Of a DNA stretch of 40,499 bases, positions 1 through 40,499 are shown in pieces. The first letter of the stretch is position 1. Each line of letters opens with the position of its first letter. Origin of the DNA: Methanothrix sp. (GTDB lineage Archaea > Halobacteriota > Methanosarcinia > Methanotrichales > Methanotrichaceae); the NCBI GenBank assembly GCA_026394475.1, contig JAPKYD010000130.1, positions 1 to 40,499 on the forward strand. Direction: 5' to 3'. The notes below the pieces were generated by a model. The model did not search any database and was not told the origin of the DNA. It worked only from the letters and a program-made list of their open reading frames with translations. The translations under genes were made by a program, and so were the position numbers.

Positions 1-64
1 GTATCTATACCCGAGAAAAAGCAGAAGTCGTTGTTTGACTTCTGAGACGATTTTTGCGAGCCTC

Positions 65-3000
65 TCAAGGTTTGACTGACTCGTGAGCCGCCTCAACTTC
101 CGGGCAGCTCAAGGGACAGGAGCTATCGTCCCCGTCGTCCCATTGTGCCAGCACCGGGTCGAAGTAGAGAGTCTCATTGGACCGCTCCTCCTTCGAACAG
201 GCGCAGCTTATGCCTGCAGGGCGAGCGGTCTCCTTTGCGGGCGAGCAGCTGCCAAGCCAGGCCCTGTTGATGATCGATTGGTTCCACGCTTTAGCCTGCC
301 CAAGGCTGCAGTTGCCTGCGACCTTGACGCGGTTGATGATATCTCCATCGCATCTCTTGACATCCAGATGGATCTCGATCTTCAATGTGTCGCCGATGGC
401 GAGGTGCACCAGCGTCCAGCTGGAGCTGTTCTGGTCGAGCTGCGAGGGCCGCATAGAGGAGTTGAGGAACCTGGCATTGCATGGGAAGAGGTCCCAAAGG
501 AAGAGCGGCCCCAAGGAGGCGTTGCCATCGTTGGTGATGGAGATAGTGTAAGCCGCCACATCGTTCTGCAGGTGTCCGTCTTTTCGAAGGTAAAGGTGAG
601 GCTCGTCGTACCTGGAAACGCCAGAGAGGATTATCTTTCGCGTCACCTGGTAGTCGCCCACGAGAAGAGCATCCTGTTCCACCTGCGGAGATTTGCTTTT
701 GCCGTAGCCAGTCCGGAACTCGGCTTTGCCAGAGAAGGATGTCTCGCTCTCCAGCTCTTTGAGGCTTGCGGCAACCGCCTTCTTCTTCAGCCGCCCGGCA
801 CTGGAGATCTCCTCACTGATGAGGCTGGACGCGCTCTTGGACCACATTCCCTCCGCCCATTTCTGAGATAAGTTCAAGGAAGTGCGGGAGGAGATCTTGT
901 AGCTCAGGCTGCCGTGAGCGGCACCCATGTCCTTGGCCATGAAGCTGCTAAGGGTCTCGATACGCTCCTCAGAGCGATAGGTTCCTGTGCCCGATTCGTG
1001 GCTCCTCTGGCGATTTCCTACTTGCGTGTCCGAGGCAACGTATCCGCCGCCGGAGACGGATCGATCCTGCACCAGATCCTGGCCGAAGTCATAGATATTC
1101 TCTTGAATCCGGAAGATACCTGCATATTCCTCATTGGTGAAGGTATCTCCCCCCCTTGCCGCAAAATTAACGGGCCTTTTCAGCGTTCCGAGGTTCGCCA
1201 GCCCTTGGAGATCGGATTTGATTTCAAGCAAAGAACCATTCTTATCCAGATTGAAGTGGCTCTCAGTGTCCAGCCTGGTCGAGTATCTGTACAATTCTTT
1301 GAAGGAAGTGTTGGTGAGACCGTTCCTGGCATGACTCTCCACGGACCAAAGGGAAGAGAAGCTCTGCGAGCCACCGCAAGGAAGCAGAAAGTCAGTTAGA
1401 TAGTAATTCGCCCTTATGCTTCGGTTCATCCTTATGGATTTGTTCTCGGTTAGAAAACGCAAATCCTCTTTGTTCTCATAAGCTCCACTGCCGTGCTCAC
1501 GGATGGAGAGATCCGTCCCCTCTTCACCAAGCACCAATACCCTCGCCAGGGCCGAATGCTGCATCTGATCAGAGACCACGTAGACTCGATTGGTCAGGAC
1601 GGACGGCTCCCTGGAGGTGGTGTAATCCCGATATGTTCTGACGAAGCCTTCTCCTTTAACCGCCTGATGGCTTTCATACTTCACGTCCGTACGAGGAATA
1701 CGCACCGTCAGGCCAATCTCCACGCACTCGCCAGGATCAAGGCGGCCAAACCTCCAAACACCGTCTTCTGCCTGAGGGGGCCAGGCGGAGACGAACTCCA
1801 CCGATGAGTCGAAGACATCCCTCACCGTGATATTGGTCGCCGGCTGGCCGCCGCTGTTGCAGACTTTTATGACGTAGCTTACCTCCTCGCCCCGACGCAC
1901 CGCCTTCTGAAGCGCGGTCTTGTTGACCTCCAGTCTCGTTCCATTCAGAACCTCGGTGTAAATAATGCCCATCTTCGGCCCGAGCTCATCGCACTTTATG
2001 GAGAAGCGATTGGCTAACAGGGCGCCGTGCGCCAGCGTCTCGCTCACCCTGACCCGGATGGTTATGCTGTGAGGGCCGTCCGGCGCGAGCCGGGGTATCT
2101 CCCAGGTGTTGTTCGCATTATCGGGCGCCGGATCGGAGGAGAGGAAGGAGATCCTGGGATCTTGCTCATCGATTATAATCACATTGTTGGCATCGAGTCT
2201 GCCTTCGTTCTCGTAGGCTAGGGTATAGGTGAGAAGCTCGCCCACCTCGACAGGCTCAGGCTCTGCTCTCATGCTAATTGAGAGGCTCATAGCGTTCAGC
2301 CGGCAGGAGGCGCTTTTTTGGTAATCGTTTATGCCGCCCAAGCCCGTTCGCTCCGCGGTGCAATCTCCGGCCAGGCTGGTCCAAGTGATTTTGGCGCTGT
2401 TGACGACCTCATCCCCTGGCTTCGCCAAGACAGCGGCATTGAACCGGAGCAGAACCTTATTGCCTTCGTCCCAGGCGAGGTCCAGGTCTTCAAAGTGCCA
2501 TTTCATTGCAGAGGCGTCAAAAGTCGCCGCAGGCCCTGACAGAACCTCTGCAGAGCCTGGAGAGTAGACGAGGCCCTCCGGAAGAACATCTTCCAGGTCC
2601 ACATCGAAGGCTGAGGCGTGGCTCTGAGAGGAGTGATAAACGGCTAAAGTGAAGGAGAGGTTTTCGCCTGCAGCAACCGTAAAATCTGACGCCTGCATCT
2701 CCAGGACTAGGTCGGGCTCAGCCACGGTCAGAGCCCCGGCCTCGTCCCCATCGGTCTTCAGTCCTTGCTCATCCGTCCAGCTCATGTCGGCCCTGGTTCC
2801 CGCCAGTACAGAGCCGTCCTGGTTCTCAGGCGAATTTGCCAGCAGGCAGTTGTAATCGATCTCGATGCTCTGAGCCGGACCCACATCCCCAAAAAACCAG
2901 CTGACCTGCATAGATCCGTCGCCATTCGAGGTCAGGAGCTCCCGTTGCAGAGTAAGCCCACGCATAGATAGGCTGCTTCGATTGTAGCTCAATCCTTTAG

Positions 3001-4480
3001 GAATGGTGTCATTGATCCAGAGGGTCCTAGCGCCTCCGGGAAGGTCGGCAAAGATCTCGTAGCTGGCCAGATCTCCCACAACTAGGCTGCGGGAATTGTC
3101 CGGTTGCTTTCGAAGGGCGGTCCTTGGGCTCACCTGGCTCTGCAGGCCAACCTCCTGGCAGGGACCATAGCCCCAGCTGGCATTGAGCAGATTGGAGTAA
3201 GAGTCCAGGAATAACACAACCTTGGCTTTGAGTTCGACTCGCGCTACTGCGCCTGGCGCCAGTGCGGCATAGCTCCAGGCCAGACCCTGGCCGGGCGAAT
3301 CGATGCTCATCAGCTGCAGGCCCCTCCCCAGAGAGTCCTCGACTTGAACGCTATAAGCTGTTCCATTTCCAGCATTCTCCAACTGGAGGGTCCAGACTAC
3401 TTCATCGCCCTCTGCGACCTCAAACTTATCCGGCGTTGCCGAAAGCCTCAGATTGGCTCTTCTAACCGCTATGGATGGCGACTGCGCCGAAAAAGAGCCC
3501 GCAGAAGACGAAAGCTCTGCCAAGAGGGCCGCCGGGCTGGTCGAGCCGCAACCGGCGGTGAGATTGAACGCCAGGGCCAGAGATTCACCGGCATAAATAT
3601 CGGAAGAGATCCCACCATTCGGCCCGCCCTTGGTGGACGCTTGAAATCTCCATTCCAGATCGTTTCCCAGATCCTTGCCATCGGGATAGCGCGCCCAGCA
3701 TAGATCGCTATCCTTATCGTCCTTGGCCTCCCGCGTGCAGTCGACCTCCCTGCCTGCAAAATCAAAAAGGGTGACTTTGGTGAGATAAGAGTTGATCAGA
3801 GTGCCATTGGTCCAGGGCACGACCAGGTATCTGCCTGCCACGAGGACTGTGCCCGACGGGATGAATACGGTTTTTCTATAGTAGCTGTCTACGAGCCTCC
3901 ATCCGCCGATATCTACATCTTGGGAAGAGGGATTGTAAAGCTCAATCCATTCTTTCCCTCCGTCAGTGCCTTTAGGATTCTGCTCCCACTCATTGATCAC
4001 TACGTGCCGGCAGGCTTTCAGTGCGAGGCTCAGGTCCCAGCTCAAAGACCGCCCGCTCACGACCGGCTGGCAATCTGATTCCCTGTCGCCAAAAATAGCC
4101 CTGGAATTTCCTGCATATTGGAATCCCTCCGGGACCTCTACCAAAGCCAACAGGCTGCTGGCCTCAGCGCTGCAAACGAAACTCAAGCCGTAAGCTCCGG
4201 CTCCACAGACGTCTACCTCTGCCGGAGCAGAGAGGCTCAACTCCGACGCTGCGGCGGGTGATGAGACGACCAGCAAAACCAGGGAAAGAAGGATGCAAAA
4301 TTCCAAGAAGCAGGCAAGGCATGGTCGGAGCAAGGGTCGGATTGGGTTGCCGGATGCTTCGTAACTTTTTCTGATTGGTTCTAACGATGAAGATTGAGCA
4401 CTTGAGACTCTCTTGTCATCTCCTCGCCATGCTCCAGAATTGCAGCCTGCGGAAGGGATATCACCAGACACAAAGATCAA
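65..4480 (-). CDS. Large secreted/surface protein with lamin-tail-like domain and DUF11-type repeats
   Basis: 1471 aa ORF. Signal-like hydrophobic stretch LEFCILLSLVLLVVSSPAAA about 60 aa in, so the true start may be downstream. LTD-like segment 'HVVINEWEQNPKGTDGGKEWIELYNPSSQDVDIGGWRLVD'. Repeated DUF11-like 'SATPDKFEVAEGDEVVWTLQLENAGNGTAYSVQVEDSL' modules. Many N-x-S/T sites. Confidence 0.85.
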   Translation of the reverse strand: MIFVSGDIPSAGCNSGAWRGDDKRVSSAQSSSLEPIRKSYEASGNPIRPLLRPCLACFLEFCILLSLVLLVVSSPAAASELSLSAPAEVDVCGAGAYGLSFVCSAEASSLLALVEVPEGFQYAGNSRAIFGDRESDCQPVVSGRSLSWDLSLALKACRHVVINEWEQNPKGTDGGKEWIELYNPSSQDVDIGGWRLVDSYYRKTVFIPSGTVLVAGRYLVVPWTNGTLINSYLTKVTLFDFAGREVDCTREAKDDKDSDLCWARYPDGKDLGNDLEWRFQASTKGGPNGGISSDIYAGESLALAFNLTAGCGSTSPAALLAELSSSAGSFSAQSPSIAVRRANLRLSATPDKFEVAEGDEVVWTLQLENAGNGTAYSVQVEDSLGRGLQLMSIDSPGQGLAWSYAALAPGAVARVELKAKVVLFLDSYSNLLNASWGYGPCQEVGLQSQVSPRTALRKQPDNSRSLVVGDLASYEIFADLPGGARTLWINDTIPKGLSYNRSSLSMRGLTLQRELLTSNGDGSMQVSWFFGDVGPAQSIEIDYNCLLANSPENQDGSVLAGTRADMSWTDEQGLKTDGDEAGALTVAEPDLVLEMQASDFTVAAGENLSFTLAVYHSSQSHASAFDVDLEDVLPEGLVYSPGSAEVLSGPAATFDASAMKWHFEDLDLAWDEGNKVLLRFNAAVLAKPGDEVVNSAKITWTSLAGDCTAERTGLGGINDYQKSASCRLNAMSLSISMRAEPEPVEVGELLTYTLAYENEGRLDANNVIIIDEQDPRISFLSSDPAPDNANNTWEIPRLAPDGPHSITIRVRVSETLAHGALLANRFSIKCDELGPKMGIIYTEVLNGTRLEVNKTALQKAVRRGEEVSYVIKVCNSGGQPATNITVRDVFDSSVEFVSAWPPQAEDGVWRFGRLDPGECVEIGLTVRIPRTDVKYESHQAVKGEGFVRTYRDYTTSREPSVLTNRVYVVSDQMQHSALARVLVLGEEGTDLSIREHGSGAYENKEDLRFLTENKSIRMNRSIRANYYLTDFLLPCGGSQSFSSLWSVESHARNGLTNTSFKELYRYSTRLDTESHFNLDKNGSLLEIKSDLQGLANLGTLKRPVNFAARGGDTFTNEEYAGIFRIQENIYDFGQDLVQDRSVSGGGYVASDTQVGNRQRSHESGTGTYRSEERIETLSSFMAKDMGAAHGSLSYKISSRTSLNLSQKWAEGMWSKSASSLISEEISSAGRLKKKAVAASLKELESETSFSGKAEFRTGYGKSKSPQVEQDALLVGDYQVTRKIILSGVSRYDEPHLYLRKDGHLQNDVAAYTISITNDGNASLGPLFLWDLFPCNARFLNSSMRPSQLDQNSSSWTLVHLAIGDTLKIEIHLDVKRCDGDIINRVKVAGNCSLGQAKAWNQSIINRAWLGSCSPAKETARPAGISCACSKEERSNETLYFDPVLAQWDDGDDSSCPLSCPEVEAAHESVKP

Positions 4481-4782
4481 TTCACCTTACTTTTGATACG
4501 TATCTGAATTACTGATTGCAATTAAGGATTTATCATATTTAATTATTCCCTTTGGTTGGCCTCATGATGGGCATAAAAGCAGGAAAGAAATGATTGAAAG
4601 GAGAAAAGCGGTTACAGATACTTCAATATGAATAATCCGCCGCGTTCTCCCTGCCCCATACTTGGGGCTGGACTAGTACCGCATCTCTTCCAGCGAAAAG
4701 CTCTTGCCGCGCGCTTGCCGATACCGTTCGCTCTTACCTCGCGGCGCGAAACCGAGGCCGTTTGCCAGGGCCTTCCCGCGGC

Positions 4783-5494
4783 TCACGGAGTGCGCCGCAG
4801 GGCCTCCAGGATATTAGTAATAGCTGCCAGCCGCTTTTCCAGGTCCCGATGCATTATCCTGATCAACGGCAGCTCTTTTGGCGCCACGGCCAGGCCTGAC
4901 GCGATGGCATGGAGGCCGTAGAGGGACACGACGGAGACGCAATCCATTTCTTCCTCCTCCCGGCGCTCCCAGCCTATGCCATCGGCACAGGTCTCGCGAA
5001 GCAGCAGCGACCTAGTAAGCAGTCCATTCTCGTAAAGAATGAGGCTGACCTCAGAGCAAAATCTCCGGCCTTCCTCAAAGGGAAAGCTCTCAGATTTAGC
5101 TAAGATGGTGATAGATCTGCGATAATAGGGCTAGGAGTCGTCCAGCAGATGAATGAAGGGTGCGGCCTTCTCCAGGATCTGCGCAAGGGCCTCAGCTTCT
5201 CGCTTCAGAGTTTCCTTTTTCAAGAGGGTGATCTTTTCGGGCAGGGGAGAAAGATCATCAAGAGCCAAGTTGATCTCTGCCAGGGAAGCGGGCACTTCAG
5301 GCTGCGGCTGGAAACGCCGCTCGAACCCCCCTGACTGCATCCACCAGGCGATTGGGCCATTCCGTGCAGCCTTGCTTTTTGAGCTTCCTGGCCATGGCTT
5401 CGGCCCGCTTGAGGAGATCCATTCCGGCCACCACCGCGCGAGCATCCAGTTCTACAGGCCCACTGCAGTCATCGAAAAGTATTTTTCCGCGCAT
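4783..5494 (-). pseudogene. Disrupted paralogue of the 217 aa protein at 18261..18914
   Basis: Reverse-strand translation 'EVPASLAEINLALDDLSPLPEKITLLKKETLKREAEALAQILEKAAPFIHLLDDS*PYYRRSITILAKSESFPFEEG...' aligns with '...EMPAALTEINAALDDHSPLPEKIRLLKKETLQREAEALGKTLQKAAPFVPLLDDSEPYYRKSITIFNKSESVPLDDD...'. In-frame TAG at 5131-5133 where the paralogue has GAG, plus a +1 frameshift at a C6/G6 run (5326-5331). Confidence 0.85.
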
Positions 5495-5525
5495 CCCAAC
5501 TCACCAGCTCCATCATACGCAAATA

Positions 5526-5575
5526 TCGTATTAAAGCGTATCGTATGATTGGGTATAAAATAGACTTAAATACGA
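5526..5575. promoter_or_regulatory. Divergent promoter region with TATA-like box and repeated TCGTAT/ATACGA half-sites
   Basis: TCGTAT at 5526-5531 and 5541-5546, inverse ATACGA at 5570-5575, TATA-like 'gggtataaaata' near 5551-5562. Lies between the disrupted paralogue (minus) and the RHH gene (plus). Confidence 0.4.
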
Positions 5576-5599
5576 GAGATAAAAGAAATAAATCGTAAC

Positions 5600-5758
5600 A
5601 TGTCAGAAAAGAAGGTAAAAGTTACAGCCTCAATGGATGCCGATTTAGTGAATTGGATGGATAAGGAAATCGAAAAAAGACGTTTTGCCTCTAGGACCCA
5701 CGCCCTCGAAGTCGCGATAGCTCAACTGAGAAATGGGATTGAGAAGGGACAGGCTTGA
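5600..5758 (+). CDS. Short ribbon-helix-helix (CopG/MetJ-like) DNA-binding protein, 52 aa
   Basis: Below the ORF-track size cutoff. Translation MSEKKVKVTASMDADLVNWMDKEIEKRRFASRTHALEVAIAQLRNGIEKGQA*, with RHH pattern (beta strand, then helix with 'RTHALEVAIAQL'). Confidence 0.7.
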   Translation: MSEKKVKVTASMDADLVNWMDKEIEKRRFASRTHALEVAIAQLRNGIEKGQA

Positions 5759-5883
5759 GTCTGCTTTTGCTTCTCATTAAGCCCTCGCAGTCTCCAAGGT
5801 CCAAAAAATTCATAATTCTGAATAGTATTATTAGTATAATAATTTTTAAAATTAAAATATGAATGGGTTTATAGTAAAATACT

Positions 5884-6096
5884 CTACCGCTTTCTTCCCG
5901 CCCTGTACTTTGGCCAGGACTGATACCTCGCCCCCTTATCTGCGAAGCTCCTGGCCACGCTGTCCGAAACGGCCTGCTCTATCCTCTCGTCGCGCGACCT
6001 TCTCTCCGCGGCCATCTTTCTCACTATGAAGTAGTTGGCCGCCAGGAAGACAGGAATCATCAGAACACAGATCACGACTATCTGCCAGATTTCCAT
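5884..6096 (-). CDS. Small single-TM membrane protein
   Basis: Probable start MEIWQIVVICVLMIPVFLAANYFIVRKMAAERRSRDER; one TM helix followed by a charged tail. The longer ORF extends to 6144. Confidence 0.6.
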   Translation of the reverse strand: MEIWQIVVICVLMIPVFLAANYFIVRKMAAERRSRDERIEQAVSDSVARSFADKGARYQSWPKYRAGRKR

Positions 6097-6165
6097 AAAG
6101 ATAGATCGCCCTGCGAATTTAAAAGCATCACCTGAAAGCCTCAATTCAAGGCACCTAAGAAAACA

Positions 6166-8166
6166 TCACCGGAACTTCTCCAGCAGCCGGACGTAGAACT
6201 CCCGCTCCGGCCCGCGCGCGCTGCGCACCAGCCGGTCCAGGATCAGCTCGGGGGTGCTGCGAGCCAGGTAGCTGTACCTGGGGCTGCGGTTCACAATGAG
6301 GTTGTTGTTCTTGTCCAGGCCCGAGGCCTCGATCCCATCCACCCGCACAGGGGTTTCTGCGAAGCGCCGCACCTCTTCAGCCAGGTGGCTGACGAATACG
6401 GCGACGCTGCCGCGCCTGTTCAGCTCGTCTAGGATGCAGGCGATGATACGCGCCGATGCTCCCGGCTCGGTAATGGACTCCAGCTCATCTGCCAGGACCA
6501 GCTTTCGCTTCTCGTTCTCCACCACCGCGAACTTATGCATGGCCGTCTCGAAGGCCCCGGCGGAGAGAGTTCCCCGGCTCTTGCTGAAGTAGTACATCTC
6601 CTGAAAGAGGCTGATGTGGCATGCCCTGGCGGGCACCGGAAGGCCCATGTGGGCCAAGATAGCAATTTGAGCGATGAGATCCAGGAGAGAGGTCTTTCCT
6701 CCGGAGTTCACGCCGCTGAGCAGGGCCACCTTCTCCGAATGCTCATCCGTGCCCAGGGAATAGCTCACCGCATCCGGATTGTCCAGAGAAAGATTCCTCC
6801 CCCCTTCAAAGCAGAGGCACGGCTCCTCGGAGATCTCGGGCATGCATAGCCCCTCCGCCAGGGCGAAGCTGCCTAAGGCATGAGCGAAGTCAAACTCCAT
6901 GAGGGCATGAACAAGCTCGCCTGCGGCCTCTCTCTTGTCGGCCAGGCCATTGGCCAGCTCTCTCTTGGATTTGAGCCCACGCTCCTCCCTCCGGCTTCGC
7001 AGCTCCTGCTCAAAGGAGCGCAGAGCCTGGCGGTTCAGCTCCAGGGGAAAACAGATCTCGGAAGAGAAGATCTCATCCAGCCAGACCGCCTCCGGCCCGG
7101 CCAGCTCCAGCTCGCGAGCGGCGCGAGCTCTGGCCTCCTTCAGCACATCCTGGAAGACGCCCTTCATCTGTACCTCGAAGAGCTCCCGGACGCCTTCGCC
7201 CCGGCTCATCACCTGCAGGAGATCCGTACCTTCCAGGGTGATGGAGCTCTTCTCAATCTTTGCTTTCAGCTCTTCATTGGCCCAGGATGCAGCCTCTGCC
7301 ACGCATCCCCCCAGGCGCGAGGCTAGAAGCGCGAGCCTCTCCGCCTCGCTGTCCTCGCCTTTCCCCAACCTGGAGATCAAATTCTCCAGCTCATCCAGGC
7401 CAGCAAAGCTGGAGACGCCCGCTGCCTGCAGCCTTCGTGCCGCCTTCACCGCCGCCACGAGGATCTCCAGGTTATCCTTATAAAATCCCAAGACCGCCTC
7501 CGGCACGAGGTACCACTCCTGCAGAGACTCTGCAACCTCTACGCCAGGGGGACCATCCAGCTCGTCGCCCACCAGGCTGACGTGGCTGTAGCTGTTGACC
7601 AGGCCCCTCAGCTCCTGGGGGCTCTCTGCCAGGTTCAAGTCGATCAGCTTGTCCAGGCCTCGCGCCTTCAGCTGCCCGAAGACTTCGGCAGAGGTGGCAG
7701 CCAATGCCCTTTCTCTTATCCTCGTCAGTGCTTTTTCCCGCAGGGGCCTGATCTTTTTCAGCAGTTCATCTATGCCGCTGCCCTGCATCTGCTTCGCCTT
7801 CTCCAGTGCCGCCTCGGCCAACCTTCGGTTCTCGGCCAGGAGCTCGGGGGAGGAAGAGGGGAACATGGTGCCTATCTTGAACCGGGCATATTCTGTATGG
7901 GCGTAGCCAGCCAGGCGCGAGATCAGCACCTGATAGATCTTGATTGCCTCGTCCGTCGCCAGGAAATCCTCAGACTTGACACCATATTTCATTCCCCGGG
8001 CGTGTTGCACCAGGGAAAGGGCCTGGCGCTCGCTCATTACCATGGAGAGGCCGGCAACATCGCCCCTCGACACGGCCTCCAGGGCATTCTCTTCGCTCCC
8101 GTAATGCTCCAAAAGGCGTTCCCTTATACGAGAGCCCACACCGGGCAGATCCACCAGCTTCAACAC
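6166..8166 (-). CDS. MutS-family ATPase with N-terminal helix-hairpin-helix
   Basis: N-terminal HhH 'LVDLPGVGSRIRERLLEHYG'; Walker A 'LLSGVNSGGKTSLLDLIAQ'; Walker B 'KLVLADELESITEPG'; 'VFVSHLAEEV'. Confidence 0.85.
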   Translation of the reverse strand: MLKLVDLPGVGSRIRERLLEHYGSEENALEAVSRGDVAGLSMVMSERQALSLVQHARGMKYGVKSEDFLATDEAIKIYQVLISRLAGYAHTEYARFKIGTMFPSSSPELLAENRRLAEAALEKAKQMQGSGIDELLKKIRPLREKALTRIRERALAATSAEVFGQLKARGLDKLIDLNLAESPQELRGLVNSYSHVSLVGDELDGPPGVEVAESLQEWYLVPEAVLGFYKDNLEILVAAVKAARRLQAAGVSSFAGLDELENLISRLGKGEDSEAERLALLASRLGGCVAEAASWANEELKAKIEKSSITLEGTDLLQVMSRGEGVRELFEVQMKGVFQDVLKEARARAARELELAGPEAVWLDEIFSSEICFPLELNRQALRSFEQELRSRREERGLKSKRELANGLADKREAAGELVHALMEFDFAHALGSFALAEGLCMPEISEEPCLCFEGGRNLSLDNPDAVSYSLGTDEHSEKVALLSGVNSGGKTSLLDLIAQIAILAHMGLPVPARACHISLFQEMYYFSKSRGTLSAGAFETAMHKFAVVENEKRKLVLADELESITEPGASARIIACILDELNRRGSVAVFVSHLAEEVRRFAETPVRVDGIEASGLDKNNNLIVNRSPRYSYLARSTPELILDRLVRSARGPEREFYVRLLEKFR

Positions 8167-8255
8167 TCCACATTTTGTCAGGAATATAATATATCTGTTC
8201 CGGCGGCCAAAGGCGGCAAGAAGCTTGATATCCTACGGACAAAAAGGAGAGTCCT

Positions 8256-9134
8256 GTGCTGCTAAATCATTTGCTAGACCTGGAAGAAGAGGAGAGCGTC
8301 TTTTTGGCAGAGGAGTGCCTGCAAGATCTGCTGGACCTGCCTGTAACGGCAGCAAGCTTGGAGTTTGGCCTGGATGCGGACGCCTGCATCGAGATGCAAG
8401 GATTAGGCCTGGCCTTACACCTTTCACAGCCCGCAGAGTTCTGGCTGCTGCTGACGGATAAATACTCGACGTACAAGATTCTCGATGAATATATCAAGAG
8501 ACTGAGAGCGAAGGACTGCAGGACTGTGCGGGTGGAAGAGAGCGATTTTTTCCAGGCCCTGACGGAGTACTTTTCCCGATCAATGGCTGAAGAGCTCTTT
8601 TGCGAGAGCTGCGCCGTGGCAGGGGCCCCTCTTTACGTGGAGGAGAGAATAGAGAGGCTAAAAGCCTTTTTGGAGCCGATAATACCTCAGGATAAGAGCA
8701 TTCTGGAGGTCGGCTGTGGCAGCGGCATGGCCACCCAGGCCCTTCTCCGGCTGGGGCACCATCCCCTCTCCATGGACTCAGACCGCTGCGATCTCTGTCA
8801 AGCTCTGAAGAGCAGTCGGATGGATCCCCTGAGCTGTTTCGTCCTGGACGCCAGGCTCTTGCCCTGCTTCTTTCCTTCCCAGTCTTTCCAGGTCGTTCTG
8901 GGGTTCATGATGGGTCTGATCAATGATTTCAACTGGGCTCTCTGGAGGGACATTATCCTCAAAGCTTCCTTTCTGGCCAAGGAGAGGATTCTCTTCACTG
9001 TTTACACTCAAAAAGAAGCGGAACTCATCGCGAAGGCTTTGGGCGAAGCCGGCTGGAAGGGCGAGGTAATCGATAATCGCGACTCTAAAGGAATTTACGA
9101 TCAGTGGGCTTATTTGGGGCGGAGGGAAGGATGA
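8256..9134 (+). CDS. Class I SAM-dependent methyltransferase
   Basis: 292 aa; SAM motif I 'KSILEVGCGSGMATQALLRLGHHPLSMDSD'. Confidence 0.75.
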   Translation: MLLNHLLDLEEEESVFLAEECLQDLLDLPVTAASLEFGLDADACIEMQGLGLALHLSQPAEFWLLLTDKYSTYKILDEYIKRLRAKDCRTVRVEESDFFQALTEYFSRSMAEELFCESCAVAGAPLYVEERIERLKAFLEPIIPQDKSILEVGCGSGMATQALLRLGHHPLSMDSDRCDLCQALKSSRMDPLSCFVLDARLLPCFFPSQSFQVVLGFMMGLINDFNWALWRDIILKASFLAKERILFTVYTQKEAELIAKALGEAGWKGEVIDNRDSKGIYDQWAYLGRREG

Positions 9135-9174
9135 CGGAAAAGTTAATTACAGTATCCTCAAGGGATGAGATGGG

Positions 9175-9306
9175 GTGAGACTTTTGGCTGAGTTCAAGAA
9201 ACGAAATACGGAGAGGAAGGGCGGTAAAAAGGAAGAGATCAAAAGCAAGAAACTGATAGAAGAGAACCTCGAAGATCTGAGGGGCAGAGGCGAAGAGGAG
9301 AAGTAA
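9175..9306 (+). CDS. Possible 43 aa highly charged small protein
   Basis: GTG-start reading frame VRLLAEFKKRNTERKGGKKEEIKSKKLIEENLEDLRGRGEEEK*, lying 40 bp after the methyltransferase gene. Confidence 0.3.
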   Translation: MRLLAEFKKRNTERKGGKKEEIKSKKLIEENLEDLRGRGEEEK

Positions 9307-9429
9307 TCCATCGCCAGGATCATCTCAGGCCGGGGGATCTTAATGGCCCATTCAAGTCGATATCGCGCTTGGTCGGCTGGAAGTCTTCATAGATCTCCCC
9401 GAGCCTTGAAGATCACTGGCGAACTTTGA

Positions 9430-9825
9430 TTACGAAGGTGTGACGCTCAAGCCCCGGCTTAGCTCCTTGAGCTTTTCTATGCTTTCCATGGTCTTGGCTG
9501 ACTCTTTCCGCTTCTCATCCTCGAAGTGTCTGATGATATCACCCAAAGATATGGTGAGCCTGTAGACCTTCATGGGGCGGCCTTTTCCATTCTTCTTGAT
9601 CTCTCGTTCCTCCACCCAGTTGTTATTGCGGAGGGTGCGCATGGCTATGCTCACCTCTGGCTGGCGGAGATTGGATCCGATCTCAATCTCCCGGGAAGTG
9701 GCCTCCTCCACGTTGGCCAGATAAGTTATCATGCTGGCCACGTTCCTGGGAATGCCGAGCTCCCTGAGCACCTCCACGAACTCCCGGTCAGAATCATCCA
9801 AAACTTTTACGGAGAATTGTTTCAT
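9430..9825 (-). CDS. Winged-helix transcriptional regulator
   Basis: 'ELGIPRNVASMITYLANVEEATSREIEIGSNLRQPEVSIAMRTLRNNNWVEEREIKKNGKGRPMKVYRLT' is a typical wHTH followed by wing. Confidence 0.75.
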   Translation of the reverse strand: MKQFSVKVLDDSDREFVEVLRELGIPRNVASMITYLANVEEATSREIEIGSNLRQPEVSIAMRTLRNNNWVEEREIKKNGKGRPMKVYRLTISLGDIIRHFEDEKRKESAKTMESIEKLKELSRGLSVTPS

Positions 9826-10121
9826 AACGACCTCATTCTATTTTTGTATATAAGAAATACTTTATGATATAAATAGTTTATTTCGATGCCACTTATTTTT
9901 GTAAAGCCTAAGATTATGGATTTAATATGCATCTCGGCAAAGATAATCCGCTGCTGTGATGATATTATATCTATGAATTCATAGAAGGTACTAAATGGAA
10001 TTCGCGGTTCTATTGGGGGAAAATATATGATACATCTGCAATCCAAAAATAAAATGTAAATCACAGTGATAATAAAAATAGTATATTAAAATCGTTAATA
10101 TAATTTCGCCGTTCGTAAAAT

Positions 10122-11549
10122 ATGACTATTGATCCTAGCGACAAGAAGATAGATATATCATCGTATTCATCTGCTGCCGCCATGGAATTGAAGCTTGATC
10201 CCTGGGGCGCAGTTCACGTAGACGATTACTCCAAGCTATTTGAGGAGTTCGGGATATCGAGCTTTGATGAGATCCTGCCTCAGCTAGAAGATCCTCATCC
10301 CTATATGAGACGCAAGATCATCTTCGGCCACAGGAACTACGACTCTGTGCTGAGAGCAATGAAGCAGCACAGGCCCTTTGCGGTCATGAGCGGCTTCTTG
10401 CCCTCGGGCAGAGCGCACTTCGGCCATATGATGGTCATGAGTGAGATCATCTGGCATCAGCAGCAAGGAGGAGATGCCTTCGCCGCCATAGCCGATATGG
10501 AGGCACATGCTGTGCGGGGCATAAGCTGGTCAAGGTGCAGAACCTTGGGCATCGATGAGTACATCCTCAGCCTCATCGCCTTAGGTTTCCAGCCAACAGG
10601 CCACATCTACTTCCAGTCGGAGAACTATAAGATGAGGAACCTGGCCTTCGAGCTGGGCATAGAGGCCAACTTCTCCGAGGTCAGCTCCATCTATGGATTC
10701 TCCGGCGAGACTCATATCTCTCATATGGAGAGCGTCATGGCCCAGAGCGCCGACATCCTTCACCCTCAGCTGGAAGATTTCGGCGGGCCCAAGCCGGTGG
10801 TCATCCCCGTGGGAGCCGATCAGGACCCGCACATCAAGCTCACCCGCGACCTAGCCTACCGCATGAGAAGGTTTCTGGTGGAGATTCGCAAAGATTACAT
10901 CAGCATCCGGGGCAAGGCGGCCAGCGCCGAGCTGATGCAGGTAGCAGAGGCCATGCTGAGAGAGGCGGGCTATGGAAAGGTCAAGCGATACGAGGAGCAC
11001 ATCGATGTTACGGAGATTCGGGATCAGGAAGGCCTTCGCTCCGGAGCTCTTTTGGAGGAGATCGACCAGCGCATAATAAGATTGGAGACGGAACATGGCG
11101 AGTTTGGCTTCATTCCGCCTGCCTCCATCTACCACAGGTTCATGACCGGTCTGACCGGCGGAAAGATGTCCTCCTCCAAGCCGGAGAGCCACATCGCCCT
11201 GACGGAAGACCCCAAAGAGGCGGCCAGGAAGGTCATGCGGGCCATCACCGGAGGCAGGCAGAGCCTGGCAGAGCAGAAGAAGCTGGGCGGCGAACCTGAG
11301 AAGTGCTCCATCTACGAGTTCCTGGTCTTCCACCTCTCCGAGGACGATAAGGAGCTGCTGGAGCTGGATGCGGAATGCCGCTCGGGCCGGCGCATGTGCG
11401 GCACCTGCAAGAAGGATGTAGCGGAGAGGATCGAGCAGTTCCTCTGCGAGCATCAGCGGGCCCGCGAGGCGGCGCGGGAGAGGCTGCCGGAGTTTGGGAT
11501 AAGGTCATCAATGCTACCGTTGTCGGGGACATCACAAAGATCAACGTAA
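10122..11549 (+). CDS. trpS: Tryptophanyl-tRNA synthetase, archaeal type
   Basis: 'FAVMSGFLPSGRAHFGHMMVMSEIIWHQQQG' (HIGH-like region), 'PVGADQDPHIKLTRDLAYRM', 'TGGKMSSSKPESHIALTEDPKEAARKVMRAITGG' (KMSSS). Confidence 0.93.
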   Translation: MTIDPSDKKIDISSYSSAAAMELKLDPWGAVHVDDYSKLFEEFGISSFDEILPQLEDPHPYMRRKIIFGHRNYDSVLRAMKQHRPFAVMSGFLPSGRAHFGHMMVMSEIIWHQQQGGDAFAAIADMEAHAVRGISWSRCRTLGIDEYILSLIALGFQPTGHIYFQSENYKMRNLAFELGIEANFSEVSSIYGFSGETHISHMESVMAQSADILHPQLEDFGGPKPVVIPVGADQDPHIKLTRDLAYRMRRFLVEIRKDYISIRGKAASAELMQVAEAMLREAGYGKVKRYEEHIDVTEIRDQEGLRSGALLEEIDQRIIRLETEHGEFGFIPPASIYHRFMTGLTGGKMSSSKPESHIALTEDPKEAARKVMRAITGGRQSLAEQKKLGGEPEKCSIYEFLVFHLSEDDKELLELDAECRSGRRMCGTCKKDVAERIEQFLCEHQRAREAARERLPEFGIRSSMLPLSGTSQRST

Positions 11550-11554
11550 GGATT

Positions 11555-11713
11555 GTACCGACTCTGGATCTTTTGGTCTTCGTCGCCCTTCTGATTTTTG
11601 GCGCAGTATTGCTGATGAACCATTTGCAGGCAATCGATCAAGAGCATGGCCAAATGCGGACGAGATTATTCCCAAAGGAGGAGAAACAAAGGCGACGACG
11701 CCAAAATAGATGA
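11555..11713 (+). CDS. Small TM protein segment, start codon unclear (ORF open from 11375 in another frame than trpS)
   Basis: 'PTLDLLVFVALLIFGAVLLMNHLQAIDQEHGQMRTRLFPKEEKQRRRRQNR*': one TM helix and a basic tail directly after the trpS stop. No convincing ATG/GTG/TTG close upstream. Confidence 0.35.
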   Translation, partial: VPTLDLLVFVALLIFGAVLLMNHLQAIDQEHGQMRTRLFPKEEKQRRRRQNR

Positions 11714-11715
11714 GA

Positions 11716-12195
11716 TTACTGGGGGGCAGTGCCCCTATTTTCTCTCTTTTTCTTTGAGAGCACCTTTATTTCTTCGATCTCCGTCTCCGGATAGTTTCCC
11801 GTCTCGTCCTTCTCCAGGTACTTGACCATGTCCCAGACGTTGAGCAGCGCCACCGCCACGCCCGCTAGGGCCTCCATCTCCACTCCGGTCTTGCCCACCG
11901 AGGTCACTGTGACCGCAGCTCTGATCCGCTCCTGCTCCAGCTCGAAGTGCACCTCCAGCCCGGTGATGGGAATGGCATGGCACAATGGAATCAATCGAGG
12001 CGTGTCCTTTACCGCCAGGATGGCCGCCAGCCTGGCGGTGGCGAGGACATCTCCCTTCTTCACCTGTCCAGATTTTATGGCCTCGATGGTGGACTCCTTA
12101 AGCCGGATGGAACCGGAGGCCGTGGCCGTGCGATGCACCGGCGGCTTCCTTGTGATGTCCACCATCCCGGCCAGCTTCTCATCCTCGGCCATCAA
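11716..12195 (-). CDS. moaC: Cyclic pyranopterin monophosphate synthase MoaC
   Basis: 'MVDITRKPPVHRTATASGSIRL', 'LIPLCHAIPITGLEV', 'VTVTSVGKTGVEMEALAGVAVALLNVWDMVKYLEK'. Confidence 0.93.
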   Translation of the reverse strand: MMAEDEKLAGMVDITRKPPVHRTATASGSIRLKESTIEAIKSGQVKKGDVLATARLAAILAVKDTPRLIPLCHAIPITGLEVHFELEQERIRAAVTVTSVGKTGVEMEALAGVAVALLNVWDMVKYLEKDETGNYPETEIEEIKVLSKKKRENRGTAPQ

Positions 12196-13640
12196 AGCCT
12201 CATGGCCTCGGGGATCTTCTCAATCACGTCGGTGGCCACCATCCCCAAGTCCTTCTCCACATAGACCAGATCGCCTGCCCTTCCGTTCACGAAGGCTGCG
12301 GCCGTCGCCGCCCGCAGGGCCGAGGTGCGGGCATAGAAGGCGGCGGCAACTCCGGCCAGAACGTCGCCCGTCCCGCCCACGGTCATGCCTGGATTTCCGT
12401 TGGTGTTGGCCCTAACAATCTCTCCGTCCGTGATAAGGTTAGAGACCGGACCTACCTTGCCCTTAAGCAAGACGACCAACCCCTTCTCACGGGCATAACC
12501 CTTCAGGGGATCAATGCGCTCCCGAAAACTGGCTCCAGACAGAGCTATCCCGCTTATCCTCTTAAACTCGCCAACGTGAGGAGTAACTATTCCCTTCAGG
12601 GGAAGATCGGGCTGCAGGGCGTCAGCGTCTATGACCGTCTTCTTGCAGAGGGGAATTATCTTTGCCAGGGCCTCTTGCGTCTCAGGGTCCCTTCCCAGGC
12701 CCATGCCCATGACCACCACGTCGTGCCTGGCTATCAGATCCTTCAAGATTTCCAAATCCTCGGGAAGCAAGTGATCCCCAGACAGCTCCCTGACTATCAG
12801 ATTGGGCGAGAAACCGGCGATAATGGAAGAGGCACTCTTGGGAGTGGCCACGGTGACCACATCCGCCCCTGCCCGCAGCGCTGCCATGGATGTGAGAGCG
12901 GGTGCGCCAGTGTATGGACCGCCACCGATCACCAAGATCCGGCCACTATCGCCCTTATGGCTTTCCGGCGCTCTTTTCCCCACCAGCCAGAGATCTCCCG
13001 GGCCCACGAAAAACTCTGCCGCGGGAGGAATGCCTATGTCCGCCACCACGACCTCGCCGGTCATGCCAGGCTTGGGCCGGTGGAAGGTCACGGTTAAATC
13101 AGATTTGACCACTTTATCCGTTCCAAGTCCGCTGGGAACATCTACAGATATGACCGGCTTGCCTGCAGAATTGATAGCGTCAATGGCCCCAGCTTCCAGG
13201 CCCTTTATGACTCCTCGCACACCTGTTCCAAAGATGGCGTCTAAAATGAGATCGAAATCCCAAAGATGCAAATCTTGGGGATCGACTACCTCGATAAGAT
13301 CAAAATCCAGTGTCTCCAGGATCTGCCAGTTTTGCTTCGCTTCCTGTGTGGTGATATCTCTGGACCTGCCAAGAAGATAGGTTGCTACTCTGAAGTCGGC
13401 AAGGTGTCTTGCGGCCACGAAGGCATCGCCACCGTTGTTTCCACGGCCAGCAACTATGGCGATGCGCTTTCCTGGAGCCCTGGCCCGGACCTCGCGAGCC
13501 AGGGCAGCTCCCGCGTTCTCCATGAGCTGTAAAGGAAGCAGGCCAAAGTAGGTGCAGTTGGCATCCAATGCCCTCATGCCCTCAGGAAAAATGGGATTCA
13601 TGAACGACAATACACCTGCAAGGATTAAGTTCTTTGTCAC
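12192..13640 (-). CDS. nnr: Bifunctional NAD(P)H-hydrate epimerase/dehydratase
   Basis: YjeF_N 'LMENAGAALAREVRARAPGKRIAIVAGRGNNGGDAFVAARHL'; carbohydrate kinase-like C-terminus 'NTNGNPGMTVGGTGDVLAGVAAAFYAR'. 4 bp overlap with moaC. Confidence 0.92.
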   Translation of the reverse strand: MTKNLILAGVLSFMNPIFPEGMRALDANCTYFGLLPLQLMENAGAALAREVRARAPGKRIAIVAGRGNNGGDAFVAARHLADFRVATYLLGRSRDITTQEAKQNWQILETLDFDLIEVVDPQDLHLWDFDLILDAIFGTGVRGVIKGLEAGAIDAINSAGKPVISVDVPSGLGTDKVVKSDLTVTFHRPKPGMTGEVVVADIGIPPAAEFFVGPGDLWLVGKRAPESHKGDSGRILVIGGGPYTGAPALTSMAALRAGADVVTVATPKSASSIIAGFSPNLIVRELSGDHLLPEDLEILKDLIARHDVVVMGMGLGRDPETQEALAKIIPLCKKTVIDADALQPDLPLKGIVTPHVGEFKRISGIALSGASFRERIDPLKGYAREKGLVVLLKGKVGPVSNLITDGEIVRANTNGNPGMTVGGTGDVLAGVAAAFYARTSALRAATAAAFVNGRAGDLVYVEKDLGMVATDVIEKIPEAMRL

Positions 13641-13738
13641 CGGCTTTATCGGAGGTCTTTTCAGATTTTCCTGTGCATATATCCGCTGCCTTCTTCACCC
13701 CCTAGCTTTTTATCTTGCCTAGTCCTCATTCTTCGCCC

Positions 13739-14020
13739 ATGGTAAAGGAAGTTCACGCCGCTCATATCTTGTGCAAGACCGACAAGAAGGCGAAAGAAGT
13801 TCTGGAAAAGCTCGGCGCCGGCCAGAGCTTTGTGGAGATGGCCAGGAAATACTCGCAATGCCCCTCGGGCAAAAGCGGCGGCGACCTGGGATGGTTTGGC
13901 AAGGGGGCAATGGTCCCGGAGTTCGAGAAGGCGGCCTTCGAGGGCGAGAAGGGCAAGATCCTGGGGCCGGTGAAGACCCAGTTTGGATATCATTTGATCA
14001 AGGTTCTGGATAAGAAATAG
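13739..14020 (+). CDS. Parvulin-type peptidyl-prolyl cis-trans isomerase
   Basis: 'VHAAHILCKTDKKAKEVLEKLGAGQSFVEMARKYSQCPSGKSGGDLGWFGKGAMVPEFEKAAFEGEKGKILGPVKTQFGYHLIKVLDKK'. Start chosen at ATG 13739. Confidence 0.92.
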   Translation: MVKEVHAAHILCKTDKKAKEVLEKLGAGQSFVEMARKYSQCPSGKSGGDLGWFGKGAMVPEFEKAAFEGEKGKILGPVKTQFGYHLIKVLDKK

Positions 14021-14087
14021 AATGCAAAAAGATCAAAGAGCTAAGAAAGCATCAGGATAGAAAGCGGCAGGCCGGCAACAGTGGCTT

Positions 14088-14690
14088 TCACATTCTTTGC
14101 ATCTTCTGCAATAGCGGCTCTGCCTTTTGCAGCTCTTCATGGGCCCTGGTGAGATTTCCCTGGTGGATATCCTCCTTTGTGCCGGATATCACCGCTGAGA
14201 TGCTGTTCATCTCATCCGTAAAGTTCCCGTCGAACTTGACCGCCAACGGCCTGTACTGGGAGTACTTCTCCTGGAAGGCCCCAAAGGCGCTCACCAGCTT
14301 CTCATACTGCTCCACGGCTTCCTGCTCCTGTCCCTGGCCGGAGTACTGCAAAGCCCAAGAATAGGGCTCTTTCACCTTGTTTAGATCCTCCAGGAAGATG
14401 TTTTTGGTGAGAGCTATGCTGGCATAGCTGCCAGCCACGGCCAAGACCAGGACCGCCGCAATAGCTGCCGTCATAAGTTTCCTGTCCTTGCGCTTGACCA
14501 ATTCGCAGCTGTTCTTGCCAAGCAAGCTGTAAAGTCCGCAAGTGCTTGTAGCCGCCTGAAAGAGCAGGAGCGCCGCTATCAGGTAGAGTGGGATCTGCCA
14601 CTCCGTCCCCACCCAGAAGAACGCCACGAGGATGATGAGCTCTGCTAAAATCACCCTTAAAAGCCGATCAACCGTTCCCAGGTTCTTCAC
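14088..14690 (-). CDS. DUF2892-like membrane protein with C-terminal helical domain
   Basis: N-terminus 'MKNLGTVDRLLRVILAELIILVAFFW...LYLIAALLLFQAATSTCGLYSLLGKNSCE' resembles YgaP-type DUF2892; TM segment then helical soluble domain. Confidence 0.6.
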   Translation of the reverse strand: MKNLGTVDRLLRVILAELIILVAFFWVGTEWQIPLYLIAALLLFQAATSTCGLYSLLGKNSCELVKRKDRKLMTAAIAAVLVLAVAGSYASIALTKNIFLEDLNKVKEPYSWALQYSGQGQEQEAVEQYEKLVSAFGAFQEKYSQYRPLAVKFDGNFTDEMNSISAVISGTKEDIHQGNLTRAHEELQKAEPLLQKMQRM

Positions 14691-14777
14691 AGGAGAAGAA
14701 GTCTAAACGAGATTATTAAGGCTTTGCGGTTGGCACGGGCGATCGATCTATTTTTGCCAAAAATCTATCCCTGGCTC

Positions 14778-15056
14778 TTACCTTCGCCACTCGTAGCCCT
14801 GGCACACATCCAGATAGGCGATGCACCTTGGCGTCAGCCTGTACTCACCCTCCTGCTGCTCCACCAGCAGGGCCTTCTCCAGCATGAGCAGGTGATTCTC
14901 GAGATCCTGCTCCTTCAGATCCAGCTCCTCTTTTAGCTCTGCTATCCCCACCAGGTCCAGCCCAATCAGGTTGAGGATACCTCTGCGCACCTCATCCTCT
15001 AAAGCGGCCTCCTCTTGCCGGTGAAGGTAACCAGGCTCAGTTTTCCCGCCTTCCAC
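14778..15056 (-). CDS. Predicted winged-helix protein
   Basis: 92 aa; 'RRGILNLIGLDLVGIAELKEELDLKEQDLENHLLMLEKALLVEQQEGEYRLTPRCIAYLD' has a wHTH pattern. Confidence 0.6.
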   Translation of the reverse strand: MEGGKTEPGYLHRQEEAALEDEVRRGILNLIGLDLVGIAELKEELDLKEQDLENHLLMLEKALLVEQQEGEYRLTPRCIAYLDVCQGYEWRR

Positions 15057-15378
15057 GGTCTCACCACCATGAATTCATTATTATTATCTGGGGCTCGCTA
15101 TATCTACTTTTTCCGTATTTCTGTTTTCGAAAGGCTCAGTGGATGTTCAATGCCAAATGAATCCAATGCATTCGATTCTCAGCTGATTTCAATAATATCT
15201 ATCTTCCACCGTCTCGCAAACGTTTCATGATATCCTTATTCTCAACCGCCATAACACAAAAGTTGAAGAAATTACCAGTTTCCTTATCCGAACGGTCACA
15301 CCACAGCCGTGGCAAGGTTATGCTTTAATACCATCTTTTGCAGATAATTGCTGATAATTATGGAAGGTGATACTCTGG

Positions 15379-15534
15379 ATGACGAAAAAACCAAAATTTG
15401 TCACTACCGTCGCGATCATAACCAGAAGGCTGAGAAAGGGCAAGAGTTACGATGATTTTTGGTCGAACGGGATCGCCAGTGGCCCCGCCCGCCTGCCCGC
15501 GATTAAAAGAAGCACATCAACGTTAGATAAATAA
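15379..15534 (+). pseudogene. Probable truncated small conserved protein
   Basis: MTKKPKFVTTVAIITRRLRKGKSYDDFWSNGIASGPARLPAIKRSTSTLDK*. The N-terminus looks like a conserved small family I partly recall ('KPKFVTTVA..TRRLR.GK.Y.DF'), with an atypical tail after DDF. Confidence 0.4.
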
Positions 15535-15544
15535 TACATACAAT

Positions 15545-15913
15545 TTATATTAAATACTCTACTACATATTTAGCCTTATTAAGTGCATCCTTGGCGCTTT
15601 GTGACAAAATACCCACAAAATTTTTGTCATAATCACATTGTTTCCGCAAAAAACCAAGATCCGCTAGTTCACTGGCAATTTTCTGTTCTTTTCTTACCTT
15701 TGCAAAATGTACTCTTAATCCAGAGTGATCGCGACCATTATTATAAGCGTTGTATCTCCTGCTCTCAACTTCATGATGAAAAGCATGACCATACGCAGCA
15801 AAATAGGCTCTACTTATCACCGCTCTTTGCCCAGATTCAAGAGTGTAAGTGCTATTTGTCTGTCCTCCAAGGAATTGTGCCACTTTAAGACATTCTGCCC
15901 CAACAAAGGCCAA
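15545..15913 (-). CDS. HEPN-like domain protein
   Basis: 122 aa all-helical. HEPN-style helix 'ISRAYFAAYGHAFHH', 'HSGLRVHFAKV', and C-terminal 'LRKQCDYDKNF...SAKDALNKAKYVVEYLI' resembling the LRxxADYD region of HEPN proteins. Confidence 0.65.
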   Translation of the reverse strand: MAFVGAECLKVAQFLGGQTNSTYTLESGQRAVISRAYFAAYGHAFHHEVESRRYNAYNNGRDHSGLRVHFAKVRKEQKIASELADLGFLRKQCDYDKNFVGILSQSAKDALNKAKYVVEYLI

Positions 15914-15919
15914 TTTGTA

Positions 15920-16456
15920 TCACCTTGTTGGGATATAATCGGTTGTCAATAAAAACCATCCTGTCATTTCATTAAGTAAATGATAATAGCCTTCTCTGAT
16001 TTTCTCTATTCGCTCCATCACGCTATCATCATATACCGGCACTCTTACACAGAGTGTCAAATATGCACTATCTGGATCATTATAATCCCTAACATCGAGA
16101 AGTAATTGAGCCTTAAAATCGAAATATTGATAAACCAAATTAGATACATCTCTCGATAATTTTGCAATCTCAGGATAGTGATATAGATATTCAAACACCA
16201 CGGAAGAGGATACGATTTTTACCCCCAGAGTACGGAAGTGTCTTAAAATATCTTCTATTAGGACCGATACGGAAACTGATTCCTCACCAGTGGGGTCATT
16301 CTCTTGTTCCAAAAAAGCCACCTCACGAATCTCATAACGTGGCGTACTCGGTTTAGACAAATATGAATCATGGGATTTAATTTCACTCACAACTAAAGAG
16401 CCTTCCTCCTCTCCTAGGACGACATCGAGGACCGGGCGAGATACTAATGATGCCAT
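15920..16456 (-). CDS. Uncharacterised protein of TIGR04255-like/HEPN-like cassette
   Basis: 178 aa ORF, 6 nt before the HEPN-like gene and 1 nt after the TIGR04255-like gene. C-terminus 'DPDSAYLTLCVRVPVYDDSVMERIEKIREGYYHLLNEMTGWFLLTTDYIPTR'. Confidence 0.75.
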   Translation of the reverse strand: MASLVSRPVLDVVLGEEEGSLVVSEIKSHDSYLSKPSTPRYEIREVAFLEQENDPTGEESVSVSVLIEDILRHFRTLGVKIVSSSVVFEYLYHYPEIAKLSRDVSNLVYQYFDFKAQLLLDVRDYNDPDSAYLTLCVRVPVYDDSVMERIEKIREGYYHLLNEMTGWFLLTTDYIPTR

Positions 16457-16457
16457 T

Positions 16458-17204
16458 TTATTCTTCCTCCTTGCAGAAGATCTCTCTTAGCGGAGGCAAA
16501 ATACAGCCCTCAAAAAGATTTTCTACCACTCCGTGTGCTTCCTCTATCCAATCCATTGACTGGGTTATTGGTATGCTCTGCGGTTTAGCCAAAAAATAAT
16601 CTATGCTTAAAAGGAAAGCTAATGCATTTTCAATCTCTGGCGTGGCATCTGTCAATTGAACTTGGCATCGATCTCGCTCGTCGGAATATGTAAAGAGGCA
16701 ACCTGCTATAAAATTAGCATGCGATTGGGGCAAATTTGGCCCGCAGAACGGTCTAAAATCGAAATATTTCTCTAAATCTACCTTGCCCTGCTCCGTAGGA
16801 ATCTCTATCTTATTGACATAACGCAGACCGATTCTTTGAACGCCCTTAAGCTCAACTCTCTCATTTAGTTTCTGAAAAGCATAATTAATCTGAGATTTAA
16901 AATCGCTCCATGAATGATAAGGCTTTAATCTATTTATCGATAGGATTCTCGGCCCCACTTGAATTAGCTTTTTTTTATCCTCTGATAGAAAACGAGCGAG
17001 AATAGTAGTATTAATCCGAGTACCTTTTACTGACGCATCTTGGAGCAGATTGATGTCTTGAAGTGCATGTTGCTCTATATGAGGGAACTCTTCGTGAATT
17101 TCGCCGTACATGATCCCTGGAGTCGTCAAATCCCAATTTGTATCGCTACTAAATCTAAATTCACAAACGGCTTCAATAATTGGTGTGTTATTATATTTTA
17201 CCAT
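16458..17204 (-). CDS. TIGR04255-like family protein
   Basis: N-terminus 'MVKYNNTPIIEAVCEFRFSSDTNWDLTTPGIMYGEIHEEFP', mid 'GVQRIGLRYVNKIEIP...DLEKYFDF', C-terminus 'ENLFEGCILPPLREIF'; consistent with TIGR04255. Confidence 0.7.
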   Translation of the reverse strand: MVKYNNTPIIEAVCEFRFSSDTNWDLTTPGIMYGEIHEEFPHIEQHALQDINLLQDASVKGTRINTTILARFLSEDKKKLIQVGPRILSINRLKPYHSWSDFKSQINYAFQKLNERVELKGVQRIGLRYVNKIEIPTEQGKVDLEKYFDFRPFCGPNLPQSHANFIAGCLFTYSDERDRCQVQLTDATPEIENALAFLLSIDYFLAKPQSIPITQSMDWIEEAHGVVENLFEGCILPPLREIFCKEEE

Positions 17205-17334
17205 CTACGTCCTCGGATGCCCACGATGATGTTTTTTTTGTTATCTCGCATTGGATCTATAAGGTTTTCCATAACCATTACATAGTACTATCAGGTTACT
17301 ATATCCCTTTTGCTATATCAAATTTTTTGTAAAG

Positions 17335-17463
17335 TTAGAGGTTCAATAGTGATACTAATCTATCACGATTCATCATTGCCACCACCATAAACGAACACCA
17401 TGCTTGCACCAACCATAGAATCAACAGAACCAGAATAGCAATAGCCCAGAGTCTACTTGCCAT
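17335..17463 (-). CDS. Possible 42 aa single-TM small protein
   Basis: Below the ORF-track cutoff: MASRLWAIAILVLLILWLVQAWCSFMVVAMMNRDRLVSLLNL*. Confidence 0.4.
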   Translation of the reverse strand: MASRLWAIAILVLLILWLVQAWCSFMVVAMMNRDRLVSLLNL

Positions 17464-17542
17464 CTTACCAGGCCTGGCCTGAAGACTTTCACGAGATTAA
17501 TCCTGCGAAAAAAGCTTTTTGGGAGACCGCTGCCGTGTTCGG

Positions 17543-17617
17543 TTATTCACTTTCACATATTCCCGCCGAAGCAATGCCCATTAGGATTAGAACCGTCAGA
17601 ATTAAGATCCATTTCAT
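17543..17617 (-). CDS. Possible 24 aa signal-peptide-like micropeptide
   Basis: MKWILILTVLILMGIASAGICESE*: Met-Lys start, hydrophobic core, ASA-like cleavage site. Confidence 0.3.
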   Translation of the reverse strand: MKWILILTVLILMGIASAGICESE

Positions 17618-17767
17618 GGATGTGACATAACGATCTAAAAAATATAACTTCTTCTCTCTTTCTAGAAGCTTTCGGGCGAAGTTAGGGGTAGCTCAAGAGG
17701 GAAAATAAGATATAGCTATCGCTACCTACACTAACCTGCATCGGAGCGACCAAACTGCGGTGCAACG

Positions 17768-17944
17768 TTAAGCGAGCGCGGGGACCAGGGCCTTAAGAGG
17801 GTCCTGTGTCTCATCTTTTACCAGACTAACTGTCATGTGTATGATAGCTTTCTTGTTTTCGATGCCAAGTGCTTTTCTCAACGCGAGCGGCATTAGCATT
17901 CGCCCCCGCTCATCAACTTCTATTATTGTTGTTAGCTCGCGCAT
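17768..17944 (-). CDS. AbrB/SpoVT-type DNA-binding protein
   Basis: 'MRELTTIIEVDERGRMLMPLALRKALGIENKKAIIHMTVSL' is an AbrB swapped-hairpin pattern. The longer ORF extends to 17995. Confidence 0.75.
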   Translation of the reverse strand: MRELTTIIEVDERGRMLMPLALRKALGIENKKAIIHMTVSLVKDETQDPLKALVPALA

Positions 17945-17988
17945 ATTTTTCCTATTAAGCATCGTTACTTTAAATATTTTTCCTCCTA

Positions 17989-18027
17989 ATACCATAAATT
18001 AGGAAATACTTAAATAGATTATGGTAT
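17989..18027. promoter_or_regulatory. Inverted repeat ATACCATAA...TTATGGTAT, candidate AbrB-family operator
   Basis: Perfect 9-bp arms at 17989-17997 and 18019-18027 in the divergent region between the AbrB-like gene and the 217 aa gene. Confidence 0.5.
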
Positions 18028-18260
18028 ACAGAGGAAATTGGTGATTCTACCATGACCGCAGCAGTTCATACCGCGCCCCATGGCGGGCAGTGCAGGTATT
18101 TTGAGATCACAATGCAGGGCAGGGATTCCCGACAGATGGCAGTTGAACAGGTGCCGGGCGGCTACCGGCTATGAAAAATTCAGTAGTTACAAGAGTTGAT
18201 TGAAAATGAACGGTAATCACAAGATTTGCAGGCTCCCTGGAGACCTCCGGGCCGCCAGCA

Positions 18261-18914
18261 TTGCCCCGAAGCCGGAGGCGTCTTGAAATGGATCTCTTCA
18301 AACGCGCCGAGTCTCGCGCCAGGGTGCAAGGCCCTTCCGTGCGCGCGCGCCTGGCGGGCGTCGTCAGGATGCTCAAGCAGTGTTTCCGACGGCAGCCCGA
18401 AATGCCCGCCGCCCTGACCGAAATCAACGCGGCTCTCGATGATCACTCTCCTCTGCCCGAAAAGATCAGGCTTCTGAAAAAGGAAACCCTGCAGCGAGAG
18501 GCCGAGGCCCTTGGGAAGACCCTGCAGAAGGCCGCGCCCTTCGTTCCCCTGCTGGATGACTCCGAGCCCTACTACCGCAAATCCATCACCATCTTCAACA
18601 AATCGGAGAGCGTGCCTCTTGACGACGACCGCAGCTTCAGCTCGGATGTCAGGCTCGTTCTCTACGAGGACGGCCGTCTGACCAGAGCGCTGCGATTTCG
18701 CGAGACCTGCACCAGAGGCTTCGGGTGGGAGCAGGAGGAGGAAGAAAAATTAGCCTGCGCTGCGGCAGTGTCCCTCTACGGCCTCGATGCCATCGCCTCG
18801 GGCCTGGCCGGTGCTCTGGAGGAGCTGTCCTCGATCAAAGCATTGCACGGAAAGCTGGAAGAGCGGCGTTTGGCAATCGTGAAGATCCTGGAGGCTTTGC
18901 AGCGCATGCCGTGA
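18261..18914 (+). CDS. Uncharacterised ~210 aa protein, intact paralogue of the pseudogene at 4783..5494
   Basis: 217 aa ORF ('MDLFKRAESRARVQG...LALEDD'-type helical protein); alternative start ATG at 18288 matches the equivalent MDLLKRAEAMARK in the other copy. Confidence 0.8.
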   Translation: MPRSRRRLEMDLFKRAESRARVQGPSVRARLAGVVRMLKQCFRRQPEMPAALTEINAALDDHSPLPEKIRLLKKETLQREAEALGKTLQKAAPFVPLLDDSEPYYRKSITIFNKSESVPLDDDRSFSSDVRLVLYEDGRLTRALRFRETCTRGFGWEQEEEEKLACAAAVSLYGLDAIASGLAGALEELSSIKALHGKLEERRLAIVKILEALQRMP

Positions 18915-19054
18915 GCTGCAAGAATCCGCAGCTCTTCAGGGTGCTCTGCTATCCGCTGGCAGCATTTTGAGCCGAATGGGCAGGCTGATTTGAAGGATTC
19001 TTTCGGCAGCTCTAAATATCGATCGCGTTAATCCTGAAAGATAGGTTCATTCTC

Positions 19055-19735
19055 ATGCCGTTCGCATCTGAAATCCCGCCAAAGAATATCCTGGATTCTT
19101 CGGAGGTGCACGACATCAGCGCACTCCTGGGTTCTGTGGCCGCTTATCCCGGCGACAGGCAGTACTCTCTGGAGTGGTTGTCCCGATTGGAGGAAGGCAA
19201 AGACTACAGCCTCTCTGCTCTGGCCCTCAGCTCCCATGCCGGGACCCATCTGGATGCTCCGGCTCACCTCCTCAAAAACGGCAGGACACTGGATCAGTAT
19301 CCCCTGAAGCGTTTCATCCTCCCAGCTCAGGTGATCTCTGTAGATGACAATTCCATGGAAGAATCCATCCAGGCCTCCGCCCTGCAGAACCTGAAGATAA
19401 ATCCGGGCGACGCTCTGCTCTTTCGGACCGGCAATTCTTCTCGCGGCCTCCTGCGAAGACCGATCTTCTCGGAGGAGTTCGTTTACCTGTCTATGGATGC
19501 AGCCCGTCTTTGTGTGGCCCTGGGCATCAGTCTGGTGGGCATTGACTGCCTCTCCGTGGACAGATACGGGGACACCTCTGCTCCTGTGCATCGCTGTCTT
19601 TTGGAGAACGACGTCCTCATCCTGGAGGGCATCGATCTTGAGGCTGTCTCTCCCGGCAGATATTGGCTCATCTGCCTTCCCCTCCGGATAAAGGGCGCCG
19701 AAGCCGCCCCGGCCAGGGCCGTTCTGGTGAGGTGA
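19055..19735 (+). CDS. Cyclase / kynurenine formamidase-like family protein
   Basis: Metal motif 'SSHAGTHLDAPAHLL', N-terminal 'VHDISALLGSVAAYPGD', 'VGIDCLSVDRYG'. Confidence 0.9.
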   Translation: MPFASEIPPKNILDSSEVHDISALLGSVAAYPGDRQYSLEWLSRLEEGKDYSLSALALSSHAGTHLDAPAHLLKNGRTLDQYPLKRFILPAQVISVDDNSMEESIQASALQNLKINPGDALLFRTGNSSRGLLRRPIFSEEFVYLSMDAARLCVALGISLVGIDCLSVDRYGDTSAPVHRCLLENDVLILEGIDLEAVSPGRYWLICLPLRIKGAEAAPARAVLVR

Positions 19736-19802
19736 TCCTGCGGAACTCGAACTGATTTATGACTTATTATAATATTTAAAGATAACAATATGTTTTATAA
19801 TA

Positions 19803-20807
19803 TTATGAGGACTTTGAAGCGTTCAAAGCAAAGTAAGCCAGCAGAGCTTCTAGCTGAATCCTCTCGTTGGCTCCTTCCGTCATGCGGAAATCGATCTCTC
19901 CGATGCGGTCGATGAGCCTGACCTTCTCCTTATCCGGGATATTCAGGTCCAGCATGGCCCTGTGAATCTGAACCACCACGTCCTGCCCGGAAAGTCCCTT
20001 GGAGAGCAAGAGATCATCCAGCATGCCTCTGGCACCGGGAAAGTCGCCCTTGAGAGCTGTGGTAATGAAATTTCTTATCTCCTCCGGTCTGGCGGTGGAG
20101 GTGATCTGATAGATGGTCTCCTCATCCACCTTGTCTCCCAAAAGCGCCGCCGCCTGCAGGGCATTGATGGCTTTTCGCATGTCTCCACTGGCCACGTACT
20201 CGATGGCGGATAGGCCGCCATCCGAGACCACCAGCCTCTCTTGCTCGGCAATGAATTTGATCCTCTTGGATACGGCCTCGGCTGATAAGGGCTTGAACCG
20301 ATAAACGGCGCAGCGGGACTGAATCGGCTCAATGATCTTGGAGGAGTAGTTGCAGGAGAGGATGAACCTGGTGGTGGCGGAATAGCGCTCCATGGTCCGG
20401 CGCAGGGCGCTCTGGGCGTCGTTGGTCAATGCATCGGCCTCGTCCAGAAATATGACTTTAAAATCGGCTTCGCCCAAAGGTGCCATGCGGGCGAAGTCCT
20501 TCACCTTGTGGCGGATGATGTCTATGCCCCGCTCGTCGCTGGCATTCAGCTCAATGAAGTTGTTCTTCCACGCCTCCCCGAAGATCTCCTTGACTATGGA
20601 GATGGAGGCTGCGGTCTTGCCCACGCCAGGAGGACCCGAAAACATCAGATGCGGCAGGTTTCTGGTCTTCACGTAGGACTTGAGACGGCGGATTATCTCG
20701 TCCTGGCCCACAATGTCGTCCAGCTTCTCAGGACGGTACTTCTCTATCCAGATCTCCTCTTTGATAGACAACTCCTCCTTGGCTGGTTCAAGCTGTCCGT
20801 ATATCAA
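19803..20807 (-). CDS. rfcS: Replication factor C small subunit
   Basis: '[27 protein letters not shown]', Walker A '[11 protein letters not shown]', '[24 protein letters not shown]', SRC motif '[10 protein letters not shown]'. Confidence 0.95.
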
Positions 20808-20893
20808 TATTCCTGAAGAGCCTAGGGCTACTCACAAAGGTCACAAAGGCTAAATATAGCTGTGGTATATGGTGGCAATCGTTTTTCGGAGGA

Positions 20894-23800
20894 TTGTTTG
20901 TGATCACCGAGGTGGCTGGACAGTATAATGCGCAAGATCTAGAGAATGAGGTCAGAGTGCTCTGGGAGAGGTCCCAGACCTACCGCAAGGTCCGGGCGAT
21001 GAGAGTCGGTGGAAAGAAGTTCTTCTTCGTCGACGGACCGCCGTACACCACAGGCCGCATTCACCTGGGCACCGCCTGGAACAAGGTGATCAAGGATGCA
21101 GTCTTGCGCTACAAGTCCATGAACTGCTTCATGGTCAAGGACAGGGCAGGCTGGGATATGCACGGATTGCCCATCGAGGTCAAGGTGGAGGAGTCCTTCG
21201 GCTTTCGAAGCAAGCGGGACATTGAGGCCTACGGAGTGGATAAGTTCATCCAGAGGTGCAAGGAGTTTGCGCTGCGCCAGAAGGACGACATGACCGCCCA
21301 GTTCAAGATCCTGGGAGCCTGGCTGGACTGGGACGACCCCTACATGACCCTGAAGAATGAGTACCTGGAGGCCGCCTGGTGGACGCTGAAGAAGGCGCAT
21401 GAGCACAACCTGCTGGAGCGCGGCCTGAGGGTGGTCAACTGGTGCCCTCGCTGTCAGACCGCCATAGCCGACTCCGAGGTGGTGTACTGGGATGAGACTG
21501 ACTACTCCATCTATGTCAAGTTCCCCGTGCAGGATGAAACGAACACCTACATCGTCATCTGGACCACCACGCCCTGGACCATTCCCGCCAACGTCGCCGT
21601 GGCCGTGAATCCGACGTTCGAGTACTCAAAGGTGCGGGCCTGGAAGGACGGGCAGGTGGATGTGCTGATCATGGCCTCCGACCTAGTCGAGTCCGTGCTG
21701 AAGGAGGGCCGGTACAAGGACTACGAGCTGCTGCAGACCCTTTCGGCCAAGGAGATGCAGGAGATCAAGTACTCGCATCCTTTGCAGGACCTTGTGCCCA
21801 GACAGAGGGATATTCCGCATGGGGTTTACGCCGCCGACTTCGTCACCGCCGAGAACACGGGCTGCGTGCACATCGCTCCCGGCCACGGCCTGGAAGATTA
21901 CGAGCTGGGCCTGGACAGACACCTGGACATCTTCTGTCCGGTGGGAGTGGACGGGCGGTACACTGCCGAGGCCGGCGAGAAGTACCAGGGCAAGTACGTA
22001 AAAGAGGCGGACGGCGAGATCATTTTAGATCTGGCCGATCACGGACTCTTGCTGGCCCAGGGGCGCCTCAACCACAGATACGGCCATTGCTGGCGCTGCA
22101 AGACGCCCATAATCTTCATCGCCACCAGCCAGTGGTTCCTGAGGATCTCCGATCTGCGGGACAGGATGCTGGACGAGGTCTCCAAGGTGACCTGGTATCC
22201 GGAGTGGGCGGGCTCGGCCAGGTTCGCAGACTGGATCAGCAACGCCCGCGACTGGTGCATCTCCCGGCAGAGGTACTGGGGAATACCCCTGCCCATCTGG
22301 ACCTGCCCGGCCTGCGGCCGAGTGGAGGTCATCGGCACGGCCGAGGAGCTGGAGGAGAAGAGCGGCGTGAAGCTCGCGGATCTGCACCGACCGGATGTGG
22401 ATTTTGTGCTTTTGGACTGCCCTTGCGGCGGCAGGATGTCGCGCTCTCCAGATGTCTTCGACGTCTGGTTCGACAGCGCCGTGGCCTCCTGGGCGACTTT
22501 GAATTTCCCGCGGGAGGAAGAACAGTTCGAGGACTGGTGGCCGGCCGACTTCATCACCGAGGGGCACGACCAGACGCGCGGCTGGTTCTACTCGCAGCTG
22601 GGAGCCAGTATGGTCGCTTTTGGAAGAGCGCCCTACAGAAGCGTTCTGATGCACGGCTTCACCCTGGATGACCAGGGCCGGAAGATGTCCAAGAGCATTG
22701 GTAATGTCGTGCCCCCGGAGGAGGTCGTGGAAAAGTTCGGAGCGGACATCCTCAGGTTCTACGTCCTGGGGGCCAACGCGCCCTGGGAGGATCTGCACTT
22801 CTCCTGGGAGGCGGTGGAGAACACCAGCAGGATGCTCAACATCTTCTGGAACGCCTACCGCTTCGCCCTGCCCTACATGATCCTGGACAAATTCGATGCC
22901 AAAAAAGCGGATCTGTCAAAATACCAGAGCAGCCTTCGCCCCGAGGATCGCTGGATTCTTTCGCGAGTCAACAGTCTGGCAGAGGAGATCACCGCAGATA
23001 TGGAGCAGTATCAGCTGCACCGCATAGTGCGGGCCATCTCCGATTTCATCCTGGAGGACCTCTCCCGCTGGTACATCCAACTCGTCAGGCCTCGCACCTG
23101 GATCGAGCAGGATGACCCGGACAAGCTGGCGGCCTACGCCACCCTCTACGAGGTGCTAATCAAGCTCTGCAAGCTCATGGCGCCGTTCACGCCCTTCCTC
23201 TCCGAGTCCATCTACCAGAACCTGGTGAGGGGGCTGGATGCAAAGGCTCTGCAGTCGGTACATATGTGTGACTGGCCGAAAGCCAGAACGGAGCTGATCG
23301 ATAAGGATCTTGAGGAAAGAATGAGGATTGTTCGTAGTATCTCTGAAGCAGTCTCAAATGCTCGTCAGAGGGCAGGGCGCAACTTGCGTTGGCCGGTCTC
23401 TAATGTTAGTATCTCTTCCTTGGATCCGATTGATTTAGGGGATTTAGAAAGTGTGGTGAAGGCTCAGACCAACTCGAAGAAGATAACGATTCTTCCGCTT
23501 GGCCAAGAACCTGAGATGAATTGGGAAGTGTCTCCTGTTCATAAAAAGATTGGACCCGTCTTTAAAGGCGATTCCCAAAAGGTTGTTAATGCCATAAAAG
23601 GCTCTGATCCATCGAAGCTGCGAGGAAAGCTTGGCACACATTCAAAAGAAATAAAAGAGTACGATCTTCAGTGGGAAGGCAAGATCTTCAAGATAACCAG
23701 TGAGATGGTGGAGTTTCGCAAAAAGATCCCTGAAAATCTGTCCGCAGCAGAGTTTAGTAGAGGCACTGTTTATGTTGATATCACCCTCACGCCCGAGCTG

Positions 23801-24070
23801 GAGGCGGAAGGATACGCTCGCGAGATCATTCGCAGGATTCAGGATATGCGAAAGGAGCTGGACCTGCGCGTAGAGGACCGGATCAGAGTTGTGGTGGATA
23901 TCGAGAGCAAGCCCATCCTGGACCTGGCGTTGCGGCAGAAGGAACATATTGCCAGCGAGGTCCGGGCGGCGGAGTTCGAGCTGGGCCTGGGACTGGAACC
24001 GCGGGGAACGCTTGCGAAGGATTGGGAGATCGAAGGGATATGCGTTCGCATAGGCGTGGACCGATTTTAG
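20894..24070 (+). CDS. ileS: Isoleucyl-tRNA synthetase
   Basis: 'FVDGPPYTTGRIHLGTAWNKVIKD' (HIGH-like), 'RAGWDMHGLPIEVKVE', 'WFDSAVASWA', 'GRKMSKSIGNVVPPEE' (KMSKS). Start may be GTG 20900. Confidence 0.95.
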   Translation: MFVITEVAGQYNAQDLENEVRVLWERSQTYRKVRAMRVGGKKFFFVDGPPYTTGRIHLGTAWNKVIKDAVLRYKSMNCFMVKDRAGWDMHGLPIEVKVEESFGFRSKRDIEAYGVDKFIQRCKEFALRQKDDMTAQFKILGAWLDWDDPYMTLKNEYLEAAWWTLKKAHEHNLLERGLRVVNWCPRCQTAIADSEVVYWDETDYSIYVKFPVQDETNTYIVIWTTTPWTIPANVAVAVNPTFEYSKVRAWKDGQVDVLIMASDLVESVLKEGRYKDYELLQTLSAKEMQEIKYSHPLQDLVPRQRDIPHGVYAADFVTAENTGCVHIAPGHGLEDYELGLDRHLDIFCPVGVDGRYTAEAGEKYQGKYVKEADGEIILDLADHGLLLAQGRLNHRYGHCWRCKTPIIFIATSQWFLRISDLRDRMLDEVSKVTWYPEWAGSARFADWISNARDWCISRQRYWGIPLPIWTCPACGRVEVIGTAEELEEKSGVKLADLHRPDVDFVLLDCPCGGRMSRSPDVFDVWFDSAVASWATLNFPREEEQFEDWWPADFITEGHDQTRGWFYSQLGASMVAFGRAPYRSVLMHGFTLDDQGRKMSKSIGNVVPPEEVVEKFGADILRFYVLGANAPWEDLHFSWEAVENTSRMLNIFWNAYRFALPYMILDKFDAKKADLSKYQSSLRPEDRWILSRVNSLAEEITADMEQYQLHRIVRAISDFILEDLSRWYIQLVRPRTWIEQDDPDKLAAYATLYEVLIKLCKLMAPFTPFLSESIYQNLVRGLDAKALQSVHMCDWPKARTELIDKDLEERMRIVRSISEAVSNARQRAGRNLRWPVSNVSISSLDPIDLGDLESVVKAQTNSKKITILPLGQEPEMNWEVSPVHKKIGPVFKGDSQKVVNAIKGSDPSKLRGKLGTHSKEIKEYDLQWEGKIFKITSEMVEFRKKIPENLSAAEFSRGTVYVDITLTPELEAEGYAREIIRRIQDMRKELDLRVEDRIRVVVDIESKPILDLALRQKEHIASEVRAAEFELGLGLEPRGTLAKDWEIEGICVRIGVDRF

Positions 24071-24089
24071 ATCGCCGGAGCTTTATAAG

Positions 24090-24566
24090 ATGAGTGCACA
24101 TGACGTTGTTATGGAGGCTCCTGTTCCGGTCAGGGTTAAGGGAGTTTATATTGCCGAGTCTGGAGGAAGCTCTCCTGCGCCTGTGGTCCTCCTGGAGGAC
24201 GAGCAGTCCAGGATAGTGCCCATCTTCGTGGGGCTCTCCGAGGCCATCTCCATTCATCATGCCCTCTTAGGAGAGCTTTCGCCCCGGCCCATGACCCACG
24301 ATCTCTTCATCTCGGTCCTGGAGAGCCTTTCCGCCAGCATCATCAATGTGCTCATCGACGACCTGGAGGGAGGGATCTATTATGCCCGCCTCACCATCAA
24401 GGGCGACTCCAAGCAGAGCGAGATAGATGCCCGGCCGAGCGACTGCCTCGCCCTGGCTCTGCGGGCCAAAGCTCCCATCGAGGTCCAGGAGAAGGTCATC
24501 TGCGATGCGGGCATAAGCAAGAGCGATGTGGAGAAGCTGACCAGCATAGATAACTATCTGCAGTGA
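24090..24566 (+). CDS. Bifunctional nuclease (BFN/DUF151) family protein
   Basis: 'VVLLEDEQSRIVPIFVGLSEAISIHHALLGELSPRPMTHDLFISVLESL', 'IDARPSDCLALALRAKAPIEV'. Confidence 0.88.
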   Translation: MSAHDVVMEAPVPVRVKGVYIAESGGSSPAPVVLLEDEQSRIVPIFVGLSEAISIHHALLGELSPRPMTHDLFISVLESLSASIINVLIDDLEGGIYYARLTIKGDSKQSEIDARPSDCLALALRAKAPIEVQEKVICDAGISKSDVEKLTSIDNYLQ

Positions 24567-24650
24567 AGCATCGGCCTTTGGGAACTATTTTCAGGTCATC
24601 GCTATATTTATATTTCCCATTGCGTTTGGAAAAGGGAAAGGTGACCTGGC

Positions 24651-25616
24651 TTGATGGGAATTAATGAGATGGGGTTCGAGGTCTTTGAGGAGATGCTCGA
24701 CTATGAGGACGAGCTGCAGCTGGAAGTGCACGAGCTTGAAAACGGCACTGTGGTGGCAGATGCAGGCGTGAAGGCGCGGGGAGGTTTAGGCGCTGGCATC
24801 TACCTGAGCCGACTCTGCATGGCCGATCTGGCCGACGTCCAGCTGACCCCTTGCGATGTCAAAGGCGTCCTCCTGCCAGGCGTTCAGGTGGCGACAGACC
24901 ATCCGGCCGTCTCTTGCATGGCTTCGCAGTGCGCCATGTGGCAGATCAAACTGGACAAATATTTCGCTATGGGAAGTGGGCCGGCGCGCGTGCTCGCCCG
25001 CAAGACCAAGGATCTATATGAGAAGATCGGCTTCGAGGAGTTCGCGGACGTGGGCGTTCTGGTGCTGGAGTCCAATAAACTTCCGGATGCTGCCGTCTCG
25101 GCCCAGATCGCAGAAAAGTGCAATATTGACCCCGCAGACCTGAGACTGGCTGTGGCTTCTACAGACTCCGTAGCGGGACTGGTGCAGGTTTCGGCACGCG
25201 TGGTCGAGACAGGGCTGCACAAGCTCTTCACCATGGGATTCGATATCGCCACTATCAAGAGCGGCTGGGGCAGGGCGCCCATCTCGCCGCTCGTCGGAGA
25301 CGCCACCATGTGCATGGGCTCCTCCAACGATGCCATCATCTACGGCGGAGAGACCTACTACACTCTGGAGTACGAAGACCTGGAGGAGCTGCAGCAGTAC
25401 CTGAAGGGCATGCCCTCTCTGGCCTCCCGGGACTACGGAGCACCCTTCTACAGGACCTTCAAGGCGGCAGGCTTCGACTTCTTCAAGGTGGATCACAATG
25501 TTTTCGCCCCGGCCAAGGTTGTGCTGAACGAGACGAAATCCAGGCGGACATTGGTGTGCGGCAGAGTGAATGCGGATGTGCTCATGGAATCCTTCAACCT
25601 GGAGACCATCAGTTGA
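24651..25616 (+). CDS. mch: Methenyltetrahydromethanopterin cyclohydrolase
   Basis: 'VVADAGVKARGGLGAGIYLSRLCMADLADVQL', 'DHPAVSCMASQCAMWQI', 'FAMGSGPARVLARK', 'APISPLVGDATMCMGSSNDAIIYGGETYYTL'. Confidence 0.95.
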   Translation: MMGINEMGFEVFEEMLDYEDELQLEVHELENGTVVADAGVKARGGLGAGIYLSRLCMADLADVQLTPCDVKGVLLPGVQVATDHPAVSCMASQCAMWQIKLDKYFAMGSGPARVLARKTKDLYEKIGFEEFADVGVLVLESNKLPDAAVSAQIAEKCNIDPADLRLAVASTDSVAGLVQVSARVVETGLHKLFTMGFDIATIKSGWGRAPISPLVGDATMCMGSSNDAIIYGGETYYTLEYEDLEELQQYLKGMPSLASRDYGAPFYRTFKAAGFDFFKVDHNVFAPAKVVLNETKSRRTLVCGRVNADVLMESFNLETIS

Positions 25617-25731
25617 GCTGGCAAATCTGCTCTTTCTTTTGCTCAGGCATTCTAGGGATCATGAAAGTTTTATTATAAAACATTCAATAAGAAAAACTTT
25701 CGAACGGTTCCCAAAAAAGGGCGAGCGGCCA

Positions 25732-26169
25732 TTATCGCCCGTGACGATCGAGCAGATAACCAAACCCGGCTGTGATCAAGGGTATGATGAGGTAAGTCAG
25801 CCCAATATCCTTCACATAATCCGCAAAAGACATCTTCATGGGCCCCTGCATGAAGAGCAGAAGGTCCAGGAAGAGGTTGATCAGGAGCCAGGCAAGTCCA
25901 AGCTCTAATCCTTCTCTCAGAGATCCTAAGGCCGCCTGCCGGAAATAGATCAAGGAAAAATAGACGACGCAGGCTGTTATGACCACGGGCATAATGGACT
26001 CAAACAGGGGACGTTCCGTGGTGTGAAGCGAATATATCAGGACGGAAACCGCAAAGGGTATGAGCCAGGTCAGAAACCCAAAGAGAATCACTCTTGAATA
26101 CGTTCGCATAAACTCATCCCTAATTTCCCTACCAGGATTTACCTTTTTGCCAAAGATCGAAGTAACCAA
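25732..26169 (-). CDS. Multi-TM membrane protein, uncharacterised
   Basis: 145 aa with about four hydrophobic segments ('VILFGFLTWLIPFAVSVLIYSL', 'SIMPVVITACVVYFSLIYF'). Confidence 0.6.
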   Translation of the reverse strand: MVTSIFGKKVNPGREIRDEFMRTYSRVILFGFLTWLIPFAVSVLIYSLHTTERPLFESIMPVVITACVVYFSLIYFRQAALGSLREGLELGLAWLLINLFLDLLLFMQGPMKMSFADYVKDIGLTYLIIPLITAGFGYLLDRHGR

Positions 26170-26203
26170 AGGATTTAACGCTCTTAATGTTCTTCACCAA
26201 ATC

Positions 26204-27727
26204 ATGAACTTCGGCAGCAGCCTCTTCAAGTCCAAGCCTAAGCCCCGCATTGCACAGAGCCCGCCGGTTAACTACCTGGACCTCAGGACCAAGCCCTACT
26301 ACATCGTAGCCTCGGTAGAGGTCGGAAATACTACTACGAAGAGCATCCTCACCGCCACGGACATGAACACCGGCAAGACCTATATCGCCAATAAAACCGT
26401 GAAGATGACCAGGGATGTCAGAGCGCCGAAGGCGGGAGAGGAGATCTTCGCCCGCACCATCAACGGCACTGCTCTCACCAAGGAATCCATAGCCGAGCTG
26501 GTGCGAAATACTCTCATCGAGAGCCACGAGAGGGCCAGGCTGGACATCAAGACCGACCTGCACTTCGTGGTACGATCTACGGGCGTCGTGGCCGAGCTGG
26601 ACTCGCCCGACCAGGTGGGCGCCTTCATCCAGGCCCTGGCCCAGGGGTGTCTCATGGCAGGCGTGCCTCCGCGGCTGATGACTCCGGCCATGAGCATTCA
26701 CAACATCCTGGAGAAGTTCAAGCGCTACACTATGATCGAAAAGGTGATCTTCATGGGCGCAGTGGCTTCCTGCTTTCCGCCCCAGGGGGCTACGGGCGTA
26801 GAGGTGGTGGCCAATGAGATGGAGGGCGAGCTGGCTACGGCCGGTATAAAAGAGGGAAGCCGCTGGACGGATGTGGACTTTCGCAACCCCTGCCTCTCCA
26901 TGGACTTCGGCACCACCCTGGATGGCCGGGTCACCAGCCAGGAGCTGCCTTATGCCCATACCATCGGAAACCTGCTCGGCCTGGCGGGAGCCATTCCTGA
27001 CGCTGTGGTCCAGGGCACGGGCCTGGTGGACCGCCAAACAGGCGCCACTCTGGACATCTTCGACCCCAAGATGAGGCCCGAGTACGGCAAAGAGGCCCAA
27101 GCATACGCGGATCAGATTGACGAGATAGTAGTAATAGAGAAGGTTCCCCCGAGCCGCACCAAATACGGCCTCGTGCCTGTGAATCCTGCCGCAGCAGCGC
27201 AGAACAATGTCGTTCTCATCGGCTGCGACGTGGGCGTCAACGGCAGCGACATGTGCAAGCTCTCCGAGATCGGGGCAGATCTTTACAGCTCCAGGGGACT
27301 GAAGACGCTCTTCGGAACGCTGGACCTGGTGTCCGCCCGCATCGCTCGTCGGCTGGTCGAGGTGGGCATCGAAGAGGGCATCGTCACCAGGAGGACGGCC
27401 CTAGGGGTCACGGGCCGGGCGGGGATAAGCGGCAATAAGCCCAGCCTGATCCTGGAGGAGATCGGGAATCTCGAGCTTTACGACGAGCCGGAGAGGAACG
27501 TGGTCTTTGTGGACGATGGCCTGGCCAGAGGAGCGGCAGTGATGGCACGCTGCATGAACTCCATGGGCACGCCCAAGAATCCATTAGGGGGCTTGCGGGA
27601 AGGCAGGTGCATCCTCAAGGAGAGAATGGATTTCGAGTCCCGGAAAGGAGCCGCCCCTGTTCCCCAAGAGGCGGCGCCCCGGGAGGAGACACAGGCTTAT
27701 TTCGTAGGAGGCCATAAGAGAGCTTAA
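26204..27727 (+). CDS. Methanogenesis marker protein 14
   Basis: 'YYIVASVEVGNTTTKSILTATDMNTGKTYIANKTVKMTRDVR...' and 'LDFGTTLDGRV'-type actin/ASKHA-like segments match the marker-14 family as I recall it. Start chosen at ATG 26204; the ORF opens at 26060. Confidence 0.85.
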   Translation: MNFGSSLFKSKPKPRIAQSPPVNYLDLRTKPYYIVASVEVGNTTTKSILTATDMNTGKTYIANKTVKMTRDVRAPKAGEEIFARTINGTALTKESIAELVRNTLIESHERARLDIKTDLHFVVRSTGVVAELDSPDQVGAFIQALAQGCLMAGVPPRLMTPAMSIHNILEKFKRYTMIEKVIFMGAVASCFPPQGATGVEVVANEMEGELATAGIKEGSRWTDVDFRNPCLSMDFGTTLDGRVTSQELPYAHTIGNLLGLAGAIPDAVVQGTGLVDRQTGATLDIFDPKMRPEYGKEAQAYADQIDEIVVIEKVPPSRTKYGLVPVNPAAAAQNNVVLIGCDVGVNGSDMCKLSEIGADLYSSRGLKTLFGTLDLVSARIARRLVEVGIEEGIVTRRTALGVTGRAGISGNKPSLILEEIGNLELYDEPERNVVFVDDGLARGAAVMARCMNSMGTPKNPLGGLREGRCILKERMDFESRKGAAPVPQEAAPREETQAYFVGGHKRA

Positions 27728-27729
27728 GA

Positions 27730-28464
27730 ATGCCCTCTAAAAGATACAGCCCCAGACCTGCAGAGGAAAAGGAGATCCCAGTATCCATCTTGGCAATCGA
27801 TAGGCGAGAGGAGATGCTGTGGATCGCCGCCGGGGCCAAAGCAGCTGCCGGGCAGGACGCCTTTCCTCCCTGCATCAAGAACATATTGCAAAGAGGCAGC
27901 CGAAGAGCCGCAGGCGAGAAGGGCAAGCACAGGATAGCGGCGATCCTGGCTGCTTTCCTTGGACAGCTGGGCTTTTGCGAGGCGGAGGCGAAGCAGCTCT
28001 GGTCCGGGGTATCAGACGTCGAAGACAGGGTCTTTTCGGAATGGTTCCAGAAGATGCACTGCCCGAAGTGCGAGACACTGAAGAAGGAGAGCAAAGGCTA
28101 CCCTGACCTGGGAACGGCAGATCTGGGGCTCTGCCAGCCGGATGGGTTGTGCAAAGAGTTCGAGGGTCCGGTAGAGTATGCATGCAGGATAAAGTCGGAG
28201 GAGGACAAGGGTACTGGCTCGCAAAAGCAGATCAAGATCCTCTATCTGGCCAGAGTCTTAGACTGGACTTCAGGCCGGGAGGGCGAGATTGAACTAACCG
28301 GGGCCGAGAGGGATGAGCTGGAGGCACTGCTGGTGGAATTGGCCGCTCAGAAGGATAAGAGACTGATCTTTAGCAGGGTCAAAGTGCGGGGAAGGCTTCG
28401 GCCCAGGTTCTTCCTCAGGGATGGTGAAGGGCCGCGCAGGCAGATGCTCTCGGACCTTCTTTGA
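27730..28464 (+). CDS. PriL C-terminal-domain-like (Fe-S) protein, standalone
   Basis: 'FPPCIKNILQRGSRRAAGEKGKHRIAAILAAFLGQLGFCEAEAKQLW...VFSEWFQKMHCPKCETLKKESKGYPDLGTADLGLCQPDGLC' carries the order of motifs and cysteines of the archaeal primase large subunit CTD, with no PriL N-terminal domain. Confidence 0.65.
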   Translation: MPSKRYSPRPAEEKEIPVSILAIDRREEMLWIAAGAKAAAGQDAFPPCIKNILQRGSRRAAGEKGKHRIAAILAAFLGQLGFCEAEAKQLWSGVSDVEDRVFSEWFQKMHCPKCETLKKESKGYPDLGTADLGLCQPDGLCKEFEGPVEYACRIKSEEDKGTGSQKQIKILYLARVLDWTSGREGEIELTGAERDELEALLVELAAQKDKRLIFSRVKVRGRLRPRFFLRDGEGPRRQMLSDLL

Positions 28465-28524
28465 GAGTTCTCGTTATTCTAAAAAAAATTATAAAAGCAA
28501 ACTTGTTTCCAACCTGGATGGAGT

Positions 28525-29115
28525 TCATCCCAGTTTCGTGATGCCAGGAGCGTTACCAGGCGTATGGCCAGTGGCAATGCCTGAGCCGATTACCTCTATC
28601 TGCAAAGCATCACTGAAGGTCCCTGAGGCTTGCAGGGAAGACACCACAATTGTCGCATTGTAGATACCGGCTGCAACACTGGCATTCCAGACACCAGAGT
28701 ACTCATTATCAGCGGTTTGCAGCAGGCTCAGCCTTCCAACCTCCGCGTCCGCCGAGTTGTTAATAGTCGCAGCGGCCGTCAGCAGGGTCCCGTTCTCTGC
28801 CTGTTTGCCAGAAGAATCCAAGCTGCCCTCGTTAAAGACTGCGGTTATCTCGACGGAGCCTCCAGAGTTCACCGGATTTGGCTTGGCGCTCGCATTTATC
28901 AGGGCAATGCTGAACTGAGAATCCTTCTGACGTTCCACCTTTGGACCCCAGACTGAGTTGGAATCGCTCTGGGGTGCGCCTTCCAGAAACTTGGCTACAT
29001 TTGCGCTCCAATCCGCATCTTCCTGGCTCTGACATTTGGCATATTCGGTGACTGCTAAACCTGCTATGGCCACCGTGAGAGCGACAAAGACCAGAATCGA
29101 TATTGATTTTATCAT
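28525..29115 (-). CDS. Secreted or membrane-anchored protein with Ig-like region
   Basis: N-terminal 'MIKSISILVFVALTVAIAGLAVTEYAKC', then a beta-rich region 'ANPVNSGGSVEITAVFNEGS...YSGVWNASVAAGIYNATIVVSS'. Confidence 0.65.
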   Translation of the reverse strand: MIKSISILVFVALTVAIAGLAVTEYAKCQSQEDADWSANVAKFLEGAPQSDSNSVWGPKVERQKDSQFSIALINASAKPNPVNSGGSVEITAVFNEGSLDSSGKQAENGTLLTAAATINNSADAEVGRLSLLQTADNEYSGVWNASVAAGIYNATIVVSSLQASGTFSDALQIEVIGSGIATGHTPGNAPGITKLG

Positions 29116-29207
29116 AGCTTTTCCCCGATCTTATGAAATCGAGATCAGCACTCTGGCGATTAGGGCTTTATTTATATGATCCTGGCGCTTGGAATACAAG
29201 GATCTAT

Positions 29208-30158
29208 TTATTCTTCGTTCCAAGGGCCAAGATATATCATCCCCATGCCGACAGCGATTTCCAGTATCAAGATTCCCATTCGGCCCCCAAAAAATCCAGC
29301 GCCGGAGAAAAAGAGAGGGAAGAGCCCATACCAGACAAATGCTGTGAACCATGCCAGGGCAAAGAGGGCAGTCTTCTCCATAAGAGTGAGCTTGAGCTGC
29401 AGGCAGAGCGATGGGAATACAGAGAGGAACAGGAGGGCGAATGCAGCGATGAGCAGCAGGGTGCCGACGAAAGTTGCCAGCCATGGAGAGAGACTGAATG
29501 CGGTCTCGAAGTAATACAGATCTCCGCCGTCATAGAGGACCGATCGGAGCGGGATATACGACCAAACCTGGGCAATATTGTGAAGAGCAACCCAGAAGAA
29601 GAGGAAGAAGACGAGAGAGGATCGCCTCACTCCTGGCAAGAAGAGCAGGGCAAGCGCCAGCACCGCGAGGAAGACGTTCATGAGCGGCCCGGCGATGGAG
29701 ATCATCCCTGCAGCAGCGTTGTTCCCCGTTGCCATGAGATGAGGATAGACGACGGGATCATCGATCGCTGAGATCCCCCGCAATGTCCAGTCCTGCCCAT
29801 AATAAATGTCAAGCGGGGTTGTTTTCAGCACGCCAAGGAGATAAGCAACGGTAGAATGCGACCATTCATGAAGAAGAAGGGAGCTGTACTTAGCGATTAA
29901 GTAGAAGGCAATAGTGGCCAGGGCAAATAGGTAGGGATTGGCACGCCAGGAGGAAAGGGCTGGGGCGGCACGGCTTCGCGTTAGGAGGAAGCCCAGGACG
30001 AGCCCTCCGAAGCCGATGAAGATGTCGATCGTAAAGGCTGAATGCGGCCCGTAGATGAGGGAAAGGAGATATCCCAGAAAGAACAGGAATGCAAGGGCAC
30101 CGGAGATGAGAAGATCGCGTTTTCTCTGGCTACTCATGGAAATCATTCCATCTGCCAC
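29208..30158 (-). CDS. M50-like (site-2 protease-type) polytopic membrane metalloprotease
   Basis: HExxH in TM context 'SLLLHEWSHSTVAYLLG', second motif-like 'SIAGPLMNVFLAVLALALLF'; multiple TM segments. Confidence 0.65.
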   Translation of the reverse strand: MADGMISMSSQRKRDLLISGALAFLFFLGYLLSLIYGPHSAFTIDIFIGFGGLVLGFLLTRSRAAPALSSWRANPYLFALATIAFYLIAKYSSLLLHEWSHSTVAYLLGVLKTTPLDIYYGQDWTLRGISAIDDPVVYPHLMATGNNAAAGMISIAGPLMNVFLAVLALALLFLPGVRRSSLVFFLFFWVALHNIAQVWSYIPLRSVLYDGGDLYYFETAFSLSPWLATFVGTLLLIAAFALLFLSVFPSLCLQLKLTLMEKTALFALAWFTAFVWYGLFPLFFSGAGFFGGRMGILILEIAVGMGMIYLGPWNEE

Positions 30159-30216
30159 GAATTAAAATTTTCTGTCTGGATAAGCCTGATATGCAAGGAT
30201 CACGATCTCTAACTTC

Positions 30217-31065
30217 ATGTTCAAGGTAGGAGAATATTATGAGGATGAGGCCAAATCCATAGCCGGTTATCTGAGGGATGCCGGCTTCAAGGTGGATATC
30301 AAGGGCCTGGTCCAGGCCAGGACTGATATCACTGCTTCCTTGCAGGGCAGGCATAGCGAGTTGAAAGGAAAGATCGATGCCTTTGAGAGGTATGAGCGCT
30401 TCCTGGCCGCCATCAAATCTGCCGTGGAAAAGGGGGCTACGCAGGAGAGCTTCAGAGATCTTTTCCTGACCATGCTTGACCCAAGCTGGAAAGACAAAAG
30501 GGAAAAGTTCAAGGAACTTCAGGATTCGTCTGAGGAAGTGGATGAAGAATCCGGAATGGACGTCATCAAGAGCATAGCCGAATGGGTGGTAGCCATGGAT
30601 TTCGCAGAGAAAGTCGTCGAGATCAACGACATAAAGCTCGGGGAGCCGATGGACGGTTGTCTTGATGATCCACTCCTCAGCATTCCCGTCAACCCTGCGG
30701 ATTACGAGCCCGGGGACTCCATGCTCCGGGGGAGAGTGGACGTGGATCTGGTTAAAAAGTATGAGATCTCCATAGATGAGTTCTACACGCCCCTCTTCCA
30801 GAAGATCGACGAGGAGTTCGGGGAAAAGTACCACGAGGAATATCTGCAGATCATGGCCCTGGGACTATTGATAGATGACCTGGTGGACGAGCCGTCCGAG
30901 GGAAAGATGGACATTGAGGACTTTGCCGAGAGGTGCATTCTCGATTTCGGTGATAAGGACATCCTCAGCATCGATGCGAGCCTGGTGGCCGAAGAGGTCG
31001 CCCGATCCCTGGAGAAGAACGGAATAATAAAGATGAAGGGCAGCACAATAAAGTGGAAATCCTAA
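30217..31065 (+). CDS. Uncharacterised 282 aa protein
   Basis: Long ORF with coding-like composition; 'MFKVGEYYEDEAKSIAGYLRDAGFKVDIKGLVQARTDITASLQGRHSEL'. Confidence 0.7.
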   Translation: MFKVGEYYEDEAKSIAGYLRDAGFKVDIKGLVQARTDITASLQGRHSELKGKIDAFERYERFLAAIKSAVEKGATQESFRDLFLTMLDPSWKDKREKFKELQDSSEEVDEESGMDVIKSIAEWVVAMDFAEKVVEINDIKLGEPMDGCLDDPLLSIPVNPADYEPGDSMLRGRVDVDLVKKYEISIDEFYTPLFQKIDEEFGEKYHEEYLQIMALGLLIDDLVDEPSEGKMDIEDFAERCILDFGDKDILSIDASLVAEEVARSLEKNGIIKMKGSTIKWKS

Positions 31066-31173
31066 GCTGATCTGCGAGCTGTTCCTCTGGCAAACCTTTA
31101 TCTCCCAGAAGCGGATTGGAGCTTTAGATCCGGAATGTGACCCTTAGGTCGAACCGGATATGGGTGAAAAGAG

Positions 31174-31761
31174 ATGAAGTCTTTTTACGGCTATATAGGC
31201 GAGGCCTGGTCCTCTCCCCGAGAGGGCTACGTCGGTGCGCTCAGGCAGGACAGGCTCAGGGCCTGGCGCCGAGAGATGACCGTGCAGAAGATCGAGAGGC
31301 CGACCCGCCTGGACAGGGCGCGGAAATTGGGCTACAAGGCCAAGCAGGGCATCGTCGTGGCGCGCGTGAAGGTGAGGCGCGGCGGGCGCAGAAAGTCCCG
31401 TTACGTGCGCAACCGCAAGACCAGCAAGATGGGCGTGAACATGATGACCATGGCCAAGTCCATCCAGCGCATAGCGGAAGAGCGGGCTGGCAGACGGTTC
31501 CGCAATATGGAAGTTCTCAACTCCTACTGGGTGGGAGAGGACGGTAAGCACAAGTGGTACGAGGTGATCCTGGTCGATCCCGACAATCCCTCCATCCAGA
31601 GCGACAAGGATCTTAACTGGGTCATGGACGACGTTCACCGGGGCAGGGCCGTGCGCGGCAAGACCAGCGCCGGCCGCAAAGGGCGCGGCCTCCGGAGAAA
31701 GGGCTTCGGCACCGAGAAGACCAGGCCCGGGATCAGGGCGCATGACGGCAAAGGAAAGTAA
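31174..31761 (+). CDS. rpl15e: 50S ribosomal protein L15e
   Basis: '[12 protein letters not shown]...[46 protein letters not shown]', '[26 protein letters not shown]'. Confidence 0.96.
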
Positions 31762-32178
31762 GTGATTGACAGGGTCTCTTTCCGGGCCTTCGTGGCAGCG
31801 ACTGAGGACGAGAGCCGGGTACGCGAAGCCCTCGGCATCTTCGTTCCCCTGGACAGAATCTCTGCTATCACTGCGCAAGGCCACTTCGGAAATGAGATCA
31901 AGATCCTGGAGGCCAGCCTCAGAAAAAAGGATGCTCTGGCCTTCTTTCAAATTCTGCGAGAGCAGCTTCCTGCGGGAGATCTGGTCCGGCTGCGGCGGGA
32001 GATACCGGAGAGATTGGCAGAGAACAGCCACTTCCACCTCCGCCTGGACAAGCAGGCCGCCTACAAGGGCATGCTGCGCCTGACGGACTCATCTGACGCT
32101 TTGGACATTTCTGCTCTGGTCAAGACCTACCCTGCCCGGCGCGAGGAGGCCTTGAGCATCTTGAGTGAGCTCTTATGA
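31762..32178 (+). CDS. Archaeal RNA-binding/exosome-associated protein of superoperon
   Basis: 'VSFRAFVAATEDESRVREALGIFVPLDRISAITAQGHFGNEIKILEASLRKKDALAFFQILREQL', 'HLRLDKQAAYKGMLRLTDSSDALDISALVKTYPARREEALSIL'. Confidence 0.85.
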   Translation: MIDRVSFRAFVAATEDESRVREALGIFVPLDRISAITAQGHFGNEIKILEASLRKKDALAFFQILREQLPAGDLVRLRREIPERLAENSHFHLRLDKQAAYKGMLRLTDSSDALDISALVKTYPARREEALSILSELL

Positions 32179-32852
32179 GCTTTTACGAATGCCTGAAAGC
32201 CTATCCCGAAGGCTCTGCCTCCGCCAGCCGCCTGGCCTTGACCGCGAAGCGCCTGGGCTATCGGGGGCTGATCATCTGCAACCAGGAGCCAAGCAAGGTC
32301 TTCAGACCGGAAGCTGCAGATCGCATAAAGGGCATCAGCCTTACCATTGGTGCAGAGATCAAGGCCACCAACATCAGAGCATTGCGAGGCCGTATCTTGG
32401 CGCTGCGGGGGAGCTACCCGTTTCTCGCCGTCCAGGGAGTGACGGAGGAGACGGTTCGGGCTGCCTGCGAGGATCCCAGCGTCGATCTGCTGCTGCATCC
32501 CTGTGATGGCCGAAGGCCTTTCACCATCGCCTCGGCCAGGGCGGCAAGGCTAAATAGGGTGGCCATTGGCTTTGACCTGAGCCCGCTGATGCGCCTGCGG
32601 GGCAGCTCTCGCGCCCGCTGGCTGGAGGCCACCAAGCGCAATCTGAAACTTGCTCGCAAGTTCGATCTGGCTCTGGTCATAACCGCAAACGCAAGATCTC
32701 ATCTGGATCTTCGGGCTCCCAGGGATCTCCTAGCCCTGGCAGAGGTGGCAGGCTTTGATCCTGGGGAGGCGGCAGCAGCCCTGCAGCTGCCAGGCAAGCT
32801 GGTGGAGCTGAACCGCAAGAAATGGCTCGGTCCGGGAGTGGAGCTTCTTTGA
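32175..32852 (+). CDS. rnp3: RNase P protein component 3 (Rpp30)
   Basis: 'LALTAKRLGYRGLIICNQEP...', 'DLLLHPCDGRRPFTIASARAARLNRVAIGFDLSPLMRLRGSSRARWLEATKRNLKLARKFDLALVITANARSHLDLRAPRDLLALAEVAGF'. Confidence 0.92.
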   Translation: MSFYECLKAYPEGSASASRLALTAKRLGYRGLIICNQEPSKVFRPEAADRIKGISLTIGAEIKATNIRALRGRILALRGSYPFLAVQGVTEETVRAACEDPSVDLLLHPCDGRRPFTIASARAARLNRVAIGFDLSPLMRLRGSSRARWLEATKRNLKLARKFDLALVITANARSHLDLRAPRDLLALAEVAGFDPGEAAAALQLPGKLVELNRKKWLGPGVELL

Positions 32853-33388
32853 GGAGCAGGCTGCCGGTGCTGCGCACCAGAAGGAGATACCTGGCCTTTG
32901 CGCTCGAAGCAGAAGGCGAAATACAGCCGAACGAGCTGATGGGCGAGATCCACTCGTCCCAGTTTTCGCTTTTCGGCGATGCGGGCGCCGCGAAAAACAG
33001 GCTCAAGCTGATCTCTTTCGACGGCCGTTTCGGTCTCCTGCGCTGCCATCACATCTATATTCAGGATACCAGGGCTATTCTGGCTTCGATCTGCTCGATC
33101 AATGGAATTAGGGTCGCACTACGTACAAAAGGGGTCTTCGGAACGATCAAATCCGCCACAGAAAAGTATATACCGCAACTAGGTAAAATAAGTGCTGAAA
33201 ACGACGGAAGAAGAATCGAGCTGGAAGAAGTTTCCGGGTGGATTATTCGCACCCATGGCCTTGAAGTCGATCTCTGTCCGGATGACCGGAATAAGACCAA
33301 AGGATCAGATACCAGATACCTGGGACTGACCTCTTTTGATTTATGTGGAGGACACGAGGATGCAGATGGCACCCCAGATGGGTTATGA
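32822..33388 (+). CDS. rnp2: RNase P protein component 2 (Pop5) with long C-terminal extension
   Basis: '[104 protein letters not shown]'. The ORF continues ~70 aa further and overlaps the psmA start. Confidence 0.9.
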
Positions 33389-34118
33389 CAGGGCAATTAC
33401 TGTATTCAGCCCTGACGGCAGACTATTTCAAGTTGAGTACGCCCGTGAGGCCGTTCGGAGAGGAACGACGGCCGTGGGCATAAAGGCGATTGACGGCGTG
33501 GCCGTGCTGGTGGACAAGAGGATCACCAGCAGGCTCATGGAGCCCAAGTCCATTGAGAAGATATTTCAGATAGATACTCACATTGGCGCCGCCACATCCG
33601 GCCTGGTGGCGGACGCCAGAGTGCTCATCGATAGAGCTAGGGTGGAGAGCCAGATCAACCGGCTGGTCTACGATGAGCCGATCGGGGTCGAGGCTCTGGC
33701 TAAGAAGATCTGCGATTTCAAGCAGCAATATACCCAGTATGGCGGAGTTCGGCCCTTTGGAACAGCACTTTTGATCATCGGCGCTGAGGAGGATAGATCG
33801 CGCCTCTTTGAGACCGATCCTTCCGGAGCCCTTCTGGAGTACAAGGCCACGGGCATAGGCGCGGGCCGCTCCGCCGTAATGGAGGTCTTCGAGGAGAAGT
33901 ACAGAGAAGACCTGAAGATGGACGATGCCATCCTCCTGGGCCTGGAGGCGCTTTACAAGGCAGCCGAAGGCAAGGTCGAGGCGGCGACCACGGAGATCGG
34001 CATCATCAAGCTCGCTGACAAAAAGTTCTACAAGCTGACGGAGAAAGAAGTGGCAGAATATGTTGGCAGGATGAAAGCCTTAGTAGAAAGCGGCAAAGGA
34101 GAGAAGGAAGAGGCATAA
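33360..34118 (+). CDS. psmA: Proteasome subunit alpha
   Basis: '[88 protein letters not shown]'. Confidence 0.96.
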
Positions 34119-34120
34119 GA

Positions 34121-34819
34121 ATGGTCAGACTGGAGGACGCGGTTCCCGCCAGGCTCAAGACCCACGGAACCACCTTCGAAGTCTTGGTGGATCCGGACGG
34201 GGCCCTGGCCCTGAAGAGAGGCGACATCGTCGACCTGGAGGAGATCCTGGCCGTGGAGGACGTCTTCGAGAACGCCTCTCGGGGCGACCGCAGCGCTGAA
34301 GAGGATCTGATCAAAGCCTTCGGGACCAGAGAGGTCCTGGTCATCGCTGAGACCATAATCAAGAAGGGCGAGATCAGCCTGACGGCAGAGCAGCGCAAGC
34401 AGTTCATCGAGAACAAACGCCGCCAGGTCATAGAGGTCATAGCCCGAAACGCCATCAATCCTCAGACCAAGACGCCTCATCCGCCGGCACGAATAGAGCA
34501 GGCCATGACCGAAGCGCGCGTCAACATCGATCCCAGCAAGTCGACGGACGAGCTGGTCAAGATCGCCATGAAGGCCATCCGGCCACTAATCCCCATAAGA
34601 TTTGAGGTGGTGGAGGTGGCCGTTAAAGTTCCGGCCGCTTATGCGCCCAAGGCCTATGGCGAGATCGCTGCTTTTGGCAAGCTCAACCGGGAGGCCTGGC
34701 AGAACAACGGCTCCTGGATCGGTGTGGTCCAGATACCTGCGGGCATGCAGACGGACTTTTACGCCCTGATCAACCGGCTGACCAAAGGCGACGCCGAGAC
34801 GAAGCTTCTTAAACATTGA
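34121..34819 (+). CDS. Ribosome assembly factor SBDS (Sdo1-like)
   Basis: 'MVRLEDAVPARLKTHGTTFEVLVDPDGALALKRGD', 'EISLTAEQRKQFIENKRRQVIEVIARNAINPQTKTPHPPARIEQAM'. Confidence 0.95.
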   Translation: MVRLEDAVPARLKTHGTTFEVLVDPDGALALKRGDIVDLEEILAVEDVFENASRGDRSAEEDLIKAFGTREVLVIAETIIKKGEISLTAEQRKQFIENKRRQVIEVIARNAINPQTKTPHPPARIEQAMTEARVNIDPSKSTDELVKIAMKAIRPLIPIRFEVVEVAVKVPAAYAPKAYGEIAAFGKLNREAWQNNGSWIGVVQIPAGMQTDFYALINRLTKGDAETKLLKH

Positions 34820-35505
34820 AGGCTGGAATAGGGAATCGCATGGATCGCAAGGTGGTTGTACCAGGTGATCTTCTCTCTGAGGATGCCAAGAGGTCAGGCG
34901 AGGGGACGTTCGTCAAGGATGGGCGCGTTTACTCCTTGCTATATGGTCTTGCGAACTACAGGGATAAGATAAATGTCATCCCCCTGGCGGGAAAGTACAT
35001 ACCCGCACCAGGGGATAATGTTATAGGCGTGGTGAAGGACATAACCTTCTCCAACTGGATCGTGGATATCAACTCGCCCTACGACGGGCTGCTGCACATC
35101 TCGGAGTTTCCAAAACGGATTGAGTCGGATGAGATGTCCAAGTACCTGCGCATCGGCAGCTCCATCATGACCAGGGTGAAGGATGTAGATCCCACTAAGA
35201 AGGTGGAGCTCACCTTGAATGACCGCAAGCTCGGCCTGATCAAGACCGGCCAGGTCGTGGAGATCAGCCATACCAGGGTTCCCAGGCTGATCGGCAAGGG
35301 CGGCTCCATGATCAGCATGCTGAAGAAAGAGGTGAACTGCAACATCTTCGTTGGCCAGAACGGAAGAATCTGGGTCAATGGAGGAGCAGAGGATATGGAT
35401 CTGGCTCTGAGGACCATCACTCTGATTGAGAAGGAAGCCCACACCAACGGCCTGACAGACCGGATAGTGGACTTCCTGAAGAGAGAGAAAGGGGCCAGAA
35501 GTTGA
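34816..35505 (+). CDS. rrp4: Exosome complex RNA-binding protein Rrp4
   Basis: '[35 protein letters not shown]', S1 domain, KH '[33 protein letters not shown]'. Confidence 0.94.
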
Positions 35506-36257
35506 TCGCTATGGATGAGACTGACATATCATTTTTCAAAGATGGATTCCGCCTGGATGGCCGAAGGGCAGATCAGCTCCGGCCCGTAAAGATCGAGGTG
35601 GGAGTCCTGGCCAGGGCAGATGGCTCGTGCTACATCGAGATGGGTGGAAACAAGGTCATAGCCGCAGTATATGGACCAAGAGAGGTTCACCCGCGGCACC
35701 TGCAGGAAGTGACGAGAGCCATCGTACGCTACAGGTATAACATGGCCTCCTTCTCCGTGGAGGAGAGGAAGAGACCGGGCCCGGACAGAAGGTCCTACGA
35801 GCTCTCCAAGGTGAGCCGCGAGGCCCTGGAGCCCGTGATTCTCACCACCTATTTCCCTCGATCCGTCATAGACGTCTTCGTGGAGGTGCTACAGGCGGAC
35901 GCAGGAACCAGGACGGCAGGCATCAACGCCGCAGCCGTGGCTCTAGCCGACGCGGGAATACCCATGAAGAGCATGATCTCCTCTTGCGCGGCGGGCAAGG
36001 TCGCGGACACCATCGTCCTGGACCCCATGAAGGAGGAGGACAACTTCGGCCAGGCGGACCTGCCCATTGCCATGACGCCGGGTGGAGAGATCACCTTGAT
36101 GCAGATGGATGGCGGATTGACCCGCGAGGAGTTCCATCAGGCGGTGGAGATGGCCATGAAAGGTGCTAGGGATATCTACGAGATTCAGAGGAATGCCCTG
36201 GTGGATAAGTACAGCCAGCTGGAAGCTCCAGCGGAAGAGGTGAAGGCCTGTGAGTAG
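35502..36257 (+). CDS. rrp41: Exosome complex exonuclease Rrp41
   Basis: '[53 protein letters not shown]', '[26 protein letters not shown]'. Confidence 0.95.
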
Positions 36258-37026
36258 CGTCATCTCGGAGATCAGGAAGGACTTTCTCTACAACTTGATT
36301 CTCAAAGGCGAGCGCGCCGACGGTCGAGGCTTCGACCAGTACAGGGAGATCTCCATCGAGAGGGATGTGATCAAAAAGGCGGAAGGGAGTGCGCTTGTAA
36401 AATTGGGATCAAGCCAGGTGCTCGTGGGCGTGAAGATGCAGCCCGGAGAGCCCTTCTCCGATTCGCCCAACCGCGGCGTCATCATCACCAACGCCGAGCT
36501 GGTGCCATTGGCATCGCCTGACTTTGAGCCCGGACCGCCGAACGAGGTGGGAATAGAGCTGGCACGCGTCGTTGACCGGGGAGTTCGCGAGTCCAAGGCA
36601 GTGGACCTGGAGGCGCTCTGCATTGTGCCCGGCAAGCAGGTCTGGATCATATTCATCGATGTGCATATTCTGGATGACTGCGGCAACATCCTCGATGCCG
36701 CTTCCTTGGGTGCCATAGCCGCGCTTCTTACCACTAAAGTTCCAGCCAGCAAATTCGGCCTGGGCGAAGATTATACGCTGCCGGTGAAGGATATTCCTAT
36801 CGCCACGACGGCCATTGAGTTCGGCGACGTCTTGATGTTTGACCCCGGCATGGATGAGGAGTCGATAGCCAACACCAAGCTCACCGTCATCAGCACCGCG
36901 GAGGGAAAGATCTGCGGTATGCAGAAGAGCGGCACCGGAACTCTGAAACAGGAGCAGATCTACCGCATCGTTGATATAGCATGTGAGAAGGCAAGAGAGA
37001 TCCGGGAAAAGTTTCTGGAAGTATAA
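36250..37026 (+). CDS. rrp42: Exosome complex protein Rrp42
   Basis: '[51 protein letters not shown]', '[19 protein letters not shown]'. Confidence 0.95.
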
Positions 37027-37041
37027 ACGGAAGTAAGAATC

Positions 37042-37323
37042 ATGGTTAAGCAGACTACAAAAGGAAGGAAGAGCAGATCGGCAGCCCGGTTTGGCCCCAG
37101 GTACGGCCGCAAGTCGCGAAAGCTGGTGGCCGATATGGAGGAGAAGACCAAGGCGCTCTACGACTGCCCCCAGTGCGGAAGAACGAAGGTTTATAGAGAG
37201 AGCACAGCCATCTGGAGCTGCCGCAAATGCGGCTACACCTTCGCTGGCGGCTCTTTCGTCCCCGAGACCTCTTTAGGCCGCTCTGTGCTGCGGTCTCTCA
37301 AGAAGACCCTTGAGGTAGAGTAG
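37042..37323 (+). CDS. rpl37ae: 50S ribosomal protein L37Ae
   Basis: 'SAARFGPRYGRKSRKLVADMEEKTKALYDCPQCGRTKVYRESTAIWSCRKCGYTFAGGSFVPET'. Confidence 0.95.
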   Translation: MVKQTTKGRKSRSAARFGPRYGRKSRKLVADMEEKTKALYDCPQCGRTKVYRESTAIWSCRKCGYTFAGGSFVPETSLGRSVLRSLKKTLEVE

Positions 37324-37326
37324 AAG

Positions 37327-37464
37327 ATGGCCTACAAGTGCACCAGATGCAAGAAGACCGTAGAGGTTGATTACGAGTACAGCGGCATACGCTGTCCTTA
37401 CTGCGGGCACAGGATCCTGATGAAGGAGCGGCCCACCACGGTCAAGAAGATGAACGCTGTCTGA
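37327..37464 (+). CDS. rpoP: DNA-directed RNA polymerase subunit P
   Basis: Below the ORF-track cutoff: [45 protein letters not shown]; two CxxC motifs, in the conserved position after L37Ae. Confidence 0.93.
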
Positions 37465-37787
37465 TGAAGGTCACCACCTCACGAGACCCGTCTGCGAAGA
37501 CAAGGAGGTTTGGAAAGGCCTTGGCATCGTTCCTTTCTCTCCCTTATGCGAACCGGGGAAAGCAAAGTCCGGTAGAGGACGAGACATGGCTGGTGGTGGT
37601 GGAGGACCACGGCAATCCCAGCGGGCTGGTCAAGCGCTGCGGGGGAAAAGAAGAGCTTTTGAGCTTCACGCTCTCCCTGGAGCCCGCGTCGGGGCGGCCA
37701 AAGAAGCTCGTGCCCGTGGTGACGGGAGCGCGCAAGGATGCCTTGCCAATTGCCCGGTTCTTCGAGGCAGATCGATTTCCTCGATGA
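37464..37787 (+). CDS. Brix/Imp4-like rRNA biogenesis protein
   Basis: '[33 protein letters not shown]' (TSRxPSxxTRxFxK signature); position between rpoP and pcc1. Confidence 0.8.
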   Translation: MKVTTSRDPSAKTRRFGKALASFLSLPYANRGKQSPVEDETWLVVVEDHGNPSGLVKRCGGKEELLSFTLSLEPASGRPKKLVPVVTGARKDALPIARFFEADRFPR

Positions 37788-37814
37788 GGGTGAGGCCAAG
37801 TTCAGGCTGAAGAT

Positions 37815-38042
37815 ATGAAGGGCTCTGCAGAGTTCGTCTTTGAAACCGCCCATGCGGGGATGATTTACAGCGCGCTCGCTTTGGAGCTGGATGACGAACT
37901 CCATAGATCCAATGTCGAACTGATCCTATGCGAAGGTTCTATCAGACTGATGATCCGGGGAGAGGACGCCGTTTCCCTCCGGGCAGCTTTAAATACCTGG
38001 ATAAGGTTGGTCAAGATCGCATTTGAGATGGTGAGTTTATGA
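37815..38042 (+). CDS. KEOPS complex subunit Pcc1
   Basis: 75 aa 'SVRLMIRGEDAVSLRAALNTWIRLVKIAFEMVSL'-type C-terminus and position immediately before prefoldin beta. Confidence 0.85.
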   Translation: MKGSAEFVFETAHAGMIYSALALELDDELHRSNVELILCEGSIRLMIRGEDAVSLRAALNTWIRLVKIAFEMVSL

Positions 38043-38401
38043 GTGGCGAATTGCCTCCGCAGATACAGAATCAGCTGGCTCAGCTCCAGCAGCTCCAGCA
38101 GCAGGCTCAGGCCGTTATGACTCAGAAGACCCAGATCGAGGGTCTGATCCGAGAGACAGAGGCGGCGCTGAAGGAGCTGGATAAGAGCAGCGACAATGCT
38201 GTCATATACAAGAGCGTCGGCGAGCTTCTCTTCCGGGCCGACAAGCCAAAGCTGGTGGAAGAGCTCAAAGAGAGAAAGGATATGATGGATATCCGGCTGA
38301 AGACCATGGCCAAGCAGGAAGAGCGCATTCAGGGCCGGTTCACTCAGCTTCAGGAGCAGCTCAAGCAATCTCTAGGTCAGATACCGCCCAAGGGCGGCTA
38401 A
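38039..38401 (+). CDS. pfdB: Prefoldin subunit beta
   Basis: 'LPPQIQNQLAQLQQLQQQAQAVMTQKTQIEGLIRETEAALKELDKSSDNAVIYKSVGELLFRADKPKLVEELKERKDMMDIRLKTMAKQEERIQGRFTQLQEQL'. Confidence 0.95.
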   Translation: MSGELPPQIQNQLAQLQQLQQQAQAVMTQKTQIEGLIRETEAALKELDKSSDNAVIYKSVGELLFRADKPKLVEELKERKDMMDIRLKTMAKQEERIQGRFTQLQEQLKQSLGQIPPKGG

Positions 38402-38409
38402 ACTCTAGC

Positions 38410-38484
38410 GGGCCCGTGGCTTAGCCAGGATATAGCACCGGGCTTCTAACCCGGGGGTCGCGGGTTCGAGTCCCGCCGGGCCCG
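38410..38484 (+). tRNA. tRNA-Arg (anticodon UCU)
   Basis: Acceptor GGGCCCG/CGGGCCC, anticodon arm CCGGG-CTTCTAA-CCCGG, T arm GCGGG-TTCGAGT-CCCGC; discriminator G at 38484. Confidence 0.93.
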
Positions 38485-38505
38485 CCTTATTCTAAGTGAG
38501 GATCT

Positions 38506-38694
38506 ATGTGCGAACTTGCCGTTTACACCTTGAAGGGTGAAGCCCGAGAGAAGCTGATGGAAGGAGTGGTCAGGCTGGTCATGCAAGATGGAAAAGTGCT
38601 GATGGAGGGCATCTTTGGGGATTCCAAGGAGATTGAAGGCAGGCTGGCCGAGGTGAATATAATCGCCCAGTCTGCGGATATAATCCTGGCTTAG
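38506..38694 (+). CDS. CooT-family (nickel-binding) protein
   Basis: 'MCELAVYTLKGEAREKLMEGVVRLVMQDGKVLMEGIFGDSKEIEGRLAEVNIIAQSADIILA' begins with the MCE signature. Confidence 0.75.
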   Translation: MCELAVYTLKGEAREKLMEGVVRLVMQDGKVLMEGIFGDSKEIEGRLAEVNIIAQSADIILA

Positions 38695-38748
38695 ACGGGC
38701 AATCCCCACGGATTTTACTTTTGATCGCTAAACCAGATACAGTAAATA

Positions 38749-38868
38749 TCAGTCTCTTTTGCTTTCAGGCAACATCCTATCCCTTAGCCTAGCCACATTC
38801 AGCGCCGTGAAGGGCTCGCCCTCGAACTTGAGCTTTTCTTTTGATATGCCGAAGTGCAGCCGCCGACA
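38749..38868 (-). pseudogene. Possible gene remnant
   Basis: Reverse frame '...RRLHFGISKEKLKFEGEPFTALNVARLRDRMLPESKRD*' is protein-like but has no ATG/GTG/TTG start before an upstream in-frame stop. Confidence 0.3.
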
Positions 38869-38903
38869 AATTTATAAACTTATAAAGCTGTAATTTTGTA
38901 ACT

Positions 38904-39098
38904 ATGCCCACCACAATACAGGTTCAGGATGATGTTTATAAAATGCTGAACATATTAAAGAAGGAGCTCAACGTCGAATCATACAATGACGTGATCAGGC
39001 ATTTGCTCAGGAAATCCAAACGGATGGATGAATCCGAGTTTGGAAGTATGCCAGGGATCGCGCCATTCCAGAGGGAAGAGATTGACCGTTTTGATTGA
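38904..39098 (+). CDS. VapB-type antitoxin
   Basis: 'MPTTIQVQDDVYKMLNILKKELNVESYNDVIRHLLRKSKRMDESEFGSMPGIAPF', overlapping a PIN-domain gene. Confidence 0.8.
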   Translation: MPTTIQVQDDVYKMLNILKKELNVESYNDVIRHLLRKSKRMDESEFGSMPGIAPFQREEIDRFD

Positions 39099-39462
39099 TT
39101 CCTGGGCCTGGGCGGAGTTCTTCGCCGGCAGCAAAATAGGAAAGATCGTCAAGACCTATGTGATGGATGAGGATCAGGAGATTATCATAAGCAGCATCAA
39201 CCTAGCCGAGATCTATCGTTTGGCACTGGATCGATTTGATGAGAAGACGGCCGAGAAAAGGCGACGGGCCATGATCTCCAGGTGCTACCTAATCCCCGTA
39301 GACGAAGAGATTGCCATCAAAGGAGCCAAGTTCAGGCACGATCGAGATTGGGGTTTGGGGGATGCCTTAATCTACGCCACGGCGATCAGAGAGGGCGCAA
39401 AGGTCTTGACGGGCGATCCTCATTTCAAAGGGCTGAACGATGTGATCTTCCTAGGGGATTAG
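39082..39462 (+). CDS. VapC-type PIN-domain toxin
   Basis: TTG start 'LTVLIDSWAWAEFFAGSKIGKIV...INLAEIYRLALDR...GLGDALIYATAIREGAKVLTGDPHFKGLNDVIFLGD'; PIN acidic residues in order. Confidence 0.85.
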   Translation: MTVLIDSWAWAEFFAGSKIGKIVKTYVMDEDQEIIISSINLAEIYRLALDRFDEKTAEKRRRAMISRCYLIPVDEEIAIKGAKFRHDRDWGLGDALIYATAIREGAKVLTGDPHFKGLNDVIFLGD

Positions 39463-39499
39463 CTTTGTGCGCTGGATGCGATGGTTCAACCCTCCGGTC

Positions 39500-39832
39500 T
39501 CACCTTCCACTCATAAATTCCGCAGTTCGGCGGATTTCCTGCAGCTTCGCGTCAGAGATGCCCGCCAGGTCTTCCTGCTGGACCCATCCTTCGCTCATCA
39601 GTCGAGCGAAGACAAAGAGCAGGACTCTGTAGCGGTAGTCGTACTTCTCGTCCGTCTCCTTTCGTTTATCTGTCAGGTAATCATGAAGCTGCCACAAGTC
39701 GATCGGGTCATTGATCTCAGACGCCATTTTGCGGACGTTCTCCGCGATGGCCATGCACTCACCGCTATAGGCGGCCTTGAATGCTCGGCGTGCGATCTCC
39801 CTCTCTTGTTTTGACCATTCCATCTCCCTCAT
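39500..39832 (-). CDS. Fluorescence recovery protein (FRP)-like protein
   Basis: 'MREMEWSKQEREIARRAFKAAYSGECMAIAENVRKMASEINDPIDLWQLHDYLTDKRKETDEKYDYRYRVLLFVFARLMSEGWVQQEDLAGISDAKLQEI' resembles the cyanobacterial FRP pattern as I recall it ('DDLWKLHDFLSxxRxEIDxKYDxRxSVxIFVFAxLxxEG'). Confidence 0.7.
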   Translation of the reverse strand: MREMEWSKQEREIARRAFKAAYSGECMAIAENVRKMASEINDPIDLWQLHDYLTDKRKETDEKYDYRYRVLLFVFARLMSEGWVQQEDLAGISDAKLQEIRRTAEFMSGR

Positions 39833-40008
39833 CTTTCATCCTCTGGACGAACCGATGCCCATCCGGGCGCGCAGGCACCACGTCGCATGCATGGGATGGT
39901 TGGGCTCTCTTTTTGCTTTCCAATCCCCTCCGTGTTCTTCCCAACGATGTAATCCAGCCACGTTTTTCCACCTTGGCCATCAGCTGGAGTGATTTGTTCG
40001 GTGATTTG

Positions 40009-40344
40009 TCATTTGTTTAATGATTTCTCAAGTTCGATCTTCCTAATCAGAAGTTCATCAAATCTTTTCTTGATATCGGATATTTCCTTCTCGATTTTCC
40101 GCAGCTCCGATTTGTTTTTGACTTTTGCCAGGTATTCTGGTCCAAGCTCATCAGCTATATATTTTTCAAGCTGACTTCTCAAAACCTTGAGATAAGGATT
40201 CCCCCATACCGATCCCTGGCGATATTCTAGTTTGCCGGTCTGTATACCTTTGATAACGAAATCGCGGTTCACCCCATATTCAGCCTTTGCTGTTTTGTCG
40301 CTGAGTGTCGCGCCCTTTCGATTCCATTCACCATATTCCGCCAT
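40009..40344 (-). CDS. Uncharacterised conserved small protein with N-terminal HTH-like region and C-terminal coiled coil
   Basis: 'MAEYGEWNRKGATLSDKTAKAEYGVNRDFVIKGIQTGKLEYRQGSVWGNPYLKVLRSQLEKYI...LRKIEKEISDIKKRFDELLIRKIELEKSLNK'. Confidence 0.7.
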   Translation of the reverse strand: MAEYGEWNRKGATLSDKTAKAEYGVNRDFVIKGIQTGKLEYRQGSVWGNPYLKVLRSQLEKYIADELGPEYLAKVKNKSELRKIEKEISDIKKRFDELLIRKIELEKSLNK

Positions 40345-40499
40345 CTATCCTCTTTTAACTTCGCAAGAACCTGGGACGCTGCCGTCCCTGTAGATCTCCA
40401 GCAATTCGATAGGGTCCATATTTCTGGAAAACCCGATAGCGTTGACAACTGTGTGATGGCTTAAGGCTGCTAGTCCCTTTGTGTTCGTGGGATACCGAA
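40345..40499 (-). CDS. Partial CDS running off the window edge, unknown
   Basis: Open reverse frame '...RYPTNTKGLAALSHHTVVNAIGFSRNMDPIELLEIYRDGSVPGSCEVKRG*', directly upstream of the 111 aa gene. Confidence 0.45.
   Translation of the reverse strand, partial: RYPTNTKGLAALSHHTVVNAIGFSRNMDPIELLEIYRDGSVPGSCEVKRG

Follow-up and report, generated by a model that had tools for sequence, protein, structure and literature searches.

A three-gene cassette of a TIGR04255 protein, an uncharacterised partner and a HEPN-like protein: a candidate defence-linked system shared by archaea and bacteria

The locus and its three genes

The stretch of DNA analysed here (the window) comprises 40,499 nucleotides of a Methanothrix sp. 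genome (contig JAPKYD010000130.1 of assembly GCA_026394475.1). Three consecutive genes, designated A, B and C, lie on its minus strand, separated by 1 nt between A and B and by 6 nt between B and C. Gene A (16458-17204) encodes a 248 aa protein of the TIGR04255 family with a predicted tandem-repeat fold resembling the TATA-binding protein (TBP), for which a role as sensor or coupling subunit is proposed. Gene B (15920-16456) encodes a 178 aa protein of an uncharacterised family, the putative direct partner and restrainer of C, while gene C (15545-15913) begins with a TTG codon and encodes a 122 aa HEPN-T-like protein, the predicted RNase effector. The G+C content is 0.37-0.44 across about 15.3-17.9 kb, the island that holds the three genes, versus 0.52-0.63 on either side. 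The flanks carry housekeeping genes of a methanogen-like archaeon, coding for a bifunctional NAD(P)HX repair enzyme, a PPIase, the replication factor C small subunit, class I tRNA synthetases, methenyl-H4MPT cyclohydrolase and a DUF2114 protein. A preliminary description of this DNA had reported three closely spaced same-strand genes in an AT-richer island between housekeeping genes, and the open reading frames, their spacing and the base composition all agreed with it. Besides the cassette, no defence genes were identified in the flanking part of the window, and promoter and terminator scans returned signals at the level of shuffled sequence. A 75 aa AbrB/MraZ-like ORF with a weak similarity to HgcC (HgcAB-associated protein), below the cut-off, was observed upstream of the cassette at 17768-17995.

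The gene A product matched the NCBIfam model TIGR04255 with an E value of 4.1e-44 and a score of 151 bits (cut-off 30), the alignment covering model positions 1-251 of 252. On its sequence A belongs without doubt to this family of unknown function, as the preliminary description had proposed. Searches of the open-access literature for TIGR04255, its other names and UPF0332 retrieved no mention, and nothing was found for A by sequence in the PDB. The AlphaFold2 model of A (mean pLDDT 87.9) consisted of two beta-alpha-beta-rich halves, and its best PDB fold matches in Foldseek were TATA-binding proteins (E 3.4e-4), although superposition on TBP was poor (TM about 0.26-0.38; for the match at E 3.4e-4, TM 0.28/0.37 and rmsd 11 Å) despite a Foldseek probability of 1.00. 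The model can be read as a TBP-like tandem topology, which does not prove DNA binding.

No significant match was obtained for B in Pfam, NCBIfam or PADLOC, antitoxin families included, and no relative was detected by sequence in the PDB. The structure model displayed a pLDDT of about 50 at residues 1-60 and mostly over 90 in a compact alpha/beta core; when searched against the PDB with Foldseek it gave no match below E 0.08 and no confident fold, in keeping with the earlier remark that the middle protein had no recognised fold. The N-terminal region (residues 1-56, 16289..16456, minus strand) is predicted to be disordered and varies in length and sequence among the homologues. Near the C-terminus, the signature GWFLLTTDY (residues 166-174, 15935..15961, minus strand) contains G, W, T, T and D residues that are invariant in the family alignment. 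The core model also gave one borderline match to the model of an unnamed viral protein of 104 aa, A0A823A1N8 (E 1.3e-3, TM 0.68 on the target), which could be a virus-borne B-like partner; viral contigs yielded no relatives, whether the scan used the B sequence by itself or the alignment of its family. One candidate relative of B (L007) was rejected as a false match lying inside a long sensor-like protein.

Taken alone, the window copy of C matched no HEPN model in Pfam, NCBIfam or PADLOC. Its family did: 10 of 23 members matched the Pfam HEPN model PF05168 with E values of at most 0.1, the lowest being 1.4e-8, and the family profile matched the HEPN proteins 9xbd (1.9e-5), 9xbc (1.5e-4) and the retron-Kva2 HEPN 36ht_I (1.9e-3) in the PDB. 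By virtue of these family matches C is a HEPN protein, in agreement with the HEPN-like label given in the preliminary description; it has no canonical Rx4-6H motif. The TTG start looks right, because the translation then opens with M-x-F, two invariant positions of the family.

Spread of the cassette and the B-C pair

Only B was used as bait for the retrieval of related loci, and the neighbouring genes were then read for A and C; since neither of these served for retrieval, their presence at B loci constitutes independent evidence. Among 197 genomes of the host phylum, the search identified five true relatives. A further one lay on a plasmid of Thermus brockianus, and a scan of GTDB genomes gave 21 loci, two of which were the same contigs as phylum matches, leading to 26 distinct B-bearing loci including the window. 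An intact A-B-C cassette in the same order and on the same strand occurred in 19 of them, that is in 18 loci besides the window, with A proteins of 21-49% identity. Co-occurrence of the three families, on which the preliminary description had staked its proposal beforehand, was therefore observed. All three genes were also present at L029, where A is broken and C truncated, B-C occurred without an intact TIGR04255 gene at four loci (L011, L019, L026 and L030) and B stood alone at two (L028 and L031). The archaea among the B-bearing loci are Methanocalculus, Methanocorpusculaceae, Methanotrichaceae, Methanofollis, Methanogenium and Methanothrix, and the bacteria are Armatimonadetes, Desulfobacterota, Zixiibacteriota, Proteobacteria, Chloroflexi, Rokubacteria, Coatesbacteria, Bacteroidia and Thermus.

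The 197 genomes of the host phylum were also surveyed for each family, and B was found in 11, a C-like HEPN protein in 25 and TIGR04255 in 30. B directly adjoined C in all 11 cases, and all 11 C matches below E 1e-28 adjoined B. A TIGR04255 gene lay upstream of B at six of these 11 loci. Three of the other five loci were read. Two of these, in archaea of one family in the phylum, carry a different first gene, of 228 aa at L068 (2036-2719) and of 204 aa at L072 (1995-2606); the possibility that these were divergent TIGR04255 members was rejected, as hhalign found no detectable relation to A. In the third, L070, a different ORF of 482 aa precedes B-C. Among the loci retrieved with B, yet another protein, of 234 aa, occupies the first position at L030, and L011 and L026 have no gene in this slot; A is thus not needed everywhere. 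On cyanobacterial plasmids, a B-like gene of 119 aa overlaps or abuts a HEPN gene, and comparison with hhalign showed this set of B-like proteins to be homologous to B (probability 98, E 2.7e-13). From the phylum survey and these cyanobacterial pairs, sequence comparison identifies B-C as the core pair, with a slot for A that is empty or filled by another protein at some loci. The three-gene unit of the preliminary description is accordingly a conserved cassette, but its constant part is the pair. At L026 (3886-6580, bacterium HR16), the B-C pair was observed between two permease genes of an apparent sugar ABC transporter operon.

For the 19 loci with a full cassette, the distances between copies of A, of B and of C were correlated with one another (r 0.68, 0.74 and 0.78, permutation p 0.0002), values that shared ancestry alone would also raise. 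In the concatenated tree, the copy at L002, whose genome belongs to the same family as that of the window, grouped with the Thermus plasmid copy with a support of 0.997. Judged from the correlated distances and from this grouping of an archaeal with a Thermus sequence, the cassette evidently moves between domains as an intact unit. The C gene of the Thermus brockianus plasmid (L008, 5411-5803) is missing from the distributed gene table; its ORF is intact and conserved.

TIGR04255 genes also head other small gene sets (L010, L034-L039, L046 and L048). At L048 (1486-2971) the TIGR04255 gene is followed by a gene for a 131 aa protein and then by an overlapping gene for a PemK/MazF-like toxin (E 1.5e-9); the three-gene plan is that of A-B-C, with a different toxin. 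At L046 (1486-3208) it is followed by genes for proteins of 139 aa and 178 aa, the latter with a 'QGDI...SQSCDL' pattern, and visual inspection showed similar patterns in genes further along at L034, L037 and L010; proteins of this type may represent an unnamed effector family. L010 (G000:C110, 11819-12547) is a second, divergent TIGR04255 gene of the window's genome, followed by ORFs of 81 aa and 102 aa that appear by eye unrelated to B and C. At L038 (4001-5849), a TIGR04255 gene and two unknown genes were noticed in a Pantoea plasmid-borne prophage, between the lysis genes and the terminase. This interval is a usual site of defence cargo in prophages. The variety of gene sets headed by TIGR04255 suggests that the family acts as a reusable head, to which one or another effector is joined. 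We tentatively extend this to a general scheme, doubtful as it still is, in which TIGR04255 would be the common sensing head of modular three-gene defence systems of archaea and bacteria. Each would combine a TBP-like protein with a small adaptor in the middle and a toxin that can be exchanged (HEPN here, PemK/MazF at L048, the 'QGDI...SQSCDL' protein at L046), and the trigger would be a nucleic acid or protein of a virus to which the head binds.

Defence neighbourhoods and a proposed mechanism

The genes surrounding the related loci were inspected and neighbouring defence genes were confirmed with PADLOC models. The cassette lies inside a type I restriction-modification (R-M) operon at L023, in the order hsdM-hsdS-[A-B-C]-hsdR, where hsdR was identified by similarity to that of L020, and it is followed by hsdR at L020 and by Cas5c-Cas8c-Cas7c at L024. 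An AbiLi-like ATPase is encoded downstream of A-B-C at L027, a type II methyltransferase upstream of it at L014, and CopG/VapC, a methylase and cas6 near it on the Thermus brockianus plasmid. A B remnant lies between an hsdS-like and an hsdR-like gene at L031 and another ahead of a Cas5c-like gene at L028, these neighbours being identified by similarity to the L023, L020 and L024 sequences. The defence link suspected in the preliminary description is thus seen around several relatives, as instances at named loci and not as a rate above background.

We propose that A-B-C is a mobile, defence-linked cassette of the toxin-antitoxin or abortive-infection type, in which B restrains the RNase C and A couples the complex to a trigger, a reading in which we place about even confidence. 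C would be a HEPN ribonuclease that works as a dimer and independently of metal; its active site would be non-canonical, formed by His63 and the Arg of an R-x3-D-Y motif, and Tyr37 would lie close by. B, which constantly neighbours C, would bind C and hold it inactive, and A, as a TBP-like tandem-repeat protein, would attach to the B-C complex and link it to a signal of infection, perhaps a nucleic acid or protein of the virus, upon which C would be released. Once freed, C would cut RNA, most likely tRNA, and growth would stop. If this is true, the cassette represents a compact immune module common to methanogenic archaea and bacteria, placed between R-M subunits or beside CRISPR operons and possibly provided with a TBP-like sensor. 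TIGR04255, a family of unknown function, gains a conserved set of genetic partners and a testable role.

A simpler interpretation, which we consider rather improbable, is that B and C form a plain two-gene toxin-antitoxin pair that spreads by selfish maintenance, A being an accessory, for instance a TBP-like DNA-binding autoregulator, and phage defence being incidental. The occurrence of B-C without A in L011 and L026, the pairs of C with homologous B-like proteins on cyanobacterial plasmids, the plasmid carriage and the tight gene spacing are all consistent with such a pair, and the predicted resemblance of A to a DNA-binding fold would suit an autoregulator. However, A is kept in most loci, distant ones included, and its slot can be refilled by another protein of 200-odd aa, which suggests a real role for the first-slot protein; the finding of copies within an R-M operon and next to a cas operon also argues against this interpretation.

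The canonical Rx4-6H motif is absent from the C family, and all 23 members carry R-x3-D-Y instead; His63, Arg89 and Asp93 (family numbering) and the Tyr are invariant in these 23 diverse sequences. In the window, all on the minus strand, the motif S34-R35-A36-Y37 is encoded at 15803..15814, the invariant His63 at 15725..15727, the invariant Arg90 of the R-x3-D-Y motif (Arg89 in family numbering) at 15644..15646 and the invariant Asp94-Tyr95, which stand where HEPN proteins have their canonical His, at 15629..15634. Since no Rx4-6H motif is present, an alternative RNase site made of His and Arg must be assumed. According to Anantharaman et al. 2013 (PMC3710099), the HEPN-T variant has D for H and a conserved His elsewhere and is predicted to be active, the distant His and a basic residue of the motif being a possible alternative RNase site. 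In the retron-Kva2 HEPN protein, His64 and Arg122 of both chains meet at the dimer interface with Tyr40-42, and the mutations H64A, R122A and Y40-42A abolish defence against T5, in which tRNA is degraded (PMC13405049, 2026 preprint). In the HMMER alignment, Tyr37, Tyr38 and His63 of the C family fall on Tyr41, Tyr42 and the catalytic His64 of Kva2, the window protein having Y37, F38 and H63. This alignment is weak (E 0.002) and ends before the Arg; within it the His and two of three Tyr positions correspond, and the Arg of C, outside the aligned stretch, would be the equivalent of Arg122. The positions of these residues suggest that C has the alternative His and Arg site proposed in 2013; C would be a HEPN effector whose active site is non-canonical, of the kind predicted in PMC3710099 and now seen in a retron.

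Alternatively, C might be a HEPN protein that binds RNA but does not catalyse a reaction, and the cassette might encode a toxin-free complex for regulation or for the handling of RNA. No member has the canonical motif, some HEPN domains without it are thought to be RNA binders (PMC3710099) and the L026 copy lies inside a sugar ABC transporter operon, all of which would fit; yet the invariance of His, Arg, Asp and Tyr in 23 diverse sequences would be needless for a passive binder, and Kva2, which has its His and Tyr in the same positions, is active as an effector (PMC13405049). We judge a non-catalytic C unlikely. Even less credible, and in our opinion very improbable, is a type VII arrangement of the HepT-MntA kind, in which C would be a HEPN toxin chemically modified by B or A. 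HEPN toxins are commonly paired with nucleotidyltransferases, and the Asp-Tyr beside the Arg could serve as a modification site, but profile searches gave no nucleotidyltransferase match for A or B and the conserved residues of B form no MNT motif. Finally, the idea that unrelated genes came together by chance in an AT-rich patch between genes, to which the unusual composition of the island and the lack of identified defence neighbours in the window might point, is refuted by the conservation of gene order in 19 loci of two domains and by the 11/11 adjacency of B and C, and its probability is practically negligible.

Comparison with known systems

HEPN effectors are well known in defence. A, B and C matched no PADLOC 2.0.0 model at E up to 1, and the three-protein arrangement was found neither in PADLOC 2.0.0 nor in the searched open-access literature. 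The preliminary description had called the system undescribed, which holds for the cassette within the sources searched, as no PADLOC 2.0.0 model covers it and no open-access paper was found to name TIGR04255, but not for the clustering of HEPN-T genes with R-M operons, already reported in 2013 (PMC3710099). The HEPN-T variant (PF05168) with D for H is one of the closest described systems: C shares its HEPN signature, with R-x3-D-Y for Rx4-6H and an invariant upstream His, and some A-B-C copies likewise lie in or near hsd operons. That paper lists HEPN-T solos and MNT fusions, and in the parts covered here a cassette with TIGR04255 and a B-type partner was not found.

The HEPN effector of retron-Kva2, a type IX retron, is non-canonical like C, with Y41/Y42 and H64 aligned with Y37/Y38 and H63 of the C family, and it is held in a multi-protein complex, as we propose for C. 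In contrast, neither a reverse transcriptase nor a retron ncRNA was observed among the parts of the cassette, the similarity is weak (E 0.002) and A and B have no known relation to the Kva2 parts. HepT-MntA (HEPN-MNT, type VII toxin-antitoxin) resembles A-B-C in having a small HEPN protein beside a small partner in an operon, whereas the cassette has neither a nucleotidyltransferase nor the Rx4-6H motif. PrrC, associated with the type I R-M system PrrI, contains an ABC-ATPase domain that the cassette lacks, so that its functions would be split here over three small proteins. Like C at L023, however, PrrC is a HEPN-type gene inside an hsd operon, and this shared position suggests that the cassette may act as a backup to restriction.
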